The notes beneath the pieces were generated by a model, which was not told the origin of the DNA, made no database searches, and worked only from the letters and a program-made list of their open reading frames with translations. A program made the position numbers and the translations under genes. From Thermosipho affectus (GTDB lineage: Bacteria; Thermotogota; Thermotogae; Thermotogales; Fervidobacteriaceae), in NCBI RefSeq assembly GCF_001990485.1, contig NZ_LBFC01000018.1, positions 124,001 to 188,000 of the forward strand: DNA of 64,000 nucleotides, in the 5' to 3' direction. This document shows positions 1 through 64,000 of this stretch, piece after piece. Within the stretch, counting starts at the first letter, position 1, and each line of letters starts with the position of its first letter.

Positions 1-25
1 GACATCTTTCGTCGTATATATTTAG

Positions 26-59
26 AAAACGCATATTAAAACTTACAATGCGTTTTTTT
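26..59. terminator. Bidirectional intrinsic terminator
   Basis: A 9-bp stem (AAAACGCAT at 26-34 pairing with ATGCGTTTT at 48-56) closes a 13-base loop and runs into a T-tract on the plus strand. The A-run at the left edge gives a short U-tract on the other strand, so it can also end the minus-strand flavoenzyme gene whose stop lies at 65. The stem is AT-rich at its base, so strength is uncertain. Confidence 0.55.
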
Positions 60-64
60 GAAAA

Positions 65-1141
65 TTAAAAAGCCTCTTGATATTCTTTTAAAAGTGATTC
101 TATTAATTCTTTTACAGATGTTATTTTTTCTATTCTATAGGCATTAGCACCGGCAAATGCAAAACCTTCACTTAATATTCCTTTTTTTGCGTTTGTTAAA
201 GCATGTGCAATGCAATACGGTGCTTTTCTAAAGTCGCAGGTTTTAAGACATTTCCACAAGCATTTTATTGGTTTTTTGAATCCATTTGATACTTTTTCAA
301 GAAACTCACTTTTTATAGCTCTACCTGGGAGTCCAACAGGACTATCGATTATTATTAGATCTTCTTTTTTACATTTTATGTAAGCTTCTTTGAATTTTAT
401 ATCGGCGTCACATTCGTGTGTTGCGACAAATCTTGTAGCCATTTGTACTCCACTTGCTCCCATTTTTATGAATTTATAAATATCTTTTCCCGTGTAAATT
501 CCCCCAGCTGCAATTACCGGTATTTGTTTTCTAAATTTTTGTTCGAAAGGTTTTATTGTAGATATAACTTCTGGAAGAATTTTTTCCAGAGAGTATTTTG
601 GATCATTTATTTGTTCTTTTTTAAAACCAAGATGTCCTCCGGCAAGTGGTCCTTCCACCACTAGTGCGTCTGGTATGTGGTTGTAATGTTTGGACCAGTA
701 GTTGAAAATTGTTTTGGCTGCTCTTGCGGAAGAAACTATAGGTGCAAATTTTGTTTTAATTTTCTCCAAGGATAATTTTGGTAAGTTTAAAGGTAATCCT
801 GCTCCCATGAATACAATATCTATTCCTTCTTGTATAGCGGTTATCAATAATTCATTGAAATCTGAAAGTGCAACCATTATATTTACACCAATTATCCCCT
901 TTGTCATTTTTCTTGCTTTTCTTATTTCCTTTTTTAGTGCTCTTTTATTTGCTTCCTTTTCGTTTGTGTCAAAATCTTCTTCGAACATACCTATCCCGGC
1001 AGCTCCAATGACACCAATACCACCTTCGTTTGCCACAGCTGATGCTAGTCCTGATAAGGAAATTCCTACACTCATCCCCCCTTGTATAATTGGGATTTTT
1101 GCTTCAAGTTCCCCTATTTTTAGTGTTGGAATTTTATTCAT
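65..1141 (-). CDS. NAD(P)H-dependent flavin oxidoreductase, nitronate monooxygenase family
   Basis: 358-residue FMN-dependent TIM-barrel enzyme of the nitronate monooxygenase / 2-nitropropane dioxygenase family, which is also close to FabK enoyl reductases. Visible features are the N-terminal IIQGGMSVG loop, an AAGGI phosphate-binding loop near residue 211, the GASGVQMATRF segment near 228-238 and a GPLAGGH segment whose His170 sits where the family carries its active-site histidine. A cysteine-rich stretch follows (C294, C298, C302, C310; spacing CX3CX3CX7C), which I do not associate with a known role. The ATG start at 1141 follows a strong GGGGGG-type ribosome binding site. It is a single gene, divergent from the acyltransferase. 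Whether it oxidises nitronates or reduces enoyl groups cannot be told from sequence alone. Confidence 0.85.
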   Translation of the reverse strand: MNKIPTLKIGELEAKIPIIQGGMSVGISLSGLASAVANEGGIGVIGAAGIGMFEEDFDTNEKEANKRALKKEIRKARKMTKGIIGVNIMVALSDFNELLITAIQEGIDIVFMGAGLPLNLPKLSLEKIKTKFAPIVSSARAAKTIFNYWSKHYNHIPDALVVEGPLAGGHLGFKKEQINDPKYSLEKILPEVISTIKPFEQKFRKQIPVIAAGGIYTGKDIYKFIKMGASGVQMATRFVATHECDADIKFKEAYIKCKKEDLIIIDSPVGLPGRAIKSEFLEKVSNGFKKPIKCLWKCLKTCDFRKAPYCIAHALTNAKKGILSEGFAFAGANAYRIEKITSVKELIESLLKEYQEAF

Positions 1142-1263
1142 ATATATTCCCCCCTTTTTTTAAAGTCAGAATGTTAGAATACTATAACAAAGTTAAAGTA
1201 ATTAAACTTTACTTTATTCTATCATATTTTTTGGGATACGTAAATGCATATGAAAAAATATGA

Positions 1264-1272
1264 TGGTATAAT
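1264..1272 (+). promoter_or_regulatory. Extended -10 promoter for the acyltransferase
   Basis: TGGTATAAT, an extended -10 element (TG, one base, TATAAT), lies 20 bases before the ATG at 1292. No good -35 hexamer is placed 17 bases upstream. The ribosome binding site GGAGGG at 1280-1285 follows. Confidence 0.5.
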
Positions 1273-1291
1273 TTTTAGTGGAGGGATTCTT

Positions 1292-1723
1292 ATGAGAAGA
1301 TTGTTAAAAAAGATGTTTATAGTATTTTCCAAAATTGTATTGCCGATGTTTTTTGATAAAAAATATTTAAGAGGAAGATGGTTTGAAAATTCAGTTAAGG
1401 GATGGAGTTGGGCTTGGAGAAGTGTTTGGTTTCAGAAAATATTGGGATTTAATAGAAATGTTCCATGGCCAGTTTCTCATCAAATAGTTGTAAATAGATC
1501 CGAGGATATAGTTTTTGATGTTAACGATTTGAATAATTTCCAGAGATTTGGAAATTATTTTCAAGCTGGTTATGGAAAAATAATAATAGGAAAAGGTACA
1601 TTAATTGCTCCAAATGTAGGTATAATTACGGGAAATCATAATCCATGTAATTTAGAAAAACATTTACCTGGAAAAGATGTGATAATTGGTGAGAAATGTT
1701 GGATAGGAATGAATAAAGACTAA
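1292..1723 (+). CDS. Hexapeptide-repeat acyltransferase, C-terminally truncated (probable pseudogene)
   Basis: About 143 residues of a left-handed beta-helix (hexapeptide repeat) acetyltransferase of the kind that decorates surface glycans. The segments IGKGTLIAPNVGIITGNH and IIGEKCWIGMN are typical coils, including the catalytic-type His in GNHN. Relatives continue after WIGMN with another 30-40 residues of coils and the GAGSVVTKSF-type end; here the frame meets KD and a stop. The last coils and the C-terminal cap are therefore missing. I place the start at 1292 because GGAGGG precedes it at good spacing; an in-frame ATG at 1244 has no ribosome binding site. The loss coincides with an imperfect direct repeat (AAAGACT...ATATG at 1715-1729 and 1736-1748), consistent with a deletion. 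It may be inactive. Confidence 0.7.
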   Translation: MRRLLKKMFIVFSKIVLPMFFDKKYLRGRWFENSVKGWSWAWRSVWFQKILGFNRNVPWPVSHQIVVNRSEDIVFDVNDLNNFQRFGNYFQAGYGKIIIGKGTLIAPNVGIITGNHNPCNLEKHLPGKDVIIGEKCWIGMNKD

Positions 1724-1726
1724 AAT

Positions 1727-1789
1727 ATGCGTAACAAAGACTTATATGAAATAGGGTTATTTGTTATTTTCTATATTGTTGCATATTAA
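1727..1789 (+). other. Short hydrophobic ORF, possible gene remnant
   Basis: A 20-codon frame (ATG 1727, TAA 1787) reads as a charged start followed by a membrane-like run (LFVIFYIVAY). It resembles the first residues of a polytopic membrane protein, such as an O-antigen polymerase, cut off after half a helix. There is no clear ribosome binding site. Together with the truncated acyltransferase it suggests a deletion scar inside the glycan cluster. This is weak evidence. Confidence 0.2.
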
Positions 1790-1833
1790 ATGAGCTTATA
1801 TAGATAGTGTATTGATAAAGGAAGGGATATAAA

Positions 1834-2940
1834 GTGAAACGAAACAAAATGCTTGATTTTGTTATAACGAACCTGGAAAAATTAAATGAAAATGAACCAG
1901 TATTGGGAAAGGACGAGTATTTTAAGTCAGAAAAGTTAGAATATCCAGAAGTATATGCAATGATCGTATTGAGTTATTATTATCTTTTTAAGAAAGAAAA
2001 AGATAATAAGTGGAAGAAAAAAGCTGAAAAATTTATAGATAGATTAATTTCATTGTCTATAAAAGAAGATAATACAATTTGTTGGGGATTACCATATGAT
2101 TGGGGAGTGACTGAAAAAAATGATGGATTTTTAATTACGACGGTATTTTCTTTACGGGCTTTAGCAAAGTGGAATAGTGAGTTTTCGTATAAATATTCAG
2201 ATGTTATAGAGAAAGCGATAAATTGGATTTTTGGATTACTTTATTACGATGAAAATATCAAAGAAAATGCCTTTTATTATTCTCCAAAGTTAAAAGAAAA
2301 TATTTATAACGCTACTTCCCTTGCCTGTGGTATATTGTTAGAATCTGGGCAATATCTTTGGAAAAGGCAAAAAGAAAATTTAATCAGTGTTGTAATGGGA
2401 TTAATAAAGGTACAAAATAAAAAAGGATTTTGGAAGTATTCAATAAATAATCCTACAGTTGATTTATTACACCAATCATATACATGCGAAGGATTGCTTT
2501 TATCGGCATCGCGGTTGAAAAGAGATTTGAAAGAAAAAGTTTTGAAATCAGCGATTAAAGGCGTGGAATTTATGGATAAATACATGTTTAATTCTTATAT
2601 TGAAACATATTTTTTCAGGTTATTCGATAATGTAGAATTTAATGTAAAATTAAAACATCTTTTGTTTAGAATTTTTTTCAAGAAAAAATTTAGATTATCA
2701 AGGGCTTGGAGTTTTGGTGCATTCCTTCGAGTTCATACTTTACTTGAGGCTTTTGGTATCACTCTTCCGATAAAGTTAGAAGAAATATTGAAAACAATTG
2801 AGAGTCAACTGTTTCAAAATGGGGACTTTAGATATAATAAACTGGATGATAGTGTATATATTAGGCAGCAAGCACATGTTTGGTATTCACTGGTTAATTA
2901 TTTATATTTTAGAGATATGGAGGAGAATATGTGTCTGTAA
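1834..2940 (+). CDS. Hypothetical protein, alpha/alpha-toroid-like, in polysaccharide cluster
   Basis: A 368-residue soluble, helix-rich protein with no signal peptide. Repeated helical hairpins rich in aromatic residues (YAMIVLSYYYLF, TTVFSLRALAKW, ATSLACGILLES, QSYTCEGLLLSASRL, WSFGAFLRVHTLLEAFG, QAHVWYSLVNYLYF) suggest an alpha/alpha toroid, the fold of terpenoid cyclases, glycoside hydrolases and polysaccharide lyases. I do not recognise a catalytic motif, so no activity is assigned. It uses a GTG start at 1834 after GGAAGGG. Its last ten bases overlap the flippase start, which indicates coupled translation and a role in the same glycan pathway. Confidence 0.6.
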   Translation: MKRNKMLDFVITNLEKLNENEPVLGKDEYFKSEKLEYPEVYAMIVLSYYYLFKKEKDNKWKKKAEKFIDRLISLSIKEDNTICWGLPYDWGVTEKNDGFLITTVFSLRALAKWNSEFSYKYSDVIEKAINWIFGLLYYDENIKENAFYYSPKLKENIYNATSLACGILLESGQYLWKRQKENLISVVMGLIKVQNKKGFWKYSINNPTVDLLHQSYTCEGLLLSASRLKRDLKEKVLKSAIKGVEFMDKYMFNSYIETYFFRLFDNVEFNVKLKHLLFRIFFKKKFRLSRAWSFGAFLRVHTLLEAFGITLPIKLEEILKTIESQLFQNGDFRYNKLDDSVYIRQQAHVWYSLVNYLYFRDMEENMCL

Positions 2941-4376
2941 AAAAATCTAGTTCTATTTTGTTTATTTCGAAAGTTATAAAAACTGTATTTGATATAGCTT
3001 CAATAATGCTTTTATCTCGATTGTTGTTTGTGTCAGATTACGGTATATACAAGCAACTTATGCTTTCTAGTCAACTAGTTATTAGTATTATGATTTTGGG
3101 AGTTCCAAATTCAGCTTTGTATTATTTGTCTAACAAAAGAAAGAAAGAATATTTGGTAAATTTATATTTTACGTTATTTTTTCTTTCGATTTTGGTAATA
3201 ATAGTTTCTCCGTTTTTGGCAATGTTGTTTGACATGAATTTTAAAGTGGACTTCTTTAGGAAAAATATTTTCATTGTAGCTTTGATTTATTCGTTGGGAA
3301 TTTTTTCTTCTGCATCTGAAAATATATTGGTTGCTTTAAACAAAATAAAAAGTTTGGTAATTTACACCATTGCGCCTACTGTTTATTGGTTTATTGGGTT
3401 GTTATTTTTATTGTTTTACGGCAAGTATACAATATACATGATTTTTGTGCTTTTTATTTTTAGGTATGTTTTAAATATTGTTTTATTGATACTCCCAACT
3501 TGGGGAGAAATAAAGTTTGAATATACAAATTTAAAAAGAATTAAAGATATTCTGATTTTTGGTATTCCTATAGGTTTTTCAACAATTTTAGGGATGTTAA
3601 ATAAGAATGTTGATAAGTTGGTGGTTGGTTATTTTGTCGATAACGTAAATTTCGCTATTTTTTCAAATGGAGCATACGAGATTCCTTTTTCATCCCTTTT
3701 AACTTCCTCACTTTTTACTGTTTTGATACCTGAATTAAAGAGATTAAATGACTTAAAAAATATTTCAAGCATAAAAACATTGTGGAATCGTGCGGGAAAC
3801 GTAATGATTCCAATAATGGTTTCTCTTGCTAGCTCATTAATATTTTTTGCTAAACCTTTTGTGTTGTTTATTTTTTCGGAAAAGTATTTAGCATCTGTTC
3901 CATATTTTAGAATTTATCAAACTATACTATATTTTAGAATATACGTATATGGATCCATTTTTGTTGCAACTAAAAATAGTAGGATATTTTTATTTAATGC
4001 CATTTATTCGTTGATTTTTAACATTGCAATGGACATATTTTTAATTATGAAAATTGGCCCAATTGGTGCTGTTATTGCAACTGTTTTAACAACGGTATTT
4101 TTAGTTATTTTACAGTTAATTAATATAAAAAATATATTAAAAATAAAGTTTTCAGAAACGTTTCCTTGGTTTAATTGGATTAAGTCGATAATTGTATCTT
4201 TGATGATAAGCGGTAGTTTATATGTACTTTATGATATTACTTCTAGTGGGGTTTTTGTAGGATTATTATTTATGTTTTTTTCGTTTGTACTTTCGTTTTT
4301 TATTTTGTCGTATATGGTAAATAATGAAGTTTTGAATTACATAGTATATGTTTTAAAAAAACTGACAAGTAAATAA
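2931..4376 (+). CDS. Polysaccharide flippase, Wzx/MATE-like superfamily
   Basis: A 481-residue polytopic membrane protein with about 12-14 hydrophobic segments from residue 10 onward. The N-terminus (MLLSRLLFVSDYGIYKQL) matches the lipid-linked oligosaccharide flippase pattern, where a first helix leads into a 'fG.ykql'-like loop. It is expected to move undecaprenyl-linked repeat units across the cytoplasmic membrane. The GTG start at 2931 overlaps the previous gene by ten bases and is preceded by GGAGGAG; an out-of-frame ATG lies two bases upstream. It sits between the toroid-like gene and two glycosyltransferases, as expected for a surface-polysaccharide locus. The exact substrate is not predictable. 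Confidence 0.8.
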   Translation: MSVKKSSSILFISKVIKTVFDIASIMLLSRLLFVSDYGIYKQLMLSSQLVISIMILGVPNSALYYLSNKRKKEYLVNLYFTLFFLSILVIIVSPFLAMLFDMNFKVDFFRKNIFIVALIYSLGIFSSASENILVALNKIKSLVIYTIAPTVYWFIGLLFLLFYGKYTIYMIFVLFIFRYVLNIVLLILPTWGEIKFEYTNLKRIKDILIFGIPIGFSTILGMLNKNVDKLVVGYFVDNVNFAIFSNGAYEIPFSSLLTSSLFTVLIPELKRLNDLKNISSIKTLWNRAGNVMIPIMVSLASSLIFFAKPFVLFIFSEKYLASVPYFRIYQTILYFRIYVYGSIFVATKNSRIFLFNAIYSLIFNIAMDIFLIMKIGPIGAVIATVLTTVFLVILQLINIKNILKIKFSETFPWFNWIKSIIVSLMISGSLYVLYDITSSGVFVGLLFMFFSFVLSFFILSYMVNNEVLNYIVYVLKKLTSK

Positions 4377-4388
4377 GAGGTGAAAATA

Positions 4389-5477
4389 GTGAAGATTTTT
4401 ATTATAGGATATACTCATGTAAAAGATGATAAAAGAGTTTTTAAAACAGTTGAATTATTATCAAGAAAACACGAAGTTATTTATCAGTATCTTTCAACTA
4501 ATAAAGAGGAAAGTTATAGAAAGAACAATATAACTTATATTCCTTTGAAAATTTCAAATACACTTGGGCGAAGAACAAGGTTTGAAAATATCAAGAATTT
4601 AGTTAAATTTGATAAAAAAATAATAAACCTTATAAAAAATGTAGAGTATGATATATTATATCTTCACTATTTTTTAGTTATGTTTCCTTTAAAGGCTTTT
4701 AAAATAGCAAAAAGGAAGGGTAAGACAGTAGTATATGATGTACATGAATATCATCCAGAAAATCACCTTAAAAATTTCAAAGGGATAAAAAAAACTTTAA
4801 AAGAGAATTTTATGTGGTATATTTTGAGAAAACAATTTTTTTTGTCTGATAAATTGATTTTTGTATCTAAAGAAATGCAATTGGACATGTTTAAAAAAAC
4901 AGATGTTAAAAAACCCTATTTGATAGTACCAAACTATGCTAATATTTTGTTAAAATCAAAAAAAGCAAAAGAGATAGCATTTGTTGGTAAAACACCAAGA
5001 AACATTAGATTTGAAAAAGAGATAATAAAGAAACTATTTTCGTTCGGTTTTAGTTTTAAAATTATAGGTATGGATTCAGAATATTTTAAAGATATTCCAC
5101 ATGAGTATACGTCGTTTTTACCTTATGAAAAGATGATGAAAGAATTATCAATGGCTTCATTTTCTTTAATTTCATACAAATCGTTTGGGAGTGAAACAAA
5201 GAATTATCAGTATTCTTTTCCTCACAAATTTTTTGACTCTATAGCGGCGAATACACCAGTTATCGTAAATGAGAGGTTTATATCAATGTCTAAGGAAGTA
5301 GAAAAACATGGTTTAGGAGTAATAATAAATCCGGAAAATGTGGAAAAGTCCGTGGATAAAATAGTTAATGCATATGAAAATTATGAGGTTATTTTGAAAA
5401 ATATAGAAAAGTATAAAAAGTTATATGTTTGGGATAAAGAAAAAGAAGAAAATTTTGTTAATTTTGTTACTAAATAA
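4389..5477 (+). CDS. Glycosyltransferase, GT4-like
   Basis: About 362 residues with the two-Rossmann GT-B layout. The N-terminal domain begins FIIGYTHVKDDKRVFK and contains VVYDVHEYHPEN, a segment common in GT4 enzymes. The C-terminal domain carries an HKFFDSIAANTPVIVNE block that stands in the place of the family's donor-binding E-x7-E region. I choose GTG 4389 rather than GTG 4380 because the AGAGGTG ribosome binding site (4376-4382) overlaps the earlier codon and is well spaced for the later one. It lies just after the flippase and 14 bases before the next transferase. Donor and acceptor are unknown. Confidence 0.75.
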   Translation: MKIFIIGYTHVKDDKRVFKTVELLSRKHEVIYQYLSTNKEESYRKNNITYIPLKISNTLGRRTRFENIKNLVKFDKKIINLIKNVEYDILYLHYFLVMFPLKAFKIAKRKGKTVVYDVHEYHPENHLKNFKGIKKTLKENFMWYILRKQFFLSDKLIFVSKEMQLDMFKKTDVKKPYLIVPNYANILLKSKKAKEIAFVGKTPRNIRFEKEIIKKLFSFGFSFKIIGMDSEYFKDIPHEYTSFLPYEKMMKELSMASFSLISYKSFGSETKNYQYSFPHKFFDSIAANTPVIVNERFISMSKEVEKHGLGVIINPENVEKSVDKIVNAYENYEVILKNIEKYKKLYVWDKEKEENFVNFVTK

Positions 5478-5491
5478 AATGGAGGGTTGAT

Positions 5492-6637
5492 ATGGAGTTA
5501 ATATTTATAGCTCTTGACATTAGAGATGATGCTTCAGCAATTGGACCTTCTATGAAGATAAGGCAACAATGTGAAGCTTTCGAAAATAATGGTTTTAATG
5601 TTCATGAGTTAATAGTGAAAAATAATTCTTTGTATATCAGAAATAAGGGAGAGATGAAAAAAATATATGAATTTAGTTATAGAGATATTTTGAAAAGGGA
5701 AGAAAATATTATCTTAAGAAAATTAAAGTTTGTTCGTAGGTTGAACCGTATTTTTAATGTTTTGATAAAATATGTAGAAAGTGAAAAAATTGAATTTGCA
5801 TACGTTAGAAATCTTCTTCCTTGGAATTATCTTTCGATAAAGTTTATAAAGCAATTAAAAAAATTAACAAAATTTGTTATTTTAGATGTCCCTACATATC
5901 CTTACAAAAAAGAACTTTCAAAGATTAATTTGGTAATTGATAATATATTTAATAGATTTGTTGGAAAAAATATAAATTTAGTTGTAACTACAGCCGATAT
6001 TGAGAAAATATATGGAGTGAGAACAATTAAAATAACAAATGGAATAGATGTCAAAAAATATAAACTGAAGAAGAACATAAAAAAAGATGGCGAGTTTCAT
6101 TTAATAGGTGTAGCAAATGTTTCATTATGGCATGGATATGATAGGGTAATAAACGGTCTTTATGAATATTACAAAAATGATCCGAGAATAAAAGTTATCT
6201 TTCATGTTGTAGGAGAAGGAAAAGAACTTAATAATTTAAAAAAATTAACAGAAGAAAAAAAGTTAAATTCATACGTTATATTTCATGGATTTAAAACAGG
6301 GGATGAATTAGATAATTTGTATGATATTAGTGATGTAGCAGTAGGTTCGTTGGGATTACATAGAATAGGACTTTTAAAATCCAGTGTTTTGAAGGTAAGA
6401 GAGTATTGTGCAAGGGGGATACCTTTTATCATTTCGTCATATGATGAAGACTTTGATAAAGAATTTGAATTTATGTTAAAATTTCCATCCGACGAAACCC
6501 CAATAGAGATAGAAGAAATATTAAAGTTTTATGAAAGGATTAAAAGTAAAAACTATAGCCTGTTTATGAGAAAATATGCTGAAGAACATTTAAGTTGGAA
6601 TAATAAAATGGGAAAATTATTAAAAGAAATAAAATAG
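5492..6637 (+). CDS. Glycosyltransferase, group 1 (GT4)
   Basis: 381 residues with GT-B architecture. A Rossmann-like N-domain is followed by the linker TNGIDVKKYK near residues 185-195, which is typical of GT4 enzymes, and by a donor domain with LIGVANVSLWHGYDRVI and HGFKTGDELDNLY. The later segment SSVLKVREYCARGIPFIIS replaces the usual E-x7-E helix and keeps one glutamate. The ATG at 5492 follows GGAGGG. This is the last gene of the plus-strand glycan block; its stop TAG is immediately adjacent to the stop of the next, convergent gene with no base between them. It probably adds one sugar to the repeat unit. Confidence 0.8.
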   Translation: MELIFIALDIRDDASAIGPSMKIRQQCEAFENNGFNVHELIVKNNSLYIRNKGEMKKIYEFSYRDILKREENIILRKLKFVRRLNRIFNVLIKYVESEKIEFAYVRNLLPWNYLSIKFIKQLKKLTKFVILDVPTYPYKKELSKINLVIDNIFNRFVGKNINLVVTTADIEKIYGVRTIKITNGIDVKKYKLKKNIKKDGEFHLIGVANVSLWHGYDRVINGLYEYYKNDPRIKVIFHVVGEGKELNNLKKLTEEKKLNSYVIFHGFKTGDELDNLYDISDVAVGSLGLHRIGLLKSSVLKVREYCARGIPFIISSYDEDFDKEFEFMLKFPSDETPIEIEEILKFYERIKSKNYSLFMRKYAEEHLSWNNKMGKLLKEIK

Positions 6638-7807
6638 TTAAACAAACTCTTGAAGAAATTTATATTTTTCTTCAAGATTTTTTTCAAGAATATAATGTTT
6701 TAAGTATAGTTCTTTTGATTTTTTCTTCATTTTGTTAATTTTATTTTGGTTTAAATTTAAGAATGTTTCAATAGCAATACTTAAAGATTCTGGTGTTAAA
6801 TTCTTAACTAAGATGGCGTTGTAGTTATCTACAGCTATTTCACTTACCCCTCCAACATCTGTGGCTATTATAGGAAGAGATGCAGCACAAGCTTCCATTA
6901 GTGCAACCGGTAATCCTTCACTTCTGCTTGGAAGTATAAAACAATCAGCATTTAAAAGCTCTCGTGGTATTTTGTTCCTAGTTAACCATGGGTTTAACTC
7001 GACAAACTTTTCTAGTTTGTATTTTTTTATAGATTTTAAATATTTTCTATAATATTTTCCTCTGCCAAATATTTTAAAACGCACATTTTTAATATTCTTT
7101 TTGTATACGAGGTTATATATTGCTTTGAGTAATATATCAATTCCCTTTACTGGTATGTAACCGGAAATGGACAAAAATTGTTTTGTATTTGAGTTTTTCT
7201 TTGTTTTTTTTTGATTTTCCAATTTATTATAAAAATTAATACTAACTCCTAATCTAAAAACTTTAACTTTTTCTGGAATTAGGGAGTATTTTTTTATCAG
7301 AAACTCCTTGTTTTTTTTTGAAACGGTAAGTATAAATTTTGCTTTTTCTAATATTTTTTTTTGTGGGGGATAGATGTAGATATCGGAACCATGTCCTTGG
7401 CAAATAAAGTTATTTCCATTTAGTATGTTGATATAGTATGCTATTATTGTGGCTCTAGAAAGCCAATATGAAAAAATTAATTCAGATTTTTCTAATTTGA
7501 CATTTCTCAATATACTTAATGCCATAAAGTAGGAATATAGATTTCTTAGAAATTCTTTTGGATTCTTATCAAAAACATATTTTAAGCTTTTAATATATTT
7601 TTTTCGAGATTTATTTTTGGGAAATAAAAATTCCAAAATTCCTTGGAAAATGTTAAGATAAATTACATTTTGGATATGGTTTTTAGTTTTTGAAAAACTC
7701 AAAATTTTTATATTGTCGAAGTTTTTTAGTGCAAATTCCATTTCCTGAGAATTGAATGTTTCGTATTTTTCTGGATATGAATTGGTTAATATGTATATTT
7801 TTTTCAT
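6638..7807 (-). CDS. Glycosyltransferase, group 1 (GT4)
   Basis: 389 residues. The C-terminal donor domain is textbook GT4: SGYIPVKGIDILLKA, FGRGKYYRKYL, then SRSEGLPVALMEACAASLPIIATDVGGVSEI with the E-x7-E pair. The N-domain contains FICQGHGSDIYIYPP, which is common in family members. It is retaining and nucleotide-sugar dependent by family knowledge. It is encoded one base after the next gene upstream (7809), so the two are cotranscribed on the minus strand. The gene ends convergently against the plus-strand glycan block without a spacer or visible terminator. Confidence 0.85.
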   Translation of the reverse strand: MKKIYILTNSYPEKYETFNSQEMEFALKNFDNIKILSFSKTKNHIQNVIYLNIFQGILEFLFPKNKSRKKYIKSLKYVFDKNPKEFLRNLYSYFMALSILRNVKLEKSELIFSYWLSRATIIAYYINILNGNNFICQGHGSDIYIYPPQKKILEKAKFILTVSKKNKEFLIKKYSLIPEKVKVFRLGVSINFYNKLENQKKTKKNSNTKQFLSISGYIPVKGIDILLKAIYNLVYKKNIKNVRFKIFGRGKYYRKYLKSIKKYKLEKFVELNPWLTRNKIPRELLNADCFILPSRSEGLPVALMEACAASLPIIATDVGGVSEIAVDNYNAILVKNLTPESLSIAIETFLNLNQNKINKMKKKSKELYLKHYILEKNLEEKYKFLQEFV

Positions 7808-7808
7808 A

Positions 7809-9008
7809 TTATCCTCCCGTTAAAAACTTTTCAAATCTATTTGCCAATACGTCCCAGTCTCTGTATTTTTTTATATATTCAATGTTTTGTTTACCAAAAG
7901 CTTTTAAGTTGTAGTTTTCAAAGTTTTTTAATGCGCTCTTGAATGATTCGCAATTGTCAAAAAATATTGCTCCTCCTGATTGCTTTAAAAATAAATTCTC
8001 TTGGTTAACACTCAAAATTGGTTTTCCACTTGCCATATAGTCCAGTAATTTGTTAGAACTATACGCAGGGTATTTTATATTGTCAAACGATTTTAATGAA
8101 AAAAGTAAAATGTCGCTTTTGGTTTTTAATAGATAGGGGATACATTTTTTCGGAATAGGTTCAAAGAAATGAATATTTTTTTCTTTGCCAGCTAATTTTA
8201 TCAGTTTTGATTTTTCTGAACCGCTACCGACAAAGATAAAGGAGAATTTTTTCTTTATATCTTTTTCGAGTTTTTTTATACATTTGATGACAAATTCAAG
8301 ATTATTTGAAGGACCATGTGAACCAGTGTATACAATTTTTATGGTATTCTCCTTGATATTTGAAAATAACTTATCAACTTCTTTACACTTTTTAGGATTT
8401 TCAAATAAGTAAACCGAAGTCCCATTTGGGATTATTTCAATGGGTACTTTTTTATTTATTTTTAAATTTCTAATATGTTCGTCGATAAAGGGAACAAGCG
8501 AGATTATTCCATCTGCTTTTTTGTAATATTTTTTTGCCATATATCTAAACAAAATTGATATAGGATGTTTTTTGGAAATAAGTCCTGATGAGATAAGATC
8601 ATCTGGCCAAACATCTCGGATTTCAACAAAGAATTTTGCGTTAAATTTTTTTGATAAAACATATCCCAATTTCCAAGAAAAAGGGTGAGGAGATGATGCA
8701 ATTATAACGTCATATTTTTCAGAAGATAGCCTTTTTAATCCGTTTTGGTAGTAATCATATGAAGATAAGAATCTTTCTACACCATTTCCTTTATATTTTC
8801 TAGTTTTAATAACCTTAAATGAAACACCTTCTTTGGAAAAATCACCACCTTTTAATGTGTACCAATCTTTCTTTAAAAGGTGTGAATAACTTCCAACAGC
8901 AATTGTTACATTGTGATTTTTTAAACGTTTTGCAAGTTCAAAATGTCTTGTTTCGGCGCCGCTAAATTCTGGTATACTCGCATAGTGGTTTAATATTAGA
9001 ATATTCAT
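7809..9008 (-). CDS. Glycosyltransferase, WbuB-like GT4
   Basis: 399 residues. The segments NHYASIPEFSGAETRH at the start, FFVEIRDVWPDDLISSG near 140 and IIPNGTSVYLF near 193 are characteristic of the WbuB-type branch of GT4, which transfers N-acetyl-fucosamine-like amino sugars in O-antigen pathways. The donor domain has IVYTGSHGPSNNLEFVI and YPAYSSNKLLDYMASGKPIL. Specificity is inferred only from family. It is the second transferase of the minus-strand block, 15 bases downstream of the phosphoesterase, and lies in the same operon as the UDP-GlcNAc 2-epimerase that could supply a ManNAc-type donor. Confidence 0.8.
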   Translation of the reverse strand: MNILILNHYASIPEFSGAETRHFELAKRLKNHNVTIAVGSYSHLLKKDWYTLKGGDFSKEGVSFKVIKTRKYKGNGVERFLSSYDYYQNGLKRLSSEKYDVIIASSPHPFSWKLGYVLSKKFNAKFFVEIRDVWPDDLISSGLISKKHPISILFRYMAKKYYKKADGIISLVPFIDEHIRNLKINKKVPIEIIPNGTSVYLFENPKKCKEVDKLFSNIKENTIKIVYTGSHGPSNNLEFVIKCIKKLEKDIKKKFSFIFVGSGSEKSKLIKLAGKEKNIHFFEPIPKKCIPYLLKTKSDILLFSLKSFDNIKYPAYSSNKLLDYMASGKPILSVNQENLFLKQSGGAIFFDNCESFKSALKNFENYNLKAFGKQNIEYIKKYRDWDVLANRFEKFLTGG

Positions 9009-9023
9009 TCTATCACATCCTCT

Positions 9024-9668
9024 TTAAAGATCAAAAGCTTCAACGTGGTAGTTTTCCTTGATAGTTACAACATAAAATCTAAATTCTTTTTCAAATGCGG
9101 CATTTACAAAAACAGTATGGTCATTTTCAAATTTTCCAAAGGATTCATGAATATGCCCAAAACAGTGAAGGATAGGTTTTTTCCACGAAACAAAATTTTT
9201 AATAGCAATACTTCCAAAGTTTTTCCCACGTGCATTATCTAGTATTCCATGAGGTGGAGCATGCGTTATAAAAATGAAAGGTTCTTCTGTATCAACCTCT
9301 CTTAAATCTTCCCATATGGTTTCTTCTGATACTTCTCTGTATGTTCCAAAACTTGTTGGAGGAACTTTGTCGTAAGCAAAAATATTTAATCCGTTTAATT
9401 TCATTTTTCCCCTTAGCATTCTTTCTCCATTGTAATCAAAAAGATCATCGTTTCCCAAAATAAAATATCCGTTGATTTCATCCATAAGGGGTAAAAATAC
9501 ATTTTCAAACCATTCTTTCTGGACTTTTTTTCTGTCTTCTCCGTAATTAATAATTTTGGGTGTTATGTCACCACAAACTATTGTTAAGTCAAAACATTTC
9601 CCGATTATCTTTAGTTTTTCCACGGCTATATATGAGCCGTGTATATCTGCTGTGAGAAGTATATTCAT
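9024..9668 (-). CDS. Metallophosphoesterase (calcineurin-like)
   Basis: 214 residues with all metal-site blocks of the calcineurin-like phosphoesterase fold: TADIHGS (Asp8, His10), CGDI, GNDD, THAPPHG and GHIHES. It would use two metal ions to cleave a phospho-mono- or diester in the cytoplasm; the substrate is unknown. The start is set at ATG 9668, preceded by AGAGGGG, rather than an in-frame codon at 9716 that overlaps the epimerase stop. It lies between the epimerase and two glycosyltransferases on the same strand, so it may act on a phosphorylated sugar or lipid carrier intermediate, or be a bystander. Confidence 0.85.
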   Translation of the reverse strand: MNILLTADIHGSYIAVEKLKIIGKCFDLTIVCGDITPKIINYGEDRKKVQKEWFENVFLPLMDEINGYFILGNDDLFDYNGERMLRGKMKLNGLNIFAYDKVPPTSFGTYREVSEETIWEDLREVDTEEPFIFITHAPPHGILDNARGKNFGSIAIKNFVSWKKPILHCFGHIHESFGKFENDHTVFVNAAFEKEFRFYVVTIKENYHVEAFDL

Positions 9669-9715
9669 AATATCCCCTCTTTTGTAATATATATATCTCT
9701 TTAGATGTATTTTCA

Positions 9716-10777
9716 TTAACTTTGATTATCAAAAAGAATTTTTAAAATGTCTTTTCTTGAATTTCCAGTACCATATATATCTTTGGGGTAAATTGTTTTT
9801 GTTTCTTCAAATGTTTTTTCATACAAGTTATTTTCGTTTGCAAGTTTGTTCCAGCCAAATTCTACTAACTCTCGCCATCCTGTATCAGGCATTAAGACTA
9901 TTGCTTGCTTTTTTGCAAAATAAGCTTCTTTCTGCAATCCTCCACTGTCGGTTATTATTTTCCATGAATTTTTTACTAGACCCATTAAATTTAGATAATC
10001 TAACGGTTGGATAATTGTTATATTTTCTAAATAATTTTCAAGACCAAACTCGACAATTCTTTTTTTTGTCCGCGGATGTATAGGAAAGATTATTTGTCTT
10101 TCTTTTGCTATTTTGTTTAAACTTTCAAGTATTTTTTTTAGTTTTTCTCTGTTATCAACATTAAAATCTCTGTGAAGTGTTAAAACAATGAATTCGCTTT
10201 CTTTTAGTTTCAGTTCGTTAAGTATTTCGTCTTTAAATTTTGGTTCCATTATTTTGTACAAATCGTACATAATATCCCCAACAAAATGAACACCGTTTGT
10301 TATGTTTTCTTTTTTTAAGTTTTCAACTGCAAGCTTACTTGAACAAAATAAGTATTTCGATATTCTATCGGTCAATACTCTGTTGATTTCTTCAGGCATA
10401 TCCTTTGGTTCTTGTCTTATACCTGCTTCAATATGTGCTATAGGTATTTTTAATTTTGCACCTACTATTGCTCCTGCAAGTGTAGTATTAGTATCTCCAT
10501 AAACAAGGATAACGTCTGGTTTTTCATTGATAACCACTTTTTCAAATTCAATCATTATTTTTCCCGTCATTTCTCCATGATTTCCAGAACCTACATTTAA
10601 GTAATAATCTGGATTTTTAATATCTAATTCTTTAAAAAAAACATCTGACATATTAAAATTATAATGTTGTCCAGAGTGAACTAGTATTTCCTTTATTTTA
10701 TACTTTTTCAATTCTTTGTGTATAATTGCTTCTTTTATAAACTGTGGTCTTGCTCCAACTAATGAGATTATTTTCAT
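9716..10777 (-). CDS. wecB: UDP-N-acetylglucosamine 2-epimerase (non-hydrolysing)
   Basis: 353 residues. The family signature runs SLVGARPQFIKEA, HSGQHYN, YGDTNTTLAGA, HIEAGIRQ, PEEINRVLTDRIS and TDSGGLQKEAYF, covering the UDP-binding and catalytic acidic residues. It interconverts UDP-GlcNAc and UDP-ManNAc, a donor for surface polysaccharide. It is the first gene of the minus-strand glycan block (10777 to 6638), with an extended -10 promoter at 10816-10808 and AAAGGAG before the ATG. A second, divergent copy is encoded at 16853-17920. This copy lacks the 'NL.dPFPEE' spacing of the other and looks closer to the archaeal-type branch. Confidence 0.9.
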   Translation of the reverse strand: MKIISLVGARPQFIKEAIIHKELKKYKIKEILVHSGQHYNFNMSDVFFKELDIKNPDYYLNVGSGNHGEMTGKIMIEFEKVVINEKPDVILVYGDTNTTLAGAIVGAKLKIPIAHIEAGIRQEPKDMPEEINRVLTDRISKYLFCSSKLAVENLKKENITNGVHFVGDIMYDLYKIMEPKFKDEILNELKLKESEFIVLTLHRDFNVDNREKLKKILESLNKIAKERQIIFPIHPRTKKRIVEFGLENYLENITIIQPLDYLNLMGLVKNSWKIITDSGGLQKEAYFAKKQAIVLMPDTGWRELVEFGWNKLANENNLYEKTFEETKTIYPKDIYGTGNSRKDILKILFDNQS

Positions 10778-10807
10778 AGCAATTCTCCTTTCTACTGTGC
10801 TAGAAAA

Positions 10808-10816
10808 ATTATATCA
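10808..10816 (-). promoter_or_regulatory. Extended -10 promoter of the minus-strand glycan operon
   Basis: Reading the minus strand, TGATATAAT occurs 31 bases before the wecB start. No convincing -35 is seen. The remaining part of this gap (10817-10994) is AT-rich and contains no gene or hairpin that I can support. Confidence 0.5.
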
Positions 10817-10994
10817 TATCCTTATTTTTGGTTTAAAAAGAGGACTTTGAGAAAAGAAAGGATACCGGTAAATATGAGTAAAGAAGTATGCAAAATCTTA
10901 AAGAGATGCAAATAAAATATAAGTCTATGTACAGAGAAGATATGGAAAAGAAAAAGCATAAAATTTTTAAACAACAAACGAGAAATGAGCTATA

Positions 10995-12563
10995 TTATTT
11001 TATAGTTTTATTTCTTCCTTGTTTTTTGGCTTTGTATAGCTTATTATCTGTTTCATTTAAAAGCTCTTTAATTGTGTTGTATTCGTTTATATTTCCCACA
11101 CCTATACTTATTGTAAGTTTAATGTTTTCCGGAAATTCCGTGTTTTCCACTTTTTTTCTCAATTTTTCTGCTATATTATAAGCGCCTTGTAAGTCTGTTT
11201 CTGGAAGAATTATTAAAAATTCCTCTCCTCCCCATCTAGATGGTATATCGGTTTTTCTTAATGTATTTTTGAATATATTTGCAAGTTTTTCTAAAACTTT
11301 GTCTCCAACAAGGTGACCATATGTATCGTTGATATTCTTGAATTTATCTATATCTATCAGCAGAATAGAAAAAGTTTTTCCATATTTTTGGAAATTATAG
11401 TATACTCTATTTAATTCTTCGTCTGTTTTATGTCTGTTGTATAACCCTGTTAGTTTGTCTTTAATTGATAATTCTTTAAGTTTTTCGTTTAGCTGTGAAA
11501 GTTCTATATTTTTCTTGTAAAGTTCAGTTTGTGTTATCTTTTCAATTTCGTTTGCGATAATTCCTATTTCGTTATTTGGATAATCTGTTTTTTTTAGTTT
11601 TCTATTATTTGTTATATTAATAACGTTTTCTTTTAAAGAGATAAGTGGATTGATAATCTTTTTTCTTGCAATAGAACTTATCCACATTCCCATGAATATA
11701 GATGTTATTATTACAAAAGAAAATGCAAAAAGAATTTTTAAGAAAATTTTTAGAAGAATTTCTCTTTTATCAACAGCAGTAATAACAGTCCAACCTACGG
11801 TTGGGAGATTTGTGTAATAGGCTATTTTATTTTGGTTTTTGAATTTATATTCGAAATTTCCAAATGCATATGAGAATTTTATGTCCTTATTTGTTAAATC
11901 ATTAAACTTTTTAAAAAGAAGAGATTTTTTTGGATGGAAAATAATTATTCCATCTTTAATTATATAGCTATACAGACTTTTGAATTTTTCATCTTTTTTA
12001 TTTATAAGTTGATTTATTTGGTCTAAGTTGGTATCTATTGATATTACTCCAGAGATCTTTTTGTTGTGATATAATGCTTTACTAATGGATATCAACCATT
12101 CACCTGTTTTTATCTCTTTATATGGTATTCCTTTTGAAGTATTTGGAGCGTTGATAACAGCTTCCACATACCAAGGCCTTATTCTTGGATCAAATCCTAT
12201 AGGTGGAGTATAACCATTTATGATTAGACTGCCATCTGAATAACCAGAATATATGTAATTTATATTTTTATCTTCTTCTTGTACTTTTTTGTATAAATAT
12301 TGTACCTTTTTTTTAGATATATCGTCTTTTGGATATTTTATTTCATCGATTTCACTCAATGTATTTAATAAAATTAAAAATTTTTGAAAATAACCTTCGA
12401 TGTAATTTGAAATTGCACTATTTTTTTGCATTATTATTCTCTTTGTATAGGAAAATTCCGAATCAAATAGAATGATGACAATGAATATTCCAAAAATTAA
12501 TGTTATAATAACACTTAAAATAACGGAAAAAAAGAAAAAGTCCCTTTTTATACTTTTCGACAT
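10995..12563 (-). CDS. Cache-domain diguanylate cyclase (GGDEF)
   Basis: 522 residues. A transmembrane helix (about 10-33) is followed by an extracytoplasmic double-Cache sensor (about 35-270, with GFDPRIRPWYVEAV typical of dCache), a second helix (about 275-297), a HAMP-like linker and a GGDEF domain from about 355. The active site reads GGEEF, a functional variant. RKTD five residues before it forms an intact inhibitory RxxD site. It would make cyclic di-GMP from GTP in response to a small external ligand. It follows the sugar importer genes on the same strand but has its own extended -10 element at 12601-12593. The ligand is unknown; proximity suggests a sugar or related compound. Confidence 0.9.
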   Translation of the reverse strand: MSKSIKRDFFFFSVILSVIITLIFGIFIVIILFDSEFSYTKRIIMQKNSAISNYIEGYFQKFLILLNTLSEIDEIKYPKDDISKKKVQYLYKKVQEEDKNINYIYSGYSDGSLIINGYTPPIGFDPRIRPWYVEAVINAPNTSKGIPYKEIKTGEWLISISKALYHNKKISGVISIDTNLDQINQLINKKDEKFKSLYSYIIKDGIIIFHPKKSLLFKKFNDLTNKDIKFSYAFGNFEYKFKNQNKIAYYTNLPTVGWTVITAVDKREILLKIFLKILFAFSFVIITSIFMGMWISSIARKKIINPLISLKENVINITNNRKLKKTDYPNNEIGIIANEIEKITQTELYKKNIELSQLNEKLKELSIKDKLTGLYNRHKTDEELNRVYYNFQKYGKTFSILLIDIDKFKNINDTYGHLVGDKVLEKLANIFKNTLRKTDIPSRWGGEEFLIILPETDLQGAYNIAEKLRKKVENTEFPENIKLTISIGVGNINEYNTIKELLNETDNKLYKAKKQGRNKTIK

Positions 12564-12592
12564 TTTTATCCCCTTTATATAAATTTTTTCTA

Positions 12593-12601
12593 ATTATATC
12601 A
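12593..12601 (-). promoter_or_regulatory. Extended -10 promoter overlapping a stop codon
   Basis: On the minus strand TGATATAAT begins with the TGA stop codon of the upstream permease gene and lies 30 bases before the cyclase ATG. This gives the cyclase a promoter of its own inside the transporter operon. Confidence 0.45.
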
Positions 12602-13408
12602 TTCTTTAACAGAGCCTGCAAGTAAACCACGGATAAAATATTTTCCTAGTAATACGTATATAATTATGGTAGGAAGTGCCGTGATTATTGCACCAGCCAT
12701 TTGCACATTCCATTCTACTACTTGACTTCCAGCTAAGTTAACTAATGCTACGGTAATAGGTTGCTTTGCGGGATTGCTTGTGACTGTTACTGCAAAGAGA
12801 AATTCATTCCATATACTGGTAAATTGCCAGATTATTACTACAACAAATGCTGGAATTGAAATGGGAAAAAGTACTTTTGAATAAGTTTTAAAAAATCCTG
12901 CACCGTCCATGTATGCAGCTTCTACTAGTTCATTTGGAACTTCGCTGTAATAATTTCTAAATATTAATGTAGTAATGGGAATACCGTATACTATGTGGAC
13001 TATTATAAGTCCTGTAATTGTTCCATAGAGATTGATTTTTTGCAAGAAACGAATTAGAGGAAATAACACGCTTTGATATGGAATAAACATTCCAAATAAT
13101 ATAAGTGCAAATACTATATTTGCCCCTTTAAATCTAACTTTTGAAAACACATAACCATTTATCGAACCGATAAACGCGGATATTATAGTTGCGGGTATAG
13201 TAAGATAAAAACTGTTTTTTAAATTAGGTAACAACTTTTGAAAAGCCTTTATTATTCCTCTTAATGACCAATGTTGCGGTAAATTCCACATATCAGAGAC
13301 ACCTATTTCATTAAGTGGTTTAAATGTAGTGGCAAGTAGAACGTAAAGTGGTGTTATTATGTAAATTGCGATAATTACTAGGAAAAAATATGAGAAGAAC
13401 TTTTTCAT
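12599..13408 (-). CDS. Sugar ABC transporter permease, MalG/CUT1 type
   Basis: 269 residues with six predicted membrane helices. The EAA loop that docks on the ATPase reads EAAYMDGAGFFKTYSKVLFP near residues 165-185. The first helix (FFLVIIAIYIITPLYVLLATTF) is typical of MalG-like subunits. It pairs with the MalF-like subunit encoded just upstream, overlapping it by ATGA. The ATG at 13408 follows GAGGTG. Together with the binding protein it forms a CUT1 importer for monosaccharide or oligosaccharide. No ATPase gene is nearby, so a shared MsmK/UgpC-type ATPase encoded elsewhere is likely, as is common for this class. Confidence 0.9.
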   Translation of the reverse strand: MKKFFSYFFLVIIAIYIITPLYVLLATTFKPLNEIGVSDMWNLPQHWSLRGIIKAFQKLLPNLKNSFYLTIPATIISAFIGSINGYVFSKVRFKGANIVFALILFGMFIPYQSVLFPLIRFLQKINLYGTITGLIIVHIVYGIPITTLIFRNYYSEVPNELVEAAYMDGAGFFKTYSKVLFPISIPAFVVVIIWQFTSIWNEFLFAVTVTSNPAKQPITVALVNLAGSQVVEWNVQMAGAIITALPTIIIYVLLGKYFIRGLLAGSVKE

Positions 13409-14325
13409 CTTTTTTCACCTCGCAAGTTTGTAACAAGGTATGGAATAATAACAACTGCTACAAACAAAAGCATTATTATTGCTATTGCAGAGCCCAATGC
13501 GTATCGGTTACTTCTAAACGTAAGTTCAAACATATAAATTGCAGGAACGTCTGTGACAAAATTAGGGCCACTTCCCGTCATGGCAAACACTAGATCAAAT
13601 ATTTTAAGGGATATATGTCCAAGAATAATAAAAGCACTGAGTGTAATTGGTGTTAAAAGAGGCATTTTAACTTTCCAGAAGATTTTCCACTCTGATGCAC
13701 CATCTACCTTTGCAGCTTCTATAATATCGTTTGGAATACCTCTTAATCCCGCAAGGTACATGGCCATTGTATATCCAGAAAGTTGCCACATTGCAGCTAT
13801 TATCACTGGAATTAACGCAACGTTAAATTTACCTATAGTTTGAGTGCTTGTATACCATCCCCACATTAATTTATCAAGTCCCAATTTGTGTAAGAGAAGG
13901 TTTAGCCCTTGGGGATTTGATGGGATATTTCCAGGTGCAAAAATCCAACTCCAAACCGTTCCGGTAACAACAAATGAAATAGCCATTGGAAATAAAAATA
14001 GATTTTGGAACCATCTAGAACCTTTAAGCCCTTTATCTACCAGTATGGCCATGATTATACCAAGACTTATTGTACCAAAGAGAAAAAATATTGTAAAAAA
14101 CAATGTATTCCATAAATCCGTTTGAAACCTGCTATCTTGAAATAGTCTTATGTAATTTCTAAGTCCTACAAATTTGTATTGACCTCTTAGTAGTGCGGAA
14201 AAACTATTCCAATTTGAAAAAGAAGTTCTAGCAGTCCAACTAATAAAGCCATATACGAAAATCGCTATAGCGATAATAGAAGGCAAAATAACAAAAATGC
14301 CAATTAGTAAGTTTTTCTTTTTCAC
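13405..14325 (-). CDS. Sugar ABC transporter permease, MalF/CUT1 type
   Basis: About 306 residues, six helices, with the EAA loop EAAKVDGASEWKIFWKVKMP near residues 200-220. It forms the heterodimeric channel with the MalG-like subunit. I choose GTG 14325 because the TTGAGGTG ribosome binding site overlaps the earlier in-frame GTG at 14334. It lies just past an intrinsic terminator that follows the binding-protein gene, so permeases would be made from partial readthrough, the usual way of producing less permease than binding protein. Substrate specificity is inferred from the binding protein. Confidence 0.88.
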   Translation of the reverse strand: MKKKNLLIGIFVILPSIIAIAIFVYGFISWTARTSFSNWNSFSALLRGQYKFVGLRNYIRLFQDSRFQTDLWNTLFFTIFFLFGTISLGIIMAILVDKGLKGSRWFQNLFLFPMAISFVVTGTVWSWIFAPGNIPSNPQGLNLLLHKLGLDKLMWGWYTSTQTIGKFNVALIPVIIAAMWQLSGYTMAMYLAGLRGIPNDIIEAAKVDGASEWKIFWKVKMPLLTPITLSAFIILGHISLKIFDLVFAMTGSGPNFVTDVPAIYMFELTFRSNRYALGSAIAIIMLLFVAVVIIPYLVTNLRGEKR

Positions 14326-14336
14326 GATTTTCACCT

Positions 14337-14361
14337 CAAAAAAGCGGGGCTTTATGCCCCG
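14337..14361 (-). terminator. Attenuating terminator between binding protein and permeases
   Basis: On the minus strand a perfect 6-bp GC stem (CGGGGC / GCCCCG at 14361-14345) with a 5-base loop is followed by six T residues. It starts immediately after the binding-protein stop codon and lies before the permease ribosome binding site, so it probably limits permease expression. Confidence 0.8.
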
Positions 14362-15609
14362 TTAATCTGTTACGTATCCATTATCTTCTGCTATCCACAA
14401 AATTTCTTTAAAGGTTTTTTCGACATTTTGCTTGGTTACAAAGATATTAATAGCATCCATTAATGCTGTTACGAAAGCCTCAGGAGCAGCAGAACCATGA
14501 ATAATGGAAGGTGTAATTGCCTTTGTTGAAAAATCGTCCATAGACCATTTTAGATAAACATCGTATTTTGATTTATCTGCATCAATTCTTGCTGGGATAG
14601 AGCCTTTAATAGGATTGAAAGTATCTTGTGCTTCAACAGATGCTAGTAATTTTATCCATTTAATTGCATTTTCTCTGTGTGGTGCATTTTTTGGAAGGCC
14701 AAATGTGTCGGAGACGAGCATAAATGCATTTTGAGTGTCTGGAAGTGCAAACCATCCAAAATCCTCACCTGGTTTCCAATTCAATGTTTTAAGATAGCCT
14801 TCGGCCCAGTCTCCCATCATATTACAGAAAGCTTTTCCTTCAAAGAGCATTCTTGTGGCGTCTTGCCATGTTAACGCGGAGTGATCAGAGTTTACGTATT
14901 TTAGTACATCTTTAAATATTAACAGGGCTTGTCTTATATCTGGATCGTTGAATGATGCTTTTCCCTTCCACAAGTTATTGTACTTTTCAGGACCAAGTTG
15001 TGATAACATAATACTTTCAAATAAGTGAAGGGACGTCCATTTGTTCTTATCTCCCAATGAGATTCCAACGTATCCCATCTTTTGCGCTTTGTCAAGATAT
15101 GACAAGAATTCAGGCCAGGTTGCAGGTGCTTTTTTCATACCGATTTTTTTGGCAATTTCTTTGTTGTAAAATACAACATTTGCTCTGTGGACATTTACTG
15201 GAACAGAATATATTTCTCCTTTGTAGCTTACAATGTCTATTAAATCTTTTGGGAATTTGTCGTATGCGCCTATCTCCTTTAAAATCCAAGTTATTGGTTC
15301 CATAAGGCCTGGGATTACATATGTATCTGTAAGCTCCATACCGGCGTGTACTTGGAAAGAATCAGGAGGGTTTTTACCGAGCATTCTTGTTTTAAGAACT
15401 GCTTTTGCATTTGTACCAGCGCCCCCTGCAACTGCAGCGTTTATTATTTTTATATCTGGGTAATATTTGTGGAAAAGGTTAAATAAAGCCTGTAACCCTT
15501 CAGCTTCTCCTCCGCCTGTCCACCAGCTAAATACTTCTAAGATATTTTCTTGTGAAAATACACTTAAAGATAATAAAATCGATAAAAATAATATAACAAA
15601 TTTTTTCAT
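14362..15609 (-). CDS. Glucose/galactose-type ABC transporter substrate-binding protein
   Basis: 415 residues with an N-terminal signal peptide (MKKFVILFLSILLSLSVFSQ, cleavage after about residue 19). The mature part closely follows the pattern I recall for Thermus glucose/galactose-binding protein: EVFSWWTGGGEAEGL, VAGGAGTNAKAVLKTRML, PPDSFQVHAGMEL, VPVNVHRANVVFY, GDWAEGYLK and SDTFGLPKNAPHRENA. Tryptophans and His residues in those blocks line the sugar pocket in the family. It delivers sugar to the two adjacent permeases. ATG 15609 follows AAAGGAGGTGG. An extended -10 element lies at 15649-15641, and AGTGTC repeats flank it, possibly an operator. Confidence 0.88.
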   Translation of the reverse strand: MKKFVILFLSILLSLSVFSQENILEVFSWWTGGGEAEGLQALFNLFHKYYPDIKIINAAVAGGAGTNAKAVLKTRMLGKNPPDSFQVHAGMELTDTYVIPGLMEPITWILKEIGAYDKFPKDLIDIVSYKGEIYSVPVNVHRANVVFYNKEIAKKIGMKKAPATWPEFLSYLDKAQKMGYVGISLGDKNKWTSLHLFESIMLSQLGPEKYNNLWKGKASFNDPDIRQALLIFKDVLKYVNSDHSALTWQDATRMLFEGKAFCNMMGDWAEGYLKTLNWKPGEDFGWFALPDTQNAFMLVSDTFGLPKNAPHRENAIKWIKLLASVEAQDTFNPIKGSIPARIDADKSKYDVYLKWSMDDFSTKAITPSIIHGSAAPEAFVTALMDAINIFVTKQNVEKTFKEILWIAEDNGYVTD

Positions 15610-15640
15610 ACTTCCACCTCCTTTTTAGTGTCTTAAGTTT

Positions 15641-15649
15641 ATTTTAACA
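15641..15649 (-). promoter_or_regulatory. Extended -10 promoter of the sugar importer operon
   Basis: On the minus strand TGTTAAAAT lies 32 bases before the binding-protein start. Two direct copies of AGTGTC on the plus strand (15627-15632 and 15653-15658) flank it and could bind a regulator; that part is speculative. Confidence 0.4.
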
Positions 15650-15747
15650 TTCAGTGTCAAAAAGTAATTCTGGTGTAAAAAGAAGAATTTGTTTAATTTT
15701 TGGTATTAATTGAATATAGTTAGTGGTATTTAGTAAAAATAATTTTA

Positions 15748-15756
15748 TGGTAAAAT
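15748..15756 (+). promoter_or_regulatory. Extended -10 promoter of the MFS/wecB operon
   Basis: TGGTAAAAT lies 20 bases before the GTG start at 15776, followed by AAAGGAGGG. It is the likely start for the three plus-strand genes ending at 19289. Confidence 0.45.
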
Positions 15757-15775
15757 AATGTAAAGGAGGGATATT

Positions 15776-16846
15776 GTGGCTTTCATATTTTTTAATATTT
15801 TTGTGGCGGCGCTAATTGCTACATCTATAGCTCCTTTGATGCCGATATTTCAGGAAAAATTCGGTATCTCCATTTTTTTGTCGTCGTTTATTCCAGTTTT
15901 AAATACAATTGGAAGTATTACTTTTTCGTTTGTTTCGTCTTTTTTAATAAATAAAATCGGTATAAAAAGGTTAAATATAATATCTTACGGTTTTGTTTTC
16001 TTTTCTTTGGTTTCGTTAGCTTTTTTTAAAAGTTTGGAAATGTCTTTATTTTCATTTTTTTTGCTTGGGGCGGGAAATTCTATTTTATTTACAACTTCTA
16101 CTACTCTTTTAACACATTTGGAAAATCCAAAATTTGGTTTTCTACATGGTTTTTTCGGACTTGGTGGAATACTTTCGCCTATTATAATTTCAATGTTATT
16201 AAGATTTAATATTTCATATCGCTTCTTGTACATATTGTATTCTTTACTTGTTATTTTATTATTTATTTGGAATTTTCTTAAAGAAATCCCCTTTTTACAA
16301 AGGGAAACTACAGTAACTAAGACAATTTTTAAACCTATATTTTTGATTTCTATATTATCTTTTTTGGTTTATGCGGGGAGTGAGATAAGTACGGTAACAT
16401 GGGCATCTAACTTGTTTTTAAGTTTTGGATATTCGAAAGAAAAAGCATCGTTATTTTTGGGTATATTTTGGTTTTTGTTTACGCTATCAAGATTTATGAT
16501 GGAGTTTTTTCTGAAACTATTTAATGAGAGGAAATTGATTTCTTTGTTTTCCGTTTTTTCTGCGCTTTTTCTTTTATTTACATTGTTGTTTAAAATGTAC
16601 TTTTTCTTTTTCTTGTTTGGATTTTCAATGGGATGTATTTTTCCTCTTATACAGAGAAGGGCAAATATGAGTTTACAAAAAGAAGAAGTAGGTTTTTTAA
16701 ATGGTGTTACATATGCCACAACGGGTATAGGTTCACTTTTATTTGTTTCATTAATGGGATATATTTCAAACTATAGTATTAGTAGTATGTTTGTTTTACC
16801 TGTTTTTGGTCTTTTAGTTGTTGCTATAATACAGCTTAAGGGGTGA
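15776..16846 (+). CDS. MFS transporter
   Basis: 356 residues with about 12 membrane helices. The pattern IGIKRLN between helices 2 and 3, and FLHGFFGLGGILSPII in helix 5, resemble sugar-type major facilitator carriers (FucP-like or related). It is short for the family (usually about 390-420), with compact loops. It starts with GTG after AAAGGAGGG. It is first in an operon with a UDP-GlcNAc 2-epimerase and a TPR-glycosyltransferase, and is divergent from the glucose-type importer, so a sugar or glycan precursor is a plausible but unproven substrate. Confidence 0.75.
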   Translation: MAFIFFNIFVAALIATSIAPLMPIFQEKFGISIFLSSFIPVLNTIGSITFSFVSSFLINKIGIKRLNIISYGFVFFSLVSLAFFKSLEMSLFSFFLLGAGNSILFTTSTTLLTHLENPKFGFLHGFFGLGGILSPIIISMLLRFNISYRFLYILYSLLVILLFIWNFLKEIPFLQRETTVTKTIFKPIFLISILSFLVYAGSEISTVTWASNLFLSFGYSKEKASLFLGIFWFLFTLSRFMMEFFLKLFNERKLISLFSVFSALFLLFTLLFKMYFFFFLFGFSMGCIFPLIQRRANMSLQKEEVGFLNGVTYATTGIGSLLFVSLMGYISNYSISSMFVLPVFGLLVVAIIQLKG

Positions 16847-16852
16847 TAAAAA

Positions 16853-17920
16853 GTGAAATTGGCCATAGTCTTTGGAACAAGACCTGAGGTTATAAAGGTA
16901 GCAACGGTTTACTTGAAGGCAAAAGAAATGGGAATAGATGTAAAGATGATTGCAACTGCGCAACATAGAGAAATGATGGATATGATGTTAGGTGTTTTTG
17001 GAATTTCCCCCGATTATGATATGAACATTATGAAAAAAAATCAATCTTTAAACCATATATCATCGGCTGTGTTTTTAAAGTTAGATGAAATAATACAAAA
17101 AGAAAGATTTGACTGGTTATTTGTTCAAGGAGATACCACCACCGCTATGACAAGTGCGCTTTGTGCATTTAATAGAGGGGTAAAAGTAGGTCATATTGAG
17201 GCTGGTTTAAGAAGTGGTAATTTAAAGGATCCGTTTCCAGAGGAAATGAATAGGCGTGTAATTGATCAAGTATCTGATTTAATGTTTGCACCTACAAAAA
17301 TGTCGTGTGAAAATTTAAAAAAAGAGGGACATGAGGAGAAAAGAATTGTAATTACGGGTAATACGGTGGTAGATGCACTATTTTACATAAGGGATAAATT
17401 TGATCTAAAAGTTATTAGAGAAAGTATAGTAAAAGAAGAGGATTATATTCTTGTGACTCTACATAGAAGAGAAAATTGGGGAGAGAAAATGTCAAACATT
17501 TTGAAAGGGATAAAGAGATTTTCAAAGGAAACGGGTAAAAAAATAGTATTTCCCGTGCATTTAAATCCTAAAGTAAGAAAAGTAGTTTTTGAAGAATTGG
17601 AAGGTTTTGAAAATGCATTATTAATAGACCCTGTAAATTACGTTGAATTTTTAAGCCTCTTATCTAGTGCTGCAATTGTTGCATCTGACAGTGGTGGGGT
17701 ACAAGAAGAGGCACCAAGTTTTGGAAAATTTGTGGTTGTTTGTAGAAATACAACTGAAAGGCCAGAGCTTATAAGAGAAGGTTATGGAATATTGGCAGGG
17801 ACATCTGAAGAGGGAGTGTATAAAGCGTTGATCAAAGGAATTGAAGAAAAATTAGATGGGAAGAATCCGTTTGGTGACGGAAAGGCATCTGAAAGAATAA
17901 TATCTTACATTTTGGAGTGA
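16853..17920 (+). CDS. wecB: UDP-N-acetylglucosamine 2-epimerase (second copy)
   Basis: 355 residues. The bacterial-type signatures are clear: FGTRPEVIKVA, TAQHREMMDMML, QGDTTTAMTSA, HIEAGLRSGN, PFPEEMNRRVIDQ, LHRRENWGE, and SDSGGVQEEAPSFGK. It converts UDP-GlcNAc to UDP-ManNAc. GTG start six bases after the MFS stop; four bases before the next gene. It shares the fold and active-site residues with the copy at 9716-10777 but differs widely in sequence, so the two were probably acquired separately rather than by recent duplication. Confidence 0.93.
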   Translation: MKLAIVFGTRPEVIKVATVYLKAKEMGIDVKMIATAQHREMMDMMLGVFGISPDYDMNIMKKNQSLNHISSAVFLKLDEIIQKERFDWLFVQGDTTTAMTSALCAFNRGVKVGHIEAGLRSGNLKDPFPEEMNRRVIDQVSDLMFAPTKMSCENLKKEGHEEKRIVITGNTVVDALFYIRDKFDLKVIRESIVKEEDYILVTLHRRENWGEKMSNILKGIKRFSKETGKKIVFPVHLNPKVRKVVFEELEGFENALLIDPVNYVEFLSLLSSAAIVASDSGGVQEEAPSFGKFVVVCRNTTERPELIREGYGILAGTSEEGVYKALIKGIEEKLDGKNPFGDGKASERIISYILE

Positions 17921-17924
17921 AATT

Positions 17925-19289
17925 ATGAATTTAGAAAGATTTATTTTAAATGGAGAATTTAAAAAAGTTGTAGAATTTTTGGAAAAAGGTGCAAAAAGTG
18001 CGAAAGATTTCAATATTTTGGGGGTTGCGTATTATAACCTTGGAAAAAGAAATAAGGCCATTTCAAACTTTAAAAGGGCACTCTATTTGGACCAAAATAA
18101 CATAGATGCGCTTTTTAATCTTTCTGAAATATACATTCAACTTGGAAAATATGTTAAAGCAAAAGATTACGTGTTAATGCTTTTAAAAATGTATCCTACG
18201 TGGGATGTTTACGATATGTTATCGAATATTTATACGTTTGAAGGTTTTTTTGAGAGTGCATATGAGAGTTTAAAGAAAGCAATAGCGATAGCACCTCAAG
18301 AAAAAGCACATCTATTGAGAGAAAAGCTTGACTTATTAACGGAAAGAATGGAGAAAGTAAAATTGCAAAAAAAGCTTGCAATAGTGTGTGCAAAGGGATT
18401 TGATAATTTTATAGATGATATAGTACATGAATTATCTGATCAATATTGGGTGCAGCGTAGGGTAGTTAAAACTGAAAAAGAAATAAAAGATGCGATTAAT
18501 TGGGCAGATATTGTATGGCTTGAATGGGCAAATGAAGTTGCTGTTATAGCTACAAATTATCCTGAAATTAAGGGAAAGCGTGTTGTTTTAAGACTTCATG
18601 GATATGAGTCGTTGAGAAAAGATTTTCTTTTAAAGATAAATTGGAATAATGTTGATGATTTGATATTTGTTGCGAAAAATGTTATGAAAACGGCTGTGGA
18701 AAACCAGCCAATTATACAAACTATTCCGATTCACTTTGTTCCGAATGGGATAAACCTTGAAAAATACAAATACAAAGTACGTGAAAAAGGTTACAACATA
18801 GGTTTTCTTGGATTTTTCAACTACAAGAAAAATCCCATATTAGCTGTCCAGATTCTAAAGAAATTGGTGGATAAGGATAAAAAATATAAACTTTATTGGG
18901 CGGGTCAGATACAGGATGATAGGATGTGGAGGTATATAAATTACATATTGAAAAAGATGGGTATAATAGAAAATTTTGTCTTTGATGGATGGGTAGACGA
19001 TACAGACGAATGGTTGGAAGATAAGGATGTGTTTCTTTCAACTAGCATACACGAAGGTTATGGTATAGCGATAATGGAGGCTATGGCCAAAGGTATAAAG
19101 CCTGTAATACACAATTTTTACATAGCAGAAGAGTTTTACCCAAAAAAATACTTGTTTAATACAGTAGATGAGGCAGTAGATATGATAACAAATGATGACT
19201 ATACTTCAGATGAATATAGAAAGTTTATTAAGAAGTATTCACTTAAAAATCAAATTCAAAAGATAAAATCGATTATACAAGGAATTTAA
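17925..19289 (+). CDS. TPR-glycosyltransferase fusion
   Basis: 454 residues. Residues about 1-140 form three to four tetratricopeptide repeats (for example NILGVAYYNLGKRNKAISNF and ALFNLSEIYIQLGKYVKAKDY). From about 145 a GT-B glycosyltransferase follows: WADIVWLEWANEV, VVLRLHGYES, HFVPNGINLEKY, IGFLGFFNYKKNP and STSIHEGYGIAIMEAMAKG, the last holding the E-x7-E donor site. TPRs in such fusions usually bind a protein partner or acceptor protein, so protein glycosylation or scaffolded glycan assembly is possible. It is the last gene of the operon. Confidence 0.85.
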   Translation: MNLERFILNGEFKKVVEFLEKGAKSAKDFNILGVAYYNLGKRNKAISNFKRALYLDQNNIDALFNLSEIYIQLGKYVKAKDYVLMLLKMYPTWDVYDMLSNIYTFEGFFESAYESLKKAIAIAPQEKAHLLREKLDLLTERMEKVKLQKKLAIVCAKGFDNFIDDIVHELSDQYWVQRRVVKTEKEIKDAINWADIVWLEWANEVAVIATNYPEIKGKRVVLRLHGYESLRKDFLLKINWNNVDDLIFVAKNVMKTAVENQPIIQTIPIHFVPNGINLEKYKYKVREKGYNIGFLGFFNYKKNPILAVQILKKLVDKDKKYKLYWAGQIQDDRMWRYINYILKKMGIIENFVFDGWVDDTDEWLEDKDVFLSTSIHEGYGIAIMEAMAKGIKPVIHNFYIAEEFYPKKYLFNTVDEAVDMITNDDYTSDEYRKFIKKYSLKNQIQKIKSIIQGI

Positions 19290-19350
19290 GCTAAAATACT
19301 TTTGATTTTTGCAAATAGCATCATTTGTTGTGAAATTGTAATTATAATAA

Positions 19351-19359
19351 TGATATAAT
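19351..19359 (+). promoter_or_regulatory. Extended -10 promoter of the envelope/plsY operon
   Basis: TGATATAAT, 20 bases before GTG 19380 and followed by AGGAGGT. No clear -35. It would drive the long plus-strand operon from 19380 to at least 26517 and perhaps 27661. Confidence 0.5.
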
Positions 19360-19379
19360 TTATTCCAGGAGGTAAAGGT

Positions 19380-20171
19380 GTGGAGAAAATTATAATTGTT
19401 ATTTCGATATTGTTAGTGTCAGTTATTTTGCTTTTTCCAAAAGAAAAAAATCTGGATTTTGACGGTGTTACACTAAGGGTTTTACCGTTTAATGCAATAA
19501 TCGTGGAAAAAGATCTTTCAGTTGCAAAGAGAATTAAACAATTGTACGAAAAAGAAAAGCTTTTCGTATTTGAAGGAAGTGTTGTATCTTTTCAAAAAAA
19601 GGAAAATGAGGCATTTTCTCAAGCAACGAATAAGGCAAGACAAGAACTTTCTGCATTTTTGGGTGCAAAGGTAAGTTCCGATGTGAACTTAAGGGAGAAA
19701 GTATCTGGAATAAGGGGAACATTTGGATATTACCAAGATGCAAGTGTTGTAGTTGATAATTTTGTTTCAAGTTCAAAGGTAATTGCAAGATGGAAGATTC
19801 CTCAGGGAAAAGGTATGTTTGAGTATCACGTATTAGTGCTTTATGATCCTGAGGCATTTGATACATTTATAAAACAGAGGGAACATGAGATAAATTTGTA
19901 CTACGTAAAGCTTAATATAGAAAAAAGAAAAGTTACTAAGTTTTTAAAAATAGAGAATTTTGAAAAATTCAGGCAGGAATTTGAAAAGATAAAAAAAATA
20001 GGGAGTGCAATAGTAATAGAGATTTTGAATGGTAAAATAATTTCAAGGGAAAAAGATCCTATTTTATTTTTGATAAAAGATATAGGTTTAGAAGATGGAA
20101 AATACAGAATAATTTACCTAAAAAAGGAAAGAGAACTTACGTTGTTTATTTTTAAGGAGGCAAAAATGTGA
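19380..20171 (+). CDS. Exported or membrane-anchored LPP20-like protein
   Basis: 263 residues with an N-terminal hydrophobic segment (about residues 4-20), a signal or anchor. The central part (AFSQATNKARQELSAFLGAKVSSDVN and the later FVSSSKVIARWKIPQG plus YHVLVLYDPE) resembles the LPP20/FlgT-N-like envelope family, in which a short alpha-beta domain carries an 'A...KAR..L..fl...V' helix. I cannot assign an activity. The GTG at 19380 follows AGGAGGT. Its stop overlaps the plsY start, so it is coupled with membrane lipid synthesis genes and with the propeller protein. Confidence 0.55.
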   Translation: MEKIIIVISILLVSVILLFPKEKNLDFDGVTLRVLPFNAIIVEKDLSVAKRIKQLYEKEKLFVFEGSVVSFQKKENEAFSQATNKARQELSAFLGAKVSSDVNLREKVSGIRGTFGYYQDASVVVDNFVSSSKVIARWKIPQGKGMFEYHVLVLYDPEAFDTFIKQREHEINLYYVKLNIEKRKVTKFLKIENFEKFRQEFEKIKKIGSAIVIEILNGKIISREKDPILFLIKDIGLEDGKYRIIYLKKERELTLFIFKEAKM

Positions 20172-20770
20172 AGTATCTTTATCCTGCTTTAATAGGTTAC
20201 TTTTTAGGAGCGATCCCTTTCAGTTTTTTTATTGCAAAAATAAAGGGAATAGATATAAGGAAAACGGGAAGTGGAAATGTAGGAGGTACAAATGTATTAA
20301 GGAATGCAGGAGCATTTTACGGTGCACTTGCTTTCTTTTTTGATATATTCAAGGCGTATTTAGCGGTTATTTTAGTTGGAGATTTAGGTTTAGATTCCAT
20401 GCTAATTGCTGGGGTTATGGCCGTTTTCGGACATTGTTATTCTGTCTTTTTGAGATTTAAAGGTGGCAAAGGTGTGGCAAGCACATTTGGAGTGTTTTTG
20501 GCAATTTATCCGTGGAGTGGACTTGTATTTTTTGTTTTTTGGCTTTTGATTGTTTCTATAACAAAATACGTTTCTCTTGCGTCTATGGTTGGTTTAACAT
20601 GTGGTGCGCTTTTTACTTGGATTATGGGAAAAGACTTTTGGCCTATTTTTTTAGCACTTTCTCTCTTTTCCATATTGAGACATAGGGGAAATATTGAAAG
20701 ATTAATAAAGGGAAATGAAAGAAAAACCGATGTAGTTGGATATTTCTTTGGGAAGGTGAAGAAAAATTGA
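20168..20770 (+). CDS. plsY: Glycerol-3-phosphate acyltransferase PlsY
   Basis: 200 residues, five to seven membrane helices. The three conserved PlsY loops are visible: GSGNVGGTNVLRNAG near residues 36-50, GHCYSVFLRFKGGKGVAS near 90-110 and a later GNI segment. It transfers an acyl group from acyl-phosphate to sn-glycerol-3-phosphate, the first step of phospholipid synthesis, at the cytoplasmic membrane. The GTG start at 20168 overlaps the upstream stop; AAGGAGG precedes it. It would need PlsX to supply acyl-phosphate, which is not in this window. Confidence 0.95.
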   Translation: MKYLYPALIGYFLGAIPFSFFIAKIKGIDIRKTGSGNVGGTNVLRNAGAFYGALAFFFDIFKAYLAVILVGDLGLDSMLIAGVMAVFGHCYSVFLRFKGGKGVASTFGVFLAIYPWSGLVFFVFWLLIVSITKYVSLASMVGLTCGALFTWIMGKDFWPIFLALSLFSILRHRGNIERLIKGNERKTDVVGYFFGKVKKN

Positions 20771-22254
20771 AGAAAATAATTGTTGTTTTTTTAATCTTAA
20801 CAGTTTCTTGTTTTGCTATATTAACCGAAGAGCAAAGTAGGCAATTTTTAAGTGAAGCCATAAAGTTGTGGGGAAAAGGGGATTTTCAAGCTGCAAGCAA
20901 GAAAATGGATGATGCCATTACGGGAAGTATTTCCGCCCGTGAAATTCCATGGTTTTGGTATTTTAAGGCGAAAGTTGATATTTACAATGACCGTGTAGAT
21001 ATTGCTAAAGAAAATTTAGAAACTTTATTGACCTTTACCAATATAGAAGAAATAAGGGATTTGTACAATAAAATAAGCATATTTAACAACCCAGAAAGTG
21101 TAGAAATTAATGGGTATGACTTTAAATTTGTTGAAGAGTACATGGGAAAAGAAGGATTAACCGAGTATTTTTACTCACCTGTTGGACTTGCTGTGTACGG
21201 AGAGATAATATACTTAATAGATAAAGAAAATAAAAGATTAATTAAGATAAAAAATGGAAGTATAGTAGATATTAAAAAATTAAGTTTTACTCCAAAGAGT
21301 ATAGCTACGGATAGTTTTGGAAATCTATACATATCGTCAAATGATGCTATTTACAAAAACGGTAAACTTTTGTATTCTAATTTAAAATCCCCTATTATTG
21401 CAGGTGTAGATAGAGCGGGAAGGATAATTGTTGTAGATACAACAAAGATTTATGCGTTTGGAGATAAAAAAACAGAAAAGATGTTACCTATTCCTACCAT
21501 TACACTTGACTGTGAGATTAACTACGAAAATCTCTATATTTTAGATGCATATTCCGGCAAAATTTTGGTGTATGATCTGTATACATTTAAAAAGAAAGGT
21601 GAAATACCTTTAAAAGAAAAGATATGGAGTTTTGAAGTTACCCCAGCAGGAAGAATAATATATTTTATTGGCAACAAGATTTACGTAGACGGAAGACAAT
21701 TTGAAGTTAACTCAACACCTATGTTTATAGAGTATTCTTATCCAAATCTCTTCGTTATTGATTGGAAAGAAGACGTTGTAAAGAGATATCTTTTAAAGGA
21801 TGATTTACCGATTTTTGTGAAGGTGGAAGACTTTGAAACTAAAGATGCAACTTTAACTTTGAATGTTTCCGTTGAAGATTTTTTTGGGAATGATATATAC
21901 CTTGCAAGTGAGTTTTTAAATTTATACGAAGAAGATGTAAGGGAATATATTGATATTAATGGAAAAACCATAACAAAGGATGCAACTAATATAGCATCAA
22001 AAAATCTTTTAACGGATAGATTCTTAGGAAAGACTTTATATGAAGATAAAAATTGGAAATATACAGGTGGTGCAAAAATAGCTTTTAAAAATAGGGGAAA
22101 ATACGTGTGGCAATTAACGTATAATTACGCAAAAATCTTTCCTATTCCGCTTGTTAGAGTAGCAGTTAAATTTGAAATGTTCGATAAAAAGTACAGTGAT
22201 ATAGTTATATACACGGAGGATGTTATTAGTGGAGAAGCTTCTAAAGGCGATTGA
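20767..22254 (+). CDS. Exported protein with helical repeats and beta-propeller (NHL-like)
   Basis: 495 residues. A signal peptide of about 18 residues ends LTVSCFA; the Cys could be lipidated or the cut could follow FA. Residues about 20-110 look like TPR-type helices (FLSEAIKLWGKGDFQAASKKM). Residues about 130-345 contain repeating short strands of NHL/beta-propeller type (SPVGLAVYGEIIYLID, SIATDSFGNLYISS, GVDRAGRIIVVDT). A beta-rich domain ends the protein. It is likely extracytoplasmic and involved in envelope interactions, but its function is unknown. The TTG start at 20767 overlaps the plsY stop; the next TPR gene starts inside its end. Confidence 0.6.
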   Translation: MKKIIVVFLILTVSCFAILTEEQSRQFLSEAIKLWGKGDFQAASKKMDDAITGSISAREIPWFWYFKAKVDIYNDRVDIAKENLETLLTFTNIEEIRDLYNKISIFNNPESVEINGYDFKFVEEYMGKEGLTEYFYSPVGLAVYGEIIYLIDKENKRLIKIKNGSIVDIKKLSFTPKSIATDSFGNLYISSNDAIYKNGKLLYSNLKSPIIAGVDRAGRIIVVDTTKIYAFGDKKTEKMLPIPTITLDCEINYENLYILDAYSGKILVYDLYTFKKKGEIPLKEKIWSFEVTPAGRIIYFIGNKIYVDGRQFEVNSTPMFIEYSYPNLFVIDWKEDVVKRYLLKDDLPIFVKVEDFETKDATLTLNVSVEDFFGNDIYLASEFLNLYEEDVREYIDINGKTITKDATNIASKNLLTDRFLGKTLYEDKNWKYTGGAKIAFKNRGKYVWQLTYNYAKIFPIPLVRVAVKFEMFDKKYSDIVIYTEDVISGEASKGD

Positions 22255-22648
22255 ACTTACAAAGATGGGAAGGTTAGATGAAGCAGAAAAGATTTATAAA
22301 GAACTTATTAAAGAAAATATACCAGAGGCGTACAATAATTTGGGGAATATATATAGAAAGAAAGGGTTAATTGCAAGGGCTATTGAATACTATCAAAAAG
22401 CAATTGAGATAAAACCTGATTTTGCCGAGTGTTATTTTAATCTGGGCTGTGCGTATATGGAGATAGATAACTACTCTATGGCTATATTTAGCATGGAAAA
22501 GGCGGAAAAATTGGGATTTAAACAGTTTGATTTGGATGTGCAACTTGCATTATGTTACTTGGCAGTTGGAAATAAGAAGCGGGCAAATCAAAGGATGAAA
22601 GATGAAAAGGTGAGGGAAGAAGTATTAAAGTATATCGAGGAGGGGTAA
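22229..22648 (+). CDS. Small TPR protein
   Basis: 139 residues, no signal peptide, made of about three tetratricopeptide repeats (AIELTKMGRLDEAEKIYKEL, AYNNLGNIYRKKGLIARAIEYY, CYFNLGCAYMEIDNYSMAIF) and a short tail. A cytoplasmic protein-protein interaction scaffold is expected. I choose GTG 22229 because GGAGG at 22215-22219 fits it; the in-frame ATG at 22220 lies directly against that site. It overlaps the propeller-protein gene by 26 bases. Confidence 0.75.
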   Translation: MEKLLKAIELTKMGRLDEAEKIYKELIKENIPEAYNNLGNIYRKKGLIARAIEYYQKAIEIKPDFAECYFNLGCAYMEIDNYSMAIFSMEKAEKLGFKQFDLDVQLALCYLAVGNKKRANQRMKDEKVREEVLKYIEEG

Positions 22649-22649
22649 A

Positions 22650-23261
22650 ATGGAGAATTTGCAATTTTATTTAAAACCCTTGTTTGAATATTGGTATTAT
22701 TCGTTAATTTCCGGTGTGTTTTTACTCTTTGCTGCAAAATTTGTTGAAAAGATAGCCATAGCAGTGTTGGGCTTTTTGCTGGGGATAAATATGATTTTTC
22801 CTGTTGTTGTGGAAAAAGTTCCGCAATTAAATGAAGTACTTTCAAATTATTATCAAATTGCCATGATAGTTGTTGGGATTATAACCGCTGCAATTTTGTA
22901 CGCGCTGTATAAGTCTATTACCTTTATATTTGGTTTTGGTATAGTGGGAATTTTGGGTTATTACCTTACAGATATTGTTTTAAAATATTTGAATTTAAAT
23001 GCTAACAATCCAACATATATTGCAATTGGAACGGGTTTAGTTTTTGGGATATTAGGGGGTATAGTTACCTACAAAAAAAGTTCTGAAGTAATTGGTATTC
23101 TCTCTGTTTTGATAGGTGCAGGAACTTTGGCAGTTGTAGCAATGAAATTTATTTCCCATGGAGATTTAACTACTCCACTTTATTCTTCTGTTTTCTTGGT
23201 GATTTTTTTGTTGTTAGTGGTTATTGGTTTTGTTGTAAATTTCAGAAAGAAAAAAGAGTAA
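22650..23261 (+). CDS. Membrane protein, DUF4203/TMEM198-like
   Basis: 203 residues with about seven hydrophobic segments, Gly-rich (FGFGIVGILGYYL, IGTGLVFGILGGIVTYKKSS). The alternation of short helices and a YKK turn resembles the DUF4203 (TMEM198-like) fold. No catalytic or transport motif is seen. It begins with ATG after AGGAGGGG, one base after the TPR gene, and lies 18 bases before pheT in the same operon. Function unknown. Confidence 0.6.
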   Translation: MENLQFYLKPLFEYWYYSLISGVFLLFAAKFVEKIAIAVLGFLLGINMIFPVVVEKVPQLNEVLSNYYQIAMIVVGIITAAILYALYKSITFIFGFGIVGILGYYLTDIVLKYLNLNANNPTYIAIGTGLVFGILGGIVTYKKSSEVIGILSVLIGAGTLAVVAMKFISHGDLTTPLYSSVFLVIFLLLVVIGFVVNFRKKKE

Positions 23262-23279
23262 AATTGGAGGTGGACCGTT

Positions 23280-25616
23280 TTGAAACTTTCTTTTGAATGG
23301 TTAAAGGATTTTGTAAAAATAGATAAATCTCCAGAAGAAGTTGCTGAAAGGTTGAGTTTAACGGGTACTAATGTTGAAGAAGTGATAATTCCTTTTGATG
23401 TAAGTGGAAAAGTTGTTGTGGGGAAAGTTATCGATGTAGAAAATCACCCTAATGCAGATAGGTTGATTGTGTGTAAAGTTGATGTGGGAACAGAGGTGAA
23501 AACTATTGTTACTGGTGATTTAACAGTTTCAAAAGGAAGTATTGTTCCAGTTGCACTTGAGGGGGCAAAGCTTGGTGAAATTACAATAAAACCTAGGAAA
23601 ATGCGTGGAATCATGTCTGAAGGCATGATGTGTTCCCTTCAAGAATTAGGTCTTGAAGAAAATTCAAGTGGAGTGTATAAGTTTAAAGATGAAGTACCTG
23701 TTGGTACCGATGTTATTGAATATTTTGGGCTTAACGATAGGGTACTTGATATAGAGATTACTCCAAATAGGCCAGATTGTCTTAGTGTAAAAGGAATTGC
23801 AAGGGAATTATCCGCCATATACGATGTGGATTTGAACCTAAATACAAAGGTTTTTGAAGGAGGAGAAGAATGTCCTGTTGAAATTTCCATTGAGAGTGAA
23901 GGGTGTTTTAGGTACACAGCTAGAGTAATAAGAGGTATAAAAGTAAAAGAGAGTCCTCTGTGGCTACAAAAAAGATTAATTGCATCCGGACTTAGACCAA
24001 TAAATAATATTGTAGATATTACAAATTATGTAATGATTGAAACGGGACATCCAATTCACGCATTTGATTTGAGAAATACTTCTAAGATAGTGGTTAAAGA
24101 TGCAAAGGGAGATGAAGAAATATTACTACTCGATGGAAAAAAGTACAAACTTAAAGGTGGAGAGGTACTTATAACAAATGGGGAAAGAATTTTGGCGCTT
24201 GGTGGAGTTATGGGCGGAGAAGAATCAGGAGTTAAAGATGATACAACGGATATTTTGCTTGAAGTTGCTATGTTTGATCCTGTAAGAGTGAGAAAAACCT
24301 CAAAAGCACATGCAATTATGACAGATTCTTCATATCGTTTCGAAAGGGGAGTTGATCCAAACGATGCAATAGATGTGATAAATAGGTTAACAGAGCTTAT
24401 TTTAGAGTTATCAGGTGGAATACCTTCAAAGATAAAAGACGTGGTAAGGAGAAAAATTGAAAGAACGAATATCAATTTTGACTTTTCTATGGCCAAAAAA
24501 ATAATAGGTGTAGATATACCAAAAGAAAGGCAAATAAAGATATTAAACAGATTGGGTTTTGAAGTCAAAGATAATACGGTGTTTGTACCTACGTTTAGGT
24601 ATTTTGATGTTACACGCCCTATAGACCTTGTTGAGGAAATTTCCAGAATATATGGTATGGAAAATATCGAAGGTGAACCATTTAAGGTGACTGTAAATAG
24701 TGCCTCAAGGGATAAAATACAAGAACTCAGGTATATGTTAAAAGAAACGTTGAAGGCAGAAGGTTTTTTAGAAGCCATGAACCTTTCGTTTGTTTCTGAT
24801 GATTGGAGTATAACGGGATACAAGGTGCAGATATCAAACCCAATTAACGAAGAGTTGAGTGTTATGCGACCTTCTTTGCTCAACGGACTTCTTGAATCAC
24901 TTTCGTATAACTACAAAAGACAAAACAAAGATGTGAAGCTATTTGAAGTGGGTAGGGTATATATAGAGGAAAATGGGAGACCAAGGGACATAGAAAAGGT
25001 GGCTGCAGTTGTTACGGGAAGGCTCAATAAAAGAGATTACACAGACCAACGAAGAGTTGATTTCTATACGTTTAAAGGTATGCTTGAGAACGTGTTGGAC
25101 GAATTTAATGTTTCTGCAAGCTTTGTACCGTGTGAAATTGAGGGATTTGTACCAACAAGGTGTGCAAGAGTTGTTGTAGATGATAAAGATGTTGGAATAA
25201 TTGGAATGTTTGATCCAGATTTTGTAAATCAACGCTTTGACGTGAAAGACGAAGTGTATGCGTTTGAACTTTCAACTGATTTTATATACGAAAAGTACGT
25301 GGAGGTTCCTGCGTACAAAGAAAGTGTACAATTTCCTTCAGTGAGAAGAGATGTATCACTCTTGGTGCCGGATAGCTTTATGCTTGGGAATATATTGGAC
25401 AGTTTCTTTAAGTACAAATACGTTGAAGAGGTTGGTATTTCGGATATTTATAAAGGAAAAGGTGTTGAAGAAGGATATAAAAGTGTTACGGTGTATTGTG
25501 TGTTTAGAGCAAAGGATAGAACTTTGAAGGAAGAAGAAGTGAACAAAATTTGGGATAAACTTAAAAGAGATTTGGTTTATAAATATCCTTTAAAATTGAG
25601 ATTTGAGGAGGTATGA
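23280..25616 (+). CDS. pheT: Phenylalanine-tRNA ligase beta subunit
   Basis: 778 residues, near the usual 790. The domain order is complete: EMAP/tRNA-binding OB fold (about 40-150), B3/B4 editing domain (about 210-390, with [25 protein letters not shown]), B5 (about 400-475), catalytic-like core, and the C-terminal ferredoxin-like anticodon-binding domain (about 685-778, [12 protein letters not shown]). It forms the heterotetramer with PheS, charging tRNA-Phe, and edits misactivated Tyr. It has a TTG start after GGAGGTGG. pheS is not immediately upstream, where many bacteria have it, and is not in the window. Confidence 0.97.
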
Positions 25617-25617
25617 A

Positions 25618-26517
25618 ATGAGATCGGGATTTGTTGCACTTGCTGGAAAGCCTAATGTAGGTAAATCTTCTATTGTAAACGCCGTTGTGGGTAAAAAAGT
25701 ACTCATAGTTTCAGACAAGCCACAGACTACGAGAAATAGGATAAATGTGATCCATACAACAAGTGATTATCAAGTAATATTTGTGGATACACCTGGTATC
25801 CACAAACCTTTGTACAGATTGGGTGAATACATGGTTAAGGCTGCAGTAAGTGCACTTAAAGGTGTTGACCTTGTTTTAACCGTTGTTGATGCTAAACAGG
25901 GAATAAGAAAGCCAGAAGAATTTGTTTTTGATTATGTAAATCAGTCTAATACAAAGACTATTGGGGTTATAAATAAGATAGATCTTGTAGATGGTGAAAG
26001 GATAAAATCGTTGGAAAAAAAGATGGAAGATGGATTAAAAAATTGTATTTCTATTATAAAGACTTCCGCTGTCACAGGTGAGGGAATAAAAGAACTTTTA
26101 GATTTAATAGTGGATAATCTACCAGAAGGACCTCAATATTACCCAGAAGATATGGTAACGGATAGGCCCCTTTCATTTATGGCTTCCGAGATTGTTAGGG
26201 AAAAAATTTTTCATTTGACGTACGAAGAAGTACCACATTCCGTTGCGGTTATTGTCGAAGAAATTAAGGAAAGGGAAAATGGGGTTTTGTACATTAGGGC
26301 GAATATTTATGTTGATAGGAAAAGTCAGAAGGGAATTATCATAGGAAACAAGGGGAATATGATAAAGAAAATAGGTCAAAATGCACGGCAAGAGATAGAG
26401 TATTTAGTGGGTAATAAGGTATTTCTTGATTTGCATGTGAAGGTAAAAGAAAAATGGAGAGATAAAGATTTTATTATCTTAAACGAGATAGGAATGAAAG
26501 ATGATTTAAGGGGGTGA
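25618..26517 (+). CDS. era: GTPase Era
   Basis: 299 residues. The GTPase domain shows G1 [10 protein letters not shown]3 DTPGIHKP, and G4 NKID. The C-terminal KH domain has [15 protein letters not shown], which binds the 3' end of 16S rRNA. It is an assembly factor for the 30S subunit, peripheral to the membrane. I place the start at ATG 25618 with GAGGAGG at 25604-25611, just after the pheT stop. The longer reading from 25603 would run over the ribosome binding site. It is cotranscribed with pheT. Confidence 0.96.
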
Positions 26518-26521
26518 GTGT

Positions 26522-27661
26522 ATGAACAATTTTGTGTTTTATAATCCAACAAAACTTGTTTTTGGAAAAAATACTGTTGAAAAAATAGGTGAGTATTTAA
26601 AGAAAGATAAAATAAAAAAGGTGTTGTTTTTAGCAGGGGGAGGATCTATAAAGAAAAATGGAGTATATGAAAAAGTTGCAAGGGCTTTATTTGAAAGTTC
26701 TATCGAAAAAGTAGAAGTTTTGGGAGTTAGACCTAATCCTGTATTGTCCAAGGTAAAAGAAGCATTAGAGGTGGCAAGAAGGGAAAAGGTAGATGCCATT
26801 CTTGCAGTTGGTGGAGGTAGTGTGATTGATAGTGCAAAGGCAGTTGCAGCCGGTGTAAATTATGATGGAGATGTATGGGATTTTTACTCTGGAAAGACCA
26901 GGGTAAAAGAAGCAATACCGTTGTATACAATACTCACCCTTTCTGCTACAGGAACTGAAATGAACGGGAATAGTGTTGTAACTAACGAAGAAACACTTGA
27001 AAAATTTTCATTTAGTTCTATACATGTTTATCCAAAGGTATCAATAGTTGATCCAGAGGTACAATACACACTTCCACCTAATCAAACGGTAAATGGTGCA
27101 GTAGATGCTATAAGTCATGTTATGGAATACTACTTTGATGGTACGAGAAACACACAGTTGATAGATAGAGTAGATGAAGGGATTATAAAAACATTAGTTG
27201 AAACTACTGAAATTTTACTTGAAAATCCAAAAGACTATGAAGCGCGTGCTAATTTTGCACTTTCAACTACTTTAGCACTAAATGGTATATCTGGTATGGG
27301 ACATAGTGGTGGAGATTGGTCATCACATGCTATAGAGCATGCTTTAAGTGCACTTAACCCAGAGGTTGCACATGGTGCAGGTCTTGCAGTGGTCTTTCCC
27401 GCATGGCTTACTTACGTTAAGGATTTGATTTCGGATAAACTGGTGAGGTTTGGAATGGAAATATTTGGAAGAGAAGACGGTATTAGCGCACTTAAGAGAT
27501 GGTACAAAAAAATTGGTGCTCCCACTACCTTGAGAGAGTTAGGATTTGAAAGAGAAGATATAGATAAGTTGGTGAATATAGCATCAAAGATGACACCTAT
27601 GGGAAGGTTAAAAAAATTGATGAAAGAAGATGTAAGGAAGATATTGGAAATTGCATTCTAG
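26522..27661 (+). CDS. Iron-containing alcohol dehydrogenase (butanol dehydrogenase type)
   Basis: 379 residues, family III dehydrogenase. The nucleotide site shows VGGGSVIDSAKAVAAG near residues 97-112. The metal ligands are visible: Asp and His in GAVDAISHVMEYYFD, His in GMGHSGGDWSSHAIEHAL and His in NPEVAHGAGLAVVFP. Sequence layout matches NADPH-dependent butanol dehydrogenase (BdhA/YqhD-like). It likely reduces aldehydes during fermentation. It starts four bases after era and ends in a strong terminator whose first base is the last base of its stop codon. Confidence 0.9.
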   Translation: MNNFVFYNPTKLVFGKNTVEKIGEYLKKDKIKKVLFLAGGGSIKKNGVYEKVARALFESSIEKVEVLGVRPNPVLSKVKEALEVARREKVDAILAVGGGSVIDSAKAVAAGVNYDGDVWDFYSGKTRVKEAIPLYTILTLSATGTEMNGNSVVTNEETLEKFSFSSIHVYPKVSIVDPEVQYTLPPNQTVNGAVDAISHVMEYYFDGTRNTQLIDRVDEGIIKTLVETTEILLENPKDYEARANFALSTTLALNGISGMGHSGGDWSSHAIEHALSALNPEVAHGAGLAVVFPAWLTYVKDLISDKLVRFGMEIFGREDGISALKRWYKKIGAPTTLRELGFEREDIDKLVNIASKMTPMGRLKKLMKEDVRKILEIAF

Positions 27662-27688
27662 TTCCAGCACACGCTGGGACTTTTTTAT
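27661..27688 (+). terminator. Intrinsic terminator after the alcohol dehydrogenase
   Basis: An 8-bp stem (GTTCCAGC pairing with GCTGGGAC, one G-T pair) closes ACAC and is followed by TTTTTTAT. The stem begins at the last base of the stop codon. Confidence 0.88.
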
Positions 27689-27689
27689 A

Positions 27690-27698
27690 TGATATAAT
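27690..27698 (+). promoter_or_regulatory. Extended -10 promoter of pfp, abutting the terminator
   Basis: TGATATAAT begins one base after the upstream terminator T-tract and lies 31 bases before the pfp ATG. Where a -35 would sit is the terminator stem itself, so the extended -10 must carry recognition. Confidence 0.55.
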
Positions 27699-27728
27699 TA
27701 TGTTAGCAATTTTTAGAGGGGGTATACG

Positions 27729-28913
27729 ATGAAGGTCTTATACGCACAATCAGGTGGGGTAACAAGTGTAATCAACGCGTCCGCATATGGGGTATTGGAC
27801 GAGGCACAAAAAGCAGGGCTTGAAGTATATGTGGGAATACATGGTATATCAGGTGTTTTAAGAGAAAATCTATTAAAAATTAATGGAAAAGATATAGAAG
27901 GGTTAAAATACACACCTTCTGCGGCTTTTGGTTCATGTAGAAGAAAGTTAAAAACACAAAAAGATATAAATAAACTCTTTGAAATATTTGAAAAGTATGA
28001 AATAGAATATTTCTTTTATAACGGTGGTAATGATTCAATGGACACTGCATGGAAGTTGTATACGGAGGCAAAAAAGAGAAATATACCATTAAAGGTCATT
28101 GGTGTGCCAAAAACAGTAGACAATGATTTACCGCATACGGATCATTGTCCAGGATATGGTTCTGCGGCAAAGTATATAGCTACTGCCATTATGGAAGCTA
28201 CACTTGATTTGAGGAGTATGTATGTGGATTCAACTAGGGTATTTGTAATGGAAATTATGGGTAGACACGCAGGGTGGCTTTCTGCTGCGGCAGGGCTTGG
28301 GTGGTTAAACGGTATAGGTGCAGATTTAATATTATTTCCTGAAGTGCCATTTAACAAGGAAAAGTTTTTGGAGAGGGTAGATGAGAGTATTAGAAGAAAA
28401 GGATATTGTTCAATAGCCGTTTCAGAGGGAATTAAGTATCCAGATGGTTTTTTTGTAGCGGATATGGGTTATACAGATAGTTTTGGTAATAGACAATTAG
28501 GTGGTGTGGGGTTTACAATTGCAGGGATGATAAGGTCAGAACTTTCACTTAAGACGCATGTTGCAATACCAGATTATCTACAAAGAAGTGGTAGACACAT
28601 TGCAAGTAAAACCGATGTAGATGAAGCAGAAGCAGTTGGAAGACAAGCTGTAAAACTTGCACTTGATGGAGTATCCGGGGTTATGGTTACAATAAACAGG
28701 GTGAGTAATTCACCGTATAAAGTAGAATATGGTACAGTGGAATTAAATAAAGTTGCAGAGGTAACAAAATATCTTCCCGACGACTTTCACACGGATTTTG
28801 AAGTGACTGAAGAGTATATAGAATATGCAAAACCATTAATTGAAGGTGAATTGTTCCCAAAATTTAAGGATGGCCTGCCAGTTTATACCATTTTTAAGGA
28901 GGTAGAAGAGTAA
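27729..28913 (+). CDS. pfp: 6-phosphofructokinase, pyrophosphate-dependent type
   Basis: 394 residues. The diagnostic loops are GGND at residues 99-102 and PKTVDND at 127-133. An Asp at the position of Gly104 and Lys at the position of Gly124 of ATP enzymes mark pyrophosphate use. MGRHAGW near 177 binds fructose 6-phosphate. It phosphorylates fructose 6-phosphate reversibly and matches the PPi-PFK known from Thermotoga. It starts at ATG 27729 after AGAGGGGG and is followed by two antiporter-subunit genes. Its 3' codons carry the AAGGAGGT that serves the next gene. Confidence 0.9.
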   Translation: MKVLYAQSGGVTSVINASAYGVLDEAQKAGLEVYVGIHGISGVLRENLLKINGKDIEGLKYTPSAAFGSCRRKLKTQKDINKLFEIFEKYEIEYFFYNGGNDSMDTAWKLYTEAKKRNIPLKVIGVPKTVDNDLPHTDHCPGYGSAAKYIATAIMEATLDLRSMYVDSTRVFVMEIMGRHAGWLSAAAGLGWLNGIGADLILFPEVPFNKEKFLERVDESIRRKGYCSIAVSEGIKYPDGFFVADMGYTDSFGNRQLGGVGFTIAGMIRSELSLKTHVAIPDYLQRSGRHIASKTDVDEAEAVGRQAVKLALDGVSGVMVTINRVSNSPYKVEYGTVELNKVAEVTKYLPDDFHTDFEVTEEYIEYAKPLIEGELFPKFKDGLPVYTIFKEVEE

Positions 28914-30211
28914 TCTTTTTTGTAGTTTTTTCGATTTTTCAGGTCATTTTTTCATTTTTTTTGTATTTATTGAAAAAGGCAAAATTTTTGCCTTTTTTGA
29001 TACCTATTTCTTCTATTTCCCTACTTTTTGAAAGATTTGATATTGTACTTTCTGGGTACGGGGGAGTACATTTAATTTTTGATTCAAATTCATTTTATTT
29101 TTTGCTTACCAATATCTCTTGTAGTATTATTGTGTCTTATTTTCTCTACCAAAATGGCAATGAGCATGTGTATTTTTTCTTTTCGCTCTTGCATACAATT
29201 TTAAATTTACTCTTTATCTCAAATGACCTGTTTAACATATACGTTATACTTGAAACTTCAACTTTGTTAATTACATTACTTATTCTTTCAAGTGAAAAAT
29301 TTGAGCAGAAGATAACGGCTATTAAATACATCTTTGCAAGTTCACTTGCGATGAGTTTTTATTTAATAGGAATAGGGATGCACTATTATTCAACTGGAAG
29401 TTTTGATATTTCAAATGTAGATGGACTTTCCGGGTACTTGATGAAATTTTCACTTCTTGCAAAGGGTGGTTTTTTTCTATTTGGGCTTTGGCTTCCAGAA
29501 GTACATTCAAATTCAGAGCCTGAAATTTCCGCAATGCTTTCAAGCGTGTATACACAATCGGTATTATTTCCACTTTTGAGAATAGGCTTAGATGACCTTT
29601 TTTTATTTGGAATAATGGCTTTTTTTTACGGAGTGTTTTTTGCCATTATTTCAAAAGATTTTAAAAAAGTTCTTGCTTACAGTTCAATGTCTCAGCTGGG
29701 AATAATGATTCTAAATCCTCTTTTTACACCTGTTTATGTGCTTTATCATGGTATATCAAAGAGTATTTTGTTTTTGAGTACAAGGTATGTTAAAAGAGAT
29801 TTATCCGAAAAAAGGGAAGTTCCCGTTTTCTTGTTTTTGGCTTTATTAATTTCTTTATTATCTATCTCTGGTTTTTCATTTACCGCTTTAGGATATGTTA
29901 AATCAAAACTTTTTGTGGAAAATTTTAAATATTTTAAATATATTGTAAGTTTTCTTAGCGCTGTTTATGCGGGGAAAGTTTTAAAGCTAAGGGTTGTATT
30001 CTCAAAAAGGCATATACTTTTGTTTTTATTTTCGATTTTTTTGATTTATCCATATTTTAACGTTATTTCATCTCTATTTGTAGTTTTAGGGTTGATATTT
30101 GGGTATTTTTTAAAGATTTATTTTGATTTTTCCATTACCACTGAATCCATTTTAACGTTTATGGTATTTTCAATTTCATTTTTTACTTTGCTTGGAGGAA
30201 GGTTATGGTAG
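28913..30211 (+). CDS. Mrp-type cation/proton antiporter subunit D-like (NuoM/N family)
   Basis: About 432 residues, roughly 13 helices. Family motifs are NDLFNIYVILETSTLL with the key Glu, AKGGFFLFGLWLPEVHS with the Lys, DFKKVLAYSSMSQLGIM and LYHGISKSILFL. It is shorter than usual MrpD (about 490). The first canonical start codon in frame is TTG 28961, which has no ribosome binding site and would cut off helix 1. A perfect AAGGAGGT at 28896-28903 instead points to ATC 28913, one base inside the pfp stop (TAATC); from there the frame reads a complete first helix. I infer that AUC is used. It probably pumps Na+ or H+ with partner subunits. Confidence 0.75.
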   Translation: MFFVVFSIFQVIFSFFLYLLKKAKFLPFLIPISSISLLFERFDIVLSGYGGVHLIFDSNSFYFLLTNISCSIIVSYFLYQNGNEHVYFFFSLLHTILNLLFISNDLFNIYVILETSTLLITLLILSSEKFEQKITAIKYIFASSLAMSFYLIGIGMHYYSTGSFDISNVDGLSGYLMKFSLLAKGGFFLFGLWLPEVHSNSEPEISAMLSSVYTQSVLFPLLRIGLDDLFLFGIMAFFYGVFFAIISKDFKKVLAYSSMSQLGIMILNPLFTPVYVLYHGISKSILFLSTRYVKRDLSEKREVPVFLFLALLISLLSISGFSFTALGYVKSKLFVENFKYFKYIVSFLSAVYAGKVLKLRVVFSKRHILLFLFSIFLIYPYFNVISSLFVVLGLIFGYFLKIYFDFSITTESILTFMVFSISFFTLLGGRLW

Positions 30212-30525
30212 ATTTTATAGCACCATTTTTGATCATATTTTTATCAATTTATGGTCTTTTGTTCAAAAAGCATATAATTTCAAAAATAATAGCGCTTGAT
30301 GTGTTAAATACGGGAATTGTTTTCTTGTTTGTAGTTATTGCGTCAAAAATTGGAAATGCGCCTCCTTTAAAGGGAAGTGGAAATTACGTAGATCCATTTC
30401 CACAAGCGGTTATAATAACATCTATAGTTATTGGGTTTGCCACAATTTCACTGCTTCTTTCAATTACCATGATTGTTGTGGAGAAGAAAAGAAAAAAGGA
30501 TTTAAATGAAATTGAAAAAGAGTAA
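30205..30525 (+). CDS. Mrp-type antiporter subunit C-like (NuoK family)
   Basis: 106 residues, three helices. The segment DPFPQAVIITSIVIGFATIS near residues 63-82 is the MrpC/NuoK hallmark, and the N-terminal helix with KKHIISKIIALDVLNTGIVFLF matches MrpC. It overlaps the D-like gene by seven bases, with ATG 30205 preceded by GGAGGAAGG. The usual Mrp order is C then D; here D comes first and the other subunits (A, B, E, F, G) are absent, so it may assemble with subunits encoded elsewhere, for example in a membrane hydrogenase or oxidoreductase complex. Confidence 0.82.
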   Translation: MVDFIAPFLIIFLSIYGLLFKKHIISKIIALDVLNTGIVFLFVVIASKIGNAPPLKGSGNYVDPFPQAVIITSIVIGFATISLLLSITMIVVEKKRKKDLNEIEKE

Positions 30526-30550
30526 TGTGGATAACACGTTACTTTTTGTG

Positions 30551-30556
30551 TATAAT
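30551..30556 (+). promoter_or_regulatory. Promoter -10 of the CBM48-like protein gene
   Basis: TATAAT lies 35 bases before ATG 30592, with a weak TGGATA at 30528-30533 (17-bp spacer). AAAGGAGGT at 30577-30585 is the ribosome binding site. The element is located after the mrpC-like stop. Confidence 0.45.
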
Positions 30557-30591
30557 TTAAAGTGGAATTATTTCCAAAGGAGGTAGGATTT

Positions 30592-31311
30592 ATGAAAAAA
30601 TTTATATGTATTCTTTTGATTTTTTCCGTTTTGAATTTTTCAGCAGTTTTAGTTAAAGATGATAAGGTTGTATTTACTTTTAAAGAGGCGGTAGATGCAA
30701 AAGTTGTATACCTTGCAGGAACTTTTAATAATTGGTCTTCAAGTTCCATTGCAATGGAAAAAGAGGAGGGTGTATGGAAGATTTCTTTAAAATTAGAGCC
30801 CGGTACGTATCAGTATAAATATGTAATTGATGGAAAGAATTGGAAGGAAGACCCAGAAGCACCGGGATATGTAGATGATGGATTTGGAGGGAAAAATGGT
30901 ATTTTTACTTTAGTTGAAAAAGATGGGAAATTAGTGGTTTTAAAAGGCGAGGAAAAGAAAGAGAATAAAAAAGAGGTAAACAAGAATTTTGATCCAAAAA
31001 AGATGTTTGTAGATGATGAAGGATATGTTGTGATACGTTTTGAGCATAAAGGTGCAGATTATGTAACGATAGCGGGTAATTTTAATAAGTGGAATGCAGA
31101 AGAGACCGAATGTTATGAAGTTGACGATGGTGTTTGGGAAGCCGTTTTAGAATTAAGTGAGGGAGATTATCAGTATAAATTTGTGGTAAATGGTACAAAT
31201 TGGGTTACTGATCCCAATGCACCTGCCTTTGTAGATGACGGATTTGGTGGGAAAAATGGATTTTTCCAGGTTTATAAAAAAGATGGAAAATTAACAGTTG
31301 GATTAAAATGA
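30592..31311 (+). CDS. Secreted protein with two CBM48/AMPK-beta-like glycan-binding domains
   Basis: 239 residues. A signal peptide (about 1-18, ending NFSA) is followed by two near-identical domains, about 24-110 and 142-235. Each has the E-set glycogen-binding pattern: AGTFNNW or AGNFNKW, then GVW, YQYKY or YQYKF, W..DP.AP and a shared VDDGFGGKNG end. They are joined by a Lys/Glu-rich linker (119-132). The two Trp residues per domain are those that hold alpha-glucan in CBM48. The likely role is binding starch- or glycogen-like polymer at the cell surface or in the periplasm. There is no catalytic domain. I reject the upstream start at 30562 because the ribosome binding site lies after it. 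Confidence 0.8.
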   Translation: MKKFICILLIFSVLNFSAVLVKDDKVVFTFKEAVDAKVVYLAGTFNNWSSSSIAMEKEEGVWKISLKLEPGTYQYKYVIDGKNWKEDPEAPGYVDDGFGGKNGIFTLVEKDGKLVVLKGEEKKENKKEVNKNFDPKKMFVDDEGYVVIRFEHKGADYVTIAGNFNKWNAEETECYEVDDGVWEAVLELSEGDYQYKFVVNGTNWVTDPNAPAFVDDGFGGKNGFFQVYKKDGKLTVGLK

Positions 31312-31342
31312 AAAAAGCCTCTCTATTGAGAGGCTTTTTTTT
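31311..31342. terminator. Bidirectional intrinsic terminator overlapping a coding end
   Basis: AAAAAAGCCTCTC pairs with GAGAGGCTTTTTTT across a four-base loop (TATT). Both strands end in a T-run, so it serves the CBM48-like gene and the convergent cyclase. The right half is also the last codons of the minus-strand cyclase. Confidence 0.9.
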
Positions 31343-32798
31343 CACTTTTCATTTTATACATGAGATCATCTGCGGTTCTTATTGATTGTTTAAGGGAACC
31401 TTCAATATTTGTTATTCCCCACGAAAAAGTTGGAGAAAGCTCCGAGGATTTGTTAAATTCATTGTGAATTTTTTTGATGAGTTTTTCTGCTTCTTTTTTT
31501 GTGGAATTTTTTAAGATAATTAAAAATTCATCTCCCCCCATACGTACAAATATATCCGAAGATTTTAAGTTGCTTTTAATTATACTTGAAAGTTTTTTTA
31601 GTATTTCATCCCCTTTGTCATGCCCATATGTATCATTTATATATTTAAATTTGTTGAGATCTATAAATATCAATATATCGTTTTTTTCTAGTTTTATATT
31701 TCCTAAAAAACCCCTATTACATGCTCCTGTTAGGGGATCAATCAGACTTCTTGCATATATTACATTTAATTCGTGAATCTTTTCTTTGTATTCTAGTATA
31801 ATACTTGAGGCAAAGCTTAAAAATAACGATATAATTCCAAATGGTGAAAGCATTCTGAACGGAAGATTAAAGAAAAGTACTATACTATCAAATATAATTG
31901 TTATTGCAAAAAGGCTTGCGAACGTTACGTTTTGCGAGACATATGACTTTACGATTTTGTACAAGATAAATATACCATTGAGTATTAATATAGGGGATAT
32001 GAAAATCGTAAGAGTTTTTAATTGTTGAGGTGTGACTGTAAAGAGTGGTAATATACTTGCCAGAATATTTAAGTACGAGAATCTTTTTGTATTTTTTTGT
32101 ATTGTTGAAAAATTATATAAATCGATCCCGCGTATTAAAAACGTAAATGAGAGATAAGCACAGGAAATAAATAATTTCCTAAGTGGATAGAAAAAGTGTT
32201 CGAAGCTAATAACATCCAATAACCATATAATTGCCAAAAAACTAGAAAACGCAAAATATTTATACGCTTTTTGTCTAGTTATTCCGGTGTTTTTCGAAAG
32301 TAAATACAAAAGAAAACCCAATGTTGAAATAAGACCAATTGAAATATTTAAAAAGTTGTCGGTTAGGAACTTCAAAATAGAATATTTCCATATTTCTGAT
32401 TCGTTTATAAAAAAGAACTTTCCAAGACCTATTGAATAAACTCCTGAAATTTCCAAAGTAAGAACATCTACACCCTTTGGTATAGGTATCAAAAATGGAG
32501 TATACCACGTACGTCCAGATTTTCCAAGACCAAATGTAAATATTGGAAAATTGTTGTTTTTAATGGAAAAAGAAGAACCTTCTATGAATGGAAAAAATAC
32601 GTATTTTGAATTTTTAGGTACGGGTATTTGAAAGGATATAGTTTTAAAGGCCTTTAGTATAATAACTTTTGGTAAAGTTGTATTATTTATTCTAGAAATT
32701 TCAATGCCTTTTGGATTGCCAAGAGAATAAAATATATAAAACAAGATTAAAAAGATAAAAAGAGTATATAGAAAGTACTTTAAATAAAATTTAATCAT
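31323..32798 (-). CDS. Membrane diguanylate cyclase with 7TM sensor
   Basis: 491 residues. An N-terminal helix (8-27) is followed by an extracytoplasmic beta-rich domain (about 30-140), then about seven helices (about 145-335), and a GGDEF domain from about 350. This is the 7TMR-DISM-type plan. The active site is GGDEF in FVRMGGDEFLI. At the inhibitory-site position KSSD replaces RxxD, so product inhibition is probably weakened. It makes cyclic di-GMP. The ligand is not known. It is a lone gene, divergent from tRNA-Pro, and its stop lies within the shared terminator. Confidence 0.9.
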   Translation of the reverse strand: MIKFYLKYFLYTLFIFLILFYIFYSLGNPKGIEISRINNTTLPKVIILKAFKTISFQIPVPKNSKYVFFPFIEGSSFSIKNNNFPIFTFGLGKSGRTWYTPFLIPIPKGVDVLTLEISGVYSIGLGKFFFINESEIWKYSILKFLTDNFLNISIGLISTLGFLLYLLSKNTGITRQKAYKYFAFSSFLAIIWLLDVISFEHFFYPLRKLFISCAYLSFTFLIRGIDLYNFSTIQKNTKRFSYLNILASILPLFTVTPQQLKTLTIFISPILILNGIFILYKIVKSYVSQNVTFASLFAITIIFDSIVLFFNLPFRMLSPFGIISLFLSFASSIILEYKEKIHELNVIYARSLIDPLTGACNRGFLGNIKLEKNDILIFIDLNKFKYINDTYGHDKGDEILKKLSSIIKSNLKSSDIFVRMGGDEFLIILKNSTKKEAEKLIKKIHNEFNKSSELSPTFSWGITNIEGSLKQSIRTADDLMYKMKSEKKASQ

Positions 32799-32829
32799 TT
32801 AAATCCCTCCAAAAGTATTTTAGCATAAT

Positions 32830-32858
32830 TTGACACATTTTTTTAGATGTAATATAAT
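32830..32858 (+). promoter_or_regulatory. Consensus promoter of tRNA-Pro
   Basis: TTGACA at 32830-32835, a 17-base spacer, and TATAAT at 32853-32858: a full match to the sigma70/SigA consensus, ending 14 bases before the mature tRNA 5' end. Confidence 0.85.
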
Positions 32859-32872
32859 ATAAGGTAGAATAA

Positions 32873-32949
32873 CGGGGTGTAGCGCAGTTGGCTAGCGCGC
32901 TTGCATGGGGCGCAAGAGGTCGCTGGTTCAAGTCCAGTCACCCCGACCA
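32873..32949 (+). tRNA. tRNA-Pro (GGG)
   Basis: A 77-base cloverleaf including an encoded CCA. Acceptor stem CGGGGTG (32873-32879) pairs with CACCCCG (32939-32945). D stem is GCGC/GCGC. Anticodon stem CTTGC (32900-32904) pairs with GCAAG (32912-32916) around the loop ATGGGGC, placing GGG at 32907-32909, which reads CCC and CCU (Pro). T arm is CTGG-TTCAAGT-CCAG. The 5' C is typical of bacterial tRNA-Pro. It has a consensus promoter and its own terminator. Confidence 0.97.
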
Positions 32950-32951
32950 GT

Positions 32952-32976
32952 TGGCCGGTTTTACCGGCCATTTTTT
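32952..32976 (+). terminator. Intrinsic terminator of tRNA-Pro
   Basis: A perfect 7-bp GC-rich stem (TGGCCGG / CCGGCCA) with loop TTTTA and a six-T tail. It lies only 11 bases before the cobalamin riboswitch. Confidence 0.92.
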
Positions 32977-32987
32977 AAATATTCAAT

Positions 32988-33129
32988 ACTGCAGGTTAAG
33001 GGAATTCGGTGAAAATCCGAAGCTGCCCAGCAACCGTAACCGGGAACGAAATCTGCAAATGCCACTGGGTAAAACCTGGGAAGGTGCAGAGAGTAGGATG
33101 ATCCGGGAGCCGGGAGACCTACCTGTAGT
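32988..33129 (+). promoter_or_regulatory. Cobalamin (adenosylcobalamin) riboswitch
   Basis: The conserved core blocks of the B12 riboswitch are present in order: GGTTAAGGGAA, GGTGAAAATCCGAAGCTGCC, CAGCAACCGTAA, the B12 box GCCACTG at 33061-33067, GGAAGGTGCAGAG, AGGATGATCCGGGAGCC and GGAGACCTACC. P1 forms between ACTGCAGGT (32988-32996) and ACCTGTAGT (33121-33129). It is followed by a terminator-like hairpin and then the cobU operon, so high cobalamin should shut the operon off. No clear promoter stands between the tRNA-Pro terminator and P1. Confidence 0.97.
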
Positions 33130-33137
33130 AAATGATA

Positions 33138-33180
33138 TTTCCCAATTGCTAGGGCAATGTGGGAAAAGTTTGTTTTATTT
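33138..33180 (+). terminator. Riboswitch expression-platform terminator
   Basis: TTTCCCAATTGC (33138-33149) pairs with GCAATGTGGGAAA (33154-33166) with a one-base bulge, followed by a T-rich tract through 33180. It is the likely transcription switch acting before the cobU start at 33195. Confidence 0.75.
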
Positions 33181-33194
33181 TGGGGGGATAAAGG

Positions 33195-33692
33195 GTGGTT
33201 ATTTTAGTAACTGGTGGGGTTAAATCTGGAAAAAGTAGTTTTGCGCTTGAACTCTCAAGACGTTACAAGAAAAAAGCATTTATTGCAACAGGAGTTCCTT
33301 TTGATGAAGAAATGAGAAATAGGATAAACCGTCATAAAAGCGAAAGAAAAGGCTTTGACACCTTTGAAGAACCTGTTGAAGTAGATAAAGTAATTGAAAG
33401 TTTAAATGGAAAATATGAATTTGCTATTTTGGATTGTATTACCACGTATCTTGGAAATCTTTACTATTACAAGAAAGATATAGAAAATTATTTAGAAAAA
33501 TTTTTAAAAAGTATTAAAAAAGTTGATTATACATTGGTTTGTGTTACGAATGAAGTGGGGTGGGGAATAATTCCAGAAAACAAACAAGTAAGAGAATATG
33601 TAGAAAGACTAGGACTTTTAAATAAAGATATTGTAAAGATAGCACAAAAAGTCTATTTGATGGTATCGGGGATAGGGGTGGAATTAAAGTGA
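33195..33692 (+). CDS. cobU: Adenosylcobinamide kinase / adenosylcobinamide-phosphate guanylyltransferase
   Basis: 165 residues. P-loop GGVKSGKSS at about 7-15, and the RINRHKSERKGF block with His47 matching the guanylylated His46 of CobU. A LDCITTYLGNL Walker B-like stretch follows. It phosphorylates adenosylcobinamide and transfers GMP to give AdoCbi-GDP, feeding CobS. GTG 33195 is preceded by a GGGGGG-type site, 30 bases past the switch terminator. It is the first gene of the riboswitch-controlled operon; its stop TGA overlaps the next GTG. Confidence 0.95.
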   Translation: MVILVTGGVKSGKSSFALELSRRYKKKAFIATGVPFDEEMRNRINRHKSERKGFDTFEEPVEVDKVIESLNGKYEFAILDCITTYLGNLYYYKKDIENYLEKFLKSIKKVDYTLVCVTNEVGWGIIPENKQVREYVERLGLLNKDIVKIAQKVYLMVSGIGVELK

Positions 33693-34306
33693 AGTTAGGA
33701 ACTACTTCTTGGCTTTTTCCAGGCACTTATCTTGAAAATGTAAAAGTTATAGCAGATAAGGTGGATTTTGTGGAATTTTTGGTGTTTAGCTGGGATACAA
33801 ATACAAAGAATATTTTTTTGAACGAAATAGAAGATTTAAAGGAAATAGCAGAAGAATTTAATCTTGAGTATAACGTTCACTTACCAACAGATTGTATTTT
33901 TAACGTTGAAAAAGCCTTTTGTTTTTTTGAAAATAGTAGATTGGAAATTTCAAATTACATCGTACATCCGTTAGATGGTATAGAGGTGTTTTTAAAAAAA
34001 TCTGAGAAGATATTAGTTGAAAATTTGAAAGAAGATATTTTTTTACACGATAGGACAGTTTTTGACATAGGACATCATTTGCTTGGGACAAAGGTTACGG
34101 AGAATTTTTTAAAAAATTCAATAGAATACCATGTCATGGGTGTTTCAAATGGGAAAGACCATCTTAAATTGGACAAAGATACTTTGGAAGTAGTAAAGAA
34201 AAAGTTGAAATATTCACCAAATTTAGAGTATGTGTGTTTTGAAGTATTTGACTTAAGAGATTTTTTGCATTCACTAACTCTTTGGAGGGATAGTTTTGAT
34301 TTATGA
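33689..34306 (+). CDS. cbiR: CbiR-like cobamide-remodelling protein (AP2Ec/TIM-barrel)
   Basis: 205 residues, an AP-endonuclease-2/xylose-isomerase-like barrel. Candidate metal ligands occur in the expected order: His64 (VHLP), His93 (VHPLD), Glu111 (VENL), Asp126 and His129 (FDIGHH), His148 (YHVMG), His158 (DHLKL), Glu185 (FEVFD). This fold in a corrinoid operon matches CbiR, which cleaves the lower-ligand side of cobamides to give a cobinamide-level product for rebuilding. It lies between cobU and cobS with overlapping ends, so it works with them. CbiR is a recent family and assignment rests on fold plus context rather than a signature I know by heart. Confidence 0.7.
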   Translation: MKLGTTSWLFPGTYLENVKVIADKVDFVEFLVFSWDTNTKNIFLNEIEDLKEIAEEFNLEYNVHLPTDCIFNVEKAFCFFENSRLEISNYIVHPLDGIEVFLKKSEKILVENLKEDIFLHDRTVFDIGHHLLGTKVTENFLKNSIEYHVMGVSNGKDHLKLDKDTLEVVKKKLKYSPNLEYVCFEVFDLRDFLHSLTLWRDSFDL

Positions 34307-34988
34307 TTTTTTACTTTCGTTGGCGTTTATATCTAGGATTCCAATTAAAGTTAGATATTCTGAAAGAAGGATGAAAAACATTCCCGGGTATTTCCCACTT
34401 GTGGGATATATTCCCGGGATTATTTTTTTCTTAGGGGGTTATTTTGAAAATTTTTTTGTTAAAATAATTTTCTTAATTTTGGGATATTATTTTTTTGATC
34501 TCTTTCATTTTGATGGATTTTTGGATACAATAGATGGCTTTTTGAATCAATCAAATAAGGAGAAACGACTTGAAATAATGTCTAAAGGAGACGTTGGGGC
34601 TTTTGCCGTGTTTTTTGGGGCATTGTATATTGTTATATTTTGGAATCTGTATTTTACACTTTCACCAACTTTCTTTTTTTACTCTTCGGTGTTTGGAAGG
34701 TATGCTATGGTTTCGTTGATGGCTTTTTCAAAACCTGCCAAAGAAAAAGGACTTGGTGCTATATTTTATCCATTTGAAAGGAAAAATTTAATTTATTCAA
34801 CCGTGTTTTTAATGCCTTTATTGTTTATCATAAAATACTTTGTCGTGTCGTTTTTTATTACTTTTTTATTTTCCTATTTTATGAGCATTATATCTAAAAA
34901 AAAGATAGGTGGTATTACAGGGGATGTTTTGGGGGCAACTTGTATTATAACAAGTGAGTTACTCTTAGTGATTTTGGGGGTGATATAG
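34296..34988 (+). CDS. cobS: Adenosylcobinamide-GDP ribazoletransferase (cobalamin synthase)
   Basis: 230 residues, polytopic membrane protein. The hallmark HFDGFLDTIDGFL near residues 70-82 is the CobS Asp-rich motif (DGxxDTxDG), and KGDVGAFAVFF near 95-105 is also typical. It joins AdoCbi-GDP to alpha-ribazole (phosphate), completing the nucleotide loop at the membrane. It has a TTG start at 34296 after GGAGGG, overlapping the CbiR-like gene by 11 bases. The operon supplies CobU upstream, but no CobT is present to make alpha-ribazole-phosphate. Confidence 0.93.
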   Translation: MIYDFLLSLAFISRIPIKVRYSERRMKNIPGYFPLVGYIPGIIFFLGGYFENFFVKIIFLILGYYFFDLFHFDGFLDTIDGFLNQSNKEKRLEIMSKGDVGAFAVFFGALYIVIFWNLYFTLSPTFFFYSSVFGRYAMVSLMAFSKPAKEKGLGAIFYPFERKNLIYSTVFLMPLLFIIKYFVVSFFITFLFSYFMSIISKKKIGGITGDVLGATCIITSELLLVILGVI

Positions 34989-36376
34989 TGGTATTAATGA
35001 TCCAGGGGACTGCTTCAAACGTTGGAAAGTCTATTATTTCCACAGCTTTATGTAGATATTTTACAAAAAAAGGTTTAGATGTAGTGCCGTTTAAGGCGCA
35101 AAATATATCCTTAAACAGTGTGGTAAGTAAAGAAGAAGGAGAGATGGCAGTTGCTCAATATGTCCAAGCAGTTGCTTGTAATAAAAAGCCTAGTGTATTA
35201 ATGAATCCCATACTTTTAAAGCCAGATGTAGATGGTGTTCAATTAGTAGTAAATGGAAAGCCAATAAAAAATGTGGAAAGTAAAAAGTATATGTATTCAG
35301 ATAAAGAATGGATTTTAGATCAAGCATTAAAAGCATTGTACAAGTTGTTGGAAAAACATGAGTTGGTAATAATTGAAGGTTCTGGAAGTGCAGCTGAAAT
35401 AAATATAAAGGATATTTCAAATATGGCGATTGCAAAGGCGGTAAATGCACCGGTGATTTTGATATCTAATATTGAAATGGGTGGGGCGTTTGCACAGATA
35501 GCAGGTGCTATGGTGTTATTTGGTAAGTTTGAAAAAAGCATTGTTAAGGGCTTTATTTTTAACAAGTTTAGAGGGGATAAATCTGTTCTTGGGGACTCTC
35601 CCAAAAAATTTGGTGAAAGGTTTAATTTAAAATATTTTGGAACAGTGGAATACTTTAAACACTATCTTCCTGAAGAAGACCTGTTTTTTGAAAAAGAGGG
35701 AATTGGTGATTTAAAAGTGGATATTTTAAAACTTCCTCATATTTCAAATTCTTTTGAATTTGAACCTTTATTTTTAAATACAAATGCAAAATTTGTTGAA
35801 AACATTCGTGAAGATGTGGATTTAGTTATAATTCCCGGAACAAAGTCAACTATCTTTGATTTAGAATGGATAAAACAAAGGAAAGATCAAATAAATGGAG
35901 CACTTTTAAATGGAGCCTTTTTACTTGGAATATGTGGTGGATATCAGATGTTGGGAAAAAAGATTGTATACAATGGTAAATGCTATGAGGGATTGGGATA
36001 CTTAAACTTAAAAACAATTTTCTTAGAGACAAAAATTTTGAGGAATATAGTTGCAAAGGAAATGCTTTTTAATACGGATATAGAGGGTTTTGAAATTCAC
36101 CATGGAAGAACAATATCGCATGAGAGTCCTTTTTTGTTATACGATAACGGAAAATTAGATGGAGCTATTAAGGGAAGGATATTTGGAGGCTATACACATA
36201 ATTTGTTTAAAAATAAAGAATTTTTGAAAAAGTTTTTAAATTACATTAGAAAAAATAGAGGGTATAATACAAAAGATTTGTCATTGTTTACGCTTGAAGA
36301 AGAAATAGATAGGGTAAGTGATTACATAATAGGGCAGATAGATATAAAGGAGATAGAAAATGTTATTGGTCTTTAG
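34988..36376 (+). CDS. cbiP: Adenosylcobyric acid synthase (glutamine-hydrolysing)
   Basis: 462 residues, slightly short for CobQ/CbiP (about 490). The N-terminal ATPase-like domain starts QGTASNVGKSIIS, the family's P-loop. The C-terminal class-I glutaminase-like domain carries GICGGYQMLG with the nucleophilic Cys and IHHGRT with the catalytic-type His. It amidates four side-chain carboxylates of adenosylcobyrinic a,c-diamide. The GTG start overlaps the cobS stop by one base; an in-frame ATG nine bases later is an alternative. Confidence 0.93.
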   Translation: MVLMIQGTASNVGKSIISTALCRYFTKKGLDVVPFKAQNISLNSVVSKEEGEMAVAQYVQAVACNKKPSVLMNPILLKPDVDGVQLVVNGKPIKNVESKKYMYSDKEWILDQALKALYKLLEKHELVIIEGSGSAAEINIKDISNMAIAKAVNAPVILISNIEMGGAFAQIAGAMVLFGKFEKSIVKGFIFNKFRGDKSVLGDSPKKFGERFNLKYFGTVEYFKHYLPEEDLFFEKEGIGDLKVDILKLPHISNSFEFEPLFLNTNAKFVENIREDVDLVIIPGTKSTIFDLEWIKQRKDQINGALLNGAFLLGICGGYQMLGKKIVYNGKCYEGLGYLNLKTIFLETKILRNIVAKEMLFNTDIEGFEIHHGRTISHESPFLLYDNGKLDGAIKGRIFGGYTHNLFKNKEFLKKFLNYIRKNRGYNTKDLSLFTLEEEIDRVSDYIIGQIDIKEIENVIGL

Positions 36377-37196
36377 TTTGTTGGTGGATTTAGTTTTGGG
36401 TGAGTTTCCAAGTATTATTCATCCAGTTATTTACATGGGGTTTTTAGGAAAAAGAGTAGAAAAGATGAAAAATTTTAGATTTTTTTGGGGAATGTTTTCT
36501 TTATTATTAGAGCTATTTTTTTGGTTTTTTGTTTGTAGATTAACTATGAAAGTTAGTGAATTTTTTGGTATATATTTTCTTTCGTCGACTTTTTCTATAA
36601 AGGCTTTGTATAGACATGTGGAACGGTGTAAAACAGACGATGAGAAGGTTTTAAAAAGACACGTATCTTTTATTGTCAGTAGAGATGTTTCAATGCTTAA
36701 CAAAAATCAGCTGTACTCTGCTGCACTTGAAAGTCTTTCTGAAAATATTTCAGATAGTATAGTAGCACCGTTATTTTATTATTTGCTCTTTGGTGTTTGT
36801 GGTGCACTGATTTATAGGGTAGTTAATACGTATGATGCACTTTTTGGATATAGAACAAAAAGATACGAATGGTTTGGAAAATTTGCTGCAAGATGCGATG
36901 ATATCTTGAACTTTATACCAGCAAGATTAACAGCCCTTCTTATTGTTCCATTTAATTTTAAATCTATTTTATATCTAAAAAAATACAGAAAAATAAAAAT
37001 AAATGCAATGTATCCCATGGCGGCTTTTGCTGGTGTGTTAAATTTGGGATTTGAAAAGGTGGGAGTTTACAAACTTGAAGGAAAAAAAGTGGAGAGAGAA
37101 GATATAGATAGAGGATTAAAGTTGTATAAAAAGGTGGTATTTGTATGGATAATTTTAATAATGGTCATGGAGGTATTAAAGAAAAAGATATATTAG
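36360..37196 (+). CDS. cbiB: Adenosylcobinamide-phosphate synthase
   Basis: 278 residues, membrane protein with about five helices. The segment VNTYDALFGYRTKRYEWFGKFAARCDDILNFIPARLTA, split over residues about 160-197, is the conserved CbiB loop (positions given because the run is long; key residues are Asp-Asp, Pro-Ala-Arg). It attaches aminopropanol phosphate, made by CobD, to cobyric acid. The ATG at 36360 overlaps cbiP by 17 bases with AAGGAG upstream. Its 3' end overlaps cobD by 52 bases, an unusually long overlap. Confidence 0.93.
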   Translation: MLLVFSLLVDLVLGEFPSIIHPVIYMGFLGKRVEKMKNFRFFWGMFSLLLELFFWFFVCRLTMKVSEFFGIYFLSSTFSIKALYRHVERCKTDDEKVLKRHVSFIVSRDVSMLNKNQLYSAALESLSENISDSIVAPLFYYLLFGVCGALIYRVVNTYDALFGYRTKRYEWFGKFAARCDDILNFIPARLTALLIVPFNFKSILYLKKYRKIKINAMYPMAAFAGVLNLGFEKVGVYKLEGKKVEREDIDRGLKLYKKVVFVWIILIMVMEVLKKKIY

Positions 37197-38146
37197 ATTT
37201 TTCAATTTCTGTTAATCCTTTGAGGTTAAGTTGGATAGAAAAACTTCCGTTTGAAAACCTTTTTAGATATACATATATACAATGGATTGAAGAAAAGTTT
37301 TATAAACATTTTAATGGAGTTGTTGTGGCTGGTGCAACTGAAGCATTTCACATAGTTGGATATCATATTTTGAATGATGCGTATGTAATAATACCACGTC
37401 CAAACTATCTAGATTATTTTAAAGTTGCAAAATTTTCATCAAAATATATAGATAGTCCTTGGTATTTTGTAAAAAAGAAGTTTGATTTAAATATTTTGGA
37501 GGAAAGTATAAAATGTGGAAAAAGAAAAAACAAAAAAGTTGCGGTGTTTTTAGGGAACCCAAACAATCCTACAGGTATTTATCAAGATCTGCATGAATTG
37601 ATTAAATTAAATGAAGATGTGATTTTTATTATCGATGAAGCATTTATTGATTTTGTTGGAAAATGCGTGGATATAGATTATGAAAATGTTGTAAGAATAA
37701 GGACTTTTACAAAGTTTTTTGGAATACCAGGTATTAGGGTAGGATATGTGATTTCTAAAAAATTCGAGAACATTTTCAAAAGGTATAGGATGGAGTGGGG
37801 AGTAGGTGGAATGGGATATACCTTTTTGGAAAAATTGTTGGATAATTTAAAAGGTTTGAAGGATTTTACTTTAAAAACACATGAGTTTATAGTTGCTCAA
37901 AAAAAACTTTTTGAAGATTTTATATACGTTAAATCAGATGCAAATTATTTTTTGATTGATGTGAAAAATGTAGGGAAATTTTTAAATTTTTCACTTGAAA
38001 ATAAAGTTTATGTTAGAGATGCAAGAAACTTTGGATTAAATTTGGTACGTGTTGGAATAAAAAATAAGGAAGATAATAAAGTGCTTTTAAATACTTTAAA
38101 GAAATGGAGGGATATTTGTGATTCACGTTTATACAGGAAATGGTAA
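37145..38146 (+). CDS. cobD: Threonine-phosphate decarboxylase CobD (PLP-dependent)
   Basis: 333 residues, aminotransferase class I/II fold. The N-terminal HGG motif (residues 8-10) and DFSISVNP near 18-25 are typical of CobD. GNPNNPTG lies at 137-144 and the PLP lysine is Lys190 in RTFTKFFGIPG. It decarboxylates L-threonine O-3-phosphate to aminopropanol phosphate for CbiB. The start cannot move downstream past HGG, so the 52-base overlap with cbiB is real in this sequence. A histidinol-phosphate aminotransferase assignment is possible by homology but is unlikely in this context. Confidence 0.9.
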   Translation: MDNFNNGHGGIKEKDILDFSISVNPLRLSWIEKLPFENLFRYTYIQWIEEKFYKHFNGVVVAGATEAFHIVGYHILNDAYVIIPRPNYLDYFKVAKFSSKYIDSPWYFVKKKFDLNILEESIKCGKRKNKKVAVFLGNPNNPTGIYQDLHELIKLNEDVIFIIDEAFIDFVGKCVDIDYENVVRIRTFTKFFGIPGIRVGYVISKKFENIFKRYRMEWGVGGMGYTFLEKLLDNLKGLKDFTLKTHEFIVAQKKLFEDFIYVKSDANYFLIDVKNVGKFLNFSLENKVYVRDARNFGLNLVRVGIKNKEDNKVLLNTLKKWRDICDSRLYRKW

Positions 38147-38612
38147 GGGAAAGACAACAGCTGCTTTTGGCCTTGCACTTAGAGCGGCATGTGCTGGAAA
38201 AAAGGTTTTTGTAGGTCAATTTGTAAAGGGAATGGAATATAGTGAATTAAAGGTACCAGAGTATATTCCAAACATAACGGTGGAACAATTTGGAAGAAAT
38301 TGTTTTATTTTTAATAAGCCAACAAAAGAAGATATAGATGCAGCACAAAATGGATTTAAAAGGATAAAAGAAATAGTAAATGAATATGACGTGGTAATAT
38401 TAGATGAAATAAATATTGCCATTTATTACAATTTAATTAGTGTAGATGAGGTTTTAAAATTTTTAAAAGAAATAAAAGATGTAGAAATAGTGTTAACTGG
38501 TAGGTATGCACCAAAGGAGTTTATTGATATAGCAGACCTTGTAACGGAAATGCGCGAGATAAAACATTATTACAAAAAAGGTATAAAAGCAAGAAAAGGA
38601 ATAGAATTTTAA
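38118..38612 (+). CDS. cobA: Cob(I)yrinic acid a,c-diamide adenosyltransferase (BtuR/CobA)
   Basis: 164 residues. The P-loop GNGKGKTTAAFG near residues 8-19 and VVILDEIN near 92-99 match BtuR/CobO. It adds the adenosyl group to the cobalt, which the kinase CobU and later enzymes require. It has a GTG start after GGAGGG and overlaps cobD by 29 bases; last gene of the operon. The 3' end merges into a palindrome at 38607-38633. Confidence 0.93.
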   Translation: MIHVYTGNGKGKTTAAFGLALRAACAGKKVFVGQFVKGMEYSELKVPEYIPNITVEQFGRNCFIFNKPTKEDIDAAQNGFKRIKEIVNEYDVVILDEINIAIYYNLISVDEVLKFLKEIKDVEIVLTGRYAPKEFIDIADLVTEMREIKHYYKKGIKARKGIEF

Positions 38613-38633
38613 TTGGAAATATTTCCATTAAAA
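38607..38633 (+). repeat. AT-rich palindrome at the end of the corrinoid operon
   Basis: TTTTAATTGGAAAT is followed directly by ATTTCCATTAAAA, an inverted repeat with a one-base bulge that contains the cobA stop codon. It has no T-tract, so it is a weak terminator or 3' stabilising structure at best. Confidence 0.4.
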
Positions 38634-38700
38634 TGCAAGAAAATAGCGAGTATATGTTGTTTTATAAAATAATTTACATTTTTTATTATTCAAATTTTTA

Positions 38701-38709
38701 TGATATTAT
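38701..38709 (+). promoter_or_regulatory. Extended -10 promoter of the subtilase gene
   Basis: TGATATTAT lies 37 bases before ATG 38746, with AAAGGGGGGA as ribosome binding site. The rest of the gap (38634-38700) is AT-rich without other recognised sites. Confidence 0.4.
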
Positions 38710-38745
38710 TTTACACGTCAACTTTTTAAAAGGGGGGATTTTTAG

Positions 38746-40419
38746 ATGAAAAAAGTTTTATGGGTATTGTTAGCTTTGGTTGGATTTTTATTTTTTGGTT
38801 GTATGAATTCTGTGGGGAAAAGTATACCTGATCCATTTAGTTATTTGCAGGGAAAGAGATTGGAAGATATTAGCAAGGTATCAGCAAAAGCTACAGGATA
38901 TGCAACTGTTTACGGTACTGTAAAGCTTCCAGATGGTACCTATGCACCTAATTTTTTGGTTAGTGACAAACTTTTAAAATCAAAAGGTGTGGAGTATGTT
39001 GAAGGAGAGTATGTGGTTTATACAGAAGGTAGCCTGAGTATTTTATCCAAAATGGGGATTTCTGTAGAAAGAACTTATGATGTTAGAGAAAATGGAAAAC
39101 AAGGTCATATTTTGGTGATAAAAGCAGATAAAATGCAGGCAGAAGCGTTAAAGAAAATTTCCGGTGTAAAATATGTAGAGCCCAATTATATTTATAGAGC
39201 ATACGCCGTTCCAAATGATACGTATTACAGTTATCAGTGGCATTATGATGCGATTAACCTTCCAAAGACTTGGGATGTTATAAAGAGCGCAAATGTGATT
39301 GTTGCAGTTGTGGATACAGGTGTAAGTTTTACACATCCAGATTTGCAAGGTATATTTGTACAAGGGTATGATTTTGTGGATAATGACTCTGATCCAACGG
39401 ATCCTGCACAAGATGTAAGTCATGGTACACATGTTACTGGTACAATTGCCGCTTTGAGTAATAATGGAAAAGGTGTAGCAGGCGTCAATTGGGGAGGATA
39501 TGGAATTAAGATAATGCCCATAAGGGTATTGGGGGCAGATGGTTCTGGAACTCTTGATGCAGTTGCACAAGGTGTAAGATATGCAGCAGATCACGGTGCA
39601 AAGATAATCAATATGAGCCTTGGTGGAGGAGGAGATTCTCAAATTTTGAAAGATGCAATTCAGTATGCGTACAATAAAGGAGTTACAATTATTTGTGCGG
39701 CGGGTAATGAAAATGGCCCAGTATCGTATCCGGCAAGATACCCAGAGACAATAGCGGTAAGTGCAGTTAGATATGATCTTCAAAGGGCACCATATTCAAA
39801 TTACGGTCCAGAAGTTGATGTTGCAGCACCGGGTGGAGATACAAGTGTAGATCAAAACGGTGATGGATATGCAGACGGAGTGTTAAGTACAACTTGGACA
39901 CCAAACAACGGGGATACGTATATGTTCTTGCAGGGAACATCAATGGCTGCCCCACATGTTGCAGGTGTTGCAGCATTGTTATACGCTTCAGGAAAGACCA
40001 CACCAGAGGAAATAAGATCAGCATTAAAAAATACGGCAAAGGATTTAGGACCAACTGGTGAGGATGATTACTATGGTGCAGGTTTGGTAGATGCATATGC
40101 TGCAATAAATTACAATGGAGGGGAAAGTGCGCCAAATCCGAATCCTCAACCATCTAATATTGAAACAAAAGTTTTTGTGTTGAGGTATGATTTTTGGTCT
40201 GGACGATATTATGTGGTAAGTGAAATGGGAAGTATTTCAAATGGTCAATATACATTAAATTCTGTAACACCAGGATATTATTCATATGTATGTGCATGGA
40301 GAGATTACAACAACAACGGAACAATAGATACAGGAGATTACTTTGGATATAAAGGTACATATACATTCTACAGTAATAGATCGTACAGGATAGATCTACA
40401 AATGTCCGTAGAACAATAA
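38746..40419 (+). CDS. Lipid-anchored subtilisin-like serine protease (S8, fervidolysin-like)
   Basis: 557 residues. The signal peptide ends in a lipobox, LFFGC with Cys19, so the mature enzyme is probably lipid-anchored. A propeptide of about 130 residues (30-155) precedes the catalytic domain with Asp190 (VVDTGVSFTHPD), His226 (SHGTHVTG), oxyanion Asn321 (AAGNENG) and Ser399 (GTSMAAPHVAG). An Asp/Asn-rich insertion at 367-378 looks calcium-binding. After a PNPNPQPS linker, a C-terminal beta domain (472-557) contains DYNNNGTIDTGDYFG, another likely calcium loop. It probably degrades external protein. It is a lone gene with a strong terminator. Confidence 0.92.
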   Translation: MKKVLWVLLALVGFLFFGCMNSVGKSIPDPFSYLQGKRLEDISKVSAKATGYATVYGTVKLPDGTYAPNFLVSDKLLKSKGVEYVEGEYVVYTEGSLSILSKMGISVERTYDVRENGKQGHILVIKADKMQAEALKKISGVKYVEPNYIYRAYAVPNDTYYSYQWHYDAINLPKTWDVIKSANVIVAVVDTGVSFTHPDLQGIFVQGYDFVDNDSDPTDPAQDVSHGTHVTGTIAALSNNGKGVAGVNWGGYGIKIMPIRVLGADGSGTLDAVAQGVRYAADHGAKIINMSLGGGGDSQILKDAIQYAYNKGVTIICAAGNENGPVSYPARYPETIAVSAVRYDLQRAPYSNYGPEVDVAAPGGDTSVDQNGDGYADGVLSTTWTPNNGDTYMFLQGTSMAAPHVAGVAALLYASGKTTPEEIRSALKNTAKDLGPTGEDDYYGAGLVDAYAAINYNGGESAPNPNPQPSNIETKVFVLRYDFWSGRYYVVSEMGSISNGQYTLNSVTPGYYSYVCAWRDYNNNGTIDTGDYFGYKGTYTFYSNRSYRIDLQMSVEQ

Positions 40420-40428
40420 AAGATGAAA

Positions 40429-40453
40429 CCCCCGGTATATCCGGGGGATTTTT
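40429..40453 (+). terminator. Intrinsic terminator of the subtilase gene
   Basis: Perfect 7-bp stem CCCCCGG / CCGGGGG with a five-base loop and ATTTTT tail. On the other strand only TTT follows, so it may also slow polymerase leaving the convergent glpX gene. Confidence 0.92.
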
Positions 40454-40466
40454 GATTTAATGATAA

Positions 40467-41483
40467 TTATTTTGGTTTTTTACCGTTTATAAATCTTACT
40501 TCGCCTTCACTTTTTAGAGGAATTGTTTTGTATTTCAAATTGTGGTGAGAAATTATCTTTCTCAATGTCTTTGTTTTAGAGCGCATTACTATTGATTCTG
40601 TTATTGCTACATTTTTTGAATATTTAACACCTCTTAAAAGATCGCCATCTGTTACGCCTGTTGCCGCAAATATTACATTATCACTTTTTATTAAATCATC
40701 TGTTTTATACACTTTGTCAAGGTCATAGCCTTTTTCTGTTAATTCATTTCTTTCTTTTTCGTCTATTGGCCAAAGTTTTATTTGAATTTCTCCACCCAAG
40801 GACTTTAATGCAGCCGCCGCTAGAATGGCTTCAGGTGATCCTCCTATTCCAATATATATATCCACATAACTTTCTGGTAGTGCAGTTGCAATAGCCGCTG
40901 CGATATCTCCGTCGCTTATTAGTTTTATTCTAGCGCCTACTTTTCTTACTTCTTCAATTATTTCTCTATGTCTATCTCTGTTTAATATTACAACTGTAAG
41001 TTCGGAAATATCTATGTTTAAAATAGCCGCAGCAACCCTTAAATTTTCACGTATAGATGCGTTTATATCTAACTTTCCTGCAAGTTCTGGCCCAACGGCA
41101 AGTTTGTAAGAGTAAAACGTTGGCAGGTATTCAATTGCTCCCCTATCTGTTGCAGCCATAACACTTATTGCGTTTGGAAGTCCGTATGCAACTAACCTTG
41201 TTCCATCGACAGGATCAACAGCTATATCGAGCTCTGGTGTATTCTCTTCCCAATTTCCCACTTGCTCTCCTATGTATAACATGGGTGCCTTGTCTTTTTC
41301 TCCTTCGCCAATAACCACGACACCTTGCATATCTATGTAATCTAACATTCCTCTCATTGCATCACTAGCCATTTTGTCCACCATTTCTTTATTTCCTCTA
41401 CCTAAGTATCTGCTAGACATTAGTGCGGCTGCTTCTGTTACCCTTACCAACTCCAGTGTTATTTCCTTGGAAAGTCCCGACAT
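40467..41483 (-). CDS. glpX: Fructose-1,6-bisphosphatase class II (GlpX)
   Basis: 338 residues. The metal-binding blocks GEGEKDKAPMLYIGEQVG (near 58-75) and DPVDGTRLVAYG (near 87-98) define class II FBPase; later IGIGGSPEAILAAAALK and FAATGVTDGDLLRGV are also typical. It dephosphorylates fructose 1,6-bisphosphate in gluconeogenesis. I place the start at ATG 41483 after GTGGGGGTG; upstream in-frame codons up to 41606 lie within and beyond the promoter. A near-consensus promoter with an extended -10 lies at 41545-41517. Some GlpX enzymes also act on sedoheptulose bisphosphate. Confidence 0.95.
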   Translation of the reverse strand: MSGLSKEITLELVRVTEAAALMSSRYLGRGNKEMVDKMASDAMRGMLDYIDMQGVVVIGEGEKDKAPMLYIGEQVGNWEENTPELDIAVDPVDGTRLVAYGLPNAISVMAATDRGAIEYLPTFYSYKLAVGPELAGKLDINASIRENLRVAAAILNIDISELTVVILNRDRHREIIEEVRKVGARIKLISDGDIAAAIATALPESYVDIYIGIGGSPEAILAAAALKSLGGEIQIKLWPIDEKERNELTEKGYDLDKVYKTDDLIKSDNVIFAATGVTDGDLLRGVKYSKNVAITESIVMRSKTKTLRKIISHHNLKYKTIPLKSEGEVRFINGKKPK

Positions 41484-41516
41484 TTTTACACCCCCACGTG
41501 TTTTATTTACAGGATA

Positions 41517-41545
41517 ATTATAGCATTGCGTAAATGAAAAGTAAA
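41517..41545 (-). promoter_or_regulatory. Promoter of glpX
   Basis: On the minus strand TTTACT (41545-41540), a 17-base spacer, and TGC-TATAAT with TATAAT at 41522-41517. It is an extended -10 promoter with a fair -35. Confidence 0.7.
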
Positions 41546-41598
41546 ATATTGTATACATATGGTTAATTATGTTTTTTTCAAATTTTTTTTTATAACCA

Positions 41599-42291
41599 TT
41601 ATTCAAGAGCTTTCATAGCCGTTTTGTAATCTATTTCGATCCAATCACCTTTTTTTAAGTTAAAATCATATAGATTTAGATTTCCTATTCTTATTCGTTC
41701 TATTTTTTTGTAAAAAAGACCTAAAGATTTTAGTAGTAATTTTACTTCATGATATTTACCCTCTGTAATTATTATAGATATTAAATTGTTATCTATCTCT
41801 TTAATTATTGCAGGTTTAAAAGATCTGCCGTTTTTCAAGGTGATACCTTTTTTTGCCTTTTTAATCATTTCAACTGTGAGCATACCATTGATTTCCACAA
41901 GGTATTCTTTTTCTACGTTATATTTTGGTGAAATTACTTTGTGTGTAAATTCACCATCATTTGTTATTAATAGTAATCCTTCTACATCTTTATCAAGTCT
42001 TCCTGCAATATGAAGATTTTCAACGTAAGGATGTGTGATAAATTCGAATATGTTTCTCTCGTATTCGGATTTACTTGAAGTATATCCAGATGGCTTGTTA
42101 AATATTATATAAACTTTGTGGTATGGAGTTATTGTTTGGTCATTTACTTTTATTATATCGTTGTAATTTACCTTAAATTCTGGATTTTTGATTATTATTC
42201 CATTTACGGAAACTATTCCTGCTTTAATAATTTTTTTTACGTCTTTTCTAGAACCAACTTTTGCATTTGCCAAAAACTTATCTAGACGCAT
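41599..42291 (-). CDS. Pseudouridine synthase, RsuA/RluB/RluE/RluF family
   Basis: 230 residues. An N-terminal S4 RNA-binding domain (about 1-55, RLDKFLANAKVGSRKDVKKII) is followed by the catalytic domain with AGRLDKDVEGLLLITNDGEF near residues 96-115 containing the active-site Asp, and EGKYHEVKLLLKSLG near 180. It isomerises a uridine in rRNA; the target (16S or 23S) is not certain. ATG 42291 follows GAGGCG, overlapping folP by 14 bases; the codon at 42306 lies on the ribosome binding site and is rejected. Confidence 0.9.
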   Translation of the reverse strand: MRLDKFLANAKVGSRKDVKKIIKAGIVSVNGIIIKNPEFKVNYNDIIKVNDQTITPYHKVYIIFNKPSGYTSSKSEYERNIFEFITHPYVENLHIAGRLDKDVEGLLLITNDGEFTHKVISPKYNVEKEYLVEINGMLTVEMIKKAKKGITLKNGRSFKPAIIKEIDNNLISIIITEGKYHEVKLLLKSLGLFYKKIERIRIGNLNLYDFNLKKGDWIEIDYKTAMKALE

Positions 42292-43078
42292 TTTTAATCG
42301 CCTCAATTACTTTTAGTACTCTATAATTTTCTTTTACATCGTGAACCCTTATTATCTCAACACCTTTTAGTGCACAATATGCCGTGATTGCAAGAGTACC
42401 TTCTAAGCGTTCTTCAACTGGAAGATCAAGAATCATTCCTATCATGGATTTTCTACTTGCACCGATTAATAAAGGAAAGCCAAGTTTTTTAAATTCATCT
42501 AGATGTTTTAAAATTAGAAGATTGTCTATAAGTCTTTTGCCAAAGCCAATACCTGGATCAATTATAATTTTTTGTATACCACGGTTTTGGGCGAATTTTA
42601 TTCTTTCTTCAAAAAAAGAGTAAATTTCTTTTATGGTATCTTTGTAATATGGATTTTTCTGCATATTTTTGGGAGTACCTTTCATGTGCATTAGTATTAC
42701 TGGACAGTTATATTTTTTTACAACACTAGCCATGTTTTCGTCAAATCTAAGTGCACTTATATCGTTTACTATGTCGGCACCAACCTTAAGACTCTCTTCT
42801 GCAACTTTTGATTTGTAGGTGTCAACTGAAACAACTATATCAAAATTTCTCTTTATAAGTTCGATAGCTGGAACAACTCTATTTAGTTCTTCTTCTTCAG
42901 ATACTTCTTCTGCACCGGGTCTTGTGCTTTCACCACCTACATCGATTATTTTTGCCCCATTTTTGATCATATTATCCACTGTTTCTAGTAGTTTATCCTT
43001 GTTTATCCGACTTTTTGGGTAAAAAGAATCTGGTGTTACATTGATTATTCCCATGATTTTGGTATCATTAAAATTCAT
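42278..43078 (-). CDS. folP: Dihydropteroate synthase
   Basis: 266 residues, TIM barrel. Signature loops are MGIINVTPDSFYP (near 8-20), DVGGESTRPGAEEVSEEEE (about 46-64), VSVDTYKSKVAE, DPGIGFGKR and IGASRKSMIG. It condenses p-aminobenzoate with hydroxymethyldihydropterin pyrophosphate in folate synthesis. It is transcribed with the pseudouridine synthase gene and divergent from the esterase. Other folate genes are not in the window. Confidence 0.95.
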   Translation of the reverse strand: MNFNDTKIMGIINVTPDSFYPKSRINKDKLLETVDNMIKNGAKIIDVGGESTRPGAEEVSEEEELNRVVPAIELIKRNFDIVVSVDTYKSKVAEESLKVGADIVNDISALRFDENMASVVKKYNCPVILMHMKGTPKNMQKNPYYKDTIKEIYSFFEERIKFAQNRGIQKIIIDPGIGFGKRLIDNLLILKHLDEFKKLGFPLLIGASRKSMIGMILDLPVEERLEGTLAITAYCALKGVEIIRVHDVKENYRVLKVIEAIKNASR

Positions 43079-43122
43079 TTTATCCCCTCCTTTTCTAATT
43101 TAATTATATAGAAAAATATTAA

Positions 43123-43150
43123 TTGGTAAAGGATTATTTTGGGTTATAAT
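43123..43150 (+). promoter_or_regulatory. Promoter of the esterase gene
   Basis: TTGGTA at 43123-43128, 16-base spacer, TATAAT at 43145-43150, followed by AAGGAGGGGG before ATG 43174. Confidence 0.6.
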
Positions 43151-43173
43151 ATGATAAAGAAGGAGGGGGTTAT

Positions 43174-43947
43174 ATGAGTTTATTTGATCTTGGTGATATT
43201 AAAACAGTTAAAATTTCACAACCGATATTTTTGAAAGGGAACAACGAAAAAGGTATTTTGTTAATACATGGATTTACAGGAAGCCCACATGATATGACGT
43301 ATCTTGCAAAGAGTTTGAATGAGGAAGGTTATACTGTTATGGTACCACGTCTTCCTGGACATGGGACATCTTCTTTAGACTTTTTAGAAAGTAATTGGAG
43401 AGATTGGCTTAGAAGGTCTTTAGACAGTTACTTTGATTTAGCTGGTTTGTGTAAAGATGTGTATGTAGCAGGACTTTCCATGGGAGGAGTGTTAACTTTA
43501 GTTTTAGCAAGTATAGTTAATCCAAGAAAAGTTATTTCTATTGCAGGTGCTATTTTTACCACGGAAAAAAGAATAGCTTTAACACCTATAATTTCACTCT
43601 TTACAAAAAAAGTTAAGAAAGAAGGGTACGGTGAAAAGTATGATAACGAGGATTTGAAATATTTATCTAAGGAGTACTGGTCGTATAATTGGCCACTTCA
43701 AGCAAAACACTTGTATAAATTGATGAAAATAGCAAGGAAAAGATTGAAATTTATAAAATCGGATATACTTATACTGGCATCGGAAAAAGATAAAGTAGTA
43801 CCTTTGAAGGCAGCTCATTATATCTACAAAAACGTTTCATCAGAACGGAGAAAATTAGAAGTATTTAAAGAATCAGGACATGTGATGACGAATGATATTG
43901 AAAAGGAAAAGGTTGCCGAAACGATAATAAACTGGTTAAAAGAGTAG
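43174..43947 (+). CDS. Alpha/beta hydrolase, thermostable carboxylesterase/monoacylglycerol lipase type
   Basis: 257 residues. The oxyanion loop LLIHGFTGSPHDM, nucleophile Ser in AGLSMGGVL, Asp in ASEKDKVVP and His in KESGHVMTNDIE form the catalytic triad. Layout matches Est30-type carboxylesterases and bacterial monoglyceride lipases. It is cytoplasmic (no signal peptide). It is a single gene with its own promoter, ending tail-to-tail with an MFS gene two bases away. Confidence 0.9.
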   Translation: MSLFDLGDIKTVKISQPIFLKGNNEKGILLIHGFTGSPHDMTYLAKSLNEEGYTVMVPRLPGHGTSSLDFLESNWRDWLRRSLDSYFDLAGLCKDVYVAGLSMGGVLTLVLASIVNPRKVISIAGAIFTTEKRIALTPIISLFTKKVKKEGYGEKYDNEDLKYLSKEYWSYNWPLQAKHLYKLMKIARKRLKFIKSDILILASEKDKVVPLKAAHYIYKNVSSERRKLEVFKESGHVMTNDIEKEKVAETIINWLKE

Positions 43948-43949
43948 TG

Positions 43950-45302
43950 TTACCACCATCTGTTTATACGTTTCTTTTCTATTTTTAATTTTTTTAGCAT
44001 AAATGCACTTTCTATCTTTGCATTTTCGTATATTCTTTGAGTAGGTCTTCTTGCTATTATGTTGAGTACGTTAAACATAAATATAGTAGGTGAAACATAT
44101 TTTCGTGTTCTTATAGTTGCAAATATAAATATAGCTATCATTCTTAGTATTCCTTCTATGACAAAGTATATCTGAATACCAAATATGTGATAATTATTTA
44201 TGTAAAAATTGTATTGGTTAAATATTGATGCAAAGTATCCGCCAAGTATAGAACCAATAAGTCCACCAAGTCCCCCAAAAAAACCAAAAACGGCAAAATA
44301 CATGGGGGACATTCTTTTTGCCGTTTCCATTGGCAAAATTAACAGTGATATATTTATAGCTGCCCATCCAACACCTGATATTATTGCATCAAGGGTCATT
44401 GCAAAAGGCCAATGTTGTTCGTTCATTAATATCCAGATAATAGGAGTAACAGAGACAAACGAAAGCCCTAAAATCATAACGGTTTTATTCCCGTATTTAT
44501 CACTTATCTTTCCCCAAACAAAGTAAAAAATCATGGAAATTAGAGTCATTGCAATGGTTGCATAACTTATGTAAGTCATGGATATTTTTAGATTTTTTAG
44601 TTGGTGGTATGAGAAAAAGGGAGCGGTTAGTAAAAGGATAAAATTCCAGTACATGTTTGCAAAAGAAAGTTTCATAAAGTTTTTTTCTTTAAAAACTTCT
44701 TTTATTTCACTTAAAGTTCCCAAACTTTTTACAGGGGGGTCATCTACGGGAATTAAGGATAAAAGTGCAAGTAGATTTCCTATTAGAGTAATTAAAATAA
44801 CGTATACAAAATTAAAAGGAGCAGATACGTTGTCTATTATGTATGAAAAAACGTAAAATATTATAAGTGTGGAAAAAGATATTAAAACACTTCTAATACC
44901 AAAATATTTTCCCCTTTTATTTGATGGGATTATATCTGAAACAAGCGAAGACCACGTGTTTCCCGCAAGGGATGTAAAAGCTTGAGAAATTGCAAAAATT
45001 GTTATTAATATTAAAGGGTATTTGTTATTTGTTAATACTGAAATTAGTACAACAATCCATAAAAATTTAAAGGAGTTGAAGACTGCAAGTAATTTTTTTC
45101 TGTATTTAAATTTTTCTATTATGTATGGCGTTACTATTTGTAGTAGTTGGAAGACCATGGGAAAAGCAGCTGTAATCCCAAGTAGAATTTCGTTAAATTT
45201 GAAATACAAAGCAAGTGCTGTAAATACAACACCTTGGGTAAGTAAAAAATAAAAGTTTGAAAATATACCTTCTAAAATTAAAAATTTTTCGTTTTTATTC
45301 AA
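43950..45302 (-). CDS. MFS transporter
   Basis: 450 residues, 12 helices. Family features include VSDIIPSNKRGKYFGIRSV between helices 4 and 5 and KISDKYGNKTVMILG between helices 8 and 9. Substrate unknown. The TTG start overlaps the rtcB stop (TTGA). The C-terminal 40 residues are charged and cytoplasmic. It appears to be the last gene of a minus-strand operon beginning at the NMT1-like binding protein, or at least is coupled to rtcB. Confidence 0.8.
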   Translation of the reverse strand: MNKNEKFLILEGIFSNFYFLLTQGVVFTALALYFKFNEILLGITAAFPMVFQLLQIVTPYIIEKFKYRKKLLAVFNSFKFLWIVVLISVLTNNKYPLILITIFAISQAFTSLAGNTWSSLVSDIIPSNKRGKYFGIRSVLISFSTLIIFYVFSYIIDNVSAPFNFVYVILITLIGNLLALLSLIPVDDPPVKSLGTLSEIKEVFKEKNFMKLSFANMYWNFILLLTAPFFSYHQLKNLKISMTYISYATIAMTLISMIFYFVWGKISDKYGNKTVMILGLSFVSVTPIIWILMNEQHWPFAMTLDAIISGVGWAAINISLLILPMETAKRMSPMYFAVFGFFGGLGGLIGSILGGYFASIFNQYNFYINNYHIFGIQIYFVIEGILRMIAIFIFATIRTRKYVSPTIFMFNVLNIIARRPTQRIYENAKIESAFMLKKLKIEKKRINRWW

Positions 45303-46630
45303 CCTTTTATAACCCCCAAAGGTACTAATTTGGCTACTTTTTTGGAAAGTCTTAATTTGTCCACTATTTCCACTACTTTATCTATATCTTTGTAAGCATT
45401 TGGTGCTTCTTCTATTATAGTTTTTTTGGATTTACTTTTTAATATTATACCCTTTCTTTCAAGATTTGAAAGTATATCGTTTAGTTTTAATTTTTTTAAG
45501 GCTTGCCTTCTGCCAAGAATTCTTCCTGCTCCATGTGCAGTAGAAGAAAATGCAAAGTTTTCGTTTGTTCCTACTAAGATATACGAGGAGGTTCCCATAT
45601 CACCAGGGATTATAACTGGTTGACCTATGTCTTTGTATTTTTCAGGTAGTTCTTTTTGACCAGGGCCAAGAGCCCTAGTTGCTCCCTTTCTATGGACTAT
45701 AACTTTTTGACCATCGTGAATTTCAACTTTTGCTATATTGTGTACTACATCATATACCAGATATAGTTTTGAAATATCAGAAAAAGCCTTTCGAACAAGA
45801 TGTGTGATTATTTGTCTGTTTGAGAATGCAAAATTTGCGGCACAGTTCATTGCAGAATAATACTTTTGACCAATTTCACTTTTAAATTGAGCATAGACAA
45901 GTTGTTTATCTGGAAGATCGATATTTAAATTTCTCATTAGTTTAATGTAATCCGTTGCAACTTGATGACCAAATCCCCTACTTCCCGTATGGATCATTAC
46001 AGTGATTTGTCCTTCAAAAAGTCCTAATACATTTGCTATTTTTTTATCGTATATTTCTTCTACTTTTTGAATTTCGATAAAATGATTTCCAGCGCCTAAA
46101 GTACCTAACTCTTCTTTGCCTCTTTTGTAGGCAGTGTCTGATACGTCTAACATATTTGCGGGTAATAATGTGCCGTTGTTTTCTATAAAATTTAAGTCTT
46201 CTTCATAACCAAAACCTAGTTCGATAACTGCTTTTGTGCCATTTTCTATTATTTTTTTAAAGAGTTTTTTTTCAAATTTTTTTGAAGTTGAACCAAGTCC
46301 TACGGGTACTAATTTGTATATCTTTTCTAAAACTTTTTGTATGTGTTTTGAAATTTCCTTGTATGTAACTTCACTTTTTAATAGTCTAACGCCACAATTT
46401 ATATCAAACCCCACACCTCCTGGGCTTATAATTTCTGAAAATGCCGCAACACCACCAATTGGAAATCCATATCCCCAATGTATGTCGGGCATTGCATATG
46501 CAGCTTTCACTATACTTGGTAAAGATGCAACATTTTTGAGTTGTTCAATAGCTTCAGATATGTCATTTAAACTATCTGTAAGCACAAAGGCATCGACTTT
46601 CATCTTTCCGCTCTTTTTTATCCTATACAT
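45299..46630 (-). CDS. rtcB: RNA-splicing ligase RtcB
   Basis: 443 residues. Mn/GMP-site blocks are visible: DINCGVRLL near residues 95-103 (Cys ligand), GAGNHFIEIQ, HTGSRGFGHQ, and the guanylylated His in SSTAHGAGRILGRRQA near 370-385. It joins RNA with 3'-phosphate or 2',3'-cyclic phosphate to 5'-OH ends. I choose ATG 46630 after GGGGTG. No archease or RtcA gene is next to it. It overlaps the importer ATPase gene by eight bases, so it is probably read from the importer transcript. Confidence 0.95.
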   Translation of the reverse strand: MYRIKKSGKMKVDAFVLTDSLNDISEAIEQLKNVASLPSIVKAAYAMPDIHWGYGFPIGGVAAFSEIISPGGVGFDINCGVRLLKSEVTYKEISKHIQKVLEKIYKLVPVGLGSTSKKFEKKLFKKIIENGTKAVIELGFGYEEDLNFIENNGTLLPANMLDVSDTAYKRGKEELGTLGAGNHFIEIQKVEEIYDKKIANVLGLFEGQITVMIHTGSRGFGHQVATDYIKLMRNLNIDLPDKQLVYAQFKSEIGQKYYSAMNCAANFAFSNRQIITHLVRKAFSDISKLYLVYDVVHNIAKVEIHDGQKVIVHRKGATRALGPGQKELPEKYKDIGQPVIIPGDMGTSSYILVGTNENFAFSSTAHGAGRILGRRQALKKLKLNDILSNLERKGIILKSKSKKTIIEEAPNAYKDIDKVVEIVDKLRLSKKVAKLVPLGVIKG

Positions 46631-47288
46631 ATTTATCACCCCAAAGTTTTATTACTTCTTTTTCCAAAAAAAATTCATTAATTTCGTTTGTAATGAATTC
46701 TTTTATTATCTTTGCCGGTCTGTTTGATAAGATTAAAATTCTATCTGAAAGTGAAATAGCCTCTTTTATGTCGTGGGTTACAAGTATAGTGGTTATCTTT
46801 CTATTTTTTATTTGTGCGTTAATATCATTTATTAACTTCCACTTTATATGTATATCAAGCGAAGAAAAAGGTTCATCCAAGAGTAGAATTTCTGGTTTTA
46901 CAATTAGTGCGCGTGCAAGATTTATTCTTTGATTCATTCCACCACTTAACTTTGCCGGGTAGTAATCTTTGAATTGAAATAAATCAAGTGAAATTAGAAC
47001 TTCCTTTATCTTTTGGTCATCTTTTCCCACAAATTTAAGATTTTCATATACCGTTTTCCAGGGAATTAACCTCGGTTCTTGAAATATGTATCCTACTTTT
47101 TTAAAGCTTTTTTTTACTTTTCCGCTGTATTTTTCAAGACCTGCTATAATCCTTAGTAGTGTGGTTTTACCACATCCCGAAGGACCTAAAAAGGTGATTT
47201 TTTCTCCTCTTTTAATTTTAAATTCGATGTTTTCTAAAACTTTTAGACTTCCAAAACTTTTATTTAGGTTTTCAATCTTTAATATCAT
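46623..47288 (-). CDS. ABC transporter ATPase, SsuB/TauB-like
   Basis: 221 residues. Walker A GPSGCGKTT near 36-44, Q-loop GYIFQEPRLIPW, signature LSGGMNQR near 125, Walker B ILLLDEPFSSLD and switch His in LVTHDIKEA. It energises the adjacent permease. It overlaps the permease gene by 17 bases. The group is nitrate/sulfonate/taurine or thiamine-precursor type; this cannot be narrowed further by the ATPase. Confidence 0.92.
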   Translation of the reverse strand: MILKIENLNKSFGSLKVLENIEFKIKRGEKITFLGPSGCGKTTLLRIIAGLEKYSGKVKKSFKKVGYIFQEPRLIPWKTVYENLKFVGKDDQKIKEVLISLDLFQFKDYYPAKLSGGMNQRINLARALIVKPEILLLDEPFSSLDIHIKWKLINDINAQIKNRKITTILVTHDIKEAISLSDRILILSNRPAKIIKEFITNEINEFFLEKEVIKLWGDKYV

Positions 47289-48006
47289 ATAATATCACCT
47301 TTTTAGTTAGGAATTTAATAGCTCTTTCGGTTGATATTCCAAGTATCACGGCTATTATAGTCAGAGCATAAACTTTTGGAATGTTTACATATTGTCTTGC
47401 CCATGATATTTGTACACCTATTCCTTCTTTTCCAGCAAGGTATTCTGAAACTATTATAACCTTCCATAAGTTACCAGAAACTACTTCAAGTGCGCTTAAT
47501 AAGAATGGAATAACGGAGCCAAAGTATATATCTTTTATAATTTTTTTCTTTGAAACATTATATATTTGAGCCATTTCCAATAATTTTTTATCTGTGTTTC
47601 TCACACCGTGTGCAACTGAAAAAGTAACGTTAGGTATGAGGGATAACACGGTGATGATTATTGGTCCTGTAATACCAATTCCCCATATAAATATTACAAG
47701 CACTAACCAAGATATTATTGGTACAGATTGAGATATTGTAAATATAGGTCTTAGTAACTCAAAGCATTTTTCACATATCCCCATTACAAAACCGAATATA
47801 AAACCCAATAATAATGTAAAAAAAAGTGCAATAAATCCTTTTAATAGTGTAGAATATATGGAATTCCAAATGCTTTTAGAAAATATAAGTGTAATAAAAA
47901 TCCTCCCTACTTCCAGTGGAGTAGGGAGTATTAAAGATGAGTTTATAACCAAGGCTAAAAAATACCAAATAATCAAGAACAAAACAAGTCCATATGCAAA
48001 TTTCAT
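47272..48006 (-). CDS. ABC transporter permease, SsuC/ThiX-like
   Basis: 244 residues with about six helices. The EAA-type loop reads MAQIYNVSKKKIIKDIYFGSVIP near residues 143-165, with the Glu replaced. SPSVPIISW-like and GVQISWARQY segments are typical of nitrate/sulfonate permeases. It overlaps the binding-protein gene by four bases. Ligand unknown. Confidence 0.9.
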   Translation of the reverse strand: MKFAYGLVLFLIIWYFLALVINSSLILPTPLEVGRIFITLIFSKSIWNSIYSTLLKGFIALFFTLLLGFIFGFVMGICEKCFELLRPIFTISQSVPIISWLVLVIFIWGIGITGPIIITVLSLIPNVTFSVAHGVRNTDKKLLEMAQIYNVSKKKIIKDIYFGSVIPFLLSALEVVSGNLWKVIIVSEYLAGKEGIGVQISWARQYVNIPKVYALTIIAVILGISTERAIKFLTKKVILYDIKD

Positions 48007-48902
48007 TTTAGATAAAATCCTTCGTCTGGAATTTTCGGTATCCCCTCTTTATAAAGGTTATGCATCGTTTCGAGAAATTTTGAGACTTCATCTTTGCAAT
48101 CAGACACGTATTTAAATTGTGTTCTTTCAAGTGATTTTTTGAGAATGGGTTTTGGAATTGGTAAATACTTGCTTGTAATTTCAAGACTTTCATCTACATG
48201 AGTATTTGCGTATGAAACACTTTCTTTGAATATTTTTTCCACTTCAAGTATGGTATTTTTGTACTTTGAAATATCACCTATTACGAAAAGTCCTGCAATT
48301 GGAATACCAAGTTTTGAATTCGATATTTTATTCCATTCTTCTTGAAAATCTAAAACAATCTTTCCTTTTGACAGACACATTGTGACAAAAGGTTCAGGAA
48401 GAGCAGCAAAGCTTATTTTTCCAGAGTTAAATAGTGCAACGATTTCTTGTGGTGGAGCATATGCAAATTTTACATCTTTGTCGGGAATAAGTCCTTCTTT
48501 TGTTAAGAGATACCTCAAAAGCACATCTACAGTTTGTCCTCTTCCGTGAGCAGAGTACACTGTTTTTCCTTTTAGAGATTTTAGACCTTTAAAATCTGTG
48601 TTTGATACAAGGTAAAATACCTTCCATTCGTGTACCCCAACTAGCTTTATGTCTATACCTTTGGTATAAAGGTTTGCCGCAGTGGTAATGGGTAATACGA
48701 CAAATTTTGCGTACTTTGTGGCAACCTTTGCAATAACGTCATCTAGATTTTTCCAAAATTCAACCGTTAAGTCTACATTCCCAGTTACGTTTTTATTTAA
48801 TATTGGTGCAACTGGAAATATAGTTGGACCAAACGGATTTAACAGTGTAAGTGGAAATTGGAGAACTGCAAGTAATAATAGAAAAACAATTAATTTTTTC
48901 AT
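48003..48902 (-). CDS. ABC substrate-binding protein, NMT1/THI5/SsuA-like
   Basis: 299 residues with a signal peptide (about 1-18, MKKLIVFLLLLAVLQFPLT). The mature protein has the two-lobed pattern VEFWKNLDDVIAKVATKYAK, LKSLKGKTVYSAHGRGQ, and LPEPFVTMCLSKGK, seen in NMT1-like and SsuA-like proteins for thiamine precursors, sulfonates or similar small molecules. No thiamine riboswitch precedes it, which argues weakly against a thiamine-precursor role. ATG 48902 follows GGAGGTG. The extended -10 lies against the tRNA-Thr terminator. Confidence 0.85.
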   Translation of the reverse strand: MKKLIVFLLLLAVLQFPLTLLNPFGPTIFPVAPILNKNVTGNVDLTVEFWKNLDDVIAKVATKYAKFVVLPITTAANLYTKGIDIKLVGVHEWKVFYLVSNTDFKGLKSLKGKTVYSAHGRGQTVDVLLRYLLTKEGLIPDKDVKFAYAPPQEIVALFNSGKISFAALPEPFVTMCLSKGKIVLDFQEEWNKISNSKLGIPIAGLFVIGDISKYKNTILEVEKIFKESVSYANTHVDESLEITSKYLPIPKPILKKSLERTQFKYVSDCKDEVSKFLETMHNLYKEGIPKIPDEGFYLK

Positions 48903-48922
48903 ATTTATCACCTCCAATATAA

Positions 48923-48931
48923 ATTATACCA
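48923..48931 (-). promoter_or_regulatory. Extended -10 promoter of the NMT1-like importer operon
   Basis: On the minus strand TGGTATAAT lies 20 bases before ATG 48902; the -35 position falls in the tRNA-Thr terminator stem, so recognition probably relies on the extended -10. Confidence 0.6.
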
Positions 48932-48935
48932 CAAC

Positions 48936-48960
48936 AAAAAGGGACCTCCTACGAGGTCCC
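48936..48960 (-). terminator. Intrinsic terminator of tRNA-Thr
   Basis: On the minus strand a perfect 8-bp stem GGGACCTC / GAGGTCCC with a four-base loop is followed by TTTTTGTT. It begins five bases after the encoded CCA. Confidence 0.92.
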
Positions 48961-48964
48961 TCTC

Positions 48965-49041
48965 TGGAGCAGGCGGTGGGACTCGAACCCACACCCTCCT
49001 CCTTACCAAGGAGGCGCTCCACCTCTTGAAGCTACGCCTGC
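48965..49041 (-). tRNA. tRNA-Thr (GGT)
   Basis: A 77-base cloverleaf including encoded CCA. Acceptor GCAGGCG / CGCCTGC (49041-49035 with 48975-48969), discriminator T. D arm GCTT...GAGC has a wobble pair. Anticodon stem CCTCC / GGAGG around TTGGTAA places GGT at 49007-49005, reading ACC and ACU (Thr). T arm is GTGGG-TTCGAGT-CCCAC. It has a near-consensus promoter reaching into the preceding gene and its own terminator. Confidence 0.97.
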
Positions 49042-49051
49042 AACCAGGAAT

Positions 49052-49080
49052 ATTTTAACAAATTAGGTTTTAGTTGTCAA
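49052..49080 (-). promoter_or_regulatory. Promoter of tRNA-Thr with -35 inside the upstream coding end
   Basis: On the minus strand TTGACA (49080-49075), 17-base spacer, TAAAAT (49057-49052), 10 bases before the tRNA. The TTGACA is formed by the last sense codons of the DUF1292 gene (Ile-Asp-Asn before its stop). Confidence 0.82.
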
Positions 49081-49408
49081 TATTTTCGTCTTCATCAAGG
49101 ATTTCAAAGTCTCCTAAATCTTCCCACATCTTTGCAACTTCGTTAAATTCGTTTTCATCTTCGATTGTATCAAGAAAAATATTTCCTTCTTCATCCGTAG
49201 ATTTTTTGAATATGTATAGTTCTCCAAAATCTGTTATTTCTTCCCCTTCAACGAATATTTCTTCACATACCCAATATTGATTATTTTCCCTTTCAAGTTC
49301 TCCTAACAATACAAAGTTGTGTTCTTTTCCTTCTTCGTCAAATAACGTAAAAGCCTCGAGGTGTTCATGTTCATGTTCATGTTCATGTTCATGATTATGA
49401 TCGTGCAT
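49070..49408 (-). CDS. DUF1292-like acidic protein with His/Glu alternating tract
   Basis: 112 residues, very acidic, cytoplasmic. Residues from about 17 (AFTLFDEEGKEHNFVLLGEL, YWVCEEIFVEGEE, ELYIFKKSTDEEGNIFLDTIEDENEFNEV) match the DUF1292 (YrzB-like) small beta family of unknown function. Residues 2-16 alternate His with Asp, Asn or Glu, giving eight His in register; such a tract could bind Ni, Zn or Co. I choose ATG 49408 with AAAGGGAG at 11 bases; TTG 49417 is an alternative but lies only two bases from that site. It has its own extended -10 promoter and overlaps the -35 of tRNA-Thr. Confidence 0.75.
   Translation of the reverse strand: MHDHNHEHEHEHEHEHLEAFTLFDEEGKEHNFVLLGELERENNQYWVCEEIFVEGEEITDFGELYIFKKSTDEEGNIFLDTIEDENEFNEVAKMWEDLGDFEILDEDENIDN
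49363..49392 (+). repeat. GTTCAT hexanucleotide tandem repeat
   Basis: Five perfect copies of GTTCAT (30 bases) in the 5' coding region of the DUF1292 gene; on the coding strand each unit is GAACAT or its register, encoding Glu-His. Unit length keeps the frame, so copy-number change alters only the tract length. Confidence 0.95.
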
Positions 49409-49445
49409 AACTTTCAACTCTCCCTTTATAAGATTAACTAAGACA

Positions 49446-49454
49446 AGTATACCA
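49446..49454 (-). promoter_or_regulatory. Extended -10 promoter of the DUF1292 gene
   Basis: On the minus strand TGGTATACT, 37 bases before ATG 49408. No convincing -35. Confidence 0.45.
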
Positions 49455-49477
49455 TATTTGCCATTTTTGTATAGTAC

Positions 49478-50644
49478 TTAAATTCCAAAGCCAAAGTTTA
49501 CACTTATTCCAAAAGATGCATCGTCAAATGGAGAAAAAGTGTGTGAAATGGATTTTACATTTATATTTGTGTAAAATACGCGTAGATCTGTTTTGAAACC
49601 AAAGTTGTGAACGAATAATCCGTTTGAATTTAAATAATCTAGAGAATAGTATGGTGTGAAAAATAGAAGATTTGTATATCCAAAAACTCCTATGTCCCAA
49701 CTATCTTTTTTGCCTATTGTATATTTTCCTCTTGCACCTAATTTTAAGAAGAAAATAGAAGTTTTGTAATATGCGGTTATTTCAGGTGTTTTTGAAACTT
49801 CCATATAATCTTCTTGGAAATTTGTAAGTGTTGCATCAGGACCGCTTACATCTGCTGTAATGTCTGTTCCTTGCGCGCTATATGAAAAATCAAATCCCAA
49901 ATCAAGTGTAGATTTGTACGTTGCAACAGATGGTTTAATTTGGATGTTGTTTATTGCAATTCCAAAACTATCTGTTGAAATTCCAAAAGAGAAAGCCATT
50001 CCAAGATTTTCTCCTTTTATTTCATAAGAATCGTTATCTAATGGGAAAGAAGAGTAAATATCTGCTTTTTCCGATAAATGTAGATTAGCCATTGCAGGTG
50101 ATGCAGAAGAAGTATAGGTAAATTCCAAATATTGGTTTTCACCAGAGTATAAAATTGGCAGGAATACATAAGGGGCAATGAAAAATTTACCCAAATTTAA
50201 TACAACACCTGCATCGAAAAATACATTTGCATCTATAAATTTTTCTGATATGTTATACTCAGTATCTATTGTAATTGGATCTATTAAAAAGTCCTTTATT
50301 TGATCTGATATTTTTAAATCAATATTTCCATTAAGATAAATATATGTACTTATTGCAAAATTCCCCAATTTTAAGGTTCCAAAACCAGAGGCATTCAATA
50401 TCGTATTTAAAGATAATTTGTTTATGTTATTTAAATTAATCGTACCAGTTTCAAGGAAAACATTTAGATCCTCTGCAGAAAATATGTCCTGGTTTAAGAG
50501 AAAATTTCCTGAAAAATTAACGCCTAAGAGGAAAAATCCTTCATTTAATACTAACCCTTGGTTTGTGTAAAGTCCAAAGGGAGTTAATGGATTTGAAAAT
50601 GAAATTAAACTTAATAAAAGTATAAATAAGACTATTTTCCTCAT
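49478..50644 (-). CDS. Exported beta-rich envelope protein (possible outer-sheath beta-barrel)
   Basis: 388 residues with a signal peptide (about 1-17, ending SFSN). The mature protein is dominated by alternating hydrophobic strands (GFFLLGVNFSGNFLL, NFAISTYIYLNGNIDL, FFIAPYVFLPILY, TAYYKTSIFFLKLGARGKY) and ends in GISVNFGFGI, a strand pattern like outer-membrane barrels. I do not recognise a named family. It lies two bases after the large lipoprotein gene at the end of the murG-smc operon, which suggests a role in the toga/outer envelope. Confidence in function is low. Confidence 0.55.
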   Translation of the reverse strand: MRKIVLFILLLSLISFSNPLTPFGLYTNQGLVLNEGFFLLGVNFSGNFLLNQDIFSAEDLNVFLETGTINLNNINKLSLNTILNASGFGTLKLGNFAISTYIYLNGNIDLKISDQIKDFLIDPITIDTEYNISEKFIDANVFFDAGVVLNLGKFFIAPYVFLPILYSGENQYLEFTYTSSASPAMANLHLSEKADIYSSFPLDNDSYEIKGENLGMAFSFGISTDSFGIAINNIQIKPSVATYKSTLDLGFDFSYSAQGTDITADVSGPDATLTNFQEDYMEVSKTPEITAYYKTSIFFLKLGARGKYTIGKKDSWDIGVFGYTNLLFFTPYYSLDYLNSNGLFVHNFGFKTDLRVFYTNINVKSISHTFSPFDDASFGISVNFGFGI

Positions 50645-50646
50645 TA

Positions 50647-53118
50647 TTATTCCCTCCCTTCAAAAGATACTTTAGTAGCAACAGTTAAATCAATGATTAT
50701 ATATGGGGATATATCGATAATTCCGTTTTTGTTTATTTGTATGTACTCATCTTTTGGAAGTAGTATGGAAATCGTAGATGGTTCCAGTAAATTAACGAAA
50801 TCTTCGTGGGTAAAGGAGATAACAGGTGTACTTTCTCCTATTGTAATTTCTTTATTGAGTATTTTTAACTTTGCAGTCAATCCCGTTGTATTTTTCCATT
50901 GGTTAAATGTAAGTGTTGCTGTATCTAGAATATCAACTAAATCTCTAAGATCGGATATATCAAAATTTTCCTCTAATATTGGTGTGTCTACTAATGGAGT
51001 ACCAGATAATGGTAAATTCATTATTGCATCAAATCCAAAAACGGAGTTTTGATTTAAAATACCGTTATCTGTAGTAAGCGATGCAGATATAGTAATTGGT
51101 GAAGCATTTTTGATTAAATTACTTAAAATAGGACCTATATCAACTCCTTCGCCAAGTTGCAATTTTACTAAATTTCCAGAGACTAGCAATGATACGGTAG
51201 CATCAATAGTTGTGTCAGTTGCTTTAAATTCAATGGGCATTGATATGTCTGATTCAAGGTTTTTAATAAGTTCTAATTCTTTATTTGTCGAGAAGTCTAA
51301 AAGAGTTGTTTTGGGAAGTACTTCTATTTCTTGATTTTTAATACTGAAATTATCCAGTTCAAATTTTGGTATACTTACGGAAATATCTATACCATAACTT
51401 TCATTTTTCTTTATGTTTGTGATTATGGGATTACCTGTTGCATCCACCGTTATAGAAATATTGTTAAGCGTTGAGAAATCAATTGTTTGGGTGGTATTGG
51501 AAATAGTTGTAGTACCGCTGTTTGAGATGTATATATCTTTATTTTCAAAGAAGTTAGATTGTATTTTTAGCATTAAGTCTGATACATTAGTTGCATTGTA
51601 ATCAAATTGGATTAAAATCGTGGCATCAACGGTATTTAGATAATCTCTAAGCTGTTGTGGGATTTCATATGATATTTCTTTGTAAGCAGAAGTTAAAAGT
51701 GAATTTGAAATCTTTGCTTTTCTTATTTCAAAATCATCTGAGAGCGAAGTCTTAATGTTAATAACGTTGTTATCAACATTTCCTGAGATGTAATTTAAAT
51801 TGAATGTTGCCGGCAAGCAAATATTTGAAAGGTCAATAGCAAGGGAATTATTAATACTTGTTATATTGTGGGTGCTAGTACCATCGGTTATCAAACCTGT
51901 TGCATCAACTGATGAAAGCCCCAAGAATTCTATATAAAGTGTTCCCGTGCCAATTTCACTTTCCAATATTTCGGATGGCAAGGAGATATATTGTTCAAGA
52001 TTGACAGGGTAGTTGTATATACTATCTATTGCGATGTTTGGAATCACGTTGTAGCTAATAGGTTGTGTTAAGTCAATATCTACGTTATTTCCATATAGTG
52101 TAAGTGTTGCATCAATGTTTAATGGAGTTTTTGCATCAATTATTTTTGTGTTATCAAATGTGAGAGGATTTCCTTGAGCAACTATGGTGGAACCAGATTT
52201 TACTACTATTTCTTTGTCTATATTTAAGTTGGTTGCGTCAAATGAAAAAGATGTATCTAAAGTTCCAGAAAGTTTTAACATCCACGAATTTTGATCATCA
52301 ATGATGATTGGAGAGAGACTTGGATTAATATTTACGTTTTCAATATTTAATCCAGTACCTTTGTTTATTTTTACTGATAATAGTTTAGTGTTAATATTTA
52401 CATTTCCAGAATTTGTGCCTGTGTATGTTGCAACTAGTGTTATTTTATCTCCGTTTCTAACTGTTAGATTTGATATAATGTCGTTATTTGTGTACTTTGT
52501 GCCATTTATTATAATTTCCAATTCTACTTTTGACGGATCTACTTCAGATGATGTTTTATTAATAGAAAGGATACTTTCATATATGTTTATAGAGCTAAAT
52601 TTATCCGTAGAAAAAGAAATTTCTACTGTGGCGTTTGGATAAGCAGGGTCCACGTAGATTGATGTAGAAAACAGAGTAATGTCCCCTATATTTATTGAAG
52701 TGAGATTAAAATTGTCTGAAGAATCTTGTATTGTGGGAAGTTGAATTTCTTGTTGAGTATTTAGTGCTGCTATATTATCTATGGAAAAGGAAAAGCTAAG
52801 AGAAGTTGCAACATCGGATAAAGATTTTGTTATATTTTGACTTATTTCATCAATCATCTTTCCGGGAGAAAATTCGATAGATGTTGCATAAGTGAGTGTT
52901 ATTGGGTTTTCCTTTGATATATAAAATCCTGTTTCATTAAGCTTGTCAAGTAGTGGATCTATTAATTTTGGAATAGAGAAGTTCATTGTGGTTATTGGAA
53001 ATTCCACATGTTTTGTTAATTTAATAGATAGGGTGTTTGGTAATTTTTTTGGAACTATTCCGCACGACCAAAAAACAAATAATAAGGCTATAATGGCTAT
53101 AAAAATTATCTTTTTCAT
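50647..53118 (-). CDS. Large putative lipoprotein, beta-rich, repetitive
   Basis: About 823 residues. The signal peptide MKKIIFIAIIALLFVFWSC ends in a Cys at 19 that may be lipidated, although Phe-Trp before Ser-Cys is not a classical lipobox. The rest is Thr/Ser/Asn/Ile-rich with strand-like runs. By eye at least three units share a pattern: a short helix or turn, then a strand (near SLPSEILESEIGTGTLYIEF, PQQLRDYLNTVDATILIQF, ISDLRDLVDILDTATLTFN), pointing to internal repeats. No known domain is recognised. ATG 53118 follows GGAGGTG. It is cotranscribed with the beta-rich protein downstream and likely forms part of the sheath-like envelope. Confidence 0.6.
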   Translation of the reverse strand: MKKIIFIAIIALLFVFWSCGIVPKKLPNTLSIKLTKHVEFPITTMNFSIPKLIDPLLDKLNETGFYISKENPITLTYATSIEFSPGKMIDEISQNITKSLSDVATSLSFSFSIDNIAALNTQQEIQLPTIQDSSDNFNLTSINIGDITLFSTSIYVDPAYPNATVEISFSTDKFSSINIYESILSINKTSSEVDPSKVELEIIINGTKYTNNDIISNLTVRNGDKITLVATYTGTNSGNVNINTKLLSVKINKGTGLNIENVNINPSLSPIIIDDQNSWMLKLSGTLDTSFSFDATNLNIDKEIVVKSGSTIVAQGNPLTFDNTKIIDAKTPLNIDATLTLYGNNVDIDLTQPISYNVIPNIAIDSIYNYPVNLEQYISLPSEILESEIGTGTLYIEFLGLSSVDATGLITDGTSTHNITSINNSLAIDLSNICLPATFNLNYISGNVDNNVINIKTSLSDDFEIRKAKISNSLLTSAYKEISYEIPQQLRDYLNTVDATILIQFDYNATNVSDLMLKIQSNFFENKDIYISNSGTTTISNTTQTIDFSTLNNISITVDATGNPIITNIKKNESYGIDISVSIPKFELDNFSIKNQEIEVLPKTTLLDFSTNKELELIKNLESDISMPIEFKATDTTIDATVSLLVSGNLVKLQLGEGVDIGPILSNLIKNASPITISASLTTDNGILNQNSVFGFDAIMNLPLSGTPLVDTPILEENFDISDLRDLVDILDTATLTFNQWKNTTGLTAKLKILNKEITIGESTPVISFTHEDFVNLLEPSTISILLPKDEYIQINKNGIIDISPYIIIDLTVATKVSFEGRE

Positions 53119-53137
53119 GTATTTCACCTCCAAAAGG

Positions 53138-54142
53138 TTAAGTTTCAAATTTGGGTTTTACAAATTCATCCCAGTAAGCAACTATGAATATCAAAAGTGG
53201 TACTGCAAAAAATGTGCCTACTAATCCAAATATCTGGTTTACTATTATTATTGATATGATCATAAGTACAGGGTTTAGGTTTAAATGCATTTTCATAACG
53301 TTTACAAATATTACGAATAATCCCAAGTGTATAGCGATAACGAAGATATTTACTATGATAAATCCTTTTAATCCTAATGTTAAAGAAAATAGAAAAACGG
53401 GAATGTATTCAAAGAAAACTCCAACGATGGGTATCAAATTTGTTATTCCCGCCCAAAAAGAGAGAATAACTGCAGTGTCTTTGAAATAAAAACTTGATAA
53501 TAGATAAAAAGCAACTGCTGTAATAACTGCGTTTATTATTACAACATCCACAAAACTAGACAAAGCACTGTAGACTTTTTCAAAGAACTTTTCAATTTGT
53601 GGTCTTATTTTTTTGGGGAATAAATTTGGCAGTGATTTTTTTAGCCAAGAAGAATACAAAAGTGTGTAAATTGTTAAGAGAATAGAATAGAATATGGTTA
53701 CAAAAAACGAAGGAGTTCCTTTTGCAATGTTGTCAAGCATATAATTTGTGAGATCGTTTAATTTAGGTTGTAACCACTTCATCAAATTATTTACACCAGA
53801 TAGTAATTCTGGATTTTTTTCAAGATAAGTTTTCCATGACTGATTTTCAAAGACATAATTGATAGTTGAGACGAAACTTCCAAATTGTTCAGTGGCAGCT
53901 GGGATTATTAATATTATACCATAAATTATCAAAAAAAAGTAAATAACAAGTCCTACAATTATAGCGGATTTTGTTTTTAACTTTAAAATCTTCAATAATT
54001 TTGTTATTAAATTTACAATTAAAACGGAAATTAACGTGAAAACAAAAACATTTAAAACTGTGTTGAATATTATACATGTGATTAGAAAAAGTAGTGCATA
54101 TGCACTTACATAAATTGCAGCTAAATTTCTTTTATCCTTCAT
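53138..54142 (-). CDS. AI-2E family transporter (PerM/UPF0118)
   Basis: 334 residues with about eight helices. The central soluble part and the late GITNLIPIVGVFFEYIPVFLFSL segment near residues 240-262 mark the PerM/AI-2 exporter-like family (UPF0118). Members are linked to small-molecule or ion export; the substrate here is unknown. ATG 54142 follows AAGGAGG and overlaps the asparaginase gene by 11 bases; the longer reading to 54193 lies inside that gene and is rejected. Confidence 0.85.
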   Translation of the reverse strand: MKDKRNLAAIYVSAYALLFLITCIIFNTVLNVFVFTLISVLIVNLITKLLKILKLKTKSAIIVGLVIYFFLIIYGIILIIPAATEQFGSFVSTINYVFENQSWKTYLEKNPELLSGVNNLMKWLQPKLNDLTNYMLDNIAKGTPSFFVTIFYSILLTIYTLLYSSWLKKSLPNLFPKKIRPQIEKFFEKVYSALSSFVDVVIINAVITAVAFYLLSSFYFKDTAVILSFWAGITNLIPIVGVFFEYIPVFLFSLTLGLKGFIIVNIFVIAIHLGLFVIFVNVMKMHLNLNPVLMIISIIIVNQIFGLVGTFFAVPLLIFIVAYWDEFVKPKFET

Positions 54143-55136
54143 ATAGGATTGGCCTCCTTGATATATTTGGTTCAAAATAACGTCTAATTTCATCTAGTTT
54201 TCTTGTTTTTCCCATTACTACCATTAATTTTATTTTTGCTTTTTGACCTATTGGATGTTCACTCATTATCGCACCTTTTTTTCTAAGATCAGCACCTCCT
54301 CCGTGGTATGCGTATACTGGATATATTCTTCCTTTAAAACACCTAGAAGTAATAACCACTGGGATTCCTTCTTCTACAATATCCTCCACAACATTTGCAA
54401 CAGAGGGGGGAACATTTCCCCTTCCAAAGCCTTCTAGTACTATTCCTTTGTACCCTATTTCCTTTGCGTATTTCAGTAATTTTCCATCATCTCCTGTAAA
54501 TGTTTTTATTAATGCGACTCTTTCTTCTATTTTATCGACTAATATCTTTTCTCTTGTGAGTGATTTTCTGAAAAAAATAACATTATCTTCATCAACAATT
54601 CCAAGTGGACCATATCCAGGTGAATCAAAAGTTGCAACATTACTTGTATACGTTTTTGTTACTTCTCTTGCTGCGTGTATTTCATCGTTTAAACAAACCA
54701 TTACGCCCATTTCAGATGCCTGTGGAGATAGAACAGTTAATACTGATGAATAGACATTTCTTGGTCCATCAGTGCCCAGTTCTCCTATGTTTCGCATAGC
54801 AGCTGTACAAACAACAGGTTTTTCACTTTTTAATGTAAGATCTAGTAAATATGAGGTTTCTTCTAGGGTGTCTGTGCCATGCGTTACAACTACACCAATA
54901 ACGTTGTCATCTTTAAGTATTTCGTCTATTTTTTGTGATAAAGACCACATATCTGAGGGTTTCATATGAGGACTTGGAATATTTGAAAATTCTATTAAAT
55001 CTATTTTTATTCCAACTTTTTTAAGTAATGGTATCTCACTTATTAATAAATTCCCCTTTTCGTATGGAATTACCCCTTGATCTCCTTTTACCATAGCAAT
55101 AGTACCACCAGTGGTAATTATTACGATTCTTTTCAT
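54132..55136 (-). CDS. ansA: L-asparaginase, type I
   Basis: 334 residues. The first catalytic Thr lies in TTGGTIAM near residue 12, and the second in VVVTHGTDTLEETSYLL near 87. It hydrolyses L-asparagine to aspartate and ammonia in the cytoplasm (no signal peptide). It overlaps the rhomboid gene by four bases (ATGA-type) with AGGAGG inside the last codons of that gene. Confidence 0.93.
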   Translation of the reverse strand: MKRIVIITTGGTIAMVKGDQGVIPYEKGNLLISEIPLLKKVGIKIDLIEFSNIPSPHMKPSDMWSLSQKIDEILKDDNVIGVVVTHGTDTLEETSYLLDLTLKSEKPVVCTAAMRNIGELGTDGPRNVYSSVLTVLSPQASEMGVMVCLNDEIHAAREVTKTYTSNVATFDSPGYGPLGIVDEDNVIFFRKSLTREKILVDKIEERVALIKTFTGDDGKLLKYAKEIGYKGIVLEGFGRGNVPPSVANVVEDIVEEGIPVVITSRCFKGRIYPVYAYHGGGADLRKKGAIMSEHPIGQKAKIKLMVVMGKTRKLDEIRRYFEPNISRRPILYEG

Positions 55137-55828
55137 AGATAATACCTCCTTTTTACTCTATTTCCAATAATCATTCCAAAGATAAATCCCCCCGCATGTG
55201 CCCAATACGCTACTCCTGATCCAGTTATATTGGATATTGTTCCGTTTAGTATTTGTAATACGAACCATATGAAGAGGTATATTACAGCTGGAATTTCAAC
55301 TAAAAATGGTATGAACCAGATAATTAATGTTACAATTCTTGAATACCAAAATTGTACAAAATAAGCCCCCATTACAGCAGAAATTGCACCAGAGGCACCT
55401 ACTAATGGGTATGGTGAGAAAAAGTTAAACATCCAATGAAAGAACAAAGCAAAAAGACCACCAAATATGTAGAAAAAAAGAAAATTAAAATGTCCAATTT
55501 TATCTTCTACGTTATCACCAAAGATCCACAAAAACCACATATTCCCCAATATGTGAGACCAACCACCATGAATAAACATATGTGAAAGAAAGGGAACAAA
55601 CGGATTGGAGTAAATAACAGGAAATATCTCTTTCCAAATCATGGAATATTTGTAATTGAACTTCCAGGTGTATCTGAGTGGAACTATACCGTAGTTGAAA
55701 AAAAATTCCTGGAGCTGAAAGTTATTTAGTGTTAATTCGTATATAAATATCAAAACGTTGATGAAAATAATGGAATAAGTTATTACTGGCTTTTTTTTAC
55801 TTGGTATAGTATCGTAAAGTGGAAACAT
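55133..55828 (-). CDS. Rhomboid family intramembrane serine protease
   Basis: 231 residues with six or seven helices. HMFIHGGWSHILGNMWFLWIFG (split by the WSH-x4-N motif) near residues 83-103 is the rhomboid L1/TM2 signature; the nucleophile Ser is in VGASGAISAVMG near 145, and the catalytic His in AYWAHAGGFIFG near 210. It cleaves membrane proteins within the bilayer. ATG 55828 follows AAGGAGGG; the longer reading to 55879 crosses the small ORF upstream. It is coupled with that small ORF, whose stop touches its ribosome binding site. Confidence 0.92.
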   Translation of the reverse strand: MFPLYDTIPSKKKPVITYSIIFINVLIFIYELTLNNFQLQEFFFNYGIVPLRYTWKFNYKYSMIWKEIFPVIYSNPFVPFLSHMFIHGGWSHILGNMWFLWIFGDNVEDKIGHFNFLFFYIFGGLFALFFHWMFNFFSPYPLVGASGAISAVMGAYFVQFWYSRIVTLIIWFIPFLVEIPAVIYLFIWFVLQILNGTISNITGSGVAYWAHAGGFIFGMIIGNRVKRRYYL

Positions 55829-55839
55829 ACTCTCCCTCC

Positions 55840-55950
55840 TTATGGAATGCCATTTAACCTTATGTATAGAAGTTGCCAAATTTTTGCAAGGATAAAACTA
55901 CAAAAAAGAAAAACTAAAAGCACAATTAAAGCTAAATTTCCCCTTTTCAA
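55840..55950 (-). CDS. Small single-pass membrane protein (36 aa), previously unlisted ORF
   Basis: 36 codons between ydcF and the rhomboid gene. It starts at TTG 55950 five bases after GGGGGGA, which is the end of ydcF. The protein is a basic start (MKRGN), one hydrophobic helix of about 17 residues (LALIVLLVFLFCSFILA) and a short basic tail. The stop TAA overlaps the AAGGAGGG of the rhomboid gene. The whole gap is filled with no spare bases, which favours a real coding sequence. No homology is known to me; it might be a partner or substrate of the rhomboid protease. Confidence 0.6.
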   Translation of the reverse strand: MKRGNLALIVLLVFLFCSFILAKIWQLLYIRLNGIP

Positions 55951-55951
55951 A

Positions 55952-56662
55952 TTATCCCCCCTTAAGTATGCCAAAAAACTCGTGTGTAATTTGCGAAAAG
56001 GTATAAAGTGCTTGAGGGGATGGAAGATAATCTAAGAAATTATTTCTAAAATCTATTGGATAGTCGCATACAACTGGGATTATATTTTTTTTTGTGTATT
56101 TTTCAAACAACATTTTGGCCCTTTTCATATGAATATACGATGTTACAAGTATTATATTTTCTTCTTTTACAATTTTAGCCACATTTTTGGCATTTTCTTT
56201 TGTTGTTCTTGATTTGTTTTCAACTAAGATATCATTTTCTGGGACCCCCAATGTAATTAGAAATTTTTTCATAAGGTCTGCTTCTGTTGTTCCTTTACCT
56301 ATAACCCCGCCTGTTAGTATTATTTTTTGGTGTAAATTTTTGTAAACTTCAAACCCCTTAAATAATCTTTTTTGTGTATGCGACCCCAATTCTACGTGGT
56401 TTGAGTAATTTGTTATTCCACCTCCTAAGATTACAATGGTTCCAGTTTTTGGAATGGGAACTTCTTTAACGTAGAAGAGTTTAGAAACAACATAATTAAA
56501 GGCTGAAGTTGAAATGATATAGAGAAATATTGAAAGAATAATAAAAAATCGCCACATTTGGCGTCTTTTAAAAAGAAAATATAAAGAAAAGAGCACAAAA
56601 AATAATATTAAAATTCCTGGAAATTGTACAAAACTGCCGATCATTTTATACAAATAAATCAT
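55952..56662 (-). CDS. YdcF/ElyC-like DUF218 protein
   Basis: 236 residues. Two N-terminal helices (about 10-30, 38-55) anchor it. The DUF218 core has IVILGGGITNYSN, QKRLFKGFEVYK, IILTGGVIGKGTTEAD and NKSRTTKENAKNVAKI. Family members (ElyC, SanA, YdcF) are linked to envelope integrity and lipid-carrier recycling for peptidoglycan precursors, so its position in a murG-murC operon is fitting. It overlaps the FliJ-like gene by four bases. Enzymatic activity is uncertain. Confidence 0.88.
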   Translation of the reverse strand: MIYLYKMIGSFVQFPGILILFFVLFSLYFLFKRRQMWRFFIILSIFLYIISTSAFNYVVSKLFYVKEVPIPKTGTIVILGGGITNYSNHVELGSHTQKRLFKGFEVYKNLHQKIILTGGVIGKGTTEADLMKKFLITLGVPENDILVENKSRTTKENAKNVAKIVKEENIILVTSYIHMKRAKMLFEKYTKKNIIPVVCDYPIDFRNNFLDYLPSPQALYTFSQITHEFFGILKGG

Positions 56663-57090
56663 CTTTTTCCTCCGAAAAAGAATTTTCTTTCTGCTATTTC
56701 ATCCATATTTTTGTTTTCCTTTCGTTGCTGCTCCAATTTGTTTTTTAATTCAAATCTTTCTTTTAATTTTTCAAATGACATTTTTTCCTTCCTTTTTTCA
56801 AGGTATTCCATAAGGATTTTTTCTTCAATGCCTTTTAATTGTTCCAATTTTTGGTACAATGCTTTTAAATGTCTTTCTCCATTTTTTTTGATCTCTAGGA
56901 TCATTTGAAGGTAGGTACCTTGAATTTTTTTTCCTAAAATTTCGTCATTTAATTGTGAAATATATTTTTTATTTTTCTCTATTTCTTCTTTTAAATTGTC
57001 AATATCTTTTCTTATCTTAAATAACTGTTGTTTTTTTAATTCCTCTTCTTTTTTTGCAATATCGAGGAGTTTTTGTAGTCTAAATTTCAT
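56659..57090 (-). CDS. fliJ: FliJ-like flagellar export chaperone, coiled coil
   Basis: 143 residues, almost wholly coiled coil (heptads from about 1 to 130). The start MKFRLQKLLDIAKKEEELKK and the end MDEIAERKF are typical of FliJ, the stalk-like component that links flagellar export substrates or the FliI ATPase to the gate. Low-complexity coiled coils give false hits, so this rests mainly on the two ends and length. No other flagellar gene is in the window; its position between a PAS-GAF gene and ydcF is unusual. Confidence 0.6.
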   Translation of the reverse strand: MKFRLQKLLDIAKKEEELKKQQLFKIRKDIDNLKEEIEKNKKYISQLNDEILGKKIQGTYLQMILEIKKNGERHLKALYQKLEQLKGIEEKILMEYLEKRKEKMSFEKLKERFELKNKLEQQRKENKNMDEIAERKFFFGGKR

Positions 57091-58315
57091 AGTCTTCTAA
57101 GAAATTTGTAAGGATTTTTACGTATAACTCCAGTATTTTTCTGCTTTCGTCTGAAAAGTTTATTCCGGAAAAATTATCGATGGATATACTGCCAACAACT
57201 TTTCCCCCTATCTTAAAGACACCTAACAATGGTCTAAATTTTTCATCAAACATGCCATACTTTTTAAACGTTTCTGCTAGTGGGCTTGTTTTTACAAGGC
57301 TTTTTGCGTCATCTATTTCAAATACGGTATAGCCTTTTTCTATATTTTCTTCTATCTTTTGTCCATAAGCGGTTTTTTCAGGTGGAAATTCAAGCATTTC
57401 TGCATTTTCATATCCAACTTCCGCAACGCATTTGTACTTGTTGTCTTTGATCAGCCAAATTGTTCCTTTTTCCGCCTCTGGAATGATTTCTACTATATCT
57501 TTTAATACTTTTTTAAGAAATGAATTAATTTCGATTTTTTTCCATGAAACTACTGCATCGACCATCTTTTCAAGTGTAAAATAATATCTTTTCTTCTTTG
57601 ATTCATTTTCGATTTTTTCCAGCACATTTTCGATTTTTGGTAAAACAAGAGGAATAATGTAGTTTACAAATTTAAAGTAATTTGGCAAGCTTCTAATTAC
57701 TAACTTGTATTCAAATAAAGGAATGACTATGTATTTTTCACCACTTACGCTGAATTCTTTTATACCTTCTTTTTGCATAGCTTTAAGACAAACTTTTTCT
57801 GGAAGATAAGTTTTTAGTATTTCATTTCCTTTTAATAGGGCATAATCACCTATTTTAATTTTTTCGTATAGTTTTTCCGAAAATAATTCAATAAAAAAGT
57901 CTTTACTATCTAAATTTGATAGTAATAATTCCCTTATTATTTCCGATATTTTTAAGTTTGTAGCAAGTATTAAATCGTTAAAATATTTCTGTGTTTCATC
58001 AAATTCAATGCCTGCGACACCATAAGTACCATCGCCTAATCTAATGGGTATTACAGTTACCTTGAAGTATTTACCGTTGTATTCTTTTTCGTACTCCTGT
58101 TTTTTCTTGGTTTTCATAACAGATTCTTCAATTTTTAGAGTTAGTGAATCATTAAAGATTTTTTCGTCGGTTTTTCCAACCACTTTCCTATCGTCCAAAC
58201 CATATGTTTTTTTCCATTCTCTGTTTATCCAAATATATTTGTGTTTGTTGTCTTTTATAAAAGCTGGGGATGGTAATCTTTCGAAAAATTGTTGTAGGTA
58301 AAATAGATGTCTCAT
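57080..58315 (-). CDS. PAS-GAF sensor protein without output domain
   Basis: 411 residues, soluble. An N-terminal PAS domain (about 10-115; PSPAFIKDNKHKYIWINREW, GKTDEKIF) is followed by a middle region (about 120-230) and a C-terminal GAF domain (about 245-405; EIIPEAEKGTIWLI, PLLGVFKIGGKVVGSISIDN). No kinase, cyclase, phosphodiesterase or DNA-binding output is present. It overlaps smc by four bases and the FliJ-like gene by 11. It is probably a signal-sensing adaptor, but nothing in the sequence shows the ligand. Confidence 0.8.
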   Translation of the reverse strand: MRHLFYLQQFFERLPSPAFIKDNKHKYIWINREWKKTYGLDDRKVVGKTDEKIFNDSLTLKIEESVMKTKKKQEYEKEYNGKYFKVTVIPIRLGDGTYGVAGIEFDETQKYFNDLILATNLKISEIIRELLLSNLDSKDFFIELFSEKLYEKIKIGDYALLKGNEILKTYLPEKVCLKAMQKEGIKEFSVSGEKYIVIPLFEYKLVIRSLPNYFKFVNYIIPLVLPKIENVLEKIENESKKKRYYFTLEKMVDAVVSWKKIEINSFLKKVLKDIVEIIPEAEKGTIWLIKDNKYKCVAEVGYENAEMLEFPPEKTAYGQKIEENIEKGYTVFEIDDAKSLVKTSPLAETFKKYGMFDEKFRPLLGVFKIGGKVVGSISIDNFSGINFSDESRKILELYVKILTNFLEDYEI

Positions 58316-61300
58316 ACTACCTCCTCCATTCTCACAGGTACTACTGTTGAGATATCATCTGCTTTTGTAATTCCCACCATTATATCAGCCGCCTCCATAA
58401 CAATTTTTTTATGAGTTATTATTATTATCTGTGCATTAGAATTTTTAAGCAGTAACTTAAATCTTTCTGCGTTAAATTCGTCAAGTGGTGCATCTGGCTC
58501 ATCAAGGACGTAGAAAGCACTTGGTTGGGCTTGTAGTAATGACATAAGTAGCGCAAGACCTACAAGAGCTTTTTCCCCTCCAGACAAAAGTTGTAATTTT
58601 TGAGCGCGGCCATCTCCCTTTGAAATAACAATTTCTATACCGCTTTCCAGAACATTATCTTTATCAAGGAGTCTTATATCACCTTTTCCGCTAAAGAATA
58701 GTTCTTTAATGTAATTTTTAAAAGTTTTCTTTATGGTGTTGAAGGTATTCATAAATATTTGCGTTGCCTCTTTATCTGTTGTTTCTATTAATTCTATTAT
58801 TTTTTTTCTTGCATCTTCCAAATCTTTTTTCTGTTTTTCAAGAGATTCAAGTTTTTTTGAAACTTCAATGTATTCTTCTTCTGCCTCAAAGTCTACAGGT
58901 CCGATGTATTTTAGTTTAGTCTCAATATCTTCCATTTCATTTTTTAAGGTTTCTAATTCTTCTTTTGAAATTTTCACACTTTTTTTGTACTTTTCATCTA
59001 TGTTTTCTATTTTCATCTTTATCTTTTGAATTTCAAGTTCTGTTGAATGGATTGTTTCCCTTAGTTTTTCTATTTCGTTTCTTTCTTTTTCCATTGTGTC
59101 TTCCAAATTTTCAAGTTCTTTTAATTTGTCTTTTTTTCCACTTTTGTCTTTGCTCATGTTTTTAAAGAGTGTTTCCGTTTCTTCTTTTAATGTTTTTAAT
59201 TCTTCATCTATTTCTTTAATTGATAGTTTTAGTTTTTCCATTTTTTCTTTAAAGGAATGTGTTTCGTTTAATATTGATGAAGTCTCTATTTCAATTTCAT
59301 CTTTTCTTTTTAAAAGTCTTTTAAGTTCACCATCGTATTGTATTTTTCTCTCTCTTAGACCCATTAAATCAGATTGTAGTTCCATATACTTTTCATTGAT
59401 TTCTTCGATTTTTTCTTTATCACTGTACATTTCTTTATTTGAGTTATCTATATCTACTTTTAATTGTTTAGTTACGTCTTTTGAATTTTCCATTTCTATA
59501 CTTATTATTTTTAATCTTTCATTAATTCCAGTTAATCTTAAAGTGGAATCTTTAAGTAATTTTTCCAGATTTGTTATCTCTTTATTCAATTCATTTTGAG
59601 ATTTTACCAGTTCTTGTAGCATTCGTTTTGCAGAAGAACTTTTGCTGTTTATTTCTAGAAACTCCGAATTAATCACTTCATTGTACTTGTTTAGTTCATT
59701 TATTTCTTCTTTTAAGTGGGAAATTTGTTTGCTTGTCTTTTCTTCTATTTTCAATATGTTGTCTAATTCTTCTTTTAAATCTTCAAGTAATTTTTTTCGT
59801 AGAAGTGGTGAAATATGTTCTGATTTCCCGCCGGTCATAGTTCCGGAATTGCTTATTAATTCACCATCTAAGGTTGCAATTCTGAAATCAAATTTTTTCT
59901 TTATTTCTACAGCCGTGTCTATGTTGTTAACGATTATATCGTTACCAAATAGAAAATTTAAGAGTTTTTCCTCTTTGTTGATTTTAAGTTTTACAATATT
60001 TTTTGCAAAATTTATAGCTTTTTTCGGCAGAGTAGTAGTTTTTGTATATACTTTTATAAGGTCAAGTGGAATTATTGTAATTCTACCTATTTTTTCTTTT
60101 TTAGCAAATTGAAGAATTTTTTTTGCGACCTCGGAATCTTTGACCACTATGTGTTGTAATCTTCCCCCTAATAGTGCTTCGATTGCTTCAACGTATTTTT
60201 TGTCGACTTCTATAATGTTTGCAACGACATCGATAATTCCGGGAAATTGCTTTTTATTTTCAAATATTCGTTTTATAGCATGTGAATATCCTTGGTACTC
60301 TGAAAGTTGTCTTTTTATAATTAAAATTTCCGATTGTAATTCTTTTTTTCTTCTTATTAGTTTTTCTAGATTTTCCTTTAAAAGTTCCCTTTCTTGGGAA
60401 ATGGATGTTCTTTTTTTTCTAATTTCATTTATTTCTTCTAGGAGTTGTTGAGTTTTTGAATCATATTTTTCGGCATTTTCAGTTAATTCTTGTATTTCAG
60501 CATCCAAATCTTTTTTTCTTTCGTATTTTATTTCAAGTTGCTCTTTTATCATGGAAATTCTCTCTTTTAATTCTTTTGAAGATGAAAGGAGTGATTTTTG
60601 TTCATTTTCCAATTTGTTGATATGTTTTTCCATCTCGTCGTATTCATTCTTTTTTTTCAGATATTCCATCTCTTTTGCCGAATATTTTGAAAGGAGTGAA
60701 TTTCTTTCTTCTTCTATTTTTGAAAGTTTTTTCTCTTTTTCAGATATTTCACCTTTTAGAGAATCAAAAATAAGCGTAATTTCTTGCTCTCTGTCTTTAA
60801 TTCTTTGTAATTCTTCCTTTAGTGAATCTATTTTTGACATTTTTTCCACATACGAGCTTTTTAAATCGTTTAGTCTATTTGTATAAGCATTTTTCAATTC
60901 AAGTAACTGATTTTGGCGGGTTTTTTGAGTTTCAAGCAATGATGTAAAATCTTCCATTTTTTTGTTTAAGTCATTGAATTCTTCTCTTAAAATATTCCAT
61001 TTACTTTCAATTTCTGCGAGGTTTTTAATTTTTTCTTTTAACAAATCTTTGTATTTCGCGTGCTGACTTGTTAAAGAATTTAGTTTGAGTTTTTCAAAGT
61101 AATAAATTCCACCAAAATACCTTTCTTTCAACTGTTCTAATTTTTGTGAGTATTCTCTGTATTTTTCCGCTTTTTTTACTTTTATATATAGTCCTTTTTT
61201 GTTTTTTTCTATTTCATATATGACGTCTTTTAGCCTTTCGATGTTTGCCTCAGTACCGGCAAGTTTGGAGAGCGCTTCTTTCTTTTTTTCTATGTATATG

Positions 61301-61776
61301 GTTGTTCCAGCGGCATCTTCAAATAATTTTTTAAGCTCATCAGGACTGGACATGGCTATTTTATCTATTTTGCCCTGACCTATTATGGATACCATGCCGT
61401 TTGCCCCAAACAAATTTGTAATGTCTTTAAGTCTTGCTTTCTCGCCGTTTATAAAATATGTATTTTCGCCTGATGTGTTTAGTTCTCTTGCTATCTTATA
61501 TTCCACGTTGTTAAAATCAAAGGTTAGTTCAACGTATGCGCTTTTGGATGCAGAATATTTTTTACTACCTTTAAATATAACATCAAATTTTTCTGAAGCA
61601 CGTAAGTTTTTCAAAGAATGTTCTCCTAAAACCCATTGGATAGCCTCAACAATATTTGATTTTCCGGAACCATTTGGTCCAACTATGGCTGTAATATTTG
61701 GAGATATGGGAATTTTTGTAGGTTTCCCAAAGGATTTGAAACCTTTTAGAAAAATCTCCTTCAAAACAATGCTCAA
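58312..61776 (-). CDS. smc: Chromosome partition protein SMC
   Basis: 1154 residues. Walker A IVGPNGSGKSNIVEAIQW near residue 32, long coiled coils (about 165-495 and 650-1000), a hinge domain (about 500-640; FPGIIDVVANII and IATLDGELISNSGTMTGGK), signature LLSGGEKALVGLALL and Walker B FYVLDEPDAPLDEFN near the C-terminus. It organises the chromosome as a homodimer with ScpA and ScpB, not in this window. It starts with ATG overlapping murC by four bases. Confidence 0.97.
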   Translation of the reverse strand: MSIVLKEIFLKGFKSFGKPTKIPISPNITAIVGPNGSGKSNIVEAIQWVLGEHSLKNLRASEKFDVIFKGSKKYSASKSAYVELTFDFNNVEYKIARELNTSGENTYFINGEKARLKDITNLFGANGMVSIIGQGKIDKIAMSSPDELKKLFEDAAGTTIYIEKKKEALSKLAGTEANIERLKDVIYEIEKNKKGLYIKVKKAEKYREYSQKLEQLKERYFGGIYYFEKLKLNSLTSQHAKYKDLLKEKIKNLAEIESKWNILREEFNDLNKKMEDFTSLLETQKTRQNQLLELKNAYTNRLNDLKSSYVEKMSKIDSLKEELQRIKDREQEITLIFDSLKGEISEKEKKLSKIEEERNSLLSKYSAKEMEYLKKKNEYDEMEKHINKLENEQKSLLSSSKELKERISMIKEQLEIKYERKKDLDAEIQELTENAEKYDSKTQQLLEEINEIRKKRTSISQERELLKENLEKLIRRKKELQSEILIIKRQLSEYQGYSHAIKRIFENKKQFPGIIDVVANIIEVDKKYVEAIEALLGGRLQHIVVKDSEVAKKILQFAKKEKIGRITIIPLDLIKVYTKTTTLPKKAINFAKNIVKLKINKEEKLLNFLFGNDIIVNNIDTAVEIKKKFDFRIATLDGELISNSGTMTGGKSEHISPLLRKKLLEDLKEELDNILKIEEKTSKQISHLKEEINELNKYNEVINSEFLEINSKSSSAKRMLQELVKSQNELNKEITNLEKLLKDSTLRLTGINERLKIISIEMENSKDVTKQLKVDIDNSNKEMYSDKEKIEEINEKYMELQSDLMGLRERKIQYDGELKRLLKRKDEIEIETSSILNETHSFKEKMEKLKLSIKEIDEELKTLKEETETLFKNMSKDKSGKKDKLKELENLEDTMEKERNEIEKLRETIHSTELEIQKIKMKIENIDEKYKKSVKISKEELETLKNEMEDIETKLKYIGPVDFEAEEEYIEVSKKLESLEKQKKDLEDARKKIIELIETTDKEATQIFMNTFNTIKKTFKNYIKELFFSGKGDIRLLDKDNVLESGIEIVISKGDGRAQKLQLLSGGEKALVGLALLMSLLQAQPSAFYVLDEPDAPLDEFNAERFKLLLKNSNAQIIIITHKKIVMEAADIMVGITKADDISTVVPVRMEEVV

Positions 61777-63071
61777 ACTTTGAGCCCTCCTATTTTTTTT
61801 CTGAATTTTTGAGAAACTTTAATAATATCACCAGCACCGGCAAAGATATACACGTTGTTTGGTTCAATTTCAATATTTAATATATCTTCTTTATTTTGTA
61901 CAAAGGTTGCACCAATTTCCTCTGCAATAACCTCTGCGCTTATTTTTTCACTGTGTTCAAATGCACTGTATACTTCTGTTATGTATGTTCTATCCGCTAT
62001 AGAAAGTGCTTTTGCAAATTCTTTCCATTCTCTTTTTAAGCGCGAAAATCTATGTGGTTGAAAAATTATGTTAATTTTTTTCCCTTTAAATACTTCTTTT
62101 GCCGTCAATATTAGACTTTTTATTTCAATAGGTGTATGTGAATAGTCATCCACGACAGTTATCTTTTCGTTGTTAAATGAAATTTGAAACCTTCTTCCAG
62201 GTAATACGAAATCTTTGAATGCGTCTAATACCGCATCTTTTTCATATCCCATTTCAAAACACAAAGCAATTACAGATAATGCGTTTAGCGCGTTGTGCAG
62301 ACCTGGAACGTTTAAAACGAATTTTTTAGTTTTGTGTGGAGTTGAGATCTCGATTTTTTGCCTAAACCCCATTTTTTCTATGGACAAAATTTTGTAATCT
62401 GCATTCTCAAGACCAAATGTTTTTGCATTTCTAATTAAATTATTTTCAGAGTTTGATATACATATTTTAGCATTTTTACATGATTTTTCAAAACAGTTGT
62501 TATAATGTTGCAAATTTCTAAAATTTTCTATGTGATCATATCTTATATTGGTTATAATCAAGAAGTCCGGGCTATAATTTTCAAATCCAGGTTGACTTTC
62601 GTCCATCTCAAATACGGAAATATTTCCACCTTTCCTATAGTTTTTATATTCAAGCATAGGATGGGTAGAACCTAAAAATACTGTAGGGTTTTTTCCTAGT
62701 TTTAGAAGAACATGTGCCATCATTGAGGTAGTTGTGGTTTTTCCGTCTGTACCTGTTATACCTATCTTTTCATAGGGTTTTAATATTTTGATGTGGTGTT
62801 CTAACCTTGAAAGTATGGGAATATTTTTTTCCCTTGCTTTATTAATTTCTGGATTTGTGTCTGGGACTGCAGGAGTTCTAACTATTAAGTCGGCATTATC
62901 TATATTTTCGGGAAGGTGTTTTTTAAAAACTCTTATTCCTACATTTTCCAGATATTTGGTTCTTTCCGTGGAATAGGGATCTGTTCCAGAAACATCATTT
63001 CCCAAAAGGTGTTCGTGTATTGCTTGGGCGCTCATACCAATTCCACCGATACCTAAAAAGTGAATTTTCAT
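61773..63071 (-). CDS. murC: UDP-N-acetylmuramate-L-alanine ligase
   Basis: 432 residues. The N-terminal Rossmann domain starts HFLGIGGIGMSAQA; the ATP site is GITGTDGKTTTTSMMAHVL near residues 105-123; the central block VFEMDESQPGFENYSPDFLIITNI and the C-terminal DDYSHTPIEIKSL are typical. It adds L-Ala to UDP-MurNAc in peptidoglycan synthesis. It overlaps murG and smc by four bases each, so cell-wall synthesis and chromosome organisation are translationally coupled here. Confidence 0.96.
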   Translation of the reverse strand: MKIHFLGIGGIGMSAQAIHEHLLGNDVSGTDPYSTERTKYLENVGIRVFKKHLPENIDNADLIVRTPAVPDTNPEINKAREKNIPILSRLEHHIKILKPYEKIGITGTDGKTTTTSMMAHVLLKLGKNPTVFLGSTHPMLEYKNYRKGGNISVFEMDESQPGFENYSPDFLIITNIRYDHIENFRNLQHYNNCFEKSCKNAKICISNSENNLIRNAKTFGLENADYKILSIEKMGFRQKIEISTPHKTKKFVLNVPGLHNALNALSVIALCFEMGYEKDAVLDAFKDFVLPGRRFQISFNNEKITVVDDYSHTPIEIKSLILTAKEVFKGKKINIIFQPHRFSRLKREWKEFAKALSIADRTYITEVYSAFEHSEKISAEVIAEEIGATFVQNKEDILNIEIEPNNVYIFAGAGDIIKVSQKFRKKIGGLKV

Positions 63072-64000
63072 TTTAACACCTCTTTTACTATTTCTTTTGC
63101 AATAATTTTTGCAGGATTTTCAAGCTTTTTGAAGTTTCTTGTTTTGTTTGAAAGTACAATTAGTTTATTTATTACATCTTCTAAATCCAAATTTTTTTCC
63201 CTTATTACAAATCCCAAGTTATTTTTTTCAATTTCTTTTGCATTTTCTAATTGATGAGATTCAGTGGCACCTTCCCACGGAATAACAATTGATGGAACTT
63301 GAAAATACAAAAGTTCACTAATTGTTGTGGCACCCGCCCTTGTAATTGCACAATTTACCGCTTTGTAGTAATCTGCCATATTTTCTATATATTTTTTAAT
63401 TTCTATGTTTTCCTCACTACAGTAAAGTTCTTTTCCTCCGGAAGATAGTATAAAGTGAAAATCTTTCATTTTTTTTGAAAGATCGCATGTGAGTTTATTT
63501 AAAAATTCACTTCCACCACTTCCGCCAACAACTAATATGGTTTTTTTATCGAGTCTGATCTTTTTATTTTCATTTATAAATATGGGGTTTCCACTTACGA
63601 TGACTTTTCTTTTAAAATACTTTTTGGAACTTTTAAATGACACAAATACTTTATCTGCAACTTTTGAAAGTCTTAAATTTGTAAGTCCTGGTATTACGTT
63701 TTGCTCGTGTATGAATAATGGAATTCTCAATTTTTTTGCGATAATTCCAACGGGATAACTAATGTATCCACCTGTAACAAAAACTATGTCTGGTTTGAAA
63801 TCTTTTAGAGTTTTTTTTACTGTTTTTTGTGCATTTATTATTTTTAATATTCTTGATATATTTGCAAAAGAATAAATTGGTCTTACAAGGCCTTTTACAT
63901 CCAACGATACAGTTTTATAAGTGTATTTTTTTAGTACTTTTTCCTCCAACTTCCCTTTAACGGTGAAGTACAATACGTCAATGGTTGTAATTTTTTGAAG
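63068..64000 (-). CDS. murG: UDP-GlcNAc:lipid I N-acetylglucosaminyltransferase MurG (5' end beyond window)
   Basis: Partial; the frame is open to the window edge. The visible part lacks the N-terminal GGTGGH loop, which lies beyond 64000, so this is not a truncation. Seen are VFVTGGYISYPVGIIAKKL, HEQNVIPGLTNRLL-like HEQN..PGLTN, VVGGSGGSEFLNKL, and the donor-binding CAITRAGATTISELLYF plus PWEGATESHQLENA. It transfers GlcNAc to lipid I. It overlaps murC by four bases. Confidence 0.93.
   Translation of the reverse strand, partial: LQKITTIDVLYFTVKGKLEEKVLKKYTYKTVSLDVKGLVRPIYSFANISRILKIINAQKTVKKTLKDFKPDIVFVTGGYISYPVGIIAKKLRIPLFIHEQNVIPGLTNLRLSKVADKVFVSFKSSKKYFKRKVIVSGNPIFINENKKIRLDKKTILVVGGSGGSEFLNKLTCDLSKKMKDFHFILSSGGKELYCSEENIEIKKYIENMADYYKAVNCAITRAGATTISELLYFQVPSIVIPWEGATESHQLENAKEIEKNNLGFVIREKNLDLEDVINKLIVLSNKTRNFKKLENPAKIIAKEIVKEVLK

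Follow-up and report, generated by a model that had tools for sequence, protein, structure and literature searches.

A conserved ATH codon overlapping the pfp stop codon is the probable start of an mrpD-like gene in Thermosipho affectus and its relatives

The window analysed here, meaning the whole stretch of 64,000 nucleotides from Thermosipho affectus (contig NZ_LBFC01000018.1, positions 124,001 to 188,000), carries a pfp-type phosphofructokinase gene followed by an mrpD-like and an mrpC-like gene. The pfp product matches the profile NF010675, diphosphate--fructose-6-phosphate 1-phosphotransferase. The features of the region, all on the forward strand, are:

27729..28913, + strand: pfp-type phosphofructokinase gene (open reading frame; Pfam PFK 1.3e-58; NF010675 519.5 bits, cut-off 273)
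28896..28903, + strand: Shine-Dalgarno (SD) sequence AAGGAGGT, read from the sequence within the last pfp codons
28911..28913, + strand: pfp stop codon TAA, with base 28913 common to TAA and ATC
28913..28915, + strand: ATC, proposed start of the mrpD-like gene
28913..30211, + strand: mrpD-like gene, 432 codons if it starts at ATC (NuoL/M/N-MrpA/D type membrane subunit; Pfam PF00361 1.4e-17)
28961..28963, + strand: TTG, first canonical in-frame codon, rejected as start (see below)
30205..30525, + strand: mrpC-like gene (NuoK/MrpC type) with an ATG start, overlapping the mrpD-like 3' end (Pfam PF00420 8.9e-19)

The product of the second gene scores 64.3 bits against PF00361 (Proton_antipo_M, cut-off 21.5), and Foldseek pairs its predicted fold with complex I subunits of the NuoL/M/N type and with MrpD, at E values of about 1e-10. 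The best NCBIfam subunit D equivalog, NF005563, gives 214.9 bits and stays below its cut-off of 454, and for this reason we use only the label “MrpD-like”. In one related genome (G015), and apparently in other genomes of the genera g4 and g5, a gene that we take to be comB-like lies between the mrpD-like and mrpC-like genes (L012:2749-3429); the window has no such gene. Further along the window, an open frame at 32888-33223 lies just upstream of cobU/cobS/cobQ-like genes, and its translation resembles that of a tRNA together with an RNA leader, the latter possibly a cobalamin riboswitch.

It had been predicted from the window alone that the mrpD-like gene starts at AUC. The perfect eight-base SD sequence claimed for the end of pfp is correct to the base, and reading of the junction confirms that ATC 28913 lies nine bases past it, in frame and with one base shared with the pfp stop; the open reading frame likewise contains no in-frame ATG, GTG or TTG before TTG 28961. 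Upstream, the mrpD frame is closed by TAA 28895-28897 and is open only back to 28898. The sequence AAGGAGGT occurs four times in the window, and the other three copies have an ATG 6-7 bases after the T, leaving the copy at the mrpD-like gene as the only one with no ATG, GTG or TTG within 12 bases. By codon usage, 16 codons without a canonical start have a 46% chance and are unremarkable alone. As far as sequence comparison goes, the weight of the case for an ATC start lies in conservation, that is, in an ATH codon (ATA, ATC or ATT) at the same distance from the SD sequence in nine out of nine genomes.

These nine genomes came from a search of the family covering 20 genomes, four of the same genus, in which the mrpD-like gene was found in G000 (the genome of the window), G001, G002, G003 and G015-G019, each time behind pfp. 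Among them are three publicly available MAGs that bear the name Thermosipho sp. (L089-L091, identical with L011, L013 and L014). The codon at the start site is ATC in G000, ATT in G003 and ATA in G001, G002 and G015-G019, with A, C or T as third base and never G. None of the eight orthologues carries ATG, GTG or TTG at the site; relatives with ATG at this exact position, which had been considered in the original prediction, did not appear, and ATT or ATA was found instead. The overlap between the pfp stop and the mrpD start takes the forms TAATC (window), TAATT, ATAA and ATAG. The sequence AAGGAGGT, or a near-identical one, is present in all nine genomes with GGAGGT kept throughout. In G003, G015, G017 and G019 an in-frame TGA lies two codons 5' of the ATH codon, so that the start cannot lie further upstream in these genomes. 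Canonical codons downstream in the mrpD frame are scattered and unshared among the nine. G019, which has TTG and GTG 3 and 5 codons after the ATH codon and, in the alignment, an N-terminus two residues longer, is ambiguous and the weakest case. No clear mrpD-like orthologue exists in the family's genera g2 and g3, where pfp stops several residues sooner; GGAGGT was absent from the pfp ends in the nine listed g2/g3 genomes lacking the gene. The SD sequence therefore goes with the mrpD-like gene and not with Pfp itself. Together with the aligned starts of homologues outside the family (see below), the ATH codon in all nine genomes supports the predicted AUC start, and we give a probability of roughly 85% that ATC 28913 is the start of the mrpD-like gene.

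The spacing from GGAGG to ATC is 10, which is long but in range: in the same-genus genome G003 the optimum is 7, and 18 of 471 strong-SD ATG starts have a spacing of 10. Folding of four junctions gave z-scores from -0.85 to 1.05, with no unusually stable RNA structure. The long spacing and the overlap with the pfp stop, which is on the scale of one, three or four bases, suit a ribosome that has finished pfp and is kept in place by the SD sequence, and the hallmark of reinitiation pairs, a stop/start overlap with an SD sequence inside the upstream gene, is present at this junction. Most likely, the perfect SD sequence at the pfp end would hold on to ribosomes fresh from termination at the overlapping stop codon and would select the ATC start for reinitiation, with the initiator tRNA presumably placing fMet at ATC across a third-position mismatch. 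Coupling of mrpD initiation to pfp termination seems probable. In E. coli reporters, AUAA and UAAUA junctions without a downstream SD sequence showed no reinitiation when the recycling factor was active (PMC9955659), and the SD sequence must accordingly be essential if reinitiation at mrpD holds. It is at this type of overlap, unusable without an SD sequence in the E. coli reporter, that the mrpD ATH codon is conserved in nine genomes. An ATH codon would lower initiation well below the ATG level and yield little membrane subunit per pfp mRNA, and it would render the mrpD-like gene sensitive to IF3. Such a throttle would limit the membrane subunit to small amounts next to a plentiful glycolytic enzyme, and on balance we lean towards the ATH codon at mrpD being a selected throttle and not mere tolerance.

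The alternative that survives best accepts the ATH start and concerns its purpose, not the identity of the start codon: the codon could be used and merely tolerated, as a product of drift behind pfp that is rescued by the strong SD sequence. This possibility gains from the presence of ATH starts in several unrelated genes of the clade. The start of infC appears to be ATT or ATC in the readable genomes of the family. Three further candidates, suggested by a scan of G003, were traced through the family: ruvB, mnmA and an inorganic phosphate permease gene. An apparent ATT or ATC start of ruvB stands at spacing 7 after GGAGG in all nine Thermosipho-type genomes (L240-L248; G003:C1:1528847); some genomes have a GTG one base past the GGAGG, and G003, G018 and G019 have none. 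For mnmA the apparent start is ATA, ATT or ATC at spacing 7-8, again in nine of nine (L260-L268; G003:C1:1546709); these genomes have an in-frame stop a short way upstream and offer no canonical start codon, and in several g2/g3 genomes a GTG is available behind GAG. A single aligned start position of the phosphate permease gene (L280-L288; G000:C18:36792) reads ATA in G003 and G000, ATT in G002, G001 and G016, ATG in G017, G015 and G019, and GTG in G018; in G000 and G016 the codon immediately preceding it is an in-frame TAA. We regard this exchange between ATA/ATT and ATG/GTG as the best single proof of working ATH starts in the clade, and it is also what one would expect if ATH codons were tolerated. 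Against mere tolerance, ATG never occurs at the mrpD, ruvB and mnmA starts in the nine genomes, although one base change would suffice, and this points to selection against ATG there. Drift and rescue are thus a possible explanation of the mrpD codon, and a less likely one than selection. These other genes also bear on the original prediction, which described a rare start codon outside the usual infC case: the gene does encode a membrane protein and is not infC, but the rarity does not seem to hold within this clade.

A pairwise survey set 400 kb of the genome that contains the window against G003 and examined 387 orthologue pairs for sites with ATH in both genomes, a strong SD sequence and no conserved canonical alternative. 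Four strict ATH matches were obtained (mrpD-like, permease, psuG-like and infC), and each of the control codon classes gave 0-3 matches, some of them codons adjacent to these very sites. The survey is thus supportive but separates ATH from the controls weakly, and it is the multi-genome alignments that carry the argument. Whole-genome scans of the complete genome G003 produced many weak ATH candidates, some of them clearly false. A possible ATT start was seen behind AGGAGGTG in the psuG-like gene (G000:C22:35347 and G003:C1:1251349), which we take to encode pseudouridine-5'-phosphate glycosidase, and a possible ATA start in a pth-like gene (G003:C1:174449). More speculatively, and with rather low confidence, the Thermosipho-type genomes may hold a standing set of ATH-start genes (infC, ruvB, mnmA, the mrpD-like gene and further genes in some species) that moves together with IF3 activity. 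If so, start-codon identity would define a regulon, one member of which is driven by reinitiation at ATAA, ATAG or TAATH junctions.

The remaining alternatives concern where, or whether, the mrpD-like gene starts, and they fare far worse. If translation began at TTG 28961 or at some codon beyond it, the open stretch upstream would be unused. TTG is canonical, and a gene finder confined to ATG, GTG and TTG would pick it, but this TTG has no SD sequence and is missing from the other eight genomes, and no orthologue begins at the residue it encodes. For the family as a whole a downstream start is very unlikely because the first canonical mrpD codon in L012 (G015) is only codon 37. The protein sequence is moreover conserved up to the ATH codon. 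Differences between genomes in codons 1-16 number 160, 82 and 237 at codon positions 1, 2 and 3, a pattern much like that of the later codons (307, 124 and 400), and this third-position bias argues that the stretch is translated in the mrpD frame. AlphaFold2, run with the nine-sequence alignment (pTM 0.84), predicts a helix at residues 2-19 in a block with pLDDT 79-91, in agreement with the earlier claim that the ATC start restores the first membrane helix; in this model a start at TTG would strip nearly all of it. Homologues in the order's other families start with GTG, ATG or TTG, and seven out of nine (L022-L024 and L026-L029) have a start that falls on the ATH codon in the alignment, as in MIFLVYNF compared with (I)FFVVFSIF, each GTG or ATG start of these seven having its own SD-like sequence; the other two start within two residues. 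Taken together, these data make a downstream start very improbable.

A -1 shift near the pfp end, with the SD sequence as stimulator and a Pfp-MrpD fusion as product, would fit two observations: the SD sequence precedes the junction, and the two frames stand in an identical relation in all nine genomes. In four genomes, however, the in-frame TGA leaves few codons for slippage, and these (GAA GAA CAA, GAC GGG, GAA GGG CAA and GAA GAA CTA) offer no heptamer for re-pairing; joining a soluble enzyme to a membrane protein is also implausible, and we give this reading hardly any credence. Just as little can be said for a start at GTA 28910, which has the optimal SD spacing of 7 and is shared by G000 and G003 but reads ACA, GCA or ACT in the other seven genomes. 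Sequencing error at 28913 was rejected, since it cannot account for ATC, ATT and ATA at one position across nine genomes, and homopolymer slippage was rejected because the T runs are not conserved.

To our knowledge, conserved non-AUG starts in bacteria form a very short list. No precedent for a non-AUG start in Thermotogae or Thermosipho was found in the literature searched, mainly outside subscription papers. Beyond the original prediction, the comparison of genomes adds that the non-canonical mrpD codon is itself conserved, with a third base that is A, C or T but never G, and that it seems to be one of several such starts in the clade. Gene finders confined to ATG, GTG and TTG miss ATH starts and misplace the N-terminus. 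The closest known case is infC, encoding IF3, whose AUU, AUC or AUA start resembles that of mrpD in standing behind a strong SD sequence and in being conserved across species. IF3 regulates itself, however, whereas the MrpD-like protein is an unrelated membrane subunit, and its gene overlaps the stop codon of the gene before it. In Staphylococcus aureus, conserved AUA and AUU starts with extended SD sequences yield about 10-30% of the AUG output (PMC13009471). The same study describes ccpN of staphylococci and Bacillus (AUA) and staphylococcal cvfC1 (AUU), which like mrpD combine a conserved AUH codon with an extended SD sequence and are experimental attenuators proven by Ribo-Ret and reporters, while the mrpD start is supported by comparison alone; they are other genes in another phylum, and no stop/start overlap of the mrpD kind was noted for them there (PMC13009471). 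The mrpD-like gene bears the marks of this class, with a conserved AUH codon in nine of nine genomes, an extended SD sequence and no conserved canonical alternative. Streptomyces sigR, which is repressed by IF3, likewise has a non-canonical start and a very strong SD sequence, and its start sets protein ratios; it differs in its codon, GTC, and in being the upstream gene of its pair (PMC5472188). Finally, termination-reinitiation pairs with ATGA or TAATG overlaps are a pattern reported for Thermotogae, and these share with pfp/mrpD the 1- or 4-base stop/start overlap and the SD sequence inside the upstream gene (PMC6728339). The pfp/mrpD pair differs in its start, which is ATA, ATT or ATC (ATAA, ATAG and TAATH), and it makes testable both the rescue of an AUH codon by a strong SD sequence with reinitiation and the control of a gene group by IF3.
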